NCBI GenBank assembly: GCA_028283505.1
Contig: JAPOFX010000001.1
Span: 201,127-265,126, forward strand
DNA from: Candidatus Poseidoniales archaeon
GTDB taxonomy: Archaea; Thermoplasmatota; Poseidoniia; Poseidoniales; Thalassarchaeaceae
Direction of reading: 5' to 3'
Length of the DNA stretch: 64,000 bases
Positions within the stretch are counted from its first letter, which is position 1. Each line of letters opens with the position of its first letter. Positions 1 to 64,000 of this stretch are shown here, in pieces. The position numbers were made by a program, and so were the translations under genes. The notes under the pieces were generated by a model that saw nothing but the letters and a program-made list of their open reading frames with translations, was not told where the DNA came from and searched no databases.

Positions 1-1179
1 CTCGCCGCCACCAAGGAGGGGTGGATAATGAATTTTGGAGGGGAATACCCCACTTGGTCCGAAGATAGGGGGCATACTTGGCAGGAGTATCGGCCCTCGA
101 TATTCTCTCAGCTGGGGTGCATGGAACCCAAGCCAACAGTACCTGGACAGGAGGGACTTGGAGAGGGAAGTATAGTTCAGGCGACCAATGGGGACATTAT
201 TTCCATGGGTTGGTTCCCATATCCAAGTGCGAGTGGCGCCGATCAATTCTATGCGTTCTTCTATGACGCCGAAGACGAAGAGTGGAGTTGGTGTTTCAAT
301 AGAACTCCAGAGCCTTTCTATGATCGTTCTTGGCAAGTCGAGGTAATAGGCCCGATTAACGGCGGACTCTATGGCAATGGCCCATGGGCCAGTCTTGTAA
401 TTTCCAACTTCTGGCATCAAGTACAGAATGTAGGAGGCCAGATTTCTACTGATGGATTGAATTACGAATACTTTGGCTTCCCAGATAGAGATGCTGATTT
501 GGATATAATGGAGGTAGACCTTGATCCTTCTGAACTGGGCACTGAGTGGGATTTCACAAAGCCCCACAAAGAGATGAGGGCTTTCCCGGTTCCCTCAGGA
601 GGTCTGTACTTCCCAGACTACTTCATTGATGGCAGGGATGCTTTTCTTGATACTTCGCTCAATTGGTGGACAGGTGTTACTTTAGGTGGGAATTCCCTAC
701 CATCTCAGTATTGTGCATTTGACTCATCAACAGCTCTACATTGCGTCACTACGAGTAATTCCAACCTCACCCATTTGCTCTCTTGGGATGGCGGGGAGAC
801 ATGGCAGAACCAATCCTATGACCTTTCAATGGAGGCCACAGGATTGGAAGAGTGGGAATTTCACTCCAATGGTGTACACGACTTATTCGTTCTTAATGTG
901 AGGTATCAGAGCTCCTCCGGGCCCGATGTCGATATAGCCTGGCATGTCAGGGACTTCTCCGAGAGTATGGTTCCAGACTCAAGGACATATATCGGGCAGG
1001 GCGATCTTGACTCCACATCAGGAGCAGGAAATGATATCAGATTTGACTTCGCTAGTATGGGGATCCTTCCAGATGGGGGCTCATTCATAGCGTATCAGGA
1101 TTCTACCGACCCTGATCCATTGTTCTCTCTGGAGTTGTTACTGCCACCAGGATACATAGCAAAATCTCAAACATTCTAG
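1..1179 (+). CDS. Partial (5' truncated) sialidase/BNR-repeat-like protein
   Basis: Frame is open to the window edge (LAATKEGWIMNFGG...). Asp-box motifs SEDRGHTW and SWDGGETW. Confidence 0.6.
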   Translation, partial: LAATKEGWIMNFGGEYPTWSEDRGHTWQEYRPSIFSQLGCMEPKPTVPGQEGLGEGSIVQATNGDIISMGWFPYPSASGADQFYAFFYDAEDEEWSWCFNRTPEPFYDRSWQVEVIGPINGGLYGNGPWASLVISNFWHQVQNVGGQISTDGLNYEYFGFPDRDADLDIMEVDLDPSELGTEWDFTKPHKEMRAFPVPSGGLYFPDYFIDGRDAFLDTSLNWWTGVTLGGNSLPSQYCAFDSSTALHCVTTSNSNLTHLLSWDGGETWQNQSYDLSMEATGLEEWEFHSNGVHDLFVLNVRYQSSSGPDVDIAWHVRDFSESMVPDSRTYIGQGDLDSTSGAGNDIRFDFASMGILPDGGSFIAYQDSTDPDPLFSLELLLPPGYIAKSQTF

Positions 1180-1226
1180 AAGAAGAAGCACGATTCCAAC
1201 CGACTAATAATAGAGATAGACTTGTT

Positions 1227-4200
1227 TCAAGTCTTCTCGATATGGACCGATATCTTCACTCCATCTACCTCGAATTCTATGGCGTCATCATTAGCCACTC
1301 CCTCGTTGAGATATGCTTTCTCTGAGCGAGTCTCAGAAACTACTCGCTCCCAGTCTCGATTGGATAATTTACCGTCTTCGATCCAAACACTAAGATTTAT
1401 TGTCGCCTCAATTTCTAGGTCCAGATCCTTTCTTTTTGCCTGAATTCTCCTAATTATATCTCTGGAGAGGCCTTTGGAAAGGAGATCTTCATCAATTTCC
1501 ATATCCAGTACCAGTGAGACATCTCCATAATCTCCGGAGAGCGTTTCAGCAGCAAAACCTTCCCTTTCAACTCTCTTTATGTCAATATCACTGTCATTTA
1601 TTTCATACCCTCCAACAGCAGCAATTCCAGCCTCAATCTCAAGTAGTAATGACTCTGGATCAATCACTTGCAACTCAGAGAGAACTTTCGGGAGGTCAGC
1701 TCTGCACTTGGCGCCAAGAGCTTTCCTGTTAGGCACAATTTCTATCTTCTGGAAAGTATCCAAGTCGTCTATGACGCTGATTTCCTCAACATTAAGCTCC
1801 TCCGAAAGAATTTCATGGAAGCTCGAGAGGTCAGGACCGCCTACTATCCATCCAGACCTACAGGGGAGCCTCTGCCTCCTCCCAGCATCTACTCTTACTC
1901 TCCTGCCTGCCTCTGCAATTGACCTAACTAACTCCATTTCCATTTCTACCAAGGGATCAACTGGAGGAAGGGCACTCTCGATAATATCAGAACCAACAGG
2001 CCAATCCGCCAAGTGAACAGACGACCCAGTCAACCCCCTATGTATCGCGTCAGATACGAAAGGTGAGACTGGAGCCATAAGCCTACAAACTATCAGGAGA
2101 ACTTCATGAAGTGTGTTCTGACAAGAATGCTTGTCCATACTATCAACTTCATTCCATAGCCTCCTTCGTGACCTTCTAACATACCAGTTTGAAAGATCAT
2201 TCACTACGAAAGTCTCGAGATCTCTCCCGGCTTTGTGAAAGTCCCATCGAACGAATTTATCATGATATTCCTGTGCCATCGATGAAGCCTTCGATAAAAT
2301 CCATCTGTCAAGATGGCTTCTCTCTTCTAGTGGGACAAATGTGTCCTCATTACAGGGATCAAATCCATCTAGTGAGGCGTAATCGGCATGGAACTTGTAT
2401 ACATTCCACAATGTCAAAAACATCTTCGCATAAGACTCTCTTACTCCATTTGGATCAAAGTTCGTGGGCGACCAAGGGGCACTCTGAGTTGTCATATACC
2501 ATCTGATCGAATCAGCGCCTTCCTTGTTGAAGTGGTCCCAGGGATTAACGACATTTCCCTTCGACTTACTCATCTTCTTCCCGTCCTTATCGAGAATGTG
2601 GCCAAGAGATAGGCATCTACGATAGGATATGCTATCGAAAACTGTAGTGGAAACCGCCATCAAGGAATAGAACCAACCTCTGGTTTGATCTACTGCTTCA
2701 CAGATGTAATCGACTGGAAACGAGGCATCAAAATTGTCCCCATTTTCGAAGGGGTAGTGCCATTGAGCGAATGACGCACAACCAGAGTCGAACCAGCAAT
2801 CCATTACATATGGCTCCCTAATCATCTCGCCATCGCATTCCACTTGCGGGCAAGAGAGGGTGATCTCGTCAACATACGGCCTGTGTAATTCAGGTGGCAT
2901 TTCTGAGGATTCAGTCTTCATTTCCGAGAGCTCTTCTATACTTCCAACACAATGTTCGCTCCCACATTCCTTGCAAATCCATACTGGCAAAGGGGTGCCC
3001 CAGTACCTTTCCCTGCTGATTGCCCAGTCCTTGATATTGGATAGCCATTCTCCCATTCTTTTGGATCCAGTCCACTCAGGTGCCCATTCGACCTCTGAGT
3101 TGTACTGTAGTATGTTTTCTTTTACTGCAGTCATTCTGACGAACCAGCTGTCCATTGCATAGTACAGCAACGGATGGTCGGTCCTCCAACAGTGTGGATA
3201 ATCGTGCGTATACGAATGCTCTCTGTAAAGGAGCCCTTCCTTCTCCAGTAAATCAATGATAATATCATCGCACTGTTTGACATACTTGCCATCAATATCT
3301 TTGTGGGTCCCTTGGATAAATTTGCCATCCATCCCCACGGTATGTTGCGCTGGAAATCCGACTTCCATTCCAAGACTGTAGTCGTCCTCACCATACATCA
3401 CCGCGGTGTGGACGACCCCGGTTCCATCAGTGGTTGTGACAAAGTCCGCCCCAACTATGGTCCATGCAGATGGGTGCCCCTCTCCATCAATGGCCCCCGG
3501 GAAAAGTGGCTTGTATGATCTCCCGATTATTTCTGAACCAGGAAACTCATCTAATACCTCCATATGGTTTCTCAATACATTCCCAATCAGGTCCTTGGCT
3601 AGAATCAACTCTTCGCCAACCTCTGCCCCTCCTCTGCCCTTCCACGTATCAGACGGACCAGAGGTTATCTTCACTCTGCAATAGGTCAGATCTGGACCAA
3701 CCGCAAGACCTACATTACCCGGAAGTGTCCAAGGAGTAGTAGTCCAGGCCAATACAGAAGCTTCATCGTCCAGAAGCTTGAATTTCACGAAGACTGCAGG
3801 CTCAGTAACCTCTTTGTATCCCAGGGAAACCTCGTGGCTAGAGTAGCTAGTTCCCGTCTGAGGACAATATGGCAGAACCTTATGGCCTCTGAATAGAAGG
3901 CCCTTATCGAACATCTGCTTCAATGACCACCATGCCGACTCTATGTATTGGTCATGGAGTGTTACATAGGGGTCATCAAGGTCAACCCAGAAACCCATCC
4001 TCTCTGTCATTTCCCTCCAGGTCTCTTCGTAAGTCCACACGCTCTCCTTACATTTCTCGTTGAATTCTTTCATGCCATAAGCTTCAATCTCTTCGTTGGA
4101 CATTAGGTTTAATTGCTTCTGGACCTCAATCTCTACAGGTAGGCCGTGAGTGTCCCAACCTGCCTTTCTTTCAACCACATGCCCTTGCATTGTCTTCCAT

Positions 4201-4415
4201 CTGCACACCATGTCCTTGAACAGTCTCGAGATTACATGATGGATTCCCGGTTTCCCATTGGCAGTGGGGGGCCCTTCGAGAAAGGTGAAAGGAGTTCCTT
4301 TGGCCCTTCTAGATTCTATTGACTTGGTGAATGTACCCTCGGACCTCCATACTTCCATCAGTGAATTCTCCAGTGCGACAGGATCGAACTCACCGGCCGG
4401 CCTGGGCACTACCAT
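1227..4415 (-). CDS. ileS: Isoleucyl-tRNA synthetase
   Basis: 1062 aa class I aaRS with LEGPPTANGKPGIHH (HIGH-type) and KMSKSKGNVVNP (KMSKS) motifs; IleS-like throughout. Confidence 0.96.
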   Translation of the reverse strand: MVVPRPAGEFDPVALENSLMEVWRSEGTFTKSIESRRAKGTPFTFLEGPPTANGKPGIHHVISRLFKDMVCRWKTMQGHVVERKAGWDTHGLPVEIEVQKQLNLMSNEEIEAYGMKEFNEKCKESVWTYEETWREMTERMGFWVDLDDPYVTLHDQYIESAWWSLKQMFDKGLLFRGHKVLPYCPQTGTSYSSHEVSLGYKEVTEPAVFVKFKLLDDEASVLAWTTTPWTLPGNVGLAVGPDLTYCRVKITSGPSDTWKGRGGAEVGEELILAKDLIGNVLRNHMEVLDEFPGSEIIGRSYKPLFPGAIDGEGHPSAWTIVGADFVTTTDGTGVVHTAVMYGEDDYSLGMEVGFPAQHTVGMDGKFIQGTHKDIDGKYVKQCDDIIIDLLEKEGLLYREHSYTHDYPHCWRTDHPLLYYAMDSWFVRMTAVKENILQYNSEVEWAPEWTGSKRMGEWLSNIKDWAISRERYWGTPLPVWICKECGSEHCVGSIEELSEMKTESSEMPPELHRPYVDEITLSCPQVECDGEMIREPYVMDCWFDSGCASFAQWHYPFENGDNFDASFPVDYICEAVDQTRGWFYSLMAVSTTVFDSISYRRCLSLGHILDKDGKKMSKSKGNVVNPWDHFNKEGADSIRWYMTTQSAPWSPTNFDPNGVRESYAKMFLTLWNVYKFHADYASLDGFDPCNEDTFVPLEERSHLDRWILSKASSMAQEYHDKFVRWDFHKAGRDLETFVVNDLSNWYVRRSRRRLWNEVDSMDKHSCQNTLHEVLLIVCRLMAPVSPFVSDAIHRGLTGSSVHLADWPVGSDIIESALPPVDPLVEMEMELVRSIAEAGRRVRVDAGRRQRLPCRSGWIVGGPDLSSFHEILSEELNVEEISVIDDLDTFQKIEIVPNRKALGAKCRADLPKVLSELQVIDPESLLLEIEAGIAAVGGYEINDSDIDIKRVEREGFAAETLSGDYGDVSLVLDMEIDEDLLSKGLSRDIIRRIQAKRKDLDLEIEATINLSVWIEDGKLSNRDWERVVSETRSEKAYLNEGVANDDAIEFEVDGVKISVHIEKT

Positions 4416-4515
4416 GACCGGGGCGAGTCCAGACTTCGTATTGAATATGCCTCGTTCTTCCAGAGAGAAGGTCTTCCCTAGCAGGGTTCAAAAACGTCCT
4501 CTGCAACGCTGTTAT

Positions 4516-5166
4516 ATGAGCAGAACCGTCACACTCGATGTTGGGGGTATGACTTGTGATGGCTGTGCCTCGAATGTAACCAAAGCAATCAACTCCTTAG
4601 AGGCAGTTTCCAAGGTAGATGTGTCTCACGATTCAGGTAAGGCAATAGTCACTCATGATTCACCAGACGATGAAAATATCAGACTCGCGATCATGAATGC
4701 AGGATATTCTGTAGACGGAGAGTCCGAACCATTCAACTGGAAAGACGGTCCAGTGTGGAGGCAGTCCGCACACAATACCAAGTGGTGCTTGATTGGCTGT
4801 AGTATTGGCGATTTCGGAACAATTGCCGCTTTCCAATTTATTCCATATCTTGATGCTCTTGACTGGTCTGCAATGTCGATTATGATGCTTGCAATGTTCA
4901 ATGGAATCATGACTTCAATCGCACTTGAGACCTTCATCTTGATCAAACAGATGGGAGGGATTAGGGAAGCATTCAGAGTAGCTATTGGGATGTCTCTTAT
5001 TTCGATGATAGCAATGGAAACTTCCATGAATGCCACTGATCTTTTAATCATGGGAGAGCCCTCATTGACATGGTGGGTAATTCCGATTATGCTGTTCGTA
5101 GGATTCATCACTCCATGGCCTTACAACTACTGGAGACTCAAGAAGTACGGATTAGCTTGTCATTAG
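4516..5166 (+). CDS. HMA (heavy-metal-associated) domain fused to DUF4396-like membrane domain
   Basis: The ORF opens at 4258 but overlaps ileS; ATG 4516 gives MSRTVTLDVGGMTCDGCASNVTKAI (HMA GMTCxxC) followed by TM helices with DUF4396-like sequence. Confidence 0.8.
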   Translation: MSRTVTLDVGGMTCDGCASNVTKAINSLEAVSKVDVSHDSGKAIVTHDSPDDENIRLAIMNAGYSVDGESEPFNWKDGPVWRQSAHNTKWCLIGCSIGDFGTIAAFQFIPYLDALDWSAMSIMMLAMFNGIMTSIALETFILIKQMGGIREAFRVAIGMSLISMIAMETSMNATDLLIMGEPSLTWWVIPIMLFVGFITPWPYNYWRLKKYGLACH

Positions 5167-5173
5167 GTGATTT

Positions 5174-5950
5174 ATGATGCAGGACTGGAAAAGGCTAGGT
5201 GAACAGATCACTGAATGGATATTGGACTATGCTAAAACCAACGGGATAACAACTCTAGTAGTGGGAGTTTCAGGAGGAATAGACTCAGCTGTATCTTCCA
5301 CTCTGTGCGCCAAAACCGGGTTAAGGACCATCGCCCTCAGTATGCCTATTCACCAAATTGAATCCCAGAACAATCTCTCGATGAAACATTGTGAATGGCT
5401 ATCTTCAAATTGGAATAATGTCGAAACAGATACTGTAGATTTATCTGTGACATTCGACTCTATCTCCCATGCTCTGGGTTCAAAGGGTGATTCAGAGATG
5501 GCACTCGCCAATACACGTGCAAGATTGAGAATGGTCACTTTGTATGCCTTTGCAGCCTCAAATAATGGAATAGTGGTGGGTACGGGAAATAAGGTAGAGG
5601 ACTTTGGAGTTGGATTCTACACCAAATATGGAGATGGGGGAGTGGACATATCTCCAATAGCGGATTTGTACAAGTCTGAGGTTTTCGCACTAGCCGGCTC
5701 TCTCGGGGTCATCAAAGAAATTCAGGAAGCACCGCCAACAGATGGACTATGGGATGATGGTAGAACTGATGAAGATCAGATAGGGGCCACATATCAGGAA
5801 CTAGAATGGGCCATGAGGGAGGTGGAGAACCCATCAAAAGCAGGGCTAAGTGATAGGCAAAAGCAAGTCATGGAAAGATACCTGCAACTCAATAAGGCCA
5901 ACTCACACAAGATGGACCCAATTCCAGTGTTCAAGAATGGGGACCGCTGA
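5174..5950 (+). CDS. nadE: NAD synthetase, ammonia-dependent type (no glutaminase domain)
   Basis: SGGIDSAVSSTLCAK PP-loop, VVGTGNKVEDFGVGFYTKYGDGGVDISPIADLYKSEV. Confidence 0.95.
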   Translation: MMQDWKRLGEQITEWILDYAKTNGITTLVVGVSGGIDSAVSSTLCAKTGLRTIALSMPIHQIESQNNLSMKHCEWLSSNWNNVETDTVDLSVTFDSISHALGSKGDSEMALANTRARLRMVTLYAFAASNNGIVVGTGNKVEDFGVGFYTKYGDGGVDISPIADLYKSEVFALAGSLGVIKEIQEAPPTDGLWDDGRTDEDQIGATYQELEWAMREVENPSKAGLSDRQKQVMERYLQLNKANSHKMDPIPVFKNGDR

Positions 5951-6521
5951 GTTAAATTACAGCTCTGCTCCCGCTCCAATTATGAGTGATGGGTCACTGA
6001 TACAGACCAGCTATGCCGATAGTAACCAACTAATGGCCGTAGAATTCGATAGTAAGATTATAATTTACTGGTGGATGGCCGCTAATTTTGGCCTTCTCAT
6101 GTCAGTGGTCGGAATCATCCTCATGCCAATTTGGATTCCCTTCGGGTGGATTGTTCACAAGAAACAGTACGAGCATATGAGCGGAGCTCTGACTGACCGC
6201 TCGATCAACATGCGAATGGGATGGTTGTTCAAGAAACAGCAGAATATCGCCCTTGACAAGCTGACCGATGTTTCCATTCATGAGGGTCCAATCCTGAGCG
6301 CCTTTGGGGTAGTCAGGATGCAGTTTGAGACCGCAGGTGCAGCACCGTTCATACTTACAGGCGTCAGGAATGCTAACCAGTTCAGAGACCTTGTGCTCAG
6401 ACAAAGAGACTCCCTTGCCATAACGCCACAGGCAACTTCCACCCAGGTCGACTCTAACGATGTCTTAGTTGAGATAAGGGACATATTATCCAAGATCGAG
6501 TCAAAGCTCTCTGATGAATAA
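5937..6521 (+). CDS. PH-like (bPH2/DUF304) membrane protein
   Basis: TM region then ITLDK-type bPH2 pattern (SGALTDRSINMRMGWLFKKQQNIALDKLTDVSIHEGPILSAFGVVRMQFETAG). The 5850 ORF start overlaps nadE, so ATG 5937 or 5982 is preferred. Confidence 0.7.
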   Translation: MGTAELNYSSAPAPIMSDGSLIQTSYADSNQLMAVEFDSKIIIYWWMAANFGLLMSVVGIILMPIWIPFGWIVHKKQYEHMSGALTDRSINMRMGWLFKKQQNIALDKLTDVSIHEGPILSAFGVVRMQFETAGAAPFILTGVRNANQFRDLVLRQRDSLAITPQATSTQVDSNDVLVEIRDILSKIESKLSDE

Positions 6522-6522
6522 C

Positions 6523-7287
6523 TCATATTCCAGAGGACGCTTTCATCCTCAGATACCACGGCCAAACCGAGGCATGGCTCTCCACTATGTCAAAACCGTA
6601 AAGACCCTCCATCGACCTTAGAATCCCAAAGTTGGCAAAATCCGCTCCATTAGGAGTAATTCCACCAAAAAAGTTACCCTTTATCCCGCTCGACATATGA
6701 TCAAGCTGGAATTTGAGATTCTCCCGAGGGGGTAGGTCGAACATTTTGGCTCTTGATTTGCCAACCATCCTCATTATTATCCCTCCTACCCACTTATTCA
6801 CTAGCCGAGTGCCGAAAGAGAAATTATCAATTCTTGTGACATAGTCCAGTGCCTGGACCGAGGTTCTGTATGATTTGTATATCACGGCGACAATCGATTT
6901 TCCAAGAATCAAGTTGGAAAAATCCATCCACTCATCCTGCTCAGGATTTTCCCCCATCCTTGGGAACTCGTTAGTTCCGTTCTCATCAATGTAATGTAGA
7001 ATATAATTGGAGTCGTTCACTTGGGTCCCGTCCTTGTCCACGAAAACTGGTACTGCACTCCAATCAGACCACTTCAGTTGAGTCTTAAATGTTGGATCAA
7101 CCTCAACTTTGGAGTACTCAATCCCCCTACTCCCCAGTAAAGCTTTGACTTTGAAACAGAATGGGCAGGTTTCGAAACAATACATCGTGGGAAGGCCATC
7201 GACCACTCTCTCTGGGACAAGTTCCTCTTGGACCCCTGAGGTTGGCCCCAAATCAATTTCAACATTTTGTGTGTTGTTATCTTCCAT
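6523..7287 (-). CDS. Glutaredoxin/GST-fold protein resembling prostaglandin E synthase 2
   Basis: MYCFETCPFCFKVKALLGSRGIEYSKVEVDP glutaredoxin-like CPFC; SAVPVFVDKDGTQVNDSNYILHYID; C-terminal alpha domain typical of mPGES-2-like proteins. Confidence 0.7.
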   Translation of the reverse strand: MEDNNTQNVEIDLGPTSGVQEELVPERVVDGLPTMYCFETCPFCFKVKALLGSRGIEYSKVEVDPTFKTQLKWSDWSAVPVFVDKDGTQVNDSNYILHYIDENGTNEFPRMGENPEQDEWMDFSNLILGKSIVAVIYKSYRTSVQALDYVTRIDNFSFGTRLVNKWVGGIIMRMVGKSRAKMFDLPPRENLKFQLDHMSSGIKGNFFGGITPNGADFANFGILRSMEGLYGFDIVESHASVWPWYLRMKASSGI

Positions 7288-7304
7288 ATCAATCTCCTCT
7301 CAAT

Positions 7305-7697
7305 CTATGAACCCAGCGCGGATTGTAATATATTTCTGAATGAGTCAACTGACTTTCCGCATCCTTCCAGTTGAATAGCGTCCACTATGATCTCCATGGC
7401 ACCATCACGCTCCGCCACAATACACGGAGTCTTACCAAGAGTAATCTCCTCTAACTCGGGAGGCTGCTCATTTAGGTGCAGAAGTTCAATTTCGAAATCC
7501 AAGTCGGATATCATATTCTTCCATTCTTTCTTCGTGGATACTCCCCTGTGAGTAATGTCGCATAATGCGCAATGGGCAGTACCCTTTATTTTCCCCCAAA
7601 CATAGGAAAGCTCCCCAATTATCCCTCCATCTGCATGATATACCCCATAGGCTTTCTTGATTCCCATTATGCGTAGCTCCTGTGAAGTGCCCACCAA
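7305..7697 (-). CDS. Conserved hypothetical protein (CALCDITH motif)
   Basis: 130 aa; ADGGIIGELSYVWGKIKGTAHCALCDITHRG looks like a conserved small-protein family. Confidence 0.5.
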   Translation of the reverse strand: MVGTSQELRIMGIKKAYGVYHADGGIIGELSYVWGKIKGTAHCALCDITHRGVSTKKEWKNMISDLDFEIELLHLNEQPPELEEITLGKTPCIVAERDGAMEIIVDAIQLEGCGKSVDSFRNILQSALGS

Positions 7698-7805
7698 CTA
7701 CCAGTTGATAATATTGAGTTCCTCACCATACATCACATCAGTTTACGACAAACAGAACCACATTCGCACACCAATCTTGAAGTGACTCCTAGTTAGTCCG
7801 TATGC

Positions 7806-9551
7806 ATGGAGGTCCCCGAAGAATTGACTTCGATGCTCGACGGCGACTACGGGCCCACCAAGCAGAAAGCAGCAAGACTGGTCGTCGATTTAGCATCCAC
7901 TGCTGGCGCCGAGGAATTCATCAGAATATCCCATGCTCATGTTTCAGGAGTTAGCGTGATTACCGGGGGGCACGGTCTAAGACGATTCTTAGCCGACCTA
8001 TCAGGTGATAAGAACGGCAAGGTTACAATACCAACAACTCTGAATTCTGCTGGATGCGACCATGAAAAAATGGAGGAAATGGATATAGCCTACCCAGATT
8101 TTTTAGAACAGCAATTCGAGATTGTTCATTCATACTCTGAACTGGGTATTGATGCCATCCTATCATGCACCCCTTACGACAGGGGCATTGAAGAGGAAAA
8201 AGGGATAGGATCATGGGCAGAGTCAAATGCGGTTTGCTTCTCAAATTCATACACGTCTCTGGTGACAAACAGGGAGTCAGGTCTCTCAGCATTGGCGACT
8301 GCATTGACTGGATGGGCTCCAAGATGGGGCCTCCATCTAGAGAAAAACAGAGTTCCAAACATACTGGTTCATGTTGATTGTGAAATGGGGGACATGACAG
8401 ATTGGAGTATTCTGGGTGACTGGATAGGCAAACAGATTCAGCCAGAATGGAAACTTCCATGGGGTCCCATGCCAAGAATCATTGGACTCCCAAACGCCAC
8501 ATTCGATATGAAGAAGGCATTGACGGCAGCAGCTGCAAATTACGGCTGTCCAATGCTATGGGCCGATGGAATTACCGATGATGCCCCAGATGTAGAAAAT
8601 TTCCAAGGAGTTCTTCATTTCAAACAGTCAGACTTGGCCGAGAGGTATCGCGAGTTGTCACCGAAGGGAATAGTCGATCTTGTTGTGATTGGATGCCCAC
8701 AAGCCAGTGTAAGTGAAGCTCGGTCAACAGCGGCATTTGTACGCTCAAGGATGGAACTCGGAGAGAAGATTCAAAATCATAGACTCTGGGTTTTCATGAG
8801 CTCCCACAATTACGATATAATTGGAGCAGATGGTACCCTGGATATCTTGGAGGAGGGGGGTGCATTAGTCCTGAAGGACACATGCCCCGAAGTTACTCCC
8901 TACAACAGGGCAAACTACAATCACCTGCTCACTAATTCTCTGAAAGCTGAGCATTATCTCACCAGTGGTCTGAATAAAATGCCAACAAGCGTTGCAACCA
9001 TAGAAGATTGTGTCGCCCATGCTTTTGACCCTACTCTATTGCCCGCCCCCAGGCCAACACTGAATTCTGGGAGTTCCAAGACGATTCTCAGTTCAAAGGT
9101 CAATATATCTGGAAATTTTCAGGCTAATGGCCATGGAATACCTAGCCAGAAAAACTGGTCAATTAGAGGAAGGGCACTTGTGACGGACGTACCAATAACC
9201 TACCTCGGTTACGTAAACAGGGATACCGGAGTAATCGAAGAGCCAGGTCACCCATTGGATGGGACGCCAATAAAAGATACAATTCTGATCTATCCCAAGG
9301 GATCAGGATCAACTGTTGCTCCCTTTGTCCTCATGGGACTAATCTACACAGGGAGAGGGCCGATGGGTATAATCAATAGTGATGTATGTCCTTTAACACT
9401 TCCAGCGGCTTCTCTGTTGGGTACTCCCTACGCCCACAGCTTCGACGTAGATCCGATTATGAATATTAATTCTGGGGACCTGGTTCAAATGGAACTAAGT
9501 GACAGAAAAACCACTATCAAAGTAATATCAAGAAATGGTGAGGAACGATGA
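7806..9551 (+). CDS. Aconitase X (AcnX), fused large catalytic and small swivel domains; candidate phosphomevalonate dehydratase
   Basis: DUF521-like N-terminus (AHVSGVSVITGGHGLRRFL, LNSAGCDHEKM, CTPYDRG) and DUF126-like C-terminus (GRALVTDVPITYLGYVNRDTGVIEEPGHPLDG...KGSGSTVAPFVLM). Confidence 0.85.
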   Translation: MEVPEELTSMLDGDYGPTKQKAARLVVDLASTAGAEEFIRISHAHVSGVSVITGGHGLRRFLADLSGDKNGKVTIPTTLNSAGCDHEKMEEMDIAYPDFLEQQFEIVHSYSELGIDAILSCTPYDRGIEEEKGIGSWAESNAVCFSNSYTSLVTNRESGLSALATALTGWAPRWGLHLEKNRVPNILVHVDCEMGDMTDWSILGDWIGKQIQPEWKLPWGPMPRIIGLPNATFDMKKALTAAAANYGCPMLWADGITDDAPDVENFQGVLHFKQSDLAERYRELSPKGIVDLVVIGCPQASVSEARSTAAFVRSRMELGEKIQNHRLWVFMSSHNYDIIGADGTLDILEEGGALVLKDTCPEVTPYNRANYNHLLTNSLKAEHYLTSGLNKMPTSVATIEDCVAHAFDPTLLPAPRPTLNSGSSKTILSSKVNISGNFQANGHGIPSQKNWSIRGRALVTDVPITYLGYVNRDTGVIEEPGHPLDGTPIKDTILIYPKGSGSTVAPFVLMGLIYTGRGPMGIINSDVCPLTLPAASLLGTPYAHSFDVDPIMNINSGDLVQMELSDRKTTIKVISRNGEER

Positions 9552-11703
9552 CCTGTACCCGATGCGATGTGATTTTATGAGGTCAGAGCCAGATCCATGC
9601 AGGCCACAAGACTGGGGTAAATTTGAGTTAATAACTCGTGACGGAGCAGCTAGGATTGGAAAATTTCACACATTCCATGGGGCAATAACTACCCCTATGC
9701 TCCTTCCAGTGATAAATCCAAATTTACGTACCATAGAGCCTAGAGAAATGTGGGAAAACTACGGGGTGGAGGCTCTGATAACCAATTCATATGTAATTTG
9801 GAAAAATGAAAAACTTAGCGTCTCAGCTAAACAAGACGGTATTCACAAACTCCTGGATTTCCCTGGTGCCATAGTCACCGATTCAGGAACATTTCAGTCC
9901 TACGTTTATGGGGATGTGGAGGTATCTCCGAAGGAAATTGTCGAATTCCAGAGAGAAATCGGCGTTGACGTTGGGACAATGCTCGATGTATTTGGCAGGC
10001 CTGACATGAGCAGGGAAGAAGCTGAGAATTCAGTCAATGAAACCCACAGGAGAGTTTCCCAATCACTCTCCGAGGCTGGGGACTCAATATTGCTCAATGG
10101 ACCTATCCAAGGAGGCGTGTATGAGGACCTGAGGGCAAAATCAGCTGAGCTAATGAGTCGAGTGGATGAATCAGGAGCTACATTTGCCATACATCCGATT
10201 GGAGGGATAGTTCCTCTTATGGAAAATCAAAGGTACCAAGAATTATTTTCCATAATTCTGGCTGCTAAATCCCAGATTCCACCGAACAAACCAATTCACA
10301 TGTTCGGTTGCGGACATCCAATGTTATTCCCCCTCTCAGTGGCCCTTGGTGTTGACTTTTTCGATAGTGCCGCCTATGCTTTGTTCGCTCGTGATGACAG
10401 GATACTAACTCCAGAAGGAACTGTGAAGGTCCAAGGCCTAAAGGAGTGGCCAATATCTTCGAAGGCACTCTTTGGCAGAACCCCCAGCGAGGTTCTCTCG
10501 TTACCAAAGGACGAGAGATCCAAGGTTTTAGCCAGGCACAATCTCGAGGTTACCCAGTCAGAGCTTTCCAAGTGCAGAGAAGCAATCAGGAATGGTTCTA
10601 TTTGGAGATTAGCAGAGGTTAGGAGTCATGCGTCCCCAAGACTTCGAGAGGCATTTGAGTGGGTAATTGACCAGCTCGAACAACTGGAAGAGACAGGGGT
10701 AGGGAGCTCACTGTTGGATATCATGGCCTCAACCAATCCGATCAGGAAGGGTGGTGAGCCACTATCAGATGATATCGAATTCAGGCCACATATTCTACAT
10801 TTGATGGCCCTTATTTCTCTCCGATGGAGACTCCCTGGATCATGGTGGGATGGTAGTTCAGGTCCTGCAGAACAAGTCCTGATATTGGATAATTCCCCTC
10901 CTCCTTGGAGGGAGGTATCTTTGGGCACAATAGTAAATCACCTACTCGAATGCCCAAGGACCGTGGTCCTAATCTCCACGCCACTCGGTCCCGTACCCTA
11001 TTCATTCGAAGACGTCTCCCCCTTTTGCCATGTAGATGGTTCAGATAATATATGGAACGATAATACCGATTTGAATAACCCTTCAGAAGATATCTTGTAC
11101 CTAGGTTTAGAGAACTTAGACGTAGTCATTTCAAAGTCATCCGAACCACTCCAATCATCATCTTCAGAAATCGACAAGGTGAGGGCTTGGCTAGATAGAT
11201 GCTCTGTTGTGGACAAGCTCTCAGTGTTTTGTGCGACCCATCCATTCAAATTGTGTGAGATTACCAAGTCAATGAACTCGAGAAGGTCAAATACCGATAG
11301 AATGGTAAACGTCAGTTTTGGGGGCGTTCATGCCTTGTCTCCTAGGTTGAACGATGGGGGGATTTCGCTGACTGCAGAGGGAGCTAGGATGCTTTATTCA
11401 CTCAACGATGGCCCACCAGAAATCTTCGGTGAGAAAAATCCCGATGAAGAGAGAGACTTTCCAGGAATTCCAAGAGTAATGATAAGAGATGATGCCATCC
11501 CATTTGTTGGGAAGGGCAGGAATGTAATGCATGGCTATGTCACAGGCGCCGACTCCCATGTTACTCCCGGGCAACCTTGTGTAGTAGTTTCTGAGAAAGG
11601 GGAGCTAGTAGCTCATGGAGCCTCGACTTCTACTTCTTCCGAAATGGCCTTTTTCACGAAGGGAATTGCCGTAAAGGTCAGACAAGGCTTCCTGAAAGAG
11701 TAG
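9535..11703 (+). CDS. tgtA: Archaeosine tRNA-guanine transglycosylase with C-terminal PUA domain
   Basis: 722 aa; LLPVINPNLRTIEPREMW, TDSGTFQSYVYGDVEVSPKEIVEFQREIGVD, HMFGCGHPMLFPLSVALGVDFFDSAAYALFARD; PUA-like C-terminus (IPFVGKGRNVMHGYVTGADSHVTPGQPCVVV). Confidence 0.93.
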   Translation: MVRNDDLYPMRCDFMRSEPDPCRPQDWGKFELITRDGAARIGKFHTFHGAITTPMLLPVINPNLRTIEPREMWENYGVEALITNSYVIWKNEKLSVSAKQDGIHKLLDFPGAIVTDSGTFQSYVYGDVEVSPKEIVEFQREIGVDVGTMLDVFGRPDMSREEAENSVNETHRRVSQSLSEAGDSILLNGPIQGGVYEDLRAKSAELMSRVDESGATFAIHPIGGIVPLMENQRYQELFSIILAAKSQIPPNKPIHMFGCGHPMLFPLSVALGVDFFDSAAYALFARDDRILTPEGTVKVQGLKEWPISSKALFGRTPSEVLSLPKDERSKVLARHNLEVTQSELSKCREAIRNGSIWRLAEVRSHASPRLREAFEWVIDQLEQLEETGVGSSLLDIMASTNPIRKGGEPLSDDIEFRPHILHLMALISLRWRLPGSWWDGSSGPAEQVLILDNSPPPWREVSLGTIVNHLLECPRTVVLISTPLGPVPYSFEDVSPFCHVDGSDNIWNDNTDLNNPSEDILYLGLENLDVVISKSSEPLQSSSSEIDKVRAWLDRCSVVDKLSVFCATHPFKLCEITKSMNSRRSNTDRMVNVSFGGVHALSPRLNDGGISLTAEGARMLYSLNDGPPEIFGEKNPDEERDFPGIPRVMIRDDAIPFVGKGRNVMHGYVTGADSHVTPGQPCVVVSEKGELVAHGASTSTSSEMAFFTKGIAVKVRQGFLKE

Positions 11704-11773
11704 TACAAAATTGATCAATTTATCATGATATATTCGGGGATTAATTCAAGTGATGTCCTCTAGAGGGCATATT

Positions 11774-11790
11774 AACTCCCTACGGGAGTT
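11774..11790 (+). promoter_or_regulatory. Inverted repeat (7-bp stem, 3-nt loop) at the ABC operon ribosome-binding region
   Basis: AACTCCC-TAC-GGGAGTT immediately before GTG 11793 / ATG 11802; a second palindrome CCTCTAGAGG lies at 11757-11766. Confidence 0.5.
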
Positions 11791-11792
11791 GG

Positions 11793-12794
11793 GTGACCAA
11801 CATGGCCTCAGAAACCTCGGAAGGGCTGCTAATCACAGCAAAATCCCTCAAGAAGATGTACGGTCCACATCTCGCCTTAGATGATATAAATCTCGAAATT
11901 CCTCCGGGGGCAATAGGAATTTTAGGACCCAATGGTGCGGGCAAGTCGACGTTTTTCAAGTGCCTTCTGGGTCTCATAAAGACCACCTCCGGAGAGGGTT
12001 CGGTGCTTGGACATGATATCAGGACAGAAGGTGATTTGATTAGATCAAAGATAGGATATATGCCCGAGTATGACTCATTGGATCCCGGCCTAACCGCGAT
12101 CGATCAGGTAAGGTACTCAGGCGAGTTACTTGGAATGAACCCAGACTCAGCTACTCAAAGGGCGCATGAGGTACTGCAGTATGTCGGGTTGAAAGATCAG
12201 AGATATAGAAAGATTGAGACATTCAGCACAGGAATGAAACAAGCAGCTAAGCTAGCTTGTGCCCTGATACATGACCCAGATATTCTAATTTGCGATGAGC
12301 CAACAAATGGCTTAGATCAAAGAGCTAGAGAGTTCATGTTACAGACCCTGAAGAAGACCGTGTCTGAAGGAGGCAGGTCTGTCTTAATGAGCAGTCATGT
12401 CATGGATGATGTGGAGAGAGTCTGTGATAGGATTGTGATGATCCACAAGGGGAAGATAGTCGTCCACAGAAGTATTGACGAAATGGTCAACCAAGTCGAA
12501 AAAGAAATCGAGATATCCGTTTGGGGGGGAGCGTCAAGAATGGAACAAGAATTGACTTCCTCCGGTCTTTCAGTGAGGAGGATGGGCAGGAACATGAGAG
12601 TCACCAAAGTTGATGAGGAGACTTACACGGAAATCCTTTCTTCGGCCGCCAAAGCGAAAGTACAAGTCAGAAAGATGACTGATTATGAGCCCGATTTAGA
12701 AGATATTTTTCTCTTAATTATGGATAAGCTCGGAGAGGACGTAAAAGAGACTGATGATCTTATTACTCCTCGTTACAGGGGGGAAGGTCCATGA
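11793..12794 (+). CDS. ABC transporter ATP-binding protein
   Basis: Walker A GPNGAGKST, signature-type FSTGMKQ, Walker B DILICDEPTNGLD. Start GTG 11793 or ATG 11802. Confidence 0.93.
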   Translation: MTNMASETSEGLLITAKSLKKMYGPHLALDDINLEIPPGAIGILGPNGAGKSTFFKCLLGLIKTTSGEGSVLGHDIRTEGDLIRSKIGYMPEYDSLDPGLTAIDQVRYSGELLGMNPDSATQRAHEVLQYVGLKDQRYRKIETFSTGMKQAAKLACALIHDPDILICDEPTNGLDQRAREFMLQTLKKTVSEGGRSVLMSSHVMDDVERVCDRIVMIHKGKIVVHRSIDEMVNQVEKEIEISVWGGASRMEQELTSSGLSVRRMGRNMRVTKVDEETYTEILSSAAKAKVQVRKMTDYEPDLEDIFLLIMDKLGEDVKETDDLITPRYRGEGP

Positions 12795-13804
12795 AAAATG
12801 AGCTTGACATTTCAGGTGGAACGACTAGAATGGAGTCGGCTTTCGGCTCTGGGGATGGTGATGATGAGGCAACTGCATCTGTCGCGCAAAAAGCTGAAGT
12901 TAAAGCCTCAATTTACGAACAGACCTATCGCCCATGGAGAGGCTCTTTAGGGCCTAGATGGGTCAGGAATTATGCGATTTTTAGGCACCATGTCTACGGC
13001 ATATTCTCAAGTAAGGGACACAGACACTATCATCCACTGGTAAGGCTCACAATTTTGATAGTATTTCTCTTCTCAATCTCTCCAGTCGCAATGCTATTCC
13101 TCGCCTCTTTGGGGGGCCAGGGGGGTTTCGGTGAAATCCTCTCAAGAATGTGGGGGATAAATAGATACAATTTATGGGGCCAGGTGTTAGGATTCTTCCC
13201 CCGCAATCTCTGTATGTGGCCATTACTAACCGCGTTGGTTGTTGGAGGTATGATTTCTGATGACAGGAGGAATGGGACCAGCGCAATTTATTTCTCTAGA
13301 CCAGTTAATAGGACTGATTACACCGCGATGAAGTATCTTAGTAGTGCAGTTGTTCTGGGTTTCGTGATTGTTTTCTCGTACATCGTATACTACACAAGCG
13401 CTATTGTCCTGAATGGCGAGGGTTGGGCCTTCCTTATCGACACGTTCCCGATCTTCATGGGCGGACTAGTGGCTGGAATCCTCCTGGTGGTAACGTACAC
13501 ATCGATAGGATTAGCTTTGTCAAGTATTAGCCAGAGTAGATTCTTCGCTGCCGTTGCCTTCCTCGCAGTAATCTATGGGACGAAAATGGTCGCCTTCCTG
13601 ATTGAATCAACATTTGATTCTTCAATCCTCTATTTACTAAGTCCATACGATGGGCTGGCCCACATAGGGCAATGGCTAGTCGGCATAGAGTCGAACTATG
13701 ATCATCCCTTATCATTCTCAATTGTATCAATACTATTGATTAACTTCCTATCCCTATTGTTACTTACAAGCAGGGTAAGCTCTTTGGAGGTGACGAGGGA
13801 ATGA
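12791..13804 (+). CDS. ABC-2 type transporter permease
   Basis: Multiple TM segments; GGMISDDRRNGTSAIYFSRPVNRTDYTAMKYLSS; 4-bp ATGA overlaps with both flanking ATPase genes. Confidence 0.85.
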   Translation: MKNELDISGGTTRMESAFGSGDGDDEATASVAQKAEVKASIYEQTYRPWRGSLGPRWVRNYAIFRHHVYGIFSSKGHRHYHPLVRLTILIVFLFSISPVAMLFLASLGGQGGFGEILSRMWGINRYNLWGQVLGFFPRNLCMWPLLTALVVGGMISDDRRNGTSAIYFSRPVNRTDYTAMKYLSSAVVLGFVIVFSYIVYYTSAIVLNGEGWAFLIDTFPIFMGGLVAGILLVVTYTSIGLALSSISQSRFFAAVAFLAVIYGTKMVAFLIESTFDSSILYLLSPYDGLAHIGQWLVGIESNYDHPLSFSIVSILLINFLSLLLLTSRVSSLEVTRE

Positions 13805-14733
13805 CATCAGAACTCCCAGCAGTGATGTTAGAGTCCGTCTCCAAATGGTACGGTGAAGTAATTGGGATCAATGATGTGTCCCTAGCCATAGATGGCGGAG
13901 TTACGGGAGTCTTGGGCCCAAATGGGGCCGGTAAGTCCACATTGTTCAAGCTATTACTCGGCAGACTCAGGCCAAGTCAGGGATCGGTGAGGCTCTTTGG
14001 AACAGATCCATGGGAGAGCACATCCCCTTTCAGGAGAGTGGGCTATGTCAGTGAAACCGAACCACTTTATGAGTGGATGACGGCTCTAGATTTTCTTACT
14101 ACTATGGCAAGATTGCATGGCATGACTAGGGATGAGGCCGTGGAAAGAGCCGAGCATGTTCTAGACTTCGTCGGCCTCACTGATGTCAGACACAAGGAAG
14201 TAGGCAAGTACAGTAAGGGAATGCGTCAAAGGGTCAAGATCGCTCACGCTTTAGTCCATGACCCTGACTTAATTATCCTAGATGAGCCACTCCATGGATG
14301 TGACCCGTTGGCCAGAACTAGTATTATGAGTGTGATCAGGGAATTGGGTAATCGAGGAAAGACTGTCATTGTATCAAGTCATATTCTCGAGGAAATAGAG
14401 AGGATAACAGAACAGATTGTCATACTTCACAACGGCAGACTACTGGCGCTGGGTAATTTGCATGCTATCAGGGGCCTTCTCGACAAGCACCCCCATAGAA
14501 TAATGTTGGAGACAGAATCCCCGAGAGAACTCGCGAAGGAACTCATTTCAGAGGACCCAATATATGGAGTGAGATTCCCAGAGGAGGGATGTTTGGAGAT
14601 TCAAACTGGCGACCTATCTGCAGCACATGCAATTCTCCCCAATGCAATTGTCAACTCAGGAATCAAGGTTACTTCGGTCGAAAATCCAGATGATAACTTA
14701 GATTCACTTCTCGGATATTTGGTGGGTGGTTAA
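13801..14733 (+). CDS. ABC transporter ATP-binding protein
   Basis: GPNGAGKST, YSKGMRQRV, DLIILDEPLHGCDPLAR. Confidence 0.93.
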   Translation: MTSELPAVMLESVSKWYGEVIGINDVSLAIDGGVTGVLGPNGAGKSTLFKLLLGRLRPSQGSVRLFGTDPWESTSPFRRVGYVSETEPLYEWMTALDFLTTMARLHGMTRDEAVERAEHVLDFVGLTDVRHKEVGKYSKGMRQRVKIAHALVHDPDLIILDEPLHGCDPLARTSIMSVIRELGNRGKTVIVSSHILEEIERITEQIVILHNGRLLALGNLHAIRGLLDKHPHRIMLETESPRELAKELISEDPIYGVRFPEEGCLEIQTGDLSAAHAILPNAIVNSGIKVTSVENPDDNLDSLLGYLVGG

Positions 14734-14735
14734 AC

Positions 14736-16400
14736 ATGGACGTTCAAGGAAGGGGGCTATCCGAGACTGTTTGGACCAGGATGGATAGAAAGGCTGGAGC
14801 GGTGGTAGAACTTACCATAAGACAACTAAGGCATAAAATTTCAACTTGGGTCGTTCTGTCTCTGGGAACAGTACTAATGATGATGCTTCTAGCATTTTAT
14901 GTTGATGCGGTCAGAGAGGGATTCGAACCCGTGGATAATGATGGCGATAGCGTTGATGCCGATAGAGATGGGTATCCCCTGGGCCAAGAGAGAAAATATG
15001 GCACCAGTGACTGGGATGGAGAGCAATTCCCCGGGTCGGGCACATACATATACGAAGGGGAGATCGATTGGAATGATCAGAATAGAGAAATTTCTGGCAA
15101 CAGAACATGGGAGGGCATGTCATTCCTAGACTCTACTTGGATTGATTATGATTACAAAGGTGGGCAATGGGACTATGTTATTGATTGGGATGATGTAACC
15201 GATTGCCAGGATACTAGGGGAGAAGTGTTTGTAGATTGGATTCCCGATTATTCCACAGCTTGTCAATTGGAAAATGGAACGTATGCCACAAACGGAAAGT
15301 TTACTGCCGAGGGGAATCTCACTGTTCCAATAGACTACTTTCTATCATGGGGTTATATCACGGGAATATTTGACGTCCCAAAGGACCCAAAAGAAATGTA
15401 CATCGATGAAGACGACATCGATTGGGATGGCTCCGGGGGGAGCCAGGGTTTCGATGATGACGGCGATTGTCTCAGGATTGACTGGTATACACAGAATGAT
15501 GGAAACGGAGATATGATGTGGTGGCAGGAGCCACACTATCCAGACTCCAATCGAAATGGTATCCCCTGTGATGTGACTTGGGTAATTGATCCAGAAACCG
15601 GTGAAGTAATTTCGATAAACGCTGACTCTTCAGTCGACGAGGACCCAGTAGATGAGAACTATGTTGGAGAAGCCGGACATAGGACCTTCGTGATAGCTAC
15701 CGGAAAGATAGCGTTTGTACTCCTTCTCGGCTTATTCCTGCCTCTATTTCTTTCACTGGGACTTGTCAGGGACGAGACCGAAAGAGGGACTCTGCATTAT
15801 CTGCTTTCAAAGCCAATCCATAGGGGGGAATTCATTCTTTATCGCGTTATTGGATATCTGGCGGTGGTCTCCGTCTTTGTTATTATCCTGTCACTGGGTA
15901 TGGCCTTGATTACCTCTGTGATAGGGCCTGGGGATAGTTTTGTCAGACTTGGTGACTTCCCTGTTTGGATTGGAATTGCATTTACCACAATTCTAGTTCT
16001 CGCAGCCTATGGCTCTTTATTCAATACAATAGGCCTGCTTCTCCCCAAGTACGGCGTATACCTGTGTATTATAATCGGAGTTTGGGAGTTCGCAATGGGA
16101 TTCACGACATTAATTTCTCCCAGTTCGTCAGTCGCATCTCTGTCCGTCTCGCACTGGGGCCTTCAACTGATTGACTCTGTTGTCCTAGCATCTTGGCCCG
16201 ACACCCTTCAATTCTCCCAGATGTCTTACGCATTCGGGCTGGAAACTGGCTTAGAGTGGATATGGTCACCTCCTGTGCATACTCTGGATACAAATAACCC
16301 ATATCTGGGAATTACCACGTCGACAATTGTCTTGCTAGGTACGTCTGCAGCCATGATAGGAGTTGGGAGCGCCGTCTTCAGCAAGAGGGAGATAATGTGA
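14736..16400 (+). CDS. ABC-2 type permease with large acidic Ca-binding-like extracytoplasmic insert
   Basis: N-terminal TM, ~230 aa Asp-rich insert (DNDGDSVDADRDGYPLGQE; FDDDGDCLRIDW...PDSNRNGIPCDVTW), then TM region with RDETERGTLHYLLSKPIHRGEFILYR. Confidence 0.85.
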   Translation: MDVQGRGLSETVWTRMDRKAGAVVELTIRQLRHKISTWVVLSLGTVLMMMLLAFYVDAVREGFEPVDNDGDSVDADRDGYPLGQERKYGTSDWDGEQFPGSGTYIYEGEIDWNDQNREISGNRTWEGMSFLDSTWIDYDYKGGQWDYVIDWDDVTDCQDTRGEVFVDWIPDYSTACQLENGTYATNGKFTAEGNLTVPIDYFLSWGYITGIFDVPKDPKEMYIDEDDIDWDGSGGSQGFDDDGDCLRIDWYTQNDGNGDMMWWQEPHYPDSNRNGIPCDVTWVIDPETGEVISINADSSVDEDPVDENYVGEAGHRTFVIATGKIAFVLLLGLFLPLFLSLGLVRDETERGTLHYLLSKPIHRGEFILYRVIGYLAVVSVFVIILSLGMALITSVIGPGDSFVRLGDFPVWIGIAFTTILVLAAYGSLFNTIGLLLPKYGVYLCIIIGVWEFAMGFTTLISPSSSVASLSVSHWGLQLIDSVVLASWPDTLQFSQMSYAFGLETGLEWIWSPPVHTLDTNNPYLGITTSTIVLLGTSAAMIGVGSAVFSKREIM

Positions 16401-16404
16401 TCGC

Positions 16405-17601
16405 ATGAGTAAAGAAGATTTACACTTCAAAGGAGACTTTTCCTCCCTGTGGAGGTTGGATGTTATGCCCCCGATTCGTAGACTTTCATGGTGGTGGTGG
16501 TGGGCACTGATTCTCATTCCCGATACAGAGAATCCAGGAAGATCAAAACAACTCATGGTCCTATGGTCCACAAAGGAAACCCCTGCAATAAGGGTGAGTG
16601 GACATTGGTGGAAGCCCGGTGGAAGGATGTTCGTGGATGAGCACGGAGGACATGTAATACCCGGTATGGTCTGTGCATGGTGGTTTGATGGAGAGAGGAT
16701 GTTCGAGCCCCTGGTCAAGAGGGAATGTAGGATGGCCAGTATCTCTGACACTCACCCACTTTGGCCAGGAGAAGGAAAGGGAGAGGGGGCCGGAGCGGTT
16801 GTTCCACTCACAGAGGAGGATATGTCCATTGGAATGGCACCAGGAAACAAATCATTCTGGATCAATCTTTCGAGTGACAAGGAAGCCGTATCTGAGGGGG
16901 CTCCTGCAAAATTCAAAGCAGAATTAACTCCTTGGTGGGGTCCTCCCAGCGAATTAACTTACAGGAACAACGTATATTTTCTGGGAATGGGGTACGACAT
17001 ACTCAGACTTCAAGCCACAAAATGCAAGCTTTTAGTTGATGGAGAGGTTATGGAGGGAACAGGATATTTTCAGAAAGTATCAGTGCAGGCCCCATCATTC
17101 CCTTGGTTCTGGGGGATGTTACATTTTGACGATGGCTCATATCTGGACTGGTTTATGCCTCATGTAACCCCAATGTGGTCAGCTAGGGATGATGAGCCAT
17201 GGAGATTGAGAGATTTCTTCAGATCCCCAAACATAGGTACAGGAGTTTTCCATGACCGTAAGACAGGGAATACCCAGAATTTCAACAACTGTACTGTGGA
17301 ACTCTCCAAGCAAAATTCCCCAGACGCATTGAAGGACGAAAAAGGAAAACCTTTGCCGGAATTTTTGGTAAAGGTATGGAACGAAGAGTCAAGCGCTAAC
17401 ATAAGGGTGAGAGCAGTCAGCAGGGCCAGATGGGTTTTTGATCAACCAACTAGGGCATCATGGGTTAGCCATCTTACATACAATGAATACCCATTGGAGG
17501 TAATCTCGATAAATTACGAGGATTCTGAAGGGTCTAGGAATGAAAGCGATTATGAGTGGATCCACGGCAATGCCGAGCATGCATGGGGAGTTCTTCATTA
17601 G
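16405..17601 (+). CDS. Conserved hypothetical, possibly CrtC/AttH-like lipocalin-fold protein
   Basis: 398 aa Trp-rich protein (LSWWWWWALI; GTGYFQKVSVQAPSFPWFWGMLHFDDGSYLDWFMPH). The CrtC/AttH resemblance is weak and judged by eye. Confidence 0.4.
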   Translation: MSKEDLHFKGDFSSLWRLDVMPPIRRLSWWWWWALILIPDTENPGRSKQLMVLWSTKETPAIRVSGHWWKPGGRMFVDEHGGHVIPGMVCAWWFDGERMFEPLVKRECRMASISDTHPLWPGEGKGEGAGAVVPLTEEDMSIGMAPGNKSFWINLSSDKEAVSEGAPAKFKAELTPWWGPPSELTYRNNVYFLGMGYDILRLQATKCKLLVDGEVMEGTGYFQKVSVQAPSFPWFWGMLHFDDGSYLDWFMPHVTPMWSARDDEPWRLRDFFRSPNIGTGVFHDRKTGNTQNFNNCTVELSKQNSPDALKDEKGKPLPEFLVKVWNEESSANIRVRAVSRARWVFDQPTRASWVSHLTYNEYPLEVISINYEDSEGSRNESDYEWIHGNAEHAWGVLH

Positions 17602-17609
17602 GTGATAGG

Positions 17610-18503
17610 ATGGAAGACATAATCAATAACTATAGGTCGCAGATAAATATCCAAGAGGTCAAAAAAAGATTTCCTGAAATGACAGAATCGGAGACCCCGG
17701 TGTGGCATGGAGGGCCAGCATTGATGTCAATGTTCGGAAAATATGCCCTGTCAGTGATTGTGCTACTAGTCCACATCATATTCTTTTGGGCCGCTAAATT
17801 CGAAGATATAGAAGGAGAAGGAAACCTAAACTTGGTCGTGGGACTAGCTAAGGTAATTCTCGATGTTTCCGGTGTTTTAGGATTTGTCATTGTCATGATG
17901 TTGATAGCCAAAATTAACCACTTTTTGAACACCTCAACATCAGGAGGATGGACCACGACTTGGTTGGTCATAAATGGATTAATTCCTTTTACAGTAGTCA
18001 TATTGGACTGGGGCGGGAAGATAGTTGGCAACTTTACTGATGGCGTTCCGGATACGCCAATGTGGCTAGATTGGTATTACCCGCTTCTAGGAGTACTTTC
18101 CGCATCCTTCTCCGTGGCAATCACCACTCACTACAGAAACTCGTTCCAATACGCAATCACTGACAAGAGAGTCCATATCAGAAAGAAGTTCTTGTATTTT
18201 GACTCAAGCACATTGGGAATACCCTTTGAGAAAGTCGAGAATCTCAAAGTAGAGCCTTCCATGATAGGCAGAATCTTTGGCTTTGGTAACATCCACGTTA
18301 TCACTGATGGTATTCATACAGAAGCAAGTATCGAAAACAAACCGAGCCGTACCTCTTCTTTACCCCTATCGTTTTTATTTGGATGGATATTTGTTCAAAG
18401 AAAAAAATCTCCTTCCACGGAAGATCCAAGTCAATGCCTTTTCTCTGTAAAGGACCCCATGTCAGTTTACAGCTTAATCAATGAGCTGATTGACAATTCA
18501 TAG
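17610..18503 (+). CDS. PH-like (bPH2/DUF304) membrane protein
   Basis: TM helices then YAITDKRVHIRKKFLYFDSSTLGIPFEKVENLKVEPSMIGRIFGFGNIHV. ATG 17610 avoids overlap with the upstream gene. Confidence 0.75.
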   Translation: MEDIINNYRSQINIQEVKKRFPEMTESETPVWHGGPALMSMFGKYALSVIVLLVHIIFFWAAKFEDIEGEGNLNLVVGLAKVILDVSGVLGFVIVMMLIAKINHFLNTSTSGGWTTTWLVINGLIPFTVVILDWGGKIVGNFTDGVPDTPMWLDWYYPLLGVLSASFSVAITTHYRNSFQYAITDKRVHIRKKFLYFDSSTLGIPFEKVENLKVEPSMIGRIFGFGNIHVITDGIHTEASIENKPSRTSSLPLSFLFGWIFVQRKKSPSTEDPSQCLFSVKDPMSVYSLINELIDNS

Positions 18504-18559
18504 TTGCCATCCGCACCGTTCTTAACTGCATGGCGCCCGATTGTGTCCGAGGTGAGCCA

Positions 18560-19105
18560 ATGACGGACGACCAGATAACACAAGCAGCCCAGTTAATAGC
18601 CCAAGGAGACTTCATGGAAGCGATGAAAATATTCGAGAGTTTCATAGAATCCAACCCAGATAATCCCGCAGGTTACCACGGATGGGCCGAAGCAGCCCTA
18701 TTCGAGATTCAAGTGAATGGAAACTTTGACGAAAAAGGAAATGATAGGATAAATGAGGGGCAAGTCGCAGCGTACTACAGGCGCGCTTCTTCAATGGATC
18801 CAGAAAACCCAGAATATCTGGCATCACACGCCAAGGCGTTACTAGAATTCGACAGAATATCGATGTCTGTGCGTGAATTCAGGAAGCTAAAGGATCTTGG
18901 TGATAAACTAGATGACTTGGATGTTTCTTCGCATTTTTACGAGGCTGCCAAGACGCTAATAGACCTAATTGACTTAAAAACCGAATTTGATAGAAGTAAT
19001 CCTAATGCGAGACAGTTCATACCAATTGCCCTTGAATTTGCTATGCTAGGACTAGGATTTTCATCCGTGGATGAAGCCATGGAGTATCTTGTCACAGAGG
19101 ATTGA
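18560..19105 (+). CDS. TPR-like repeat protein
   Basis: MTDDQITQAAQLIAQGDFMEAMKIFESFIESNPDNPAGYHGWAEAALFE... helical repeats. Confidence 0.6.
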   Translation: MTDDQITQAAQLIAQGDFMEAMKIFESFIESNPDNPAGYHGWAEAALFEIQVNGNFDEKGNDRINEGQVAAYYRRASSMDPENPEYLASHAKALLEFDRISMSVREFRKLKDLGDKLDDLDVSSHFYEAAKTLIDLIDLKTEFDRSNPNARQFIPIALEFAMLGLGFSSVDEAMEYLVTED

Positions 19106-20001
19106 AGGAGGTATTTTCTCTGACCAGAGACTGTTTTCTGGTCGCAATTGGCTATCATGGGAAAAATTTCCATGGGTCTCAGATTCAGCCAAAAGTCAGG
19201 ACTGTCCAGGGCACCTTGATTGATGCCCTCAAAGAAATCGGCTGGTGGTCTGAAGGTTGCCTTTGGATTTTCAGTCGGACCGACTCTGGAGTAAGTGTGA
19301 GGATGAATCTAATCAGACTTGAATTGCCCGATGGCATTACTAATTCAATAGATGGGTATTCAGTGGTCAGAGCCCTTAATGACCGTCTTCCTGATGACAT
19401 TGTGGCTTGGGGGGCAAGAAAGGTCTCTTCGATAACCTCTTCGAGGCCAATCATTTCAAGAAAATACTTCTACAGGTGCGAGGTGATGAAGAATTGGCCT
19501 CAGGATGTTGATATAAATCTCCTTGAGGAGGCGTGCAAAATATTCGTTGGCAGACATAATTTTACCAATCTTTGTAGGCTTGAGGAAGGTAAAGATCCAA
19601 TGAGGAGTGTCATTAATTGTGAGCCATGGCTGGACCATAGCGGAAGGCCAATTGGAATTTCTGTCAAGGCGGAATCATTCCTTTGGAATCAAGTAAGGAG
19701 AATGGCCTCTGCAATCACGGGGGTCGTTTCTGGTGAATTTGAGCTTGAACTGGTTGCCAATGCTCTGAAAAATCCTCAAACCCCTATCGATATGGGGATG
19801 GGAGCATCAATAGGTCTGTTACTTTGGGAGATAGAACACATCTCGCTGGAAGGGTTAGGAATAGGATCGACTCCCGATACTAAATTTTTCTCAAAACCAC
19901 CGCTATCAATCCGGCATCACAAGATTTGGATGAATCTAAACTCCCTAGAAATGTCCACAATGATAAATTCAGAATGGATTAAAGAGATCGATCTATCCTG
20001 A
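19102..20001 (+). CDS. truA: tRNA pseudouridine synthase A
   Basis: GYHGKNFHGSQIQPKVRTVQGTL, FSRTDSGVS catalytic Asp motif, SFLWNQVRRMASAI. Confidence 0.92.
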   Translation: MKEVFSLTRDCFLVAIGYHGKNFHGSQIQPKVRTVQGTLIDALKEIGWWSEGCLWIFSRTDSGVSVRMNLIRLELPDGITNSIDGYSVVRALNDRLPDDIVAWGARKVSSITSSRPIISRKYFYRCEVMKNWPQDVDINLLEEACKIFVGRHNFTNLCRLEEGKDPMRSVINCEPWLDHSGRPIGISVKAESFLWNQVRRMASAITGVVSGEFELELVANALKNPQTPIDMGMGASIGLLLWEIEHISLEGLGIGSTPDTKFFSKPPLSIRHHKIWMNLNSLEMSTMINSEWIKEIDLS

Positions 20002-20422
20002 TCCAGACTTCATTACCATCAATACAGGGAAGGCCCTCCCTAAGAAAAGTGTTCGAAATTATCTCAGCTGTTTCAGTGTGCCTAGTTAGGTCTGGTATTA
20101 GCAGTGCACATCTAATCCACCTCTCGGAATCAACGGAAATATTTGCCAGAAATGCAGTAGCTCCTCCAAACGACTTACCATCTCTTTCAAATCCCTGAAT
20201 TCTGATCGGATTAAGGCCGACAATTTGGGTTCCTTGATCCAATCCTGATGCCACTCTTAGATTCCTGTAAGGATTCAAACTCTCACTCTCCATATTGACA
20301 TTTAGAGTCCCCGGCCAGGCGCTGGACCCCAATACCTCTTTGAATTGCTCTTGATAATGTGGTTGTGCCATGAAAACATGTGCCCTACCAAGGCCACTAG
20401 ATACCGCACCATGCAGTAGCAT
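19979..20422 (-). CDS. ribK: Archaeal CTP-dependent riboflavin kinase (DUF120)
   Basis: SGLGRAHVFMAQPHYQEQFKEVLGSSAWPGTLNVNM matches the archaeal RibK pattern; convergent with truA. Confidence 0.85.
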   Translation of the reverse strand: MLLHGAVSSGLGRAHVFMAQPHYQEQFKEVLGSSAWPGTLNVNMESESLNPYRNLRVASGLDQGTQIVGLNPIRIQGFERDGKSFGGATAFLANISVDSERWIRCALLIPDLTRHTETAEIISNTFLREGLPCIDGNEVWIRIDRSL

Positions 20423-20464
20423 GACCGATGCTCATGGACATCCCTGATAAGGTTCCGCTTCAAG

Positions 20465-21349
20465 TCACAGATAGAAGATACTGCCTTGTTTACAAATTTC
20501 CCAGCCCATCGATACTAGCTCCTCCGATTGTAAACTCCCATTATCCAATAGCGGGTTGGTGTGGTTGAGGTGGGTGAAATGTATCTCAGGGGCACTGTCA
20601 CTTTTTTTCCCTAGTCTGCTCAAAGTGTCAACTACAGTGGGATGAGGGATCTCAGCAACATCTCTGTGTGAAATCTCGCTGTGGTCCCAAAATGTCCCAT
20701 CTATAAATGCAATATCAATATCCATACTCCTAAGCCACTCCAATATGTCTAGGTCCTCAACCAGCGTCTTTGACCACGAGTCTTGATCTGGCATAAAAAG
20801 AAGGCTTCTTTCTTCTCCCCTAATTATCAAGGCGTGATTATCGGAAAGCTCAGATCTGTGTGGGATGGGGATAGCCGTGATCGTAAATCCACAACCTTCT
20901 GACGGCTCAAAGGGTTCCGTGGGATTCCAGGTGTTTAACTCAATTACCCCTTGATTGATCATTATTTCCCACGATGGAGTTTTCTGAATAAGTGAACTCA
21001 CTGACTCGCTACAATGGACTTTAATTCCGCTGAGGCCCATCGCCTCCCTGCCAAGTAGTCCGAGACCGTCAATATGGCCAAGATGGGCATGTGTCAGAGA
21101 AAAGCTCGAAGGGGGCCAATCCAGACTTCCCAAAGAGGACCAGAGGCTGAATTGCTCTGACATCATTCTACTGGCCTCGATCATGTGGGTCGATCCATCT
21201 TTACCTTTCAATCCCAGCGAGACAGGCATCCTAGACAGCGTCGAGTCAACCCTAGCTTTCGCACAGCATTCCTTCATACATCCAACTTGTGGATATCCGC
21301 CGTCCTGAGCATTTCCAAGTACAGTGACTTCTACGAATACACCAGTCAT
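20465..21349 (-). CDS. PqqB-like metallo-beta-lactamase-fold hydrolase
   Basis: VTVLGNAQDGGYPQVGCMKECCAKA, SLTHAHLGHIDGLGLLGREAMG, AFIDGTFW, IHFTHLNHTNPLLD. Confidence 0.85.
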   Translation of the reverse strand: MTGVFVEVTVLGNAQDGGYPQVGCMKECCAKARVDSTLSRMPVSLGLKGKDGSTHMIEASRMMSEQFSLWSSLGSLDWPPSSFSLTHAHLGHIDGLGLLGREAMGLSGIKVHCSESVSSLIQKTPSWEIMINQGVIELNTWNPTEPFEPSEGCGFTITAIPIPHRSELSDNHALIIRGEERSLLFMPDQDSWSKTLVEDLDILEWLRSMDIDIAFIDGTFWDHSEISHRDVAEIPHPTVVDTLSRLGKKSDSAPEIHFTHLNHTNPLLDNGSLQSEELVSMGWEICKQGSIFYL

Positions 21350-21423
21350 GCCCTCGGATAGAGGCCTAGGAAATGAAGAACTCGCTCCGATGGAGCCATG
21401 TACCTCCTACCTAATCGGAACCC

Positions 21424-22602
21424 ATGGCCGCCAACCTGTCATGGATGTCCGAAAGGCTAGACGAACTGAAATCACAGGATCTGGAATGGAGCCCACCGGT
21501 ATTGGAATCCGCGAGCGGACCTCATTGCAGAGTCGGTGGAAAAGATATGATCATGCTTTCCGCCAACAACTATCTGAATCTAACTACTCATCCCAGAGTG
21601 GTAGAGGCGGCTTTGCAAGCCACAAGGAAATATGGCGCCGGATCAGGTTCGGTTAGAGCAATAGCCGGGACACTGGATATCCACCTAGAGGCCGAGAGGA
21701 AGGCGGCAGAATTCAAGGAAGTGGAGGCTTCCCTAATTTATTCAGCGGGTTATACTGCAAATGTTGGTCTTATACCAACACTGGTGAGGGGGAAGCAGGA
21801 TGTAATAATTTCAGACGAACTCAACCACGGCTCTATTATTGATGGAGTCAGACTCACCAAGGCTAGTAGATCAGTATACCCACATAATGACATCAGTGCT
21901 CTTGAAAAGACACTTTTAGAAAATAAAGACGCAGAGAGAATACTAATCATTACCGACGGAGTATTTAGCATGGATGGTGACATAGCACCACTCGATCAGA
22001 TAACAGAAGTTGCGGAGGATTATGGAGCTATGATAATGGTTGACGATTGCCATGGTGAGGGAGTTCTTGGGGATGGCAAGGGAATAGTCGCCCATTTCGG
22101 ACTCCAAGGTCGAGTAGACTTTGAGTTGGGCTCATACTCCAAGGCCATGGGGGTCCAGGGGGGAATATTAGCCGGATCAGAATTAGTAAGGAGATACGCA
22201 CTAAACCACAGCCGCTCTTGGCTACTCTCAGGAAGCCAACCACCGGGAGTAGCAGCTGCTCAGAAGGCGGCAGTCGAGGTTCTAATGGATGAACCAGAAC
22301 ATGTCAGGAATCTCTGGGAAAATACGAACTACTTCAGAACCGAGCTACAATCCATGGGATTCGATACAGGGTTATCGGAAACTCCGATCATTCCGGTGAT
22401 GTGCGGTGAAAGTAAGGTGGCTAAGGATTTCTCTTCGATGCTATCCAGAAGTGGTATCTTGGTTGGGGCGATAGTCTTCCCAATGGTATCTAGAGACAAG
22501 GCGAGGGTAAGAACACAAATGTCATCCGGACTCACAAGGGATGATTTGGACAAGGTCCTATCTGAGTTTGAGAGATGTGGTAAGGAATTAGGATTAATTT
22601 GA
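21424..22602 (+). CDS. kbl: PLP-dependent alpha-oxoamine synthase, probable 2-amino-3-ketobutyrate CoA ligase (glycine C-acetyltransferase)
   Basis: NNYLNLTTHPRVVEAAL, YGAGSGSVRAIAGTLDIHLEAE, TDGVFSMDGDIAPL, VDDCHGEGVLG, GSYSKAMGVQGG. Confidence 0.87.
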   Translation: MAANLSWMSERLDELKSQDLEWSPPVLESASGPHCRVGGKDMIMLSANNYLNLTTHPRVVEAALQATRKYGAGSGSVRAIAGTLDIHLEAERKAAEFKEVEASLIYSAGYTANVGLIPTLVRGKQDVIISDELNHGSIIDGVRLTKASRSVYPHNDISALEKTLLENKDAERILIITDGVFSMDGDIAPLDQITEVAEDYGAMIMVDDCHGEGVLGDGKGIVAHFGLQGRVDFELGSYSKAMGVQGGILAGSELVRRYALNHSRSWLLSGSQPPGVAAAQKAAVEVLMDEPEHVRNLWENTNYFRTELQSMGFDTGLSETPIIPVMCGESKVAKDFSSMLSRSGILVGAIVFPMVSRDKARVRTQMSSGLTRDDLDKVLSEFERCGKELGLI

Positions 22603-22612
22603 GGTAGAAAGA

Positions 22613-23056
22613 ATGACAGCAGGAGAATCAGGTATTGTAGAGTCAGACTGGGCAGATTCCACTGATATAACTGTAAACTGGGGAGACATGGATTCGTTGG
22701 GGCATGTGAACCATTCTGTTTTCGCGAGATGGATGGAAACCTCCAGAATGAAATTTTTCTCTGATATAGGAATAATGAATCTCTATGAAAGCTCCAATAT
22801 CGGTCCAATTTTAGCGAAGATAGAGGTAGATTACAAGGCCCCAGTAATTTTCCCCGACGTTGTCAACTGCAAGACATCGGTTTCTAGAATCGGAAGAAGC
22901 TCCTTCGATATGGCGTACGTTATCCGTAGTTCAAATCAAGAAAATAAGATTGTAGCCGTCGGAAAGGTTGTATGCGTTTTGATAGATTATACATCAGGAA
23001 AGCCAGTCGAGATTCCCGATACATTAAGGAAATCAATTCTAGGTATCAAAGAATAA
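22613..23056 (+). CDS. Acyl-CoA thioesterase (hotdog fold, 4HBT)
   Basis: VNWGDMDSLGHVNHSVFARWMETSRMKFF. Confidence 0.85.
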   Translation: MTAGESGIVESDWADSTDITVNWGDMDSLGHVNHSVFARWMETSRMKFFSDIGIMNLYESSNIGPILAKIEVDYKAPVIFPDVVNCKTSVSRIGRSSFDMAYVIRSSNQENKIVAVGKVVCVLIDYTSGKPVEIPDTLRKSILGIKE

Positions 23057-23061
23057 AATCG

Positions 23062-23067
23062 TTTTTT
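23062..23067 (+). terminator. Poly-T run between convergent genes, possible archaeal terminator
   Basis: TTTTTT just after the thioesterase stop. Confidence 0.35.
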
Positions 23068-23070
23068 ATC

Positions 23071-23649
23071 TTAGATTATTTCCACGACTTCATCTAATTC
23101 CCTGTCTTCTGGATTGCTAAATCTTGAGTTGCTTCCATAGATCGTCTTTCCCATCCCCTCGAAAGGGTCTAGACCTCTGTCTATTCTTTCTATTATTCTC
23201 CATCTTGGGGCATAAGAAAGATGTACCCAAAGTGGTCCAGGAAGTATATATAAAAACCAACCAAACTCTAGAAAAAACTCCCCTCCAAATCCATGAATGG
23301 TGGATATAGAAACTATTGAAAGCCCTATGAAAGGAAATACGAAGAGGATTTTCTTCCAGTCTTGAAGTCTAGCAGGGGGCCTCTTAATCAAGGTTGACGA
23401 AAGGATCGAGAATGCTCCCAATATTGATGTAATTGATACTATGACAAGTGATTGGAGCCCCCAATCTCTTGCAAGCTCTACAAAATTATTCTGAGAATCA
23501 CCATAGTATAATGGCAATAATAGGGCCACTGAAATCATCAATCCATAACACCCGCCAACAAAAACAGGATGACTGAGAGTTAATGATTCTCTCAAAAAGA
23601 AGTTACTTACAGTTCCGCCTCTGAGCATGTGCTCATGCTCATGATCCAT
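23071..23649 (-). CDS. Hypothetical membrane protein
   Basis: Several hydrophobic segments. ORF track starts at 23703; start at MDHEHEHML (23649) is plausible. Confidence 0.5.
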   Translation of the reverse strand: MDHEHEHMLRGGTVSNFFLRESLTLSHPVFVGGCYGLMISVALLLPLYYGDSQNNFVELARDWGLQSLVIVSITSILGAFSILSSTLIKRPPARLQDWKKILFVFPFIGLSIVSISTIHGFGGEFFLEFGWFLYILPGPLWVHLSYAPRWRIIERIDRGLDPFEGMGKTIYGSNSRFSNPEDRELDEVVEII

Positions 23650-23832
23650 GGATCTGACCACTTCTTGCCAGCCATTCATGGCTCGTTGGCCGCATCCATT
23701 CAATTATCATCATTGGGGTCTACTCTGCTAATTTTCGTAATTTAGCCAGAAAATAGGTGTTACTCGTTTTCCATATTCGCACGCTGAAAAACGGAGACAT
23801 TATGATGTCTTCACTCATCCCGTGAATCCGGT

Positions 23833-25011
23833 GTGTATATGGAAGAGGATGAGGTATTATTCAGTGTAAAGGAATCAAACCTTGATAGTGGCCTCAGGGG
23901 GATGCCCATAGGAACTTGCGAAACCTCCTATGTTGACCCACTTAAAGGCGTCCATTATGTCGGATATCCGGTGGAGGATTTGGTAAATCTTGAGGAAGAA
24001 GACGTGGTTTTCCTGTTGCTGAATAAAGAACTACCAACTCCGGAGCAGTCTGAAAAATTTAGGGCGGAACTCGCCCTCAGAGGGGAGACACTGCCAACGG
24101 GGGCGTTAAGAGTCTTAGAGTCACTCACGCCGGGAAGTGGCCATCCGATGGATTGGCTTGCCATTGGGATCATGGCACTGGGGACAGCCGAGCAAACCGG
24201 GGACCCAAAGTCAGATTCGATGAACCTAATTGCGAGAATGCCAGAGCTAATGGCACGTGTATTCTTGCTTAGGGGTGGTAAGAAGGAACAGTTAAGGCCC
24301 AGAAAACCAGAGCTGGGCCTAGTCGAAAACTTTGTCCATATGCTTGGAATTGACGGTGAAGAAGCTGAAAGGATGTGTAGAGTTCTTAGATTCTTTTTCA
24401 TATTACATATGGATCACGGAGGAGGCAATCTCTCCACATTTACTGGGAAAGCTGTTGCTTCAGGCAGGGCTTCCGTGTATGCCTCTATGGCCAGCGCGAT
24501 GAATGCTCTTTCTGGGCCATTGCATGGTAGGGCAAATCAGGCTGTCTTGGAATTTATTCAACGCATAGGAACATCCAACAGAGATGAAATAGCGGCATTC
24601 GTAAATGCAGAGATAGACTCCAGAAGGCCAATATATGGATTTGGACATGGAGTTCTAAGCGCGGAAGACCCACGAGCTAGACTCTTAATAGGCCTTGGAG
24701 ATGAGATTTGTCCGGATGATGAACTATACAAGATTGTCAAAGTCCTACGGGAAATTACTCCTGAAATCTTGAAGGAAAGACTTCCGAAGATAAGAAACCC
24801 ATATCCAAATGTGGATTTAGGAAGTGGGATGCTACTTCATTCTGTAGGTTTCGTCAAGCCAGATTATTACACCACATTCTTCGGATGGGCAAGAGTAGCT
24901 GGAATATGCGCACAGATATTGGATGAAAGAAACTCAAGAGAGGGAAGAGGGACCCCTATTTACAGGCCCAAATACATTCCAAAGAACCAGCCATTCAGAA
25001 GACTAGGCTAG
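23833..25011 (+). CDS. Citrate synthase
   Basis: HMDHGGGNLSTFTGKAVASGRASVYASMASAMNALSGPLHGRANQAVLEF, YGFGHGVLSAEDPRARLL. Confidence 0.94.
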   Translation: MYMEEDEVLFSVKESNLDSGLRGMPIGTCETSYVDPLKGVHYVGYPVEDLVNLEEEDVVFLLLNKELPTPEQSEKFRAELALRGETLPTGALRVLESLTPGSGHPMDWLAIGIMALGTAEQTGDPKSDSMNLIARMPELMARVFLLRGGKKEQLRPRKPELGLVENFVHMLGIDGEEAERMCRVLRFFFILHMDHGGGNLSTFTGKAVASGRASVYASMASAMNALSGPLHGRANQAVLEFIQRIGTSNRDEIAAFVNAEIDSRRPIYGFGHGVLSAEDPRARLLIGLGDEICPDDELYKIVKVLREITPEILKERLPKIRNPYPNVDLGSGMLLHSVGFVKPDYYTTFFGWARVAGICAQILDERNSREGRGTPIYRPKYIPKNQPFRRLG

Positions 25012-26345
25012 CCCTCCCTTACAGAAGCTAGAGCTTCTTCGACAGCTGCCATGGTTATCCTGTCCCCACTTTCCCTGACAATATTAGCAACTGCCTCTAC
25101 CTCTGTCCCTTCAGCCCCTGCTGCCGCGACCATATTCATGAGATGTAATTTCATGTGTCCAGCTTGGATGCCTACAGTTGCTAAGGCCCGTAATGCTCCA
25201 AGATTCTGAGCTAAGCCAGCAGCAGCCATGACTTTAGCAAGATCGTTAGCAGTCCTCAGTCCCAAAAGGGCCACATTAGCTTGGGCACCTGGGTGTATCC
25301 TAACTGCGCCCCCAACTAGTCCTACTGCCATCGGTATTTCTATTGAGCCTACCAAGTTCCCCTCACTATCTTTTTCCCAATGAGTCATCGACCCATACTC
25401 CCTTCCATAGGATGCGTATGAATGAGCACCTGACTCTATTGCTCGCCAATCTTGACCACATGCTATTGCTATCGGAGATATTGCATTCATTATTCCCTTA
25501 TTGTGTGTCGTAGCTCTAAATGGATCTGCAGCCGCGAAGTGATAGGCTTGAACAACGCCATCGATGACACTTGACCCACCTTCCCTATCCAAACCGCTAT
25601 CGGACATTTCCTCGGGAGTGAATACTGCACTAACCTTTGCTAATCGATGAACTGCTAAGTTACTAATTATCCTCAGAATCACAGTTCCGGTGCTTAGCTC
25701 TTCTATCCTTGGAGCTATGGTTTCTGCCATTGTGTTGACTGCATTTGCTCCCATCGCATCCCTGCAATCCACTAAAATATGTACGATGACCATGGGCCCA
25801 GAACCCGTCTCGATAATCCGGGCCTCCACACCTTTGCATCCACCACCGAATTTAACGAGTATGGGATCTACGTCATTGCATGCCTCAATAAGTTCCCTCT
25901 CGGCTGAAAGTATGGCCATCTTGGCGGCCTCCGGGTCGTCACAACCCACAACTTGGATCTGTCCTATCATAACCGGCTCATCATTGTCAGATACAAATCC
26001 TCCTTTGGAATGACACCTTTTCGCCATGTTGGAAGCTGCAGCCACAACACTCGCTTCTTCAACTACGAATGGAATTAGGTAATGCTCACCATCAATGATG
26101 AAATTTGTCGCCACTCCGATTGGAAGTGAATATGTCCCAATCACGTTCTCAATCATCCTGTCAGCAACTTCCTCTGTGAGCTCACCAGCCGAGGCCCATG
26201 CACCCACCATCTGATCATCCAATCCTGCAATATCCGCTAGCAAGCTCCTCCTCTCAGGGACAGATAGTTTGTAAAATCCTTTCAATCGACTGCTATCAAC
26301 TGGCATGTTATCATACCCCCTCGGTACAAACACCCTTCTGTACAT
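25008..26345 (-). CDS. HMG-CoA reductase, class II (bacterial-type)
   Basis: ENVIGTYSLPIGVATNFIIDG, PFVVEEASVVAAASNMAK, DCRDAMGANAVNTMAE, HNKGIMNAISPIAIACGQDWRAIESGAHSYAS. Start may be at ATG 26306. Confidence 0.93.
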   Translation of the reverse strand: MYRRVFVPRGYDNMPVDSSRLKGFYKLSVPERRSLLADIAGLDDQMVGAWASAGELTEEVADRMIENVIGTYSLPIGVATNFIIDGEHYLIPFVVEEASVVAAASNMAKRCHSKGGFVSDNDEPVMIGQIQVVGCDDPEAAKMAILSAERELIEACNDVDPILVKFGGGCKGVEARIIETGSGPMVIVHILVDCRDAMGANAVNTMAETIAPRIEELSTGTVILRIISNLAVHRLAKVSAVFTPEEMSDSGLDREGGSSVIDGVVQAYHFAAADPFRATTHNKGIMNAISPIAIACGQDWRAIESGAHSYASYGREYGSMTHWEKDSEGNLVGSIEIPMAVGLVGGAVRIHPGAQANVALLGLRTANDLAKVMAAAGLAQNLGALRALATVGIQAGHMKLHLMNMVAAAGAEGTEVEAVANIVRESGDRITMAAVEEALASVREG

Positions 26346-26420
26346 TTCGCTTCATTATCTCACTTGATATCATTCAATCGACTTTGAAAATATTTTCGAA
26401 ATGACTCGTCATTCCCGATT

Positions 26421-26600
26421 TAAACCGTTAATCTACACGTTAACGCTTGGTTAACGCATCATAAAAGCGTTAGATAAGCGTTAATTTATTGAATCAGTAA
26501 ACGTATTACTAGTCTTATATTAAATTAAAAATAATTTCTGAAAAGCGTAAATATACGTTAATTTGTATAATAATTTACGTTAATACACGTTAATATTATT
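26421..26600. repeat. AT-rich CGTTAA repeat cluster in divergent intergenic region; candidate replication origin or operator
   Basis: CGTTAA or its complement at 26426, 26438 (inside palindrome CGTTAACG), 26451 (reverse), 26479, 26556, 26578 and 26588, plus CGTTAG at 26468. 26521-26580 holds only 10 G/C in 60 nt. Confidence 0.6.
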
Positions 26601-26618
26601 TACTCTTTCATTCGCATT

Positions 26619-28466
26619 ATGTTTGTGAAGGGTAATGTGCCAGAGGAACTAGGACTGCCATTGCTCAGAGGTAATCCATTCGATCTAAGACCAATCGAAA
26701 GTGGAAGAGCGGAGTACTTGGTTGGAAGGGACCGACTTATCTCCTCGTGGAGGGAACACATAGTTTCACAATCTCCGAGAATGATGTTTTTAGTTGGAGA
26801 TAGGGGCTCTGGTAGATCGTCAATTGTTAGGACACTTGCGTCCCAAACCAAAAGGAGTTTTGTCGGTCAATTTTGGCCGATGAATGACCCTGTTAATTCT
26901 ATAATACATGAGCTCTATGTTCACTTCTGTGGTTTCGAATCTTCAGGATCAAACCAGAAGATGATAGATGATCTGGTCACTAATTTAGAGGAGTCTTCAG
27001 GGAACCTTCCAGTGATTTCCCTCGATTACCCTTCAAATGTGGACATAGCCCCAGTCCTAAGCTCATTGTCGCCAATCCTCCAAAGACTCAGAGCTTTGGT
27101 AATTGTAGTACTTACGCCTTCTCAGCTATCTTCACTAGACGAAGAGACGACTGAAATTTATGATATTCCAGAACAAATCCCAAACCTGACAAAAAGGCAG
27201 ATACAGGATCTCTCAAACAGACTCGTATCTAGGAAGGCTAGAGAAAAATGGATTATTGATGATGCCCTTCTTTCAAGAATTCACGAATCAACTTCTGGAA
27301 ATCCTAGAGATGTAATCAGGCTACTTAGAGACCTGACTGATGAGAGGAGAGATGTAGGTGCCAAAGGGACTTTGGAGAGGCTAATGCGCTGGCACAAATC
27401 TCCTGGTGAGATCAGAGATTCTTCGGACTCCATAGAGGTCATGGAAAAAACTGAGGCCGAGGATGAAGAAATCACTCATAATGAGAGGATCGCCAAAGAG
27501 AATGAATATGCAAAATTTCAACAACACGTGCAAGAAAGCCTCAGTCCGAAAAATGAGACTGAGGAAAGATCCGATCTAGAAGATTTTTCAGATGAATCGG
27601 ACAGACTAGACACAATTGATGAACAAGATGATCTATTTTACGAACCTAATGATCTGTGGATTCAGGATGCAGAACAATCCGAAAATAAGGAAACTAAAGA
27701 GAATGGGGTGGGTAGAGAAACTGTGCTGGAACAAGGAACCCTAGATGATTTTGTTTACATGGAGCCAGGTAGTGAGCCTCCGATGTATAATTCTGGTAAC
27801 GGTTTCAAAGGACTGGCCAGTAGATCTAAAGTGGCCCAAAATTCACAGCCCAAATCAGAGGAAGGAGCCCCATTTATTGAATCAATATCCGAAGTCCCGC
27901 CTCTATGGCCCGATAAGGAAACAGATCATTCAGAGGACGTAGAAATTCAAGATGGTATTTTTTTGGATGACAGCTATGATAACGATAATACAATCAAAAA
28001 TCCGAAAAAAAATCCCTCTAGTGTGATATCCACAGATTCTGTTCATTGGTCAGTCGAGCCTTCGATGAAATATTCATTGCCAAAGATAGAAGATAGTGGG
28101 ACAAAAACCCCACTTTTCGGTATCGATGATTCGCCGACCGATGAAACCTCAAATCCCCAAGTGCCTAGAAATATCACGAATATGGATGTATACGAGAAAG
28201 TCAATGCCTGGGAACCCGATCAACCTCTAAATGAGATTCAAATAACTCTTCTCAACGAAGCAGAACTCTTGGTAATCTCAGTCGCCGCGAAGAGAGAGAT
28301 ATCTCCCTCCGATGCTGAACTACAAGCCAGATTAGAAGTTGGAAGGCCCAGACTATCTCAGATATACAATGGCCTGCATAAATCAGGATTCCTTTCAGTA
28401 AGAAAACAAGGAAGAAAAAGACTATTCAAAATTACAGAAGCGGCTAAAAAATTGGTGGAGGTATAA
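26619..28466 (+). CDS. Degenerate AAA+/STAND-like ATPase with acidic linker and C-terminal winged-helix domain
   Basis: YLVGRDRLISSWREHI..MFLVGDRGSGRSSIVRTLASQ (Walker A with Arg replacing Lys), Glu/Asp-rich middle, C-terminal LEVGRPRLSQIYNGLHKSGFLSVRKQGRKRLFKITEAAKKL wHTH. Confidence 0.65.
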   Translation: MFVKGNVPEELGLPLLRGNPFDLRPIESGRAEYLVGRDRLISSWREHIVSQSPRMMFLVGDRGSGRSSIVRTLASQTKRSFVGQFWPMNDPVNSIIHELYVHFCGFESSGSNQKMIDDLVTNLEESSGNLPVISLDYPSNVDIAPVLSSLSPILQRLRALVIVVLTPSQLSSLDEETTEIYDIPEQIPNLTKRQIQDLSNRLVSRKAREKWIIDDALLSRIHESTSGNPRDVIRLLRDLTDERRDVGAKGTLERLMRWHKSPGEIRDSSDSIEVMEKTEAEDEEITHNERIAKENEYAKFQQHVQESLSPKNETEERSDLEDFSDESDRLDTIDEQDDLFYEPNDLWIQDAEQSENKETKENGVGRETVLEQGTLDDFVYMEPGSEPPMYNSGNGFKGLASRSKVAQNSQPKSEEGAPFIESISEVPPLWPDKETDHSEDVEIQDGIFLDDSYDNDNTIKNPKKNPSSVISTDSVHWSVEPSMKYSLPKIEDSGTKTPLFGIDDSPTDETSNPQVPRNITNMDVYEKVNAWEPDQPLNEIQITLLNEAELLVISVAAKREISPSDAELQARLEVGRPRLSQIYNGLHKSGFLSVRKQGRKRLFKITEAAKKLVEV

Positions 28467-28468
28467 AT

Positions 28469-28762
28469 TTGAATGACAACGTTCTTGTTACCCTAGAAAT
28501 GGTCAAGAAATATATTGCACTGACGGAGACTGCTAGGGAGAAGGCAACTCCCGCTAAACTAACCGAAGAAAACTCAAAAAAGCTTTCAACAATGATTAGA
28601 ATGTGTGATGATTATCTCTCTGATGCCAAGTATTTCATGCAAAGGGGCGATTTGGTCAGATCTTTCGGAGCGATAAACTATGCCCATGCTTGGATAGATG
28701 CAGCTGTGAAAATTGGTTTCATGGACGGGAAAGGGGATGACAATCTATTCACACTCCCTTAG
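28469..28762 (+). CDS. DUF357 family protein
   Basis: 97 aa helical; CDDYLSDAKYFMQRGDLVRSFGAINYAHAWIDAAVKIGF resembles the archaeal DUF357 family. Confidence 0.75.
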   Translation: MNDNVLVTLEMVKKYIALTETAREKATPAKLTEENSKKLSTMIRMCDDYLSDAKYFMQRGDLVRSFGAINYAHAWIDAAVKIGFMDGKGDDNLFTLP

Positions 28763-29124
28763 CCAATTAATCTTAACATTCTATCTGATACGACCTCGAT
28801 GTACTGACATCCAGATTTTGATAGATTTTCTTTAAGCCTGGTATCAACTGTTAAAACAGGCCATCTATTTTCTCTTGAAAGCTCAACTAGCATTCTATCT
28901 GTGTGGTTTTGCCCTTCTGGATCATCTATTAATTTACATCTTGATTTCAGTAATTCTAAGAGAAGACCCCGCTTCTGTTTAGCCAAATCTTCCAGTTCTT
29001 CCCAGACACTACTGATGACAATAAGCTCCGGCTTACCTATTACTTTGGACATCTCTGAATCTAGGTTCAGCCCGGATTTTACCAATGCGACCCATCCACA
29101 AGTGTCGACGAGAACCCCCGCCAT
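28759..29124 (-). CDS. PIN-domain protein (archaeal Fcf1/VapC-like, adjacent to eIF2-gamma)
   Basis: MAGVLVDTCGWVALVKSG...VISSVWEELEDLAKQ...DDPEGQNHTDRMLVELSRENRWPVLTVDTRLKENL. Start 29124 avoids overlap with eIF2-gamma. Confidence 0.8.
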   Translation of the reverse strand: MAGVLVDTCGWVALVKSGLNLDSEMSKVIGKPELIVISSVWEELEDLAKQKRGLLLELLKSRCKLIDDPEGQNHTDRMLVELSRENRWPVLTVDTRLKENLSKSGCQYIEVVSDRMLRLIG

Positions 29125-29128
29125 GTAA

Positions 29129-30367
29129 TCACCCTTTGATGGTGCCGTGTCCGATAAGTCTCCAACGAGAGCCGACCCTTCTTGATAATGTGATCCTACT
29201 TCCCCCTTTTGCACAAATCGGTAACCTCAATGCTAGTCTCGCCTCCCCTTTCTTGCTGGACGAAACGGTACCCACGCTTGTTGCGGTGGCAGAATTTACC
29301 ATCAACATCTCATTATTCTGTAAGGGCTTGACTAACCCCTCGTCACCATCCTCCCCAGATACCATCTTTTCAAGAAGTTCTAGCTTCAAATCTAGAGACT
29401 CCCATACTGGGGGAAGCTCACCATCCCTGGCCATCACCTGTCCAGATAGATCGTCAGCCTTTGTGGACATTGGGTCCAGAGGAGTGGCTATCCCGCAAAG
29501 TCCTCCTGCATGAGCGGTTTCTAGATCCAATCCTCCAGCTTGAATATTCTCTATGACCGTCTTCAATGGTTCCCATCTTGTCTTACTGCCTTCCACAATC
29601 CTCCTTCCTGGGGCTATCAATATGGAATCTCCCACACTGAATGAACCTTCGACTATACTTCCTCCGATAATTCCTCCTTTGAGTTTGCTCGGCCTCAATC
29701 CCGGCCTATTGACGTCGAAAGACCTGGCAACATACATCAGACCCTCCTCATCAGAATCGATTTTTGGACTCGGTATAGTGTCCTCTATAGCCCTAATTAG
29801 CACGTCTAGATTTACATCATGATGAGCTGAAACTGGAACAATGGGAGAACCTTCGGCAATCGTGCCATGAATGAATGACAATATCTCATTATATGATTCA
29901 ACAGCCCTCTCCCTAGTTACAAGATCGACTTTATTCTGAACTACAACTATATTCTTTATACCAGCTATTTGTAAAGCTGCAAGGTGCTCTCTAGTTTGTG
30001 CTTGTGGACAGGTCTCATTAGCTGCAACCAATAATAGGGCCCCATCCATGATTGCCGCCCCAGAAATCATTACTGCCATCAGAGTCTCGTGTCCAGGCGC
30101 ATCAACGAAGGATATAACTCGGAGGAGGTCATTCTCAGAATCTTCTCCCCCTTTCGGATTTTTTCCTCTAGGGTAGTATTCTCCATCCTTGTTCTTGTAA
30201 AAAGCGGTGTCTGCATATCCTAGCTTAATGCTGATTCCACGTTTCCTTTCTTCGGAGTGAGTATCAGTCCATGTTCCCGATAGTGCCTTTGTTAGCGTGG
30301 TCTTTCCATGATCTACGTGTCCGACCATCCCAATATTTACTTCGGGCTGGCTTGGTAAATCATCCAC
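29129..30367 (-). CDS. eif2g: Translation initiation factor aIF2 gamma subunit
   Basis: VNIGMVGHVDHGKTTLTKALSG, DAPGHETLMAVMISGAAIMDGALLLVAANE, QNKVDLV. Confidence 0.96.
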   Translation of the reverse strand: MDDLPSQPEVNIGMVGHVDHGKTTLTKALSGTWTDTHSEERKRGISIKLGYADTAFYKNKDGEYYPRGKNPKGGEDSENDLLRVISFVDAPGHETLMAVMISGAAIMDGALLLVAANETCPQAQTREHLAALQIAGIKNIVVVQNKVDLVTRERAVESYNEILSFIHGTIAEGSPIVPVSAHHDVNLDVLIRAIEDTIPSPKIDSDEEGLMYVARSFDVNRPGLRPSKLKGGIIGGSIVEGSFSVGDSILIAPGRRIVEGSKTRWEPLKTVIENIQAGGLDLETAHAGGLCGIATPLDPMSTKADDLSGQVMARDGELPPVWESLDLKLELLEKMVSGEDGDEGLVKPLQNNEMLMVNSATATSVGTVSSSKKGEARLALRLPICAKGGSRITLSRRVGSRWRLIGHGTIKG

Positions 30368-30389
30368 CAGTTACACCATCTCCCAATAT

Positions 30390-30884
30390 TCACTCCTCTT
30401 CAGCAGAGGATTGATTGTCAGGAGCTTCTTCTTCCACACCGAAAATCACACCGAGAGGCCTCTTTCCTGCCACAACTATTTTCAGATTGATTTGCCTAGT
30501 CTCTTGACTTATGACATTTCCACGGAGATTCCTCCTTTTCCTTAGCCCGTCATACTTGTATCTGTATGTCTTGCCTTTTTTGTTGACCTTCTTGTCTCCT
30601 TTGTACCCTATTCCAGCAGTAATCAATACCGATTTAACACCACTACCATCTAAATCTGGCCTCATCGGCCTCCCTGTAAGATCCGAACCTCCTGTGATTT
30701 CCAATTTGTATCCGGTTAGTGATTGATCGCCTTCGCCAACGAACATTCCGTCTACTGAGTCTCCTATCTTCTTACCTAGGAAATGGTTGTAATTTGAACC
30801 AGTAATTTCCATGGAGAAAGCACGGCCCCCATACTTCGGATTAGTGTCGTTAACGACTGCCTTGAATGACTGCTCGCCTGCCAT
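30390..30884 (-). CDS. rps6e: Ribosomal protein eS6
   Basis: FKAVVNDTNPKYGGRAFSMEI, GGSDLTGRPMRPDLDGSGVKSVLITAGIGYKG, YRYKYDGLRKRRNLRGNVIS. Confidence 0.94.
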   Translation of the reverse strand: MAGEQSFKAVVNDTNPKYGGRAFSMEITGSNYNHFLGKKIGDSVDGMFVGEGDQSLTGYKLEITGGSDLTGRPMRPDLDGSGVKSVLITAGIGYKGDKKVNKKGKTYRYKYDGLRKRRNLRGNVISQETRQINLKIVVAGKRPLGVIFGVEEEAPDNQSSAEEE

Positions 30885-30954
30885 ATTTACTCCTCGGACG
30901 GCAACCCGACATGAGGCCCCTATAAGAGCGGTTCGGAAGCCAACCGAATGTCAA

Positions 30955-32163
30955 TCAGCGGTTCATGAACTCCTTCTCTATCCTACTCCCTATTGTGGCG
31001 GGCGAGGTATTACTCATTGTAATGTAAGTAGTTCTGCCCCTTCCAACAGAAGTATTGGTCGACCTCGCTTCTAGTAGTCCTTCGGTTTCTAAAGACTTTA
31101 GATGCTTCCAGAAGGTGGTATAACTCCTAGTTTTAATTGAAAACTCTTCACATACAAGCTCGTACAGCTTGCGAGCATCACCACTAGAGATTTCCTCCAC
31201 CTTGCGCAACCTTCTGCAAATGCCCAGAAGAATCAGTTTTTGATGAGTCCCCAGGGAATCAACTTGACTCGGCTCTACTGAAGCTGTCCTAAGGGTACTG
31301 GGCATAACATCGCCAACATTCACCTCTCCCCTGCCATCCATCTCTGCTCTTCGTACAGCAGCCTCTAGGAGCTCAATAGCTAGACGTGCATCACCCGTCT
31401 CAGAGGCGAATCTGCCGATCTTTTCCAGTACCTCTTCACCTACCGAACCGGGCTTGCATGAAGCTTCGTAACGTTGCTTAGATATCCCTACAAGTCCATC
31501 AGAGTCATAAGGCTCTAGCCTCAAAACATTACTTTCTCCCAATCTAGAGATTATCGCGGGTTCTAACATGCCCATCAGGGAAGGATCTTGACTCACCAGA
31601 ATCAGTGAAACCGAGCCATGGTTACCTTGCCCCTCATCTATTCTAAGAAGTTTGTATATCAGATCACTACTGTCTCTCCTAACAAGCACGTCCACCTCAT
31701 CCAAAACAAGTATCATGTGAAGCCCCCTCGACCGGATATTTCTCCGTATTGACTGGATAATCTCTCCCGAGCTGAAGCCTCTCTCAGGGTGTCTTGAGTC
31801 CAGAGACAGAGCTATCTGTTGCAATACTTGGGAAGTAGAGGGATGATTTCTGCAGTTTACATGCGAAAGAACAATTTTCCTGATGCCATCCATTTCCCTT
31901 ACTACATCTTCTCCAAATCTTCTGGTCAGAACTGTCTTTCCAGTGCCTACATGGCCAACAACCACTGCTCGGCCACTGACATTTTCGTTCCCGATTCCCA
32001 TGAACATCGAAGCCAGTGATTCCAGCTCTCTTTCCCTGCCAACCAACAGGGGAGGTGTCCAATCAAATGATAGAGGTCCTCTGTCTAGAAGAACCTTGCC
32101 CGCTCCTATCCTGTCCAGGTACCCTGCCATCAAGACACAATTACTAACATCGTTCTTAGACAT
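30955..32163 (-). CDS. Orc1/Cdc6-family replication initiator
   Basis: LVGRERELESLASM, Walker A VVGHVGTGKTVLTRRF, Walker B ILVLDEVDVLV, sensor-type ASETGDARLAIELLEAAVRRAE, C-terminal winged helix. Confidence 0.88.
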   Translation of the reverse strand: MSKNDVSNCVLMAGYLDRIGAGKVLLDRGPLSFDWTPPLLVGRERELESLASMFMGIGNENVSGRAVVVGHVGTGKTVLTRRFGEDVVREMDGIRKIVLSHVNCRNHPSTSQVLQQIALSLDSRHPERGFSSGEIIQSIRRNIRSRGLHMILVLDEVDVLVRRDSSDLIYKLLRIDEGQGNHGSVSLILVSQDPSLMGMLEPAIISRLGESNVLRLEPYDSDGLVGISKQRYEASCKPGSVGEEVLEKIGRFASETGDARLAIELLEAAVRRAEMDGRGEVNVGDVMPSTLRTASVEPSQVDSLGTHQKLILLGICRRLRKVEEISSGDARKLYELVCEEFSIKTRSYTTFWKHLKSLETEGLLEARSTNTSVGRGRTTYITMSNTSPATIGSRIEKEFMNR

Positions 32164-32217
32164 ATTCAGTAAGGGAGGTCAAAAATTGACTGTTTCATAG
32201 GGGCATTTTACTACGAC

Positions 32218-33324
32218 TTAAGGAATCTCATCGAATTGGTATCCATTTTCCCATTTCTTTTCCCCCAGCGCAACTTCTAATTCATAAGGAGTCACAAGAG
32301 GCTTGTCATATCTCACCGAGTCATCAATGGCTATTCGTGGACAAGCAGTATTCACAAAAGCATCAACCGGGTAGAAGTCGATAAGATCTGGACTAACATG
32401 ATCCAAAGCTAGTAAATACCCCTTTCGACCATGCTTTTCCAGGACTCTCTTCATCCTTATGGCTAGGTTCCTCCTCATCTGGCCGGGTTTCTCACCAATC
32501 AATATTCCGAAGGTTTTGGCATTATCAATCTCCATTATAAGCCCAAACCGCTGTCTAAGAATTCTTTCAATTCGTCCAAAGGACATCTCACTGGAATCTC
32601 CGGTGTATGGGTCCAATAGTGCCAAGGGCTTTCCCGTGTGTAATACAAGACCTATGGGGTGGAAGTCGCCAGAACCCAAGAACAGGTAGTGCCCAATTTC
32701 ATCATTATCTCCTGAATAATTGCATCCTAATACCTGCCCTGGAAAGGTTAGCCTATCTCCTCCGGTGGGTATCACTACCTCAAATCCAGCCCCCTCAAGC
32801 ATTTCTTTGTATTTTGGTAACAGGTGAAGGTGTTGAATGGATCCGACGAGCCCCAATTTAGTTGCCTTGAGAGGTGAGAATCTACCCACGGCATCCAAAA
32901 AAATCCGATGAGCATCTTCCTCATTCAAGTCTGCTGATATTTTTGCTCCGATTCTAGATTGTGCTATTGATAGATGAGATCTCAGAATGGGCAAAATACC
33001 CTCTATCTCAGGTTCTCCATCGTACGTAACCGAAATGAACTGAGTCGGCATACCCGAGTCTATATTCATCTGACTATGTCCCATGTGAGCAACCAACTCA
33101 ACACCCATAGCCCTCATTTTATCGTGCACAAGGTCACATGCACCATAACAAGGATCGGCAGCAAGGATCACTTTCGCATCGGAATCATCCTCAATCTTGT
33201 CCATCATTTCGAGGGCCTGCATCTTGAGTCCTTCCGGAACCTGCAGTGCGACTAACCGGTTATCGTTAGATTTTATCCTCTGAACAAGCTCGTCTAGTTG
33301 GAAATCATGCCTGTCCAAATCCAT
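32218..33324 (-). CDS. dph2: Diphthamide biosynthesis enzyme Dph2
   Basis: VALQVPEGLKMQALEMMDKIED, DPCYGACDLVHDKMRAMGVELVAHMGHSQM, VNTACPRIAIDD. Confidence 0.92.
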   Translation of the reverse strand: MDLDRHDFQLDELVQRIKSNDNRLVALQVPEGLKMQALEMMDKIEDDSDAKVILAADPCYGACDLVHDKMRAMGVELVAHMGHSQMNIDSGMPTQFISVTYDGEPEIEGILPILRSHLSIAQSRIGAKISADLNEEDAHRIFLDAVGRFSPLKATKLGLVGSIQHLHLLPKYKEMLEGAGFEVVIPTGGDRLTFPGQVLGCNYSGDNDEIGHYLFLGSGDFHPIGLVLHTGKPLALLDPYTGDSSEMSFGRIERILRQRFGLIMEIDNAKTFGILIGEKPGQMRRNLAIRMKRVLEKHGRKGYLLALDHVSPDLIDFYPVDAFVNTACPRIAIDDSVRYDKPLVTPYELEVALGEKKWENGYQFDEIP

Positions 33325-33330
33325 TTATAA

Positions 33331-33915
33331 TCACTCAATAATTTCCACTTTACCGTCAATAATGTCAATTCTCGCCAGAGTCCTGATTCTCCAATCAGGT
33401 CGTTCCTTAGATAGACGCTCCCGTCCATCTCCCTTTTCAATCGCTATGATGATATCTTGGAGCTTAGCACCGATTCCCTCAATGGCATCTAATATGGGCT
33501 CCAGGGTCCCTCCCGTGGAGATTACATCATCCACGATTAGTAACCTTTCACCGGGTCTGATATCATTTATGTAAGTTGTAGATTCCGAATAGCCAGTGGA
33601 AACTTCCACCTTTACTTCTCCCTCCATCCCATAGGAACGCTTCCGAATTACCACGGTCGGTTTCCCCGTTACTTCACCGACAGAGGCCAGAAGAGGGAGT
33701 CCCATGGCCTCGACACTGGCAATTAGATCAATCTTAGACCAATCTACCATTGATACTATTAGGTCCCTAGTAGCTCTTAGCACACTTGGGTCCATCCTAG
33801 GTATACCATCGGAGATTGGATGAATGAAGTACGGATAATCTCCCTTCCAGATAATCGGTGCACCCCTGAGGGATTCCTGAAGAATTGTTAGTGGGTCACC
33901 GGGCTCCATGCCCAT
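33331..33915 (-). CDS. hpt: Archaeal hypoxanthine/guanine-type phosphoribosyltransferase
   Basis: GDYPYFIHPISDGIPRMDP, VVIRKRSYGMEGEVKVEVSTGYSESTTYINDI, LLIVDDVISTGGTLEPI. Start trimmed to avoid L10e overlap. Confidence 0.85.
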   Translation of the reverse strand: MGMEPGDPLTILQESLRGAPIIWKGDYPYFIHPISDGIPRMDPSVLRATRDLIVSMVDWSKIDLIASVEAMGLPLLASVGEVTGKPTVVIRKRSYGMEGEVKVEVSTGYSESTTYINDIRPGERLLIVDDVISTGGTLEPILDAIEGIGAKLQDIIIAIEKGDGRERLSKERPDWRIRTLARIDIIDGKVEIIE

Positions 33916-33920
33916 CAACC

Positions 33921-34460
33921 TCAGATTTTGCCCTTCAAGTGCTCGACCCCTTTGACAACTTTCTGGGAGCAAGGAGTGGGGAACTTGCAACTCGCTTTAC
34001 GAAGGGCTTCCTTAGCCGCATCATAATTTTGAGGATTCATATGAATGGATACTATCGTCTGGCCTCTCTGAACTCTGGCAGCAGTGCCTACATTCTTTCC
34101 GAAGGCTTGCCTCATTCCTTGAGATACACGGTCCGCGCCAGCACCCGTAGCTTGTTTGTTTTCGCGAAGTATCTGATGGGGGTAAACATGTATCCTGAGC
34201 GCATAACCATCAGCTCCCGCAGAGCTCCTGATAGTCGAATTAGCGACTTGTCTGGCGGCTTCTAGCGCAGTGTCTCTAATTTGACATGCATTGTCGGAGG
34301 TCAACTCCATGACTACAGGGAAATCACCAGCTTCAGCAGCCTTTCTGTTCCCCAAGAAGTACCTGAGGATTCTATTATTTGGGACTCCTCCTGTGTACTC
34401 TCTGCGAGTGAAGGATTGCCCCTTTACTTGACGATACATCTTCGCCGGCTTGCGTGCCAC
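33921..34460 (-). CDS. rpl10e: Ribosomal protein L10e (uL16)
   Basis: MARKPAKMYRQVKGQSFTRREYTGGVPNNRI, RIHVYPHQILRENKQATGAGADRVSQGMRQAFGK. Confidence 0.96.
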   Translation of the reverse strand: MARKPAKMYRQVKGQSFTRREYTGGVPNNRILRYFLGNRKAAEAGDFPVVMELTSDNACQIRDTALEAARQVANSTIRSSAGADGYALRIHVYPHQILRENKQATGAGADRVSQGMRQAFGKNVGTAARVQRGQTIVSIHMNPQNYDAAKEALRKASCKFPTPCSQKVVKGVEHLKGKI

Positions 34461-34527
34461 ATACTCACCTCTCTGGCCGGCGACTGACCCCCCATATTTA
34501 ATCGTGAGGACAGAGATACGATTTTAT

Positions 34528-35472
34528 TCACATGCCAGATACTTGCTCGCTCTGTCTTTGAACCTCCCTAACTCCAAAGACTATCATCGAAAATCCTAAC
34601 ACCATTGTGATTCCGATACTCTCATTCAGTAACAGCCAGCCACCAAGTACACCGAACACAGGGACCAAGAAAACATATGATGATGCCGCTGTCGCCCCAA
34701 TTTTGTCGATACCTCTTGCGAACCACACATAGGTCAGAACAGTAGAAACTATGCCTAGATATGCTACAGAAATCCACTCAGTGGTATTAGGAATCGGAAT
34801 GCCAGACTGCCATATCTCAGCCATCATCCAAGGAGTGAGTAGGAGCCATCCCACAATAGAGTACCATACAACAATCTCTAGTGAAGTTCCTATTGTTCCA
34901 TCAAGAAGTGCCAACTTAGTCAGGTTACTAGTAGCCGCCCACATCAATGCAGCAAGGCCTATCATAACCCCTCCAATCAATCGATGGTTAAATGGGATCT
35001 CAGTATTTGGGCTCCAACCAATCACTATGGCTACCCCAATCAATCCTGAAAATAGGCCGATGATCATCCTCGGGCTAAGCCTCTGGCCAAGAAGTGGAAC
35101 TGCGAGGAGTACTGTGAATACCGGATTCATTGGAATGATCATTGATGCATCGCCAGCAGCCGTCCACTTCATACCGTTCATGAACAGGAGTTGATACCCC
35201 ATTGTCCCCAAAAGAGCCATCAAGAGGGTGTATTTCCACGCTTTCTTTCCACTGGGAAGCACGCGCGCCCCATCCTTGTTCCTGTAAATCCAGCACCATA
35301 TCAAGAATCCCGACACTGCGAAGACATACCTCAACCAGGCAGAGGTAGCGGGCCCCATACTAGCTCTATCATCTTCTAAGCCGTAACTCAAGAATCTCCC
35401 CACAGCCCAAGTAGACCCCCAAACTGCGGAGACAAGTAAGAGTAGTAGATGGGTCTTCACTTCTCCTGACAT
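34528..35472 (-). CDS. EamA/DMT superfamily transporter
   Basis: About 10 TM helices; VWGSTWAVGRF, duplicated EamA-like halves. Confidence 0.85.
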   Translation of the reverse strand: MSGEVKTHLLLLLVSAVWGSTWAVGRFLSYGLEDDRASMGPATSAWLRYVFAVSGFLIWCWIYRNKDGARVLPSGKKAWKYTLLMALLGTMGYQLLFMNGMKWTAAGDASMIIPMNPVFTVLLAVPLLGQRLSPRMIIGLFSGLIGVAIVIGWSPNTEIPFNHRLIGGVMIGLAALMWAATSNLTKLALLDGTIGTSLEIVVWYSIVGWLLLTPWMMAEIWQSGIPIPNTTEWISVAYLGIVSTVLTYVWFARGIDKIGATAASSYVFLVPVFGVLGGWLLLNESIGITMVLGFSMIVFGVREVQRQSEQVSGM

Positions 35473-35497
35473 TTTGAAACCCTACTCAAAATTTAAT

Positions 35498-36685
35498 TCA
35501 CCCGCAGATTTCTTCCAACTGTTGCACAAATCTAGAATCTGTAGCACTGACACATTCCGGACCCTCTATGTCTCCTCCTACTTTCGAAGCCAAAATCATG
35601 GCCGTCATTGCCATTCTATGGTCTGAGTATGTCTCTACGGGGTTTTCAGGACGTCTTATGGTCTGATTCCCAGGTATGATTATGCCGTCATCAGACTCCT
35701 GAGTTTTAATCCCGAATTCTCCAAGCATCCTCACGGTCATCGAAATTCTATCGCTCTCCTTGCCTCTTGCATGCGGGCATCCGATTATTCTCCCTCCAGA
35801 TCCTAGTGCCATTATGGCGGCCGATGGCGTGATTATGTCCGACGCATCCTTCAGATTCAGGACCTTCTTACCAGACTCCATATTCCGTATTGCGAGCCCC
35901 AGGCCCCGGATATCCTCAGTTCTGTTCGTTCTAATGTCCACATCGTGTAATCTTGAGAACAGGGTCCCCATGGGACTTAGGCTCTGCTCTCCATAAACTG
36001 AAATTTCTGAAGGAGCGTTGACTTCCCACGGGGTTAAGTTGAGTATTCCGTTCTCAGTTTTGACCTCAATTCCCGATTTTAAGCAAATTTCTTTGGTCAA
36101 CTCCCAATATCCTAAGCTTACCGGGAGTCCCCTCAATGAGAGCGATATATCGGACTCTAGATTTGGTGATGCAAGAACCATTGCCGAAGCACCTTGGCTT
36201 GTTTCTCCCCAATCGAGAGTGGCCTTTTTGAGGCATATTTTGCCAGAAATTTTCCTAGGAATTGAGTAATTACTAACCTCACAGCCCAGCTGTACTAAAG
36301 CCTCGCAGAGTCCTCGGGATTTTCTCCTCCTCAAGGAATCGTCCCCGTCGATAATAGCGGTCCCATCAAGACATGCGGACATGGCGGATATCACATTAGC
36401 AGTGGTCCCCGAGTTCCCGCATTGAAGATCGTGGTCTGGAATAAATAAACCATCCCTTTTTCCACAAACAAACCAATTATCACCATGAAAGTCAATCTCT
36501 GAGCCCATTGACGCTAGGCACCTTGCCATTGAGACGGAATCTTCTCCTGGAATTCCTGAGAATGAGATCCGGACATCATTTTGTCCCTGCGAGCAAAGAG
36601 CCAACCATCTTATTATGTGGCTTTTCGATGGAGGTAGAATCCAATCAAAGGAGCCACTGAGACTGGCGCCATCGAACTCCCACAT
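35498..36685 (-). CDS. aroA: 3-phosphoshikimate 1-carboxyvinyltransferase (EPSP synthase)
   Basis: PPSKSHIIRWLALCSQG, LQCGNSGTTANVISAMSA, ETYSDHRMAMTAMILAS. Confidence 0.95.
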   Translation of the reverse strand: MWEFDGASLSGSFDWILPPSKSHIIRWLALCSQGQNDVRISFSGIPGEDSVSMARCLASMGSEIDFHGDNWFVCGKRDGLFIPDHDLQCGNSGTTANVISAMSACLDGTAIIDGDDSLRRRKSRGLCEALVQLGCEVSNYSIPRKISGKICLKKATLDWGETSQGASAMVLASPNLESDISLSLRGLPVSLGYWELTKEICLKSGIEVKTENGILNLTPWEVNAPSEISVYGEQSLSPMGTLFSRLHDVDIRTNRTEDIRGLGLAIRNMESGKKVLNLKDASDIITPSAAIMALGSGGRIIGCPHARGKESDRISMTVRMLGEFGIKTQESDDGIIIPGNQTIRRPENPVETYSDHRMAMTAMILASKVGGDIEGPECVSATDSRFVQQLEEICG

Positions 36686-36700
36686 GATACCACGTGGCGC

Positions 36701-37561
36701 TCATTCATGTTGAATCCTCGTATCCATACCTCTAATCCAGTCTCCGAAATCACGTGAGTCATCCCATTTTTCGGAAATAGAATCAATCAAGCTCGATTCC
36801 ATAGTCTCGTCAATATTGCCGGACGACTTGACCAAGTTATTCCTTAGCAACATTTTTGGACTCAATCCGGGCATTAAAATCCCGATAGCCCAAGGAACCC
36901 TTCCAGGGTAGACCTCGTTCACATGATTCACTATATTTGTTGTGCATGTATTGGTTATTGTGTTGTACCACTCAGGATCTTTTGCCAGTTTATTTGTCCT
37001 TCTAAGGTACGACTCCAGCATCCTTCTTTCATTTCCGGGCCCTAGTACTACCCCTTCGAACAAATGAGTCTTAGATTTTCTTCTGCATCTAGATCTCACT
37101 CCAATAATATCACTCTCAGTCCCCCAGACGTAAATCAGTTCATATGATCTAAACATTCCTTTGAGAGGGTGAAATCGTGACCCCTCCTTCCTTCGTACCT
37201 CTATTGAGCATGCAAGCCTCCTCCCATCATCAAATTCATAGCTCAAAATCGTGTGTGCCATTTCCTTCCTTTCAGGACTGAAATACTCCAGAATAAACCA
37301 AATCTTCCTAACTTTATTCAAATCAATGGTCATATCAATCCATCTCTCATCATAATCTTTAGTGGTTCTCCAACTGAAGTCCCTCACATTCTTTATGTGC
37401 GCTTTATCCCCAGTGATTTCGACACTAGCTAGTCTTTGATTGTCATTAACCCAAGATCTATCATTCGAGGGAGTCATGGCAAAATGTCTTCTGAGCAGGA
37501 AAATCACGATGAGGAGTGTTATGGAAATAGCCACGAAGGACAGCTCTGCAATTTCTACCAC
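36701..37561 (-). CDS. DUF4105 (Lnb N-terminal-domain-like) membrane protein
   Basis: N-terminal TM; MAHTILSYEFDDGRRLACSIEVRRKEGSRFHPLKGMFRSYELIYVWGTESDIIGVRSRCRR...LRRTNKLAKDPEWYNTITNTCTTNIVNHVNE, a DUF4105-like pattern. Confidence 0.7.
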   Translation of the reverse strand: MVEIAELSFVAISITLLIVIFLLRRHFAMTPSNDRSWVNDNQRLASVEITGDKAHIKNVRDFSWRTTKDYDERWIDMTIDLNKVRKIWFILEYFSPERKEMAHTILSYEFDDGRRLACSIEVRRKEGSRFHPLKGMFRSYELIYVWGTESDIIGVRSRCRRKSKTHLFEGVVLGPGNERRMLESYLRRTNKLAKDPEWYNTITNTCTTNIVNHVNEVYPGRVPWAIGILMPGLSPKMLLRNNLVKSSGNIDETMESSLIDSISEKWDDSRDFGDWIRGMDTRIQHE

Positions 37562-37605
37562 GCCTCATGGAGTTGGTAAGGACGAATAACTCATCCCCAG
37601 ATTCG

Positions 37606-37692
37606 TGGCGCGGCAGGGGAGATTCGAACTCCCGAGGTGAAACACCACTGGATTAGCAATCCAGCGCAATGGCCAGGCTATGCGACTGCCGC
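37606..37692 (-). tRNA. tRNA-Ser (anticodon GCU), type II with encoded CCA
   Basis: Reverse strand GCGGCAG...CTGGATTGCTAATCCAG...variable arm TGGTGTTTCACCTC...GGGAGTTCGAATCTCCC-CTGCCGC-G-CCA; 7-bp acceptor pairing and GCT anticodon. Confidence 0.93.
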
Positions 37693-37734
37693 AATGGGCT
37701 AACGAACGAAGGCTCCCGCTTAAGTAGAGCGGTG

Positions 37735-42427
<4,693 letters not shown>

Positions 42428-42665
42428 ATCGTATTGGTATAATCTAACGGCAGGGGGTTATTCAACTCTGCGAATATATCGAGAAAAATAGGTCAATTTT
42501 ACTACTTATCATCTATGTTTGAGCTTCGCCCAAATCTCTTGATCAGGTAGCCAAAAAAGACTGAAAGGTGGTTTTTCTTTATCAACAAATCAGAGAAATT
42601 TCGAGTTACCATCGTTCTCAGATGGCGCGACACGATTAAACAGAATCCTAGGGTCGAGGCATCCA

Positions 42666-43463
42666 ATGGAGTTACCGCTCGTGTGCGTTGTGTTGACCGG
42701 TTGTACGGTTGATGAGATGCTCAAGGATGCCTCCTTGGCCACAGCTGCCGGGGCTGATTTAGTTGAGGTTAGGCTCGACAAGCTTTGGACCAGGGAAATA
42801 GAGTTGGAGGAATCGGAAGAAGATAATGATGTAAAGAAATCCCGTAAGGAGGAAGTTGAGTACGAGGTTAAGCCGCTCGATTCAGTCGATCTAAAATCAG
42901 TACTTTCATCGTTCAAGCAGGGGATAGAATTACCAGTAATTCTTACATGTAGGCCTGAGAGACAGGGCGGTTACTATCCAGGTGATGAGTCCAGCAGGAT
43001 CGAGGTATTGAAGACAGCAATTGAGAGTGGTGTCAGTTGGGTTGACCTTGAAGTAGACATCAGCGCATCGGAAAGAAAGTCATTGATGGAAAAGGCCTTG
43101 GGAAAGACCAAGATAATAGCCTCTTATCACTCAGAGGAGCACCCTCCTCCGGCAAGTGAGATAGTGGCTGAGGTGGGAGATTATTCGAGTCAGGGTGATA
43201 TGGTTAAGATATGCTATCCGGTCCAAGGAACTGAAGGGGCATTAAGAATATTTGAAGCCGCATGGGAATTGAGGGATTCGGAGGTTGAGACGTCTGTAAT
43301 GGGACTTGGCCCGGGAGGGGACTGGGTTAGAATTCACGCCCCCTTACTAAGTCAGGGCATGGTGTACACAACAATGCAGGTTGGCTGGCATCTATCGCAC
43401 TCGGGAAGAATAAACGTTTCAGATTTGACAACTGCATGGAAACTTCTGGGCTATTCTGCGTAG
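42666..43463 (+). CDS. aroD: 3-dehydroquinate dehydratase, type I
   Basis: VCVVLTGCTVDEML, GADLVEVRLDKL, LTCRPERQGGYYPG, KTKIIASYHSEEHPP (His), GDMVKICYP (Lys). Confidence 0.9.
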   Translation: MELPLVCVVLTGCTVDEMLKDASLATAAGADLVEVRLDKLWTREIELEESEEDNDVKKSRKEEVEYEVKPLDSVDLKSVLSSFKQGIELPVILTCRPERQGGYYPGDESSRIEVLKTAIESGVSWVDLEVDISASERKSLMEKALGKTKIIASYHSEEHPPPASEIVAEVGDYSSQGDMVKICYPVQGTEGALRIFEAAWELRDSEVETSVMGLGPGGDWVRIHAPLLSQGMVYTTMQVGWHLSHSGRINVSDLTTAWKLLGYSA

Positions 43464-44341
43464 TCCCGTGTACCACTCTGCTCGTCATCAAGATAAGGAA
43501 CTTCGCGACTTTCCTCCGCATTATCTCCCTCTTTTCCGTTTGACATGTACCTAGAATGAACAATCAATGGTGCAATTATACACGCTAAAGGTAATGAACC
43601 GACTAATAGAGTTGCAGTGAATTTTGGAATGTTCAAGCGATCTTCTACATCTATCAGAATTTCGACGTCAACATCCCCTCCGGGCGCACCAGTGTTCGTA
43701 TGTCTCCTATTGTTCCACCCATCAATTACGAGGTAATACAGTACGTCACCACCGCCAAAGAATCCAGAACCGCTGGAGTCAATGGCAACCGAGAACTCTT
43801 GATAGGTAACTCCTTCATATGCATGAACGTCCCTAAAGGGAAGCCAATCATCCATGTCCCTCCATTCAACAGGAAGCTGGTCGAATGCATCGAAGAAATA
43901 GGGGTCATCCCTCATACTATAGTACATCTTATATCTGTCCCAATTTGGTTCAGTCATCAAGTAGATATCTGAATTTGGGTTCAAAGGAGGGTCATCCTGA
44001 TTACTAGCAATACTAATGCAAAAAGTGTACATGTACCCAGGCACCAGCCTCATTCCGATAGCAGTTGCAGTGTCATTGTCTACAGTGAAGTCAGTGAATA
44101 AATCGGTGTCTAAGTCAAATCTTGGGTCTTCAACATTATCCCACCAGCTATCTTCGACCGGCTCTACTGAGATTCTGTTCCCATTGGAAGGGTCATTCAC
44201 TGCGGGAACGTTACAAGATCCCGTGCTCTGAGCAGATACCGTAGGAGAAAGTATCAGTGTGAGAACAAGAAGAAAATTAGGCGCTACTAAGAAGAAGCTG
44301 GTTAATATGGGGAAAACATTCGCTCTATTTCGTGTGACCAT
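43451..44341 (-). CDS. Secreted/membrane-anchored hypothetical protein
   Basis: N-terminal signal-like hydrophobic segment ending VSAQ, Asp-rich ectodomain, C-terminal TM and charged tail; abuts the upstream protease gene. Confidence 0.6.
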   Translation of the reverse strand: MVTRNRANVFPILTSFFLVAPNFLLVLTLILSPTVSAQSTGSCNVPAVNDPSNGNRISVEPVEDSWWDNVEDPRFDLDTDLFTDFTVDNDTATAIGMRLVPGYMYTFCISIASNQDDPPLNPNSDIYLMTEPNWDRYKMYYSMRDDPYFFDAFDQLPVEWRDMDDWLPFRDVHAYEGVTYQEFSVAIDSSGSGFFGGGDVLYYLVIDGWNNRRHTNTGAPGGDVDVEILIDVEDRLNIPKFTATLLVGSLPLACIIAPLIVHSRYMSNGKEGDNAEESREVPYLDDEQSGTRDYAE

Positions 44342-47300
44342 TCAACGCCTCCTGGTTCTAATTGGACGCACATAGCCCGAATCAGCGTCTCTACGCTCTT
44401 CTTCTGACAGATACTTTGGCTGAGGAGGGGGTTTGTGTTGATCCATCCCAGGAAGGCCACCATCAGATTCAACTTCATCGACGTCATATGTTTCCATCAT
44501 ATCCTCGGCTTCAAGCTCTTCTTCGTCTTTCTGCCTCATTATAATCCAACCAAGGAGTAGGACAAGCCCAACCAGAGCGAGAAGTCCCCCACTCTCCCTG
44601 TTGGGAACTATATCCTCCCAAGTCAGATCTGCCAGTGACTTTGGTACGTACTCGTCTTCGGTAGACAGCACGGTGATCACATAGTCTCTCTCTGCGCAGA
44701 CGTTGACAGCATCGCATACTTGCATGGTAATCTTAATCTCTCCTTCTTCACTCCACGTTTCTGGATTCCAATCCCAGTCATTCTTGTAATCACCATCGCC
44801 ATCGGAGTCTACAGATGCATCCAGATCCCACCTGACTACCAAGTCATCAGATAGAGAATCGTCCATATCATTTGTGAAGTCCCCATCTCCATCCGAGTCA
44901 ATCGTTGTGTCAGAATCAATCCATGCAACAAGCCCGTCTTCTAAGTCCTGATCATAAACACTATAATTCAAGTAAACTGAATCCCCCACGTTGACGTAAT
45001 CAGAAGAAATAGGGCTATCAGTTAGAATCACCGGAGACTCCGAAACAACCACATCAATGGACGTGCTGTTTGTTTCCCCTCCTTCAAATCCATCTACCAC
45101 GGTCAGGGTAACTGTATAGGACCCAGGAATCGTATATTGATGCCAAGCTATTCCTCCCTCCACTTGAGGACTAGCATCTCCGAAGTCCCAAATCCATCTA
45201 GTAATCCCATTCCAGTCCACATCTTCACTGTCCATTGAGGATTTTCCAACAAAGGCGGGGTCCGAGTCATAACTTCTGGATCCATCAAACTTGATGAAGC
45301 TCATCGGAGAGACAAATACATCACCAGATTCTGTTTGAGGGACTTGCCAGATAACCTGTTCGGAATCAGTTGGCTCCCGTTTCAAAATAGAACCATTCAC
45401 GTTTGGACAAGAGAAGTCGATCATTGGAACTGGTAGGGGATTTTCGATCCTCAAACTAAATGATTTCTCAGCTGAAGAAAGTCCGAGCACGTCAATGACT
45501 ATCAGTGATACCGTGTATAGACCCGGTTCCATGAATGTGTGACTTACAGATGTAGTATTCTCTATTGTTTCAGGTAAATCAGAGATGGACCATATAGTAG
45601 AGAGCTGAGTTGAGTCCCCATCAGGATCAAATGAGTAACTCGTGAAGGTATATGTTGTGTCCACGGTACCGTCACCAGGTCTTGAAAAGACCGCAACCGG
45701 CCTCTGATTAATCACATTGACCTGGATAGTAGCAGAGGTCGAGTTCCCATCGTCATCGATAACAGTCAATCCTATATTTTTCAGTCCCGGAGTTAACCAT
45801 CCAACTACTGGGTTGGCCAAGTCAGATGAGAAATGAGAGAAATCTGAGGTCATAGTCATGCCTCCTCCGTCAAGATTTACCCCCTCTTCAAAGGTCCAAT
45901 CATAGCTTACTATCATCCCATCACTATCAGTGAATACTACAGGGAGCTCAAGCGGTGTAAGGGTGTATGTCTGAAGTTGGCTATCGAAAATTTGTTGTGG
46001 CACTCTGTTTAGTATCCTGATGAATATAGTATGCTCAACATCGTGAATTCCATCACTGACTAGGAGCGAAAGAGTGTAGATTATCCCATCAGAACTTCCA
46101 TCAACCCACGAGTGACTGGATTCGTATAATCCGATTCCAGATTCTATCTCACCATCTCCCCAGTTCCATTCAAAGTAGAGTTCTTCCAAGGGCAGATTGT
46201 CAGTAGTTCCCAGCGCGGAGAACATCACCTGTTGGTTCGTCATCAGGATTAATTCTTCTGAAACCACAACACCTTCTACGGAAATCTCGGGTATGGGGTC
46301 GCTAGTATCCTCGACGATAACATTCCATGTCTGTGCTTCAGAGTAGTATCCACCTTGATCCATTACAGTCAGGACTATTGGGTAAGTTCCAGGCTCCAAA
46401 TATTGGTGTACTGGATTTTTGAGTGTTGATGATACGTTATCCCCCAGGTCCCAAAAATATGCAATGGGTGTTTCGTTGTTCGAGAAAGAGCCGTTCTCCA
46501 TCCCAAAGCCCCATTCATCGTAACCGGATCCGAACATATTCACAGGGAGCCATGTCTGGGTCGAATTAACCGATACGGAAATTGAAGCTACTGGCTCCAT
46601 ATTGGCCAATTGCAGAGGCAATGAGAACGCTTGATCAACCAAGGATGATGTCACATCCCTTATGTCTATTCCAAAGGTCCATTCAGAGCTGTATGGAGGA
46701 GTGAACCATACGCTCTTCTCGGTTGCAATGCTATTTCCCGCACTTACCGAGAAAACTTTGGTATCAACGAGAGTGTTGTTTGAGAAAGCATCTACTGTGA
46801 CTTCTAGTATCTCGAAAAATGAGTTTGAGACAATATCAAGATCAATTTGCACACTGTCCGACAGGCCATCCTCGTCTCTATCGAACCCCTCTATACTGTC
46901 AATTGATACCTCAGCGGGATCAGTGACCAGCATGGCTTGGACCGTGACAGTGGCGGTAGGATAGCTTCCAGAAGTTATCCCGCAGGTGGCATAGTTGTAA
47001 TCACAATCATCAACAGTAGACTCATACCAAGTTGTCATCCAAACCTCGTCAACATCGGTTCCAAATCCATGAATCAAGCCAGTAATTGAACCAGTTACTT
47101 GATCGACCCTCATTCTGCTCATGGACCAACTCCCGGTACTGCTGTCCTTGGCGAGCAAGGCCCCTTCAAATCCAAATTCTGATGGTTGGGCCATGATATT
47201 CAGAGGGGCCCCAGATCCCTGATTGAATTTGTATGCCCTCATTCCCCACCCCTCCAGTTCTTGTAGGGGGCTTGTCCATGGGTTCACCCATTGATCGTTA

Positions 47301-48454
47301 AACCCGCTCATCTGGGCTTTGCAAATAAAAGCAGATATGCAACCTGCGCTAAGATCAAGATTCGAGAAACCAAAGGCCCCCTGATCGCTGTCTATGGATA
47401 CGGCGAGGGTAAAATTGGCGAAAATATCGCTCATTGTAGTTCCTATGGGTGTTGAACCCGGAGGGGGATTTGATGCCAGATATTCAATTGCACTTCCTCC
47501 AGTATCTGTGTTTGCCACCAACGAAGAGATTGATGAAGCTCCTCCGAGCTTGTCTGATAAGTACATCATGAAGAGGAATCCGGCACCATAATCTGCAATC
47601 CTCTGGTTCCACCACCTCACGCTCATGTTCGAGTTCTGAGACCATGCATTGGCATGTCCAGTTAGGGTATTAGTAACCCCAAAACACAGGTATGACGCCA
47701 TGTCGGCCGCACCCTCATCAATCCAGATAAACTCAAATGGATCTCTGGCATTGTGCAAAAGATGTTGGAATTCATGAGCAATGATCGTGTTTCTCCAGCT
47801 CAGGTCATCAATATCGACGAACAGTGAATCAGTGGAAGAGGATAGGCCAGGAACGAAATATCCACCTATCCCCCCTGCCCCATCAATTGAAAAAATCACA
47901 ATCTCTACTTGACAGTTATTATCAACATCGGGAGTAGTTCCGAAATAACTGGTAACCGTTGGAAAAATCGTCGACTCCCAAGTCGAAGCGATATCATTTA
48001 GGGTCGTGGAAGGTATAACTTGGCCATCTTCAACAATTATTGCCGAATTACTGGAAATCTTTTGAACTGTAGCAGAAATGGTTCCTCCTGCAGTGGAGAT
48101 ATCTCCGGTATCTCCCACGCTCCAGGCATTATCACAATTTCTTGCCAAACCTCTGGAGTTGAGGTAAGATTGAGAAAAGGGAAGTACCAGGTCAGGATAC
48201 CCCTCAGACCTCCATTGCGACTTTAGGAATCCTGTTGCCGAATATATTGGGACCGGGGAGGTCGAGAACAAATACTGTTTGCCATCAGTCGCGGGATCGA
48301 AATCATCCAGATCTCCTACGATACGGTAATTTTGATCCTCCGCATCATCATCTGCAAAAGCCATCGGTGACAAACTTGTCAGTACGAGGAGGGCCACTAG
48401 AGTGATGGCACTATTGGAAGAATACCGACCCGATCGACCTAACATACTCAACAC
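44342..48454 (-). CDS. Large secreted, C-terminally anchored metalloprotease-like protein with PKD domains
   Basis: Signal peptide; IIAHEFQHLLHNARDPFEFIWIDEGAADMASY (HExxH plus downstream E); multiple PKD-type motifs (YFWDLGDNVSSTLKNPVHQYLEPGTYPIVLTV; WIWDFGDASPQVEGGIAWHQYTIPGSYTVTLTV); Asp-rich DSDGDGD repeats; C-terminal TM. Confidence 0.85.
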   Translation of the reverse strand: MLSMLGRSGRYSSNSAITLVALLVLTSLSPMAFADDDAEDQNYRIVGDLDDFDPATDGKQYLFSTSPVPIYSATGFLKSQWRSEGYPDLVLPFSQSYLNSRGLARNCDNAWSVGDTGDISTAGGTISATVQKISSNSAIIVEDGQVIPSTTLNDIASTWESTIFPTVTSYFGTTPDVDNNCQVEIVIFSIDGAGGIGGYFVPGLSSSTDSLFVDIDDLSWRNTIIAHEFQHLLHNARDPFEFIWIDEGAADMASYLCFGVTNTLTGHANAWSQNSNMSVRWWNQRIADYGAGFLFMMYLSDKLGGASSISSLVANTDTGGSAIEYLASNPPPGSTPIGTTMSDIFANFTLAVSIDSDQGAFGFSNLDLSAGCISAFICKAQMSGFNDQWVNPWTSPLQELEGWGMRAYKFNQGSGAPLNIMAQPSEFGFEGALLAKDSSTGSWSMSRMRVDQVTGSITGLIHGFGTDVDEVWMTTWYESTVDDCDYNYATCGITSGSYPTATVTVQAMLVTDPAEVSIDSIEGFDRDEDGLSDSVQIDLDIVSNSFFEILEVTVDAFSNNTLVDTKVFSVSAGNSIATEKSVWFTPPYSSEWTFGIDIRDVTSSLVDQAFSLPLQLANMEPVASISVSVNSTQTWLPVNMFGSGYDEWGFGMENGSFSNNETPIAYFWDLGDNVSSTLKNPVHQYLEPGTYPIVLTVMDQGGYYSEAQTWNVIVEDTSDPIPEISVEGVVVSEELILMTNQQVMFSALGTTDNLPLEELYFEWNWGDGEIESGIGLYESSHSWVDGSSDGIIYTLSLLVSDGIHDVEHTIFIRILNRVPQQIFDSQLQTYTLTPLELPVVFTDSDGMIVSYDWTFEEGVNLDGGGMTMTSDFSHFSSDLANPVVGWLTPGLKNIGLTVIDDDGNSTSATIQVNVINQRPVAVFSRPGDGTVDTTYTFTSYSFDPDGDSTQLSTIWSISDLPETIENTTSVSHTFMEPGLYTVSLIVIDVLGLSSAEKSFSLRIENPLPVPMIDFSCPNVNGSILKREPTDSEQVIWQVPQTESGDVFVSPMSFIKFDGSRSYDSDPAFVGKSSMDSEDVDWNGITRWIWDFGDASPQVEGGIAWHQYTIPGSYTVTLTVVDGFEGGETNSTSIDVVVSESPVILTDSPISSDYVNVGDSVYLNYSVYDQDLEDGLVAWIDSDTTIDSDGDGDFTNDMDDSLSDDLVVRWDLDASVDSDGDGDYKNDWDWNPETWSEEGEIKITMQVCDAVNVCAERDYVITVLSTEDEYVPKSLADLTWEDIVPNRESGGLLALVGLVLLLGWIIMRQKDEEELEAEDMMETYDVDEVESDGGLPGMDQHKPPPQPKYLSEEERRDADSGYVRPIRTRRR

Positions 48455-48503
48455 TCCGTGTAGTACACAGGACTAAACGATTCTAAGACGTATTTTAACA
48501 CCG

Positions 48504-49553
48504 ATGGAGCATCGTTCATACATGAGTCGTACGGGGGGAGGCAGTTTAACAATGGCCACACTCTTATTTCTAAGCATACTTTTTCCTATTTTTAATGCTG
48601 AATCAGCCTCTAATTATGATACTCCAGTTGAATATGAAATCGTCTTACTAAGCGAACATTATCATGATAATGAGGCCTTTACACAGGGTCTTGAAATGCA
48701 CAATGGGAGTATCTACGAAAGTACGGGATTATATGGGAGCTCATCTCTTAGGGAAGTAGACCCATGGTCAGGACAAGTAATTAGATCGGTTTCCTTGAAT
48801 GAAACTATTTTTTCGGAGGGCATCACAGTGTACAATGATACCATAATCATGTTGACTTGGAAAAGTGAAGTAGCTTACGTTTTCGACATCAAAAACCTAA
48901 CAATAGTATCTTCATTTAGTTATCAAGGCGAGGGTTGGGGTATTTGCTATGATGGCAAATATCTGATTATGTCAAATGGCACATCCTCTATCTCAATCAG
49001 AGATCCAAACTCATTTAATGTCCTAAGAGTAGTTACCGTGACTGATGAGTTGGGGAACAGAATCAACAAAATAAATGAGCTGGAATGTGTAACCACCGCG
49101 GAGGGCCCTAGGGTTTTAGCCAATATTTGGCAGGATGACAGGATCATTTTATTCGACCCCTCCAATGGAAGTTTGCTGGGAGATTTTGATGCCTCATCAA
49201 TATCCGAAAAAAATAGTAATGGCATCAATAATGTTCTGAATGGAATAGCGCATCACAACTCCTCTGAATTTTGGATAACTGGGAAGAATTGGTCTTCAAT
49301 GTACCTCGTTTCCATGACCAATATCTCTGGGGTCGAGGAAGGGAATTGTTTCACTGGTTGTGGCCAGAAAAACAATCCAACATCGATAGCCATTATCCCG
49401 GTGCTCTTGATGACGATAACCTTCTCTCTCCCTTTCCTGTTCATGTACCGAAAGACTCGTGACGTGAAGAATCAGCAAATTGATGAAACTAATAATCGGC
49501 ATGATGAACTGCTTGACGCTGTGCCAGCGAGTCAGAGGAGAGGGGGTGATTAG
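48504..49553 (+). CDS. Glutaminyl-peptide cyclotransferase (bacterial/plant beta-propeller type), membrane anchored
   Basis: HDNEAFTQGLEMHNGSIYESTGLYGSSSLREVD...SEGITVYNDTIIMLTWKSEVAYVFD..INELECV..ANIWQDDRIILFD. Start may be ATG 48522. Confidence 0.85.
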   Translation: MEHRSYMSRTGGGSLTMATLLFLSILFPIFNAESASNYDTPVEYEIVLLSEHYHDNEAFTQGLEMHNGSIYESTGLYGSSSLREVDPWSGQVIRSVSLNETIFSEGITVYNDTIIMLTWKSEVAYVFDIKNLTIVSSFSYQGEGWGICYDGKYLIMSNGTSSISIRDPNSFNVLRVVTVTDELGNRINKINELECVTTAEGPRVLANIWQDDRIILFDPSNGSLLGDFDASSISEKNSNGINNVLNGIAHHNSSEFWITGKNWSSMYLVSMTNISGVEEGNCFTGCGQKNNPTSIAIIPVLLMTITFSLPFLFMYRKTRDVKNQQIDETNNRHDELLDAVPASQRRGGD

Positions 49554-49554
49554 G

Positions 49555-50310
49555 GTGATTGACGATCAAGTAGAGGAATTTGACGAAATGTCAGGACTCG
49601 AACTTTGGCTCTCGGACCTTTCCACCGACTCAGCGACCAGAAATCTGGGGGCGTTTCTACTGGGAATTGGGGGGGCATTGGGAATCATAATTGGAATCAT
49701 GCTCATCTCCGGTAACGTAAGCGATATTCTGTCGGGTCAGATGGAAGAGTCAGGAGGTACCGCCGATATTAATGGAATAGTAATTTCCGAGCTGGTGGGT
49801 AACTCATCTGGAGGTAATGGAGTTGAGGGGGTTGAAGTTACATTGTTCGATGAAGAGGGATTGGTGGCAGGTAGCGATTCTACTGATTCAGGAGGAAGAT
49901 TCTCAATTAACGATGTCCCCAGAAGGGCAGTGGTACTGGAGATAGAACATCCCGGCAATATCACTGTTCAGGTTTCATTGGTCCCAGGGGACCATTCTCA
50001 GATTTCTGTAACACTGGTGGAGGGAGAAGGAATTAATGAAATCGACATGCTAGGAGAAAGCCATCTCGGGGAATCAGTCATTATTGCGACTATTTTTGCG
50101 GTCTTCGCGTTGTTGACTGGATTCGCAGGCATTGCAGGAGCTCTGGAAGCCAATAAGGGTACTAGCTATAGGAAAACTTGGTGGCTGGCATTCTTCAGCC
50201 TATGGAGCGGGGGGATGATCTTTGTTGGGCCCCTATTCACCCTATCAGGAATGGGTTTGGTAGGTCTTTCGAGAAATCAATTCTATGACGTTTACTCGAA
50301 GGAGGATTAG
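49555..50310 (+). CDS. Membrane protein with carboxypeptidase-regulatory-like beta-sandwich domain
   Basis: TM, then VEVTLFDEEGLVAGSDSTDSGGRFSINDVPRRAVVLEIEHPG, then TM pair. GTG 49555 or ATG 49588 start. Confidence 0.6.
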   Translation: MIDDQVEEFDEMSGLELWLSDLSTDSATRNLGAFLLGIGGALGIIIGIMLISGNVSDILSGQMEESGGTADINGIVISELVGNSSGGNGVEGVEVTLFDEEGLVAGSDSTDSGGRFSINDVPRRAVVLEIEHPGNITVQVSLVPGDHSQISVTLVEGEGINEIDMLGESHLGESVIIATIFAVFALLTGFAGIAGALEANKGTSYRKTWWLAFFSLWSGGMIFVGPLFTLSGMGLVGLSRNQFYDVYSKED

Positions 50311-50312
50311 TT

Positions 50313-51659
50313 GTGTATCTAATCACAATAGAGGGTGGAGATGGAAGTGGAAAGGGACTCGCCACCAAGGTAGTTTCTGAAGTAATGAGGAAAGAATTCC
50401 CTTTCGTTTCTGTTAGTGTTACTGGAGAGCCGAGGAGGGATCACCCACTTGGAAGGTTGGCTATTGACTCAGTCAGGAGAAAGACAACCACTCCCGAGAA
50501 TGAGGCAGGACTTTTCGCGGCTGATAGAGTCGATCACTCGCATGGTTGGATTCTGCCCAAGTTGGAGGCTGGGATAGGCGTGGTTAGTGAGAGGAATATT
50601 CACTCATCCCTAGTTTACCAGGGCATTGTTGGAGGACTTGGGATAAATAGAGTAGCACATATGAATTCTGCAGCTTTAGTTCCGGACCTATGTATTTGGG
50701 TTGATTGCGACCCTAAGGTAGCACTTAGTAGAATTAAGAGCGGAACTTTGAGAGCGCACTCGGACAAAGAGGAATACTTCGAGACCAGCGTACTCCAAGA
50801 GCAAATTCGAGAGGGCTACAAGAAATTACTATCGGGAGAAGTGGAGATGCCCACGCCATTCGACATGGGCGCCATTATCGGACCAGTATTGAATGAGGGT
50901 TCTGAGGAGGATTTCAGAATGAAGCTCAAGTCCCTAATTAGAAATTTTATGCATTCCAAGCCAGAACCGGTAAATGTCCGGTCTGAGGAAGTTGATAAGA
51001 ATCTAGTTAGATCACTGATTAAATCATCTAGGGGCCAATCCACATTGGAGGGACTTGGTGTGAAGCCTACCGTCAGGGAAGACGATTGGTTATGCGGGGA
51101 AGCCCCATGGAGGGTACTCAAGGATTTCCAAGCTAATCACTCACAAGTAATCGGTAACTCCCCGGACAGTGAAAGGATTGATGTCCCAAAACACGTATTG
51201 TCCCATTCAATATCTTCAATCTGTGGCACTCTCTCTCTGATGAGATCTGCTGATATCAGAGAACTTCGCAGATCATTGGGCCCAGTTAGATCTGTTTCAG
51301 AGAGGCATACTCAGACCATTGTAAGTTACCTTAATAGGAAATTAGGATGTATCCACCAGCACAAGTCACTAATTGGAAGGGAGGCCCCTCGTTCACAGAT
51401 GAAGGAAGAGTATCGCCCATTTGGAAGGCTGGCAATTTCGATATGGCCCTTGAAAGAGGCCTTGATAAAATGGCAAAAGAAAAATCCTCGTACGCATCTT
51501 AGATTCGCAATGGGGCAGATAGTCAAGTCAGGGAACTATGACTCAGCAATAAATTCCACGATCGAGAGAATCTCCATCTTGGGATCTGGTAGTTCTAAAT
51601 TTGAGGCACCCACTAACGAGCTAGAACTCATTTCATGGTGGTCTCACTCATCAGGGTAA
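50313..51659 (+). CDS. Thymidylate kinase-like P-loop domain fused to uncharacterised ~230 aa C-terminal domain
   Basis: YLITIEGGDGSGKGLATKVV, TGEPRRDHPLG, AGLFAADRVDHSHGWILPKLEAGIGVVSERNIHSSLVYQG, PDLCIWVDCDPKVALSRI; GTG start; the C-terminal half is not recognised. Confidence 0.75.
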   Translation: MYLITIEGGDGSGKGLATKVVSEVMRKEFPFVSVSVTGEPRRDHPLGRLAIDSVRRKTTTPENEAGLFAADRVDHSHGWILPKLEAGIGVVSERNIHSSLVYQGIVGGLGINRVAHMNSAALVPDLCIWVDCDPKVALSRIKSGTLRAHSDKEEYFETSVLQEQIREGYKKLLSGEVEMPTPFDMGAIIGPVLNEGSEEDFRMKLKSLIRNFMHSKPEPVNVRSEEVDKNLVRSLIKSSRGQSTLEGLGVKPTVREDDWLCGEAPWRVLKDFQANHSQVIGNSPDSERIDVPKHVLSHSISSICGTLSLMRSADIRELRRSLGPVRSVSERHTQTIVSYLNRKLGCIHQHKSLIGREAPRSQMKEEYRPFGRLAISIWPLKEALIKWQKKNPRTHLRFAMGQIVKSGNYDSAINSTIERISILGSGSSKFEAPTNELELISWWSHSSG

Positions 51660-52564
51660 TCCACGAGGGAGAGCCTGGAATTCGCGGGAAGTACGACAGA
51701 TGACGGCGACTCAAATAAATCCGGCTTGGACGACAACGCCGAGCAGACAAACCATCCAATAACAAACCCTGCCATAAATCCTGTAATCACTCTAACGCCA
51801 TTGGTAGACTCATAATCCGTCAGCAGTTGAGTAAAACCATCAATTGCCATGGGTACAATGCCCAAAAGAAGTAGAAGCATCATCAATCTCATTCGCCTGT
51901 CCGTAAGATAAACAGATTCTATGGAGTCATCGTCAAACACGGAAAGGAATGAATCCCTAACAGTCCATCTATTCAGCCCTCTTAACCTGAAAAATAGGCA
52001 TCCCATAAAAAATCCTGAGAATATCCCTATGTCTCTAGTGCATACAGGCATTTGATTATCATTCAAGGCCCATGAGCGATCGTGTTTCTGATGGCAATTA
52101 ATATCTCCAAATGCATATACAAACCCAAACACCGGGTTCAGTTCGGACCATGAAAAATATCCTCCATGTGCAGATTGATTATGCCCCAACCTTCCATCCT
52201 CTGGGTGTTCATCATTTCCCCAACTCCCCTCATTCATGTAATCAATTGTATTGGCCCTCCCGGATAACTCTGGAACAGTCCCTTCATGAAGCATCAAAGG
52301 AGAAACAAAGAACATCAAGAGTAGCAAGCCAGATACCCCGGCCAAGATAGAAGAAATCTTGATTTCCCTATCTCTGTCCAATCTTCCGTTTTTGAGAGCA
52401 TCAGGGATAAAACCACTACCAGAACCATCCTTTAGAGTATCTTTGACCACCGAACTTCCCTTCAGAGCACATACTGTAACAACCATCGATCCCGCAACTA
52501 GGACGATTGGCGAGTCCTCGACAAGTCCACCAATCAAACCCTCCTTCTGACAAACGATGCACAC
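51644..52564 (-). CDS. Hypothetical multi-pass membrane protein
   Basis: Several hydrophobic segments; convergent overlap with the dTMP kinase-like gene end. Confidence 0.5.
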   Translation of the reverse strand: MCIVCQKEGLIGGLVEDSPIVLVAGSMVVTVCALKGSSVVKDTLKDGSGSGFIPDALKNGRLDRDREIKISSILAGVSGLLLLMFFVSPLMLHEGTVPELSGRANTIDYMNEGSWGNDEHPEDGRLGHNQSAHGGYFSWSELNPVFGFVYAFGDINCHQKHDRSWALNDNQMPVCTRDIGIFSGFFMGCLFFRLRGLNRWTVRDSFLSVFDDDSIESVYLTDRRMRLMMLLLLLGIVPMAIDGFTQLLTDYESTNGVRVITGFMAGFVIGWFVCSALSSKPDLFESPSSVVLPANSRLSLVDYPDE

Positions 52565-53420
52565 ATATCACCCAACAATTCTTGGCAAATCAATGTATCC
52601 CAACCCTCTAACTCTTGAACGATTGCCACCTAGGAATGGTGTGACAGACATTTCGACCAAGGATGCCATCTCGATTTCTGTGGTAGCTGGTTTGATGTTC
52701 GGAACAATGGCAGTGTTCATCTCAATTTTTGCCACCGGAATCGAGGACCCAGATATTTTGTTCTCATTGAGAATCGGGTTAATAAGCGGCTCCACAGCAT
52801 TAATTCTGATACTCGCCTTCGCAATCTATAGAATCAATGAAATCTCCACCAAAGGCGACTCAAGGGAAGAAAAGAGAAAGGAGGAAACAGACTTCCTAAG
52901 AGTCGCTCTTTCGCCAATAGCAGAAAGAGTCAGCTCAGATGGGAATTCGTGGGATATTCATCAAAGGATAAGGAGGGAAAGAGGAGTCCTAGTAGTGGAT
53001 TTAATGGGTTTGGATCCTCCTAGTGCTGCGGCCATAGGGGAGCGTCTGATTGACTCAAGAGGACGGCTTAGAAGAGTAAAGATAAGGACTGGCATAATCG
53101 GAGAGGAACGCGATTCAAATTACCAACCAGGAGTTAGAAATGCTATCATGCAGAGGTTGAAAATAGATGCTGAGAGGGTAAACTGGCAGATCATCCAGAA
53201 GTCTTCTTCAATTACACTCAGGCCCATGGGAGAGTCTCCCAGCCTAAGATTATGGATCACTAGATTCGGGATCTTTTCTATCCCCGTCACGCTTGTGATG
53301 GCACTCGCATTCAGGGATCTGGCCGGTGAGGGCTTGGAGCATCAGGGAATATTATTCGGAGCGTCCTGTGGACTGGTGATCTCGGCTTTGGCCGCCACTT
53401 ACAGGGACCGCTCTTCTTAA
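52557..53420 (+). CDS. Hypothetical membrane protein
   Basis: Two N-terminal and C-terminal hydrophobic segments flanking a charged domain; start uncertain (may be ATG ~52593). Confidence 0.5.
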   Translation: MHTYHPTILGKSMYPNPLTLERLPPRNGVTDISTKDAISISVVAGLMFGTMAVFISIFATGIEDPDILFSLRIGLISGSTALILILAFAIYRINEISTKGDSREEKRKEETDFLRVALSPIAERVSSDGNSWDIHQRIRRERGVLVVDLMGLDPPSAAAIGERLIDSRGRLRRVKIRTGIIGEERDSNYQPGVRNAIMQRLKIDAERVNWQIIQKSSSITLRPMGESPSLRLWITRFGIFSIPVTLVMALAFRDLAGEGLEHQGILFGASCGLVISALAATYRDRSS

Positions 53421-54523
53421 TATCCAAGTTCGTTTAAGTCATCTTCCAACTCAGATACTAGCCACCCATGCATCAAGTCTCCACCCATTTCAGATAGAGT
53501 CGAGTTGAGAAATGCTGCTATTAGCGTGCTTCTTGATTCTCTTGGCGACATCCCTCTTGATTCCAAGTAAAACATTTGATTTTCATCAACCGGACCACTT
53601 GCCGTCCCATGTCCACAACCCACCACATCGTGCTCCGAGACCTCTAATTCAGGAATGGAGTCTGCTTGGGCGTCACCAGATAGGAGTAGATTACTGAAAA
53701 GTTGCGCAGCATCTGCTCCGGATGATCCTTTTGACACTCTTAGCATTCCAGTACCAATTGTCTTACTACTCCCCCCACAGGCAGAGTTCCAGTCCAGTCG
53801 ACTGAATGTTTCTGGAGAATCATGATAGATCTCAATATGATGGTCAAGACTCATTCTACCCGCTGAAAGTATGGATCCTAAAACATTCAGACTTGCCCCA
53901 GGCTCAAACATCCGAAATCTCAAATCAGCCTTTGTTAGTGTTGAGCCCGAAGATACAGTTCCAGATTTGAATTGGGAGTTCCTAGGGATCGAAATCGACT
54001 CGACTCTAAGTGTAACTCCCTTGGAAAGTTTGTTGACAAAAACATCATTGCAAACAGAGCCCTCACCAGTTGACCCCGTCCTCATCAATCCAAACCATTC
54101 ACATTCTCCTTTGATGATAGTCACTAGTTCAAACTCTGCTAACCTACCTATTTTCAGACAAAGATGGGCCGCACAATAATTCCCATTACTTTGTATATCG
54201 AGCACTATCGGTATGGCCGATTTGAATTTAGGATCGACCGATAAGGTAAACTTTGAGTCCTCGGTTACAGACTGCATGAAGCTCTTTGTGATAATTTCCT
54301 CGTTTGGCAGATCGTCAAATTCTGTTTGATCATGAACAAGAGAAATTCCTTCGGGGAGAGAACTTCCGTCGATCGTTTTCAAAACAATTTTTGGCGATGA
54401 AACAGTATCGGGTATCTCTCTTACATTGCCAGTAGGGTGAGCCTTCTTCCAGGACGTGTATTTCCACAGATGATCTGCCCTGTCCGGCATTTCAGAAGAC
54501 AAGTATACTGAATCGGGATCCAT
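53417..54523 (-). CDS. sufD: Fe-S cluster assembly protein SufD
   Basis: HIEIYHDSPETFSRLDWNSACGGSSKTIGTGMLRV, VGCGHGTASGPVDENQMFYLESRGMSPRESRSTLI. Confidence 0.9.
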   Translation of the reverse strand: MDPDSVYLSSEMPDRADHLWKYTSWKKAHPTGNVREIPDTVSSPKIVLKTIDGSSLPEGISLVHDQTEFDDLPNEEIITKSFMQSVTEDSKFTLSVDPKFKSAIPIVLDIQSNGNYCAAHLCLKIGRLAEFELVTIIKGECEWFGLMRTGSTGEGSVCNDVFVNKLSKGVTLRVESISIPRNSQFKSGTVSSGSTLTKADLRFRMFEPGASLNVLGSILSAGRMSLDHHIEIYHDSPETFSRLDWNSACGGSSKTIGTGMLRVSKGSSGADAAQLFSNLLLSGDAQADSIPELEVSEHDVVGCGHGTASGPVDENQMFYLESRGMSPRESRSTLIAAFLNSTLSEMGGDLMHGWLVSELEDDLNELGY

Positions 54524-54533
54524 CTATCCACAC

Positions 54534-55946
54534 TCAACCTATGCTTCCTTCCATTTCCAGTGACATGAGCTTGTTCAGCTCTACTGCATACTCCATTGGG
54601 AGCTCTCTAGTGAACGGCTCAAAGAAACCATTGACAATCATGCCGAGGGCTTCAGCTTCTGTGTGCCCTCTGCTCATTAGGTAGAACAACTGCTCGTCTC
54701 CAACCTTTGAGACACTAGCTTCGTGTTCGCAGTGTGCAGTGGAGTTCGCAATCTCCATTGTTGGATAGGTATCCGTTCTGCTCTCTTCATCGAGTATCAG
54801 GGCATCACAAACAATATTCATCCTGCAGTTTTCTGCTTTGGGCATCACTTTGGCCATGCCCCTGTAGGACCCTCTGCCTCCATCTTTGCTAATACTCTTG
54901 GAAAGAATATTGCTGGTTGTATTGGATGCCATGTGATGTACCTTGGCGCCAGCATCCTGGTGTTGCCCATTTCCTGCATAAGCTACTGAGATCACCTCTG
55001 CATGAGACCCCTCTCCCTTTAGAATAACAGCAGGATATTTCATGGTCAGCTTGCTTCCAATATTCCCGTCTACCCACTCAATTTTCGAATTCTCATGGGC
55101 GACACCCCTTTTCGTAACCAAATTGTAAACATTGTTGCTCCAATTCTGTACGGTGGTATATCTTATGTGGGCTCCGGGGAGGGCAAGCAACTCCACGACA
55201 GCAGAATGCAGGGAATCAGTTGAGTAGGTCGGAGCGGTGCATCCTTCGACATAATGGATACTACTTCCCTCGTCAGCAATAATCAGGGTCCTTTCAAATT
55301 GGCCCATGTTCTTGGCGTTTATTCTGAAATAGGCTTGGACAGGCATCTCGACATGAACGCCCTTGGGGACGTAAATGAAGGAGCCTCCAGACCAAACCGC
55401 TGTATTGAGTGCCGAGAACTTGTTGTCGCTGTATGGGATTACGCTTCCGAAGTACTTCTTCACAATGTCCTCATGTTCTCTTAATCCAGAATCCATATCC
55501 AAGAAAATCACACCTTGTTTCTCTAAGTCTTCGCGTATGCTATGGTAGACAGTCTCCGATTCGTATTGAGTAGTGACTCCGGAAAGCCACTTCTGTTCTG
55601 CCTCAGGAATCCCTAATCGATCGAACGTATTGCGAATGTCCTCAGGCACATCGTCCCATGAGCTACCTATCCCTTCGGAGGACTTTAGGAAATAGCAAAC
55701 TTTGTCGAAATCTATTTCCAAAAGCTCCTCGGTATTTCCCCATGTCGGCATCGGCCTATCGACGAAGTGTCTGTAAGCCTTCACCCTGATCTCAGTCATC
55801 CATTCGGGTTCATTCTTTATCTGGGAAATGTCCCTAACTACCTTCTCAGAGAGACCAAAATCAAATCTTATGGTTGAATTTTCCGGGTCGTGCCATCCTG
55901 CCTTGTAATCGCCTACTGCATCTCTAGCTTCACTACTTTCACTCAT
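54534..55946 (-). CDS. sufB: Fe-S cluster assembly protein SufB
   Basis: [84 protein letters not shown]. Confidence 0.96.
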
Positions 55947-56755
55947 TCGAAATCCACTCCATTCGCAACTTGTTCCTCAAGCCAGTCATAACCGTTTTCC
56001 TCCAATAGTATAGCGAGGGAGGGACCTCCACTTGCTACGATCCTGCCTCCAATCATGACATGGACTCTATCTGGATTGACATGCTCAAGTATTCTAGAAT
56101 AGTGAGTTATAATCAAGGCCCCATTTTCCGTTTCTTTGACAACCGAGTTTATTCCCTTGGCAACGGTTCTAATCCCGTCGATGTCCAAACCACTGTCGGT
56201 CTCATCCAAAACTGCAAGTCTAGGCTCTAAAAGCATGAGTTGTAGAATCTCAAAGCGCTTTTTCTCCCCTCCGCTGAATCCATCATTCACATATCTAGAC
56301 AGGAACGATTTGGGAATGTCTAGCTCTTCCATCGCCTGGTTTAATTTCTCCCTGAATTCGGAGCCCCTGGCGGCTTCTTCCCCTCTGACACTCGATACAG
56401 ACTTTCGCAGAAAATTACCTACTTGTAGGCCTGGGATTGATTGTGGATATTGGAAAGACAGGAAAACCCCTTTTCTAGATCTTTCCCATGGCTCCATTTC
56501 CTGTAGATTTTCTCCATCCAAAAGGATTTCTCCCTCTTCGACATCGTAAGCTGGGTGGCCCATTATCACATTAGCGGTAGTTGTCTTCCCACTACCGTTC
56601 CTGCCCATTATTGCATGAATCTCTCCCTTTGGTATCCTTAGGTCTATACCCTTCAGGATAGGCGTATCCTCTATCCCCACCTTGAGTCCTCTGACTTCAA
56701 GAATTGCCTCATCACCGTTAGACATGCTATTCCTCGACACCTGGCACACTTCCAT
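55943..56755 (-). CDS. sufC: Fe-S cluster assembly ATPase SufC
   Basis: [73 protein letters not shown]. Start may be ATG 56725. Confidence 0.96.
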
Positions 56756-56828
56756 CCTTTTGAATGTGTGTGGCAGACCGCGTCGTATTCATTAGTAGAT
56801 TTCTAAAGAGACGCCCTAATGGCACATC

Positions 56829-57314
56829 ATGGATTCTGCCAAACCAGAAGGCGACAACCTTGTGGATTTGTATGGCTCACAGATTGAAGAACAGATGAGG
56901 ATTGAAGCCCAAAGAAGAATTGAATCTAGCCATGACAAGGATGAACTAGAGAGACTTAGGGGACTTTCCCTGATAGGGCTAATCGAATCTAACGACGCCG
57001 ATACTATCCCCGCATTAATGGCCAGACTAGGGACTGTTAGAGCCGCATTGGATGGACATGGAGGGGGGCTAGTCCTAGCTAGCTGGGAATTTTTGGATGA
57101 GTCATCTTCGAGTAAGGCATTATCTTTGGTCATCGATTTAGATGGGGCCTGCGTTTCATGTGGGGCCGCACCCGGAACGCTGAAAGGAATTCAAGATGAC
57201 CTTCTAATGGATCCTGAAATTGATAGGGTGAGATTCTCTTCTGGTATGTTAGATTGGTTTGATGACATCCAGAGGGAGTTTGTCCTAAAGTTCGGAGAAG
57301 TAACTTTCGTCTGA
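56829..57314 (+). CDS. NifU C-terminal-domain (Nfu-type) Fe-S carrier-like protein
   Basis: LDGHGGGLVLAS...ALSLVIDLDGACVSCGAAPGTLKGIQDDLL (CxxC Nfu motif); divergent from sufCBD. Confidence 0.8.
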   Translation: MDSAKPEGDNLVDLYGSQIEEQMRIEAQRRIESSHDKDELERLRGLSLIGLIESNDADTIPALMARLGTVRAALDGHGGGLVLASWEFLDESSSSKALSLVIDLDGACVSCGAAPGTLKGIQDDLLMDPEIDRVRFSSGMLDWFDDIQREFVLKFGEVTFV

Positions 57315-57956
57315 GAGTATAAACTTCAGGTATTCTATCGATTCGCCCGAAATCCCCAGAACAGTGACCTCCTCGCCTTCGATCAGACGGCAATATTTCC
57401 CAGCAATGCCCGCAAGGTCATAACCCCCGGCCTTCCCTCTCCATGATTCTGATGAGACAAGCTCCTCCATCGAGTCATGGTTCAATTCAGAGAATTCAAC
57501 TGTGGCTGAGCTAGTGTAATTCTTCTCAATCCAGCCTCCTCCAATGATTTTGCCCGCTTTCTCAGTACCAGGGGGGAATAATACGGATGTGGAGGTCCAG
57601 ACCTTATGCCTCCTTCCGGACAGTCTCATTAGTACACTTGTTGCAACAAGTTCGTTGTTCGGTTTCCCAATTGAGAGTCTGGGGTCATCCGGATCTTCTA
57701 TCATCGTATCCGACACCAATATCACGTCGTATTTGACACCGTCACCAGATTCTGATATAGACTGCTCAATAACTGCATTTCCCGCCTTATCTCTGCAAAC
57801 CATTTCAACCTGTTTTCCAACATCCAATCCCTGAATGGCGTTTATCTCGGATGCTAGTAGTGGCCTCGAGTCAATCTTCGCTCCTAGCAAGGAGAGGTTC
57901 TGATCGAGCCATTCTAAGCGCCTTTCGGATTTAGATGCCAGCAGTATTCTTAGCAT
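57285..57956 (-). CDS. Maf-like nucleoside triphosphate pyrophosphatase
   Basis: MLRILLASKSERRLEWL, VILVSDTMI, GKPNNELVATSVLMRLSGRRHKVWTSTSV, GWRGKAGGYDLAGIAGKYCRLIEG-type pattern. Confidence 0.9.
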   Translation of the reverse strand: MLRILLASKSERRLEWLDQNLSLLGAKIDSRPLLASEINAIQGLDVGKQVEMVCRDKAGNAVIEQSISESGDGVKYDVILVSDTMIEDPDDPRLSIGKPNNELVATSVLMRLSGRRHKVWTSTSVLFPPGTEKAGKIIGGGWIEKNYTSSATVEFSELNHDSMEELVSSESWRGKAGGYDLAGIAGKYCRLIEGEEVTVLGISGESIEYLKFILSDESYFSEL

Positions 57957-57957
57957 G

Positions 57958-60900
57958 TCAAACTAGCCCAATCTTTTTCCCACACACCGGGCACTTGGCT
58001 CTTGTCAATCCCGCTTCAACCTCAAATATGGAGTTACAACCATCGCACGCTACGCGCCTGTTCGTAGTCCCCGGAGGGATTGGAAGGGGAATGGGAGGAG
58101 TATGCATTGGATTAGGGGGGGAATAGCTTACTGAATCGTCAATTTCAGGCAGATCTGTCAGCACGGAACCCGTCGACCTGTATTCTCTTCTCTTTCTCCT
58201 TTCCGAAGAGGCCAGAGTCTCAGGCGCCATAATTTCCTCGACAAGCTCCACATCTGAGGATTTGATTGGGATGTCCGTTTCTTCAATGATATCGACCACA
58301 TCCTCTTCCAGAATTACTTTGCCAGTCACTCTTCTACGTCCTTTACCGCTTGCCCATTGTACCGCCCTAGTTGCCATAGTCAGAATTACTATCAGACTAA
58401 GGACTATTGTTACTCCTGATATTCCAACTAAGATGACGTTGAAATTCCTCTCATCAAGTCCAGTGTATCCTCTGATTTGATCTAGAATGGTTCCCTTTGA
58501 TGCCTCGGGTGAAGAGTCGTCGACCAAAGCCCTGATCTGCCACCCGGTTGGTGAAGTCTGTAGAATTACCGCATCGGTATCTATTGGTGACCTACTTGAA
58601 ATCACGATTCTCCCGAGGCCTAAGCGGTCAGATATCCCAATCCAGCCTTCTTCGGGATCTATCATCCCATACTGCATCTGTGGCCCGCTTGGCCCAACGA
58701 AGTCGAAAAATAACTGGACCCCCCTTGCCGTTTCCAACAGTTGGATATAACCCAGTCCTCTTGAAGCAGTTCTAACTTCCCCCTCCCCGATCGGGCTAAA
58801 GGAGCTGTCAACAACCATTGTGACCAACTCAGAGCTCTGATCATACCCCTCACCCCAGGAAGCAACAATAACATCCTCATCAGAAATTTCTGAAACTGAT
58901 ATTACCGGGGCGAATGCATAGTCCCCAACCGCCTTCCTGTAGGACCATGATGTCTGCTCTGGCAGTCCATGAGAATACCACAAGCCGAGCCTATCCAATC
59001 CAGTTGTGTCATTTCTGGTGTCTTGATATAGGATATGGCCATCCTCTTCTCCGATGCCTACAGCCACTGGGTCAGTACCCCCCGATACTACGTCCAATCC
59101 CCCTACAACTTGCGGATTGATAATCCAGTCTGTGGACTTGGTCGGAGACTCAGACATAGCCATGAACACAGCAGTATTCTCGTTTGAAGATCCAGTATTG
59201 AGTTTGTGATGATATCCGGCCAAAAGTATCTCGGGGCCATCAATGTCCATGCCAATACCCCAATATTTCCCTTCAGATAGCAAGATTGGTTCCATTATGT
59301 CCTGTACCGGTGTCATGAGACAGCTTGAGTCGATCGTGGTGTAGCTGACTGTTTGTTGGAAGAATCCGGAATTATCCAGGTATCTGCGCGTCCATGCCAC
59401 ATGCGCCAAGCCGTCTTCGGATGACATAGCTACTATGTCCCCCGACCATTTTTCCTCTAGTACATTCGAGCATGCGGTCAACCCCCTGTTGGCCCCAAGC
59501 CTGTGCAGTCTGAGGTCATCATCCTTATTCGTGATTACAACTCCTCCTTCATCACTCAGTTGAATTAGCTCTACAGGAACCTCACCAGTCGTAAAGCTGG
59601 CAGTTCTGGGACCTGTCAGTGTTGTCTCATCAACTACGATTGACGACTGTATATTATTATTTGACCAATCCAAGTCCGATAAGGATGGCCCTGTTACGCT
59701 AATCCTAAGTTGAACGGGGCCAGTAGAATTTTCGATGTGGGCGAATGATATCAGAGATGAACCCTGTCCCACGACCAAGGTAACGGGGCTGAGTGAAACT
59801 GCTTCCCAGCCAATGGAATTTTTGATTTCAAGAGTTGCATCAATATCCCGTGCATCACTGGATCCCAAGTTATCAACCCTGGCAGTTATCAGAAATTGCT
59901 CATTTGGTCTCGGGACAGGGGGCTCAGTTCTCACCGCTCCCTCTCTGAAAGATAGATCCACTCCTTGAGGCCTTTCCAGAACGGGGAATTCTGTGGTTTG
60001 CTCGTTGTCTTCTTCGTTTATTTCATCTATTTCGTCCGTGGGGTCCAAGGAAACCGTGAGTGAACGTTCACCAAGATTCAGTGGATTCCAGTAGAGGACG
60101 ATTTCCACTATGTCACCGCTCCCTATGCTGGGTATGATGATTTCATCCTTCCTAGCTCCATTTTCCTTGAGGTAAATGCTCACCTCTGTTGCATCTAAGT
60201 CTCCATCATTTCTTACTTCACAACTAACCTCAAGGAATGTATTGACATATGTTTCAGAAACTGGTAAACCATACTCACTGATTGTTATCCCACTGCGGAA
60301 GATGAGGTCAGGAGCAGGAGGGTCGTTGTCTACCTCTACTGTCCTCCTAATTTCCTCCGAAAAAATTCCGTCACCACTCACAACTCTCACGGATATTCGA
60401 TAAAATCCATCATTGACTGATGTGGTATCCCAATTAACTGACCAATCACCAGAACTACTGCCAATTCCGCCGAATTGCTCAGCAGTTTCCCACTGATCAG
60501 TGCCTAATCTCCATTGAATCTCCCCTCCGTTGACGGACTCCCAGCCTCCGAAAATATTTGTATTTCCAGACACGGGACTCTGCCCACTGGGCCCTCCTAG
60601 ACTAACCTCGACCAAACCAACTTGATGCTCGCTTTGCTCCATTTCGCTCCATACATTGAATTCATTCCTGGCCTTCGCCTTGATGATTATGTCCTCAATA
60701 TCGATCTCTTCCTCTGTGAACTCAGGGATGGTGAAAGGCGTCGACCAATTCATAGTGCCTTGTACTATGTGCCAATCTACCAAAACGGATGTTTGCCTGG
60801 GTCCTTCTTCTGGACGATATCGATACGAAATACTAACATTCACTTCCTCAATTGTACCGTTCGTATCAGCATCCTCATCAATATGTCCACGAACACTGTA

Positions 60901-62742
60901 GGTTTCCCCCTCAACAAGCCATGAATCCTCTTCGGGAGTGTCAATAATCACCCATTCCTCGGTGCCCGTCGGCGGAGGGCCTGTTTCATTCCCGCCACCT
61001 CCTCCGTCATCATTGTCCCCCAGAATTGCCTGCATCACCATTTCACCATCCACAATCCCAAAGCCATACTGATCATTCCACCTGTCAGTAACATCTGGAG
61101 CAGAAGCCCCTCCTCTGGTTTCCGAGTTATTTCTCAGAATGTCCTTGATTTCTTGGGGAGTTAAATCTTCATCCATCTGTAGCATCGCCGCAATGAATCC
61201 GGATACTGCTGGAGTAGACATACTGGTTCCCGACTTCTGAACATAATTGTCACTGGCTAGAGGTTTTGCGGACCCGGGGAGACTCGAGCTTGAAGCCGCA
61301 TGTTGTGCCGACATAATGTTTGAACCGGGGGCTACAACATCTGGCTTCAGTTCGTCCCATTCATTATCATCACCATCATCCTCTCTAGGTCCTGAGTTGG
61401 AGAAGGATGATATTGAGTCATCCCCCCTCTCTATGCTAGCTTTATCATCTATCGAGCCAACAGTAATGGCAGAATCTGCGGCTCCAACGGAAGTGACTCT
61501 CCTGTAACCGTCATTACCTATCGCGGCCACGCAAACAATCCCCGCTTCGGAAGCGGCATTCACAGCGAGTGAATCCTGACTGGTCCCGTTATCTCCTGGG
61601 TCTTCTCCACCTGCCGGGTTAGATCCACTTCCGAACGACATTGAGAGGATGTCTATTCCCCTGCTAGAGTCATTGTTACCCCAGTCAGTATCTACGTTTT
61701 GCACGGCCCAGTTAATCCCTGCTACTGTGTACCCGGAGTTGGACGCACCGGCATCAGTCATCACTTTAATATCAACCAGGTACGCCCCTGGAGCATAGCC
61801 CTGATTCTCCCTGTCTGAGCCTCCCGTACCAAGAGCAATTCCTGCGACGTGAGTGCCATGGCCATCACCATCATCCGGGTCATCACCCCCATCGTCACAA
61901 TCTTGCTGATTCCACGATGTTGAATCACATCCAGCAACCCATTTTGGGTCCGGTAGCTCGTCAGGCTGTGCTTCATTGTCGGTGTTATCATCAGAGAAAT
62001 CATCCAGTGAGAAGTGCTCATTGTCTACTCCCGTATCAGCTATCGCGATCACAACCCCCGAACCGTCGTATCCATAATCCATCATGGTCTCTGTAAATAC
62101 ATCTGAGGACCTGACTTTGGAGCCCTTGGTGGCAGTGTTTAGGTAAGGTACGAGTACATCTTGTTGTTCCACCAGGACCACGCCCTCAATCATGAGGATG
62201 TCAATAAGAGAACTGACAGGAACATGCTCGACAATTATAGTGTCAAGAATGTCTACTGTTCGGAAGTAAGTTTCGAATTCGTCCCATCCATGGTCAGAAA
62301 GAACCTCCTTTAATCGAGTGACATCTGATTCGCTCGGATGCCATGAATAACAAACGAATATAGCGACAGTCATCCTTCCGTCAGCCCCCATGATCGCGCT
62401 GGTTGAGATCGAATCCCGCTCCCCAGAAATTATCCATTGTAGGCGATCGTCCATGCCATTCCCGTCCTTATCGCTCCAGAAATTAAACCACCAACCAGGC
62501 TCTTGAACTGGCCATTCAACTCCATCCGGAGGCAGGTATGGAGCCCTATCTTTAACAGGACATATCTCGCCATCACACATGAGGGGAGGAACCTCGTTTG
62601 AGGTGATAATTTCTTCACTGTCTTGTGGAGATAAATCGTCTCCAATTTCCCATTCATCACCACTCACGGCGACAGAGACATCTAGGGCGAGAAGCATAAG
62701 ACAGACTAGGACAGGGGTGAGTGATGTAGGCCTCCTATTCAT
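57958..62742 (-). CDS. Large secreted subtilisin-family protease with CARDB-like domains, C-terminal TM and zinc-ribbon tail
   Basis: VVIAIADTGVDNEHF (Asp), GDGHGTHVAGIALG (His), SGTSMSTPAVSGFIAAM (Ser); CARDB-like repeats; TM NVILVGISGVTIVLSLIVILTMA; C-terminal CDGCNSIFEVEAGLTRAKCPVCGKKIGLV. Confidence 0.93.
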   Translation of the reverse strand: MNRRPTSLTPVLVCLMLLALDVSVAVSGDEWEIGDDLSPQDSEEIITSNEVPPLMCDGEICPVKDRAPYLPPDGVEWPVQEPGWWFNFWSDKDGNGMDDRLQWIISGERDSISTSAIMGADGRMTVAIFVCYSWHPSESDVTRLKEVLSDHGWDEFETYFRTVDILDTIIVEHVPVSSLIDILMIEGVVLVEQQDVLVPYLNTATKGSKVRSSDVFTETMMDYGYDGSGVVIAIADTGVDNEHFSLDDFSDDNTDNEAQPDELPDPKWVAGCDSTSWNQQDCDDGGDDPDDGDGHGTHVAGIALGTGGSDRENQGYAPGAYLVDIKVMTDAGASNSGYTVAGINWAVQNVDTDWGNNDSSRGIDILSMSFGSGSNPAGGEDPGDNGTSQDSLAVNAASEAGIVCVAAIGNDGYRRVTSVGAADSAITVGSIDDKASIERGDDSISSFSNSGPREDDGDDNEWDELKPDVVAPGSNIMSAQHAASSSSLPGSAKPLASDNYVQKSGTSMSTPAVSGFIAAMLQMDEDLTPQEIKDILRNNSETRGGASAPDVTDRWNDQYGFGIVDGEMVMQAILGDNDDGGGGGNETGPPPTGTEEWVIIDTPEEDSWLVEGETYSVRGHIDEDADTNGTIEEVNVSISYRYRPEEGPRQTSVLVDWHIVQGTMNWSTPFTIPEFTEEEIDIEDIIIKAKARNEFNVWSEMEQSEHQVGLVEVSLGGPSGQSPVSGNTNIFGGWESVNGGEIQWRLGTDQWETAEQFGGIGSSSGDWSVNWDTTSVNDGFYRISVRVVSGDGIFSEEIRRTVEVDNDPPAPDLIFRSGITISEYGLPVSETYVNTFLEVSCEVRNDGDLDATEVSIYLKENGARKDEIIIPSIGSGDIVEIVLYWNPLNLGERSLTVSLDPTDEIDEINEEDNEQTTEFPVLERPQGVDLSFREGAVRTEPPVPRPNEQFLITARVDNLGSSDARDIDATLEIKNSIGWEAVSLSPVTLVVGQGSSLISFAHIENSTGPVQLRISVTGPSLSDLDWSNNNIQSSIVVDETTLTGPRTASFTTGEVPVELIQLSDEGGVVITNKDDDLRLHRLGANRGLTACSNVLEEKWSGDIVAMSSEDGLAHVAWTRRYLDNSGFFQQTVSYTTIDSSCLMTPVQDIMEPILLSEGKYWGIGMDIDGPEILLAGYHHKLNTGSSNENTAVFMAMSESPTKSTDWIINPQVVGGLDVVSGGTDPVAVGIGEEDGHILYQDTRNDTTGLDRLGLWYSHGLPEQTSWSYRKAVGDYAFAPVISVSEISDEDVIVASWGEGYDQSSELVTMVVDSSFSPIGEGEVRTASRGLGYIQLLETARGVQLFFDFVGPSGPQMQYGMIDPEEGWIGISDRLGLGRIVISSRSPIDTDAVILQTSPTGWQIRALVDDSSPEASKGTILDQIRGYTGLDERNFNVILVGISGVTIVLSLIVILTMATRAVQWASGKGRRRVTGKVILEEDVVDIIEETDIPIKSSDVELVEEIMAPETLASSERRKRREYRSTGSVLTDLPEIDDSVSYSPPNPMHTPPIPLPIPPGTTNRRVACDGCNSIFEVEAGLTRAKCPVCGKKIGLV

Positions 62743-62760
62743 GGCTCTCTAAGAGAGCCA
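62742..62760 (-). promoter_or_regulatory. Perfect inverted repeat abutting the subtilase start codon
   Basis: TGGCTCTCT-A-AGAGAGCCA (+ strand); the 3' arm overlaps the ATG on the minus strand. Confidence 0.5.
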
Positions 62761-62809
62761 AGTGCCGACGCTGTATAATCCCAACCTGTCCAGGACTCAT
62801 TTTCTATCA

Positions 62810-63901
62810 CTATGGCCACTTTAGGTGCCTATCCGAAACCGTACACTCCACCCAACTACGGCGACCTTCAGTAATGCAGATTACCTCTCCTTCACATTTG
62901 GGGCAAAGTGTATGCTCTGATAGCTCCTCAAGCCAAGCCCTCCTAGTTTCAAACTCATCTCCTTCAGACTCCAGCATTTCAAGAACCCTAAGTGCTGCCC
63001 CTTCCAAGCTCTTCCCATTCAATTTCCAAGGGTCTATTCCAAGATCAGGGATCGCCCCTCTTGATTGATCAATCTCGCTCGAGATTTCGCCCTCTATCAA
63101 ATGAGGCCCACCCTTTGCTACCTGCCTAGCCAATGCGTAGGATAAGAAAAACCCTCCAATGTGGGCCATGTGAGCCACACTTGAACCCGCTAGGTATTGC
63201 TGATCGCTCATCACCCATAGCTCAAAACCTAAGTAAAACAAGACTATCACCCAGATAGGCCAAGGTCTAATGAAAAATAATACCGGGAACTCAACTTTAT
63301 CGCTAGGCCAGCATGCCATGTAGGCTCCGAGAATTCCAAACACTGCTCCACTTGCACCCACAGTAGGAATCGAGGAGTCCGGATGAGTCAATATCCACGC
63401 TATGTTCCCTCCCAAAAGCCCAATAAAATAGACCAACATCCATCTCTTTCCTCCCATTCTCTGCTCTAAGGGGATTCCTACAAGTCCTATGACCAGTATG
63501 TTGCCGAGAATATGAGTCCAACCACCATGCATCCACGCGCTTGTCAATAATCTATAAGACTCCACAGGAGAGGATGAGATAGAGGGAATCGTTCCAAAAA
63601 CGTTCAGAGGCCATCCAAGGAAACCAAGCTGTATAGGAACCCCAATAATCATCGCATTTGAGAATTGAACGAATGAAACTAGCAGGAGTGAGAGAATTGT
63701 AGCAAGAGCGAAGCTAGTTCCTCCTCTGTATGCAGAGATGTAAGGGGAGACGCCAGCTATCATGAAAATCAAAACAACGGTGTATTCAAACACCCCAAGC
63801 CCCATAATCGCACTCACGCCCCACCCACTAGCTTCTACCAAATAGCAATTATTGGAATGGAACGACTCAAACGAACGATACCACTCCGAGAAGCATGACA
63901 C
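62810..63901 (-). CDS. Rhomboid-family intramembrane serine protease with C-terminal Cys-rich tail
   Basis: TSAWMHGGWTHILGNILVIG, TVGASGAVFGILGAYM (GxSG), HMAHIGGFFLSYAL (His); tail LCPKCEGEVICITEGRRSWVECTVSD. True start probably downstream of 63901. Confidence 0.9.
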   Translation of the reverse strand: MSCFSEWYRSFESFHSNNCYLVEASGWGVSAIMGLGVFEYTVVLIFMIAGVSPYISAYRGGTSFALATILSLLLVSFVQFSNAMIIGVPIQLGFLGWPLNVFGTIPSISSSPVESYRLLTSAWMHGGWTHILGNILVIGLVGIPLEQRMGGKRWMLVYFIGLLGGNIAWILTHPDSSIPTVGASGAVFGILGAYMACWPSDKVEFPVLFFIRPWPIWVIVLFYLGFELWVMSDQQYLAGSSVAHMAHIGGFFLSYALARQVAKGGPHLIEGEISSEIDQSRGAIPDLGIDPWKLNGKSLEGAALRVLEMLESEGDEFETRRAWLEELSEHTLCPKCEGEVICITEGRRSWVECTVSDRHLKWP

Positions 63902-64000
63902 AGGGGGCGCTGCTAAAGGCGAGTGACCTTAGTGTGACTAGAGGGGCCCGTCCAGTCTTGGATAATCTGGACATCCAAATCAACCAGGAAGATATATTGT
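63895..64000 (+). CDS. Partial ABC transporter ATP-binding protein (N-terminus only)
   Basis: Translated by hand: MTQGALLKASDLSVTRGARPVLDNLDIQINQEDIL, typical of an ABC ATPase before Walker A; runs off the window. Confidence 0.65.
   Translation, partial: MTQGALLKASDLSVTRGARPVLDNLDIQINQEDIL

Follow-up and report, generated by a model that had tools for sequence, protein, structure and literature searches.

In the STAND regulator MalT, an NTPase module is joined to a C-terminal LuxR-type HTH that acts on an array of sites, and the ATP-bound form multimerises and can then occupy several boxes cooperatively, with hydrolysis resetting the switch (PMC4381067). In a 64-kb window (the whole stretch of archaeal DNA analysed here, which is part of a 276-kb contig of a 1.30-Mb genome in 23 contigs), we found a gene for a protein, called the AAA-winged-helix protein below, that has the same general build of NTPase module, C-terminal DNA-binding domain and array of sites, but that is without a sensor repeat domain and carries a winged helix instead of the LuxR-type HTH. 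We regard MalT as the closest mechanistic parallel, as an analogy and not as a statement of membership. With Orc1/Cdc6 the protein has in common that an AAA+ core and lid precede a C-terminal winged helix, and its fold matches 2v1u and 2qby, but it differs by an Arg in the P-loop, a Walker B motif without Glu, an acidic linker of about 280 aa and a winged helix that is ArsR/SmtB-like. The AAA+ fold also recalls MuB and TnsC (8xvb, TM 0.57/0.63), although the gene lies at a conserved chromosomal locus without transposon context and a winged helix is added. Compared to ArsR/SmtB proteins (HlyU, SqrR, SmtB, BigR), finally, the fold of the C-terminal domain is alike, whereas here the winged helix forms one part of a large AAA+ protein. 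The open-access literature yielded no paper on this protein. The features of the locus, in window positions unless another locus is named, are as follows.

25008..26345, minus strand: divergent HMG-CoA reductase gene, probable start at 26306
26426..26593, no strand assigned: CGTTAA/TTAACG array, 8 sites (site count, conservation)
26588..26604, plus strand: site closest to the gene, merging with a TATA-like stretch, presumed promoter of the AAA-winged-helix gene (family alignment)
26619..28466, plus strand: AAA-winged-helix protein, open reading frame with ATG start, 615 aa
26643..27404, plus strand: AAA+ core plus lid (AlphaFold model, fold search, AAA_16 matches)
26796..26822, plus strand: P-loop GDRGSGRSS, G60 to S68, Arg66 in place of Lys
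27012..27029, plus strand: Walker B strand VISLDY, Asp136 retained, Glu absent
27405..28217, plus strand: acidic linker, variable (charge and length comparison among orthologs)
28218..28463, plus strand: predicted ArsR/SmtB-like winged helix (model and fold search)
28469..28762, plus strand: DUF357 gene, TTG start 2 nt after the preceding stop (PF04010, E 8.6e-20)
30955..32163, minus strand: canonical Orc1/Cdc6 gene of the same neighbourhood, intact GTGKT and DEVD
L054:3005-4045, minus strand, and L062:9869-10909, plus strand: examples of a conserved gene for a protein of about 345 aa

The initial annotation had read most of this architecture correctly. The P-loop with Arg in the place of Lys (codon AGA, 26814-26816) and the VISLDY strand in the place of hhhDE can be read directly in the open reading frame, and the C-terminal winged helix was recovered by structure model and fold search. 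The segment preceding it is acidic as described, but with about 280 aa (net charge -45) it is longer than the proposed ~200 aa; such a linker is present in all 41 orthologs examined, at 183-340 aa and net charges of -22 to -69. The suggested Orc/STAND-like fold is borne out by structure prediction and fold comparison: the AAA domain plus lid is modelled confidently (AlphaFold, pLDDT 88, pTM 0.82) as an AAA+ domain of the Orc/STAND/clamp-loader kind, with NB-ARC, Orc1/Cdc6, MuB, TnsC, RFC and RuvB as best structural matches (TM-scores around 0.5-0.57); the two Orc1/Cdc6 structures score 0.52-0.54, and NB-ARC, MuB and RFC score alike. The model of the winged helix is moderate (pLDDT 79); its top fold matches are HlyU, SqrR, SmtB and NolR, with TM about 0.6 for HlyU, SqrR, SmtB and BigR, so that by its model the domain resembles ArsR/SmtB repressors and not the Cdc6 winged helix. 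It carries an invariant RxR-x-SQ helix, and at the profile level only MarR_2, GntR and HTH_5 match, marginally and in some orthologs.

Profile searches place the protein near known families rather than within one. AAA_16 (PF13191) is matched by all 31 members at E <= 0.01, each time weakly; in the window protein the isolated domain reaches 33.4 bits and the full protein 30.1 bits, against a Pfam cut-off of 32.6. ORC-CDC6-like is weakly matched by 7/31 members and the NCBI orc1/cdc6 model (TIGR02928) by 6/31, and profile alignment to two local Orc1/Cdc6 paralogs spans the AAA domain with probabilities of 63 and 86. The layout is Orc-like, yet the protein falls outside Orc1/Cdc6: the intact GK[S/T] and DE of that family are both missing, and the window protein has no match to Cdc6_C (PF09079) or Cdc6_lid above cut-off, Cdc6_C being matched weakly in 5/31 winged helices (best E 0.001). 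Neither is it a STAND protein by profile, as nSTAND1 gives the window protein 19.8 bits compared to a cut-off of 27.1 and no sensor repeat domain was seen. A sequence-profile search of the PDB returned generic P-loop and repeat-protein matches only, PADLOC gave no match, and PHROGs a partial clamp-loader match only (E 8.8e-6).

The gene is specific for the order Poseidoniales. With the window protein as query a match was obtained in 59/60 relatives, the named ones being Ca. Poseidoniales (Marine Group II), several with the label Ca. Thalassarchaeaceae. An AAA-domain profile matched 210 of the 245 genomes sampled from the class, and among the matches listed all fall in two families of one order; a phylum-wide sample of 246 genomes yielded 61 matches, again all within this order. 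The gene is almost always single-copy. Twelve genomes of the order gave no AAA match, most of which probably reflects assembly gaps, since a search of the genomes' contigs with the winged helix still found this domain on a fragment in 5 of the 12. Likewise, where joint loss of array and gene was looked at, the genomes without a gene match were mostly incomplete assemblies.

The initial annotation had raised the question whether the P-loop Arg is fixed, and had taken the two altered motifs as a sign of an ATPase-impaired protein, a reading against which orthologs with intact GKS/T and DE would speak. The Arg is near-fixed and ancestral. In a 41-row alignment it occupies 40 rows and Lys one, and among 75 named orthologs with the domain, GSGR[ST] occurs in 69 and GSGKT in 5, the Arg fraction being 69/74 when the one ortholog unmatched by the pattern is left out as not scorable. 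On the tree, Arg is the root state and the GKT sequences represent two independent changes to Lys. A Walker B D-E was absent from every ortholog inspected, including those with Lys: in the alignment every row keeps the Asp, and the next residue is Y, F, L, H, V or A but in no case Glu. This missing Glu argues against normal hydrolysis, and the domain probably hydrolyses nucleotide poorly or not at all. The P-loop is, however, probably not simply dead, because the two reversions to Lys and the invariance of its Gly and Ser positions across orthologs suggest a pocket that still binds nucleotide.

A CGTTAA cluster beside the gene, also described earlier, is indeed there. The 64-kb window holds 16 CGTTAA/TTAACG sites, compared to 13.2 expected, so that the unusual feature is their clustering and not their total. 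In the own genome, all four CGTTAA-N1..25-CGTTAA pairs sit in one intergenic region, upstream of the gene; since this genome also has 8 occurrences of a reversed control pattern, the number of pairs says little by itself, but the coincidence of all four at one spot does. Twelve other genomes show repeated, tightly spaced pairs at the array locus and scattered single pairs elsewhere. Upstream of 39 orthologs we counted 214 sites, where dinucleotide shuffling predicts 12.6; the commonest interval is 11 bp (41 cases), and 2, 9, 14, 28 and 77 bp recur. In both families the array keeps a near-constant distance upstream of the gene, and in almost all loci it lies between this gene and the divergent HMG-CoA reductase gene. 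Gene and array stay linked across the order, and for this reason the protein is the best candidate binder of the cluster, as had been proposed. Alignment of the window's family shows a proximal CGTNA-N6-CGTNAATRTTA that continues into a TATA-like stretch a short way ahead of the start codon; sister-family arrays are placed at a greater distance from the start codon, clear of the presumed promoter. Outside the array, isolated CGTTAA sites show no enrichment, and no wider regulon was seen. An apparent avoidance of CGTTAA outside the array was rejected, as the depletion relative to permutations is gone under a Markov model; TTAA is rare in general.

Regarding the surrounding genes, the HMG-CoA reductase probably starts at 26306 and not 26345, judging from a conserved MPVDSSRLKGFY-like start, which makes the intergenic region about 310 bp long. 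The DUF357 gene does follow 2 nt downstream in the window, as stated in the initial annotation, but this adjacency is secondary, another gene intervening in the sister family and deeper genera. This gene of about 345 aa was seen in 17 loci, mostly overlapping the AAA stop codon and otherwise closely following it; neither the window's genus nor several genera close to it yielded a copy. Its product, with a repeat pattern and a single weak PQQ_2 match, is possibly beta-propeller-like with a helical C-terminus. An Orc1/Cdc6 gene lies within about 7 kb of the array in both families. The local Orc1/Cdc6 paralogs retain GKT, and they retain DE except for two that the pattern did not match. Besides the AAA-winged-helix protein, the genome encodes two canonical Orc1/Cdc6 proteins, their motifs intact. 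The gene of the second one, located elsewhere, is preceded by an intergenic leader of about 390 bp (L131:4486-4878, G000:C23) with an element like CTTATTATCT..CTCGCT..AATCCGCGTTGG that is common to several genera (also L136, L138, L139 and L141); this leader holds no CGTTAA array, no tRNA and no Rfam match above cut-off. Within 25000-33500 of the window, Rfam gave no match either.

We propose, with a confidence that is about evenly balanced, that the protein is a Poseidoniales-specific regulator that would bind the array cooperatively and autoregulate. The ArsR/SmtB-type winged helix would bind the CGTTAA sites just upstream, the AAA+ domain would keep nucleotide with little or no hydrolysis and act as an oligomerisation or latch module, and the acidic linker would tether the two. 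Several protomers may load cooperatively on one DNA face, since the commonest interval of 11 bp is about one helical turn. As its main output, the protein would control its own gene together with the DUF357 gene that follows, and possibly the divergent HMG-CoA reductase gene too. Autoregulation appears the most likely output because in the window's family the array extends as far as the promoter presumed for this gene; the site enrichment at near-constant distance upstream, the restriction of paired sites to the array in the own genome, the repressor-type winged helix with its invariant helix and the confidently modelled AAA+ fold point the same way. Less easily accommodated are the number of sites, five to nine within about 150 bp, which exceeds the needs of a simple autorepressor, the position of the sister-family array, the missing wider regulon and the moderate winged-helix model. 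That the AAA domain would be an inert scaffold unable to bind nucleotide, with the winged helix acting alone, fits the Arg and the missing Glu in nearly all orthologs but seems improbable, as invariant P-loop Gly/Ser and two returns to Lys are unexpected for a decayed site. It is also unlikely that a different protein, be it the Orc1/Cdc6 encoded nearby or a separate regulator of HMG-CoA reductase, binds the array while the AAA-winged-helix gene is a mere neighbour that acts elsewhere: in nearly all loci the array has the divergent HMG-CoA reductase gene on its other side, and an Orc1/Cdc6 gene is near, but the distance from array to gene is near-constant, L068 keeps two sites near the gene although HMG-CoA reductase is further off, and the Orc1 block inverts independently (L054, L059 and L060) while the array stays with the AAA-winged-helix gene.

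The array might instead be a chromosomal element, either a main or secondary replication origin or a partition site, with the protein as a dedicated initiator-like or organising factor beside Orc1/Cdc6. A single array on each chromosome, at a locus that is conserved, its many phased sites, which in the family flank a 77-bp stretch on both sides, an AAA+ fold near that of Orc1/Cdc6 and an Orc1/Cdc6 gene within about 7 kb in both families would suit such a role, which we nevertheless consider rather unlikely; that a lineage-specific, hydrolysis-deficient AAA+ protein with an ArsR-type winged helix coats the array for origin control or partition, parallel to the two Orc1/Cdc6 proteins, we hold to be doubtful. 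Members with a higher G+C content show no AT-richness in the 77-bp stretch, and the winged helix is of repressor type. Raw GC skew was discarded as an origin indicator because it tracks gene orientation and is uninformative, and third-position AT skew with the gene-strand effect removed was used instead. In the closed genome G037, of which about 1.2 of 2.06 Mb was sampled, this skew does not change sign where the array lies, at 0.695 Mb, nor is a skew break seen on two long contigs from other genomes; this bears on an origin, not on a partition site. Between about 0.1 and 1.2 Mb the G037 skew has mostly negative values, and outside this interval mostly positive ones. The sign changes near 0.1 Mb and 1.2 Mb (G037:C1) are candidate positions of replication origin and terminus, and coincide with neither the array nor any Orc1/Cdc6 gene. 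No paper on a replication origin in Poseidoniales was found in the open-access literature. Archaeal skew is weak and the G037 assembly contains runs of N, one within the array, and for these reasons a main origin at the array is rated only as less likely than autoregulation. Together with the second Orc1/Cdc6 leader that holds no array, the skew is why autoregulation is preferred.

The natural Lys-to-Arg change in Walker A, kept order-wide with two reversions, is useful for asking what a hydrolysis-impaired AAA+ protein retains. Moreover, a specific conserved DNA array is linked here to an uncharacterised gene that occurs throughout an order of abundant, uncultured ocean archaea, and the function of this gene is therefore directly testable in vitro.
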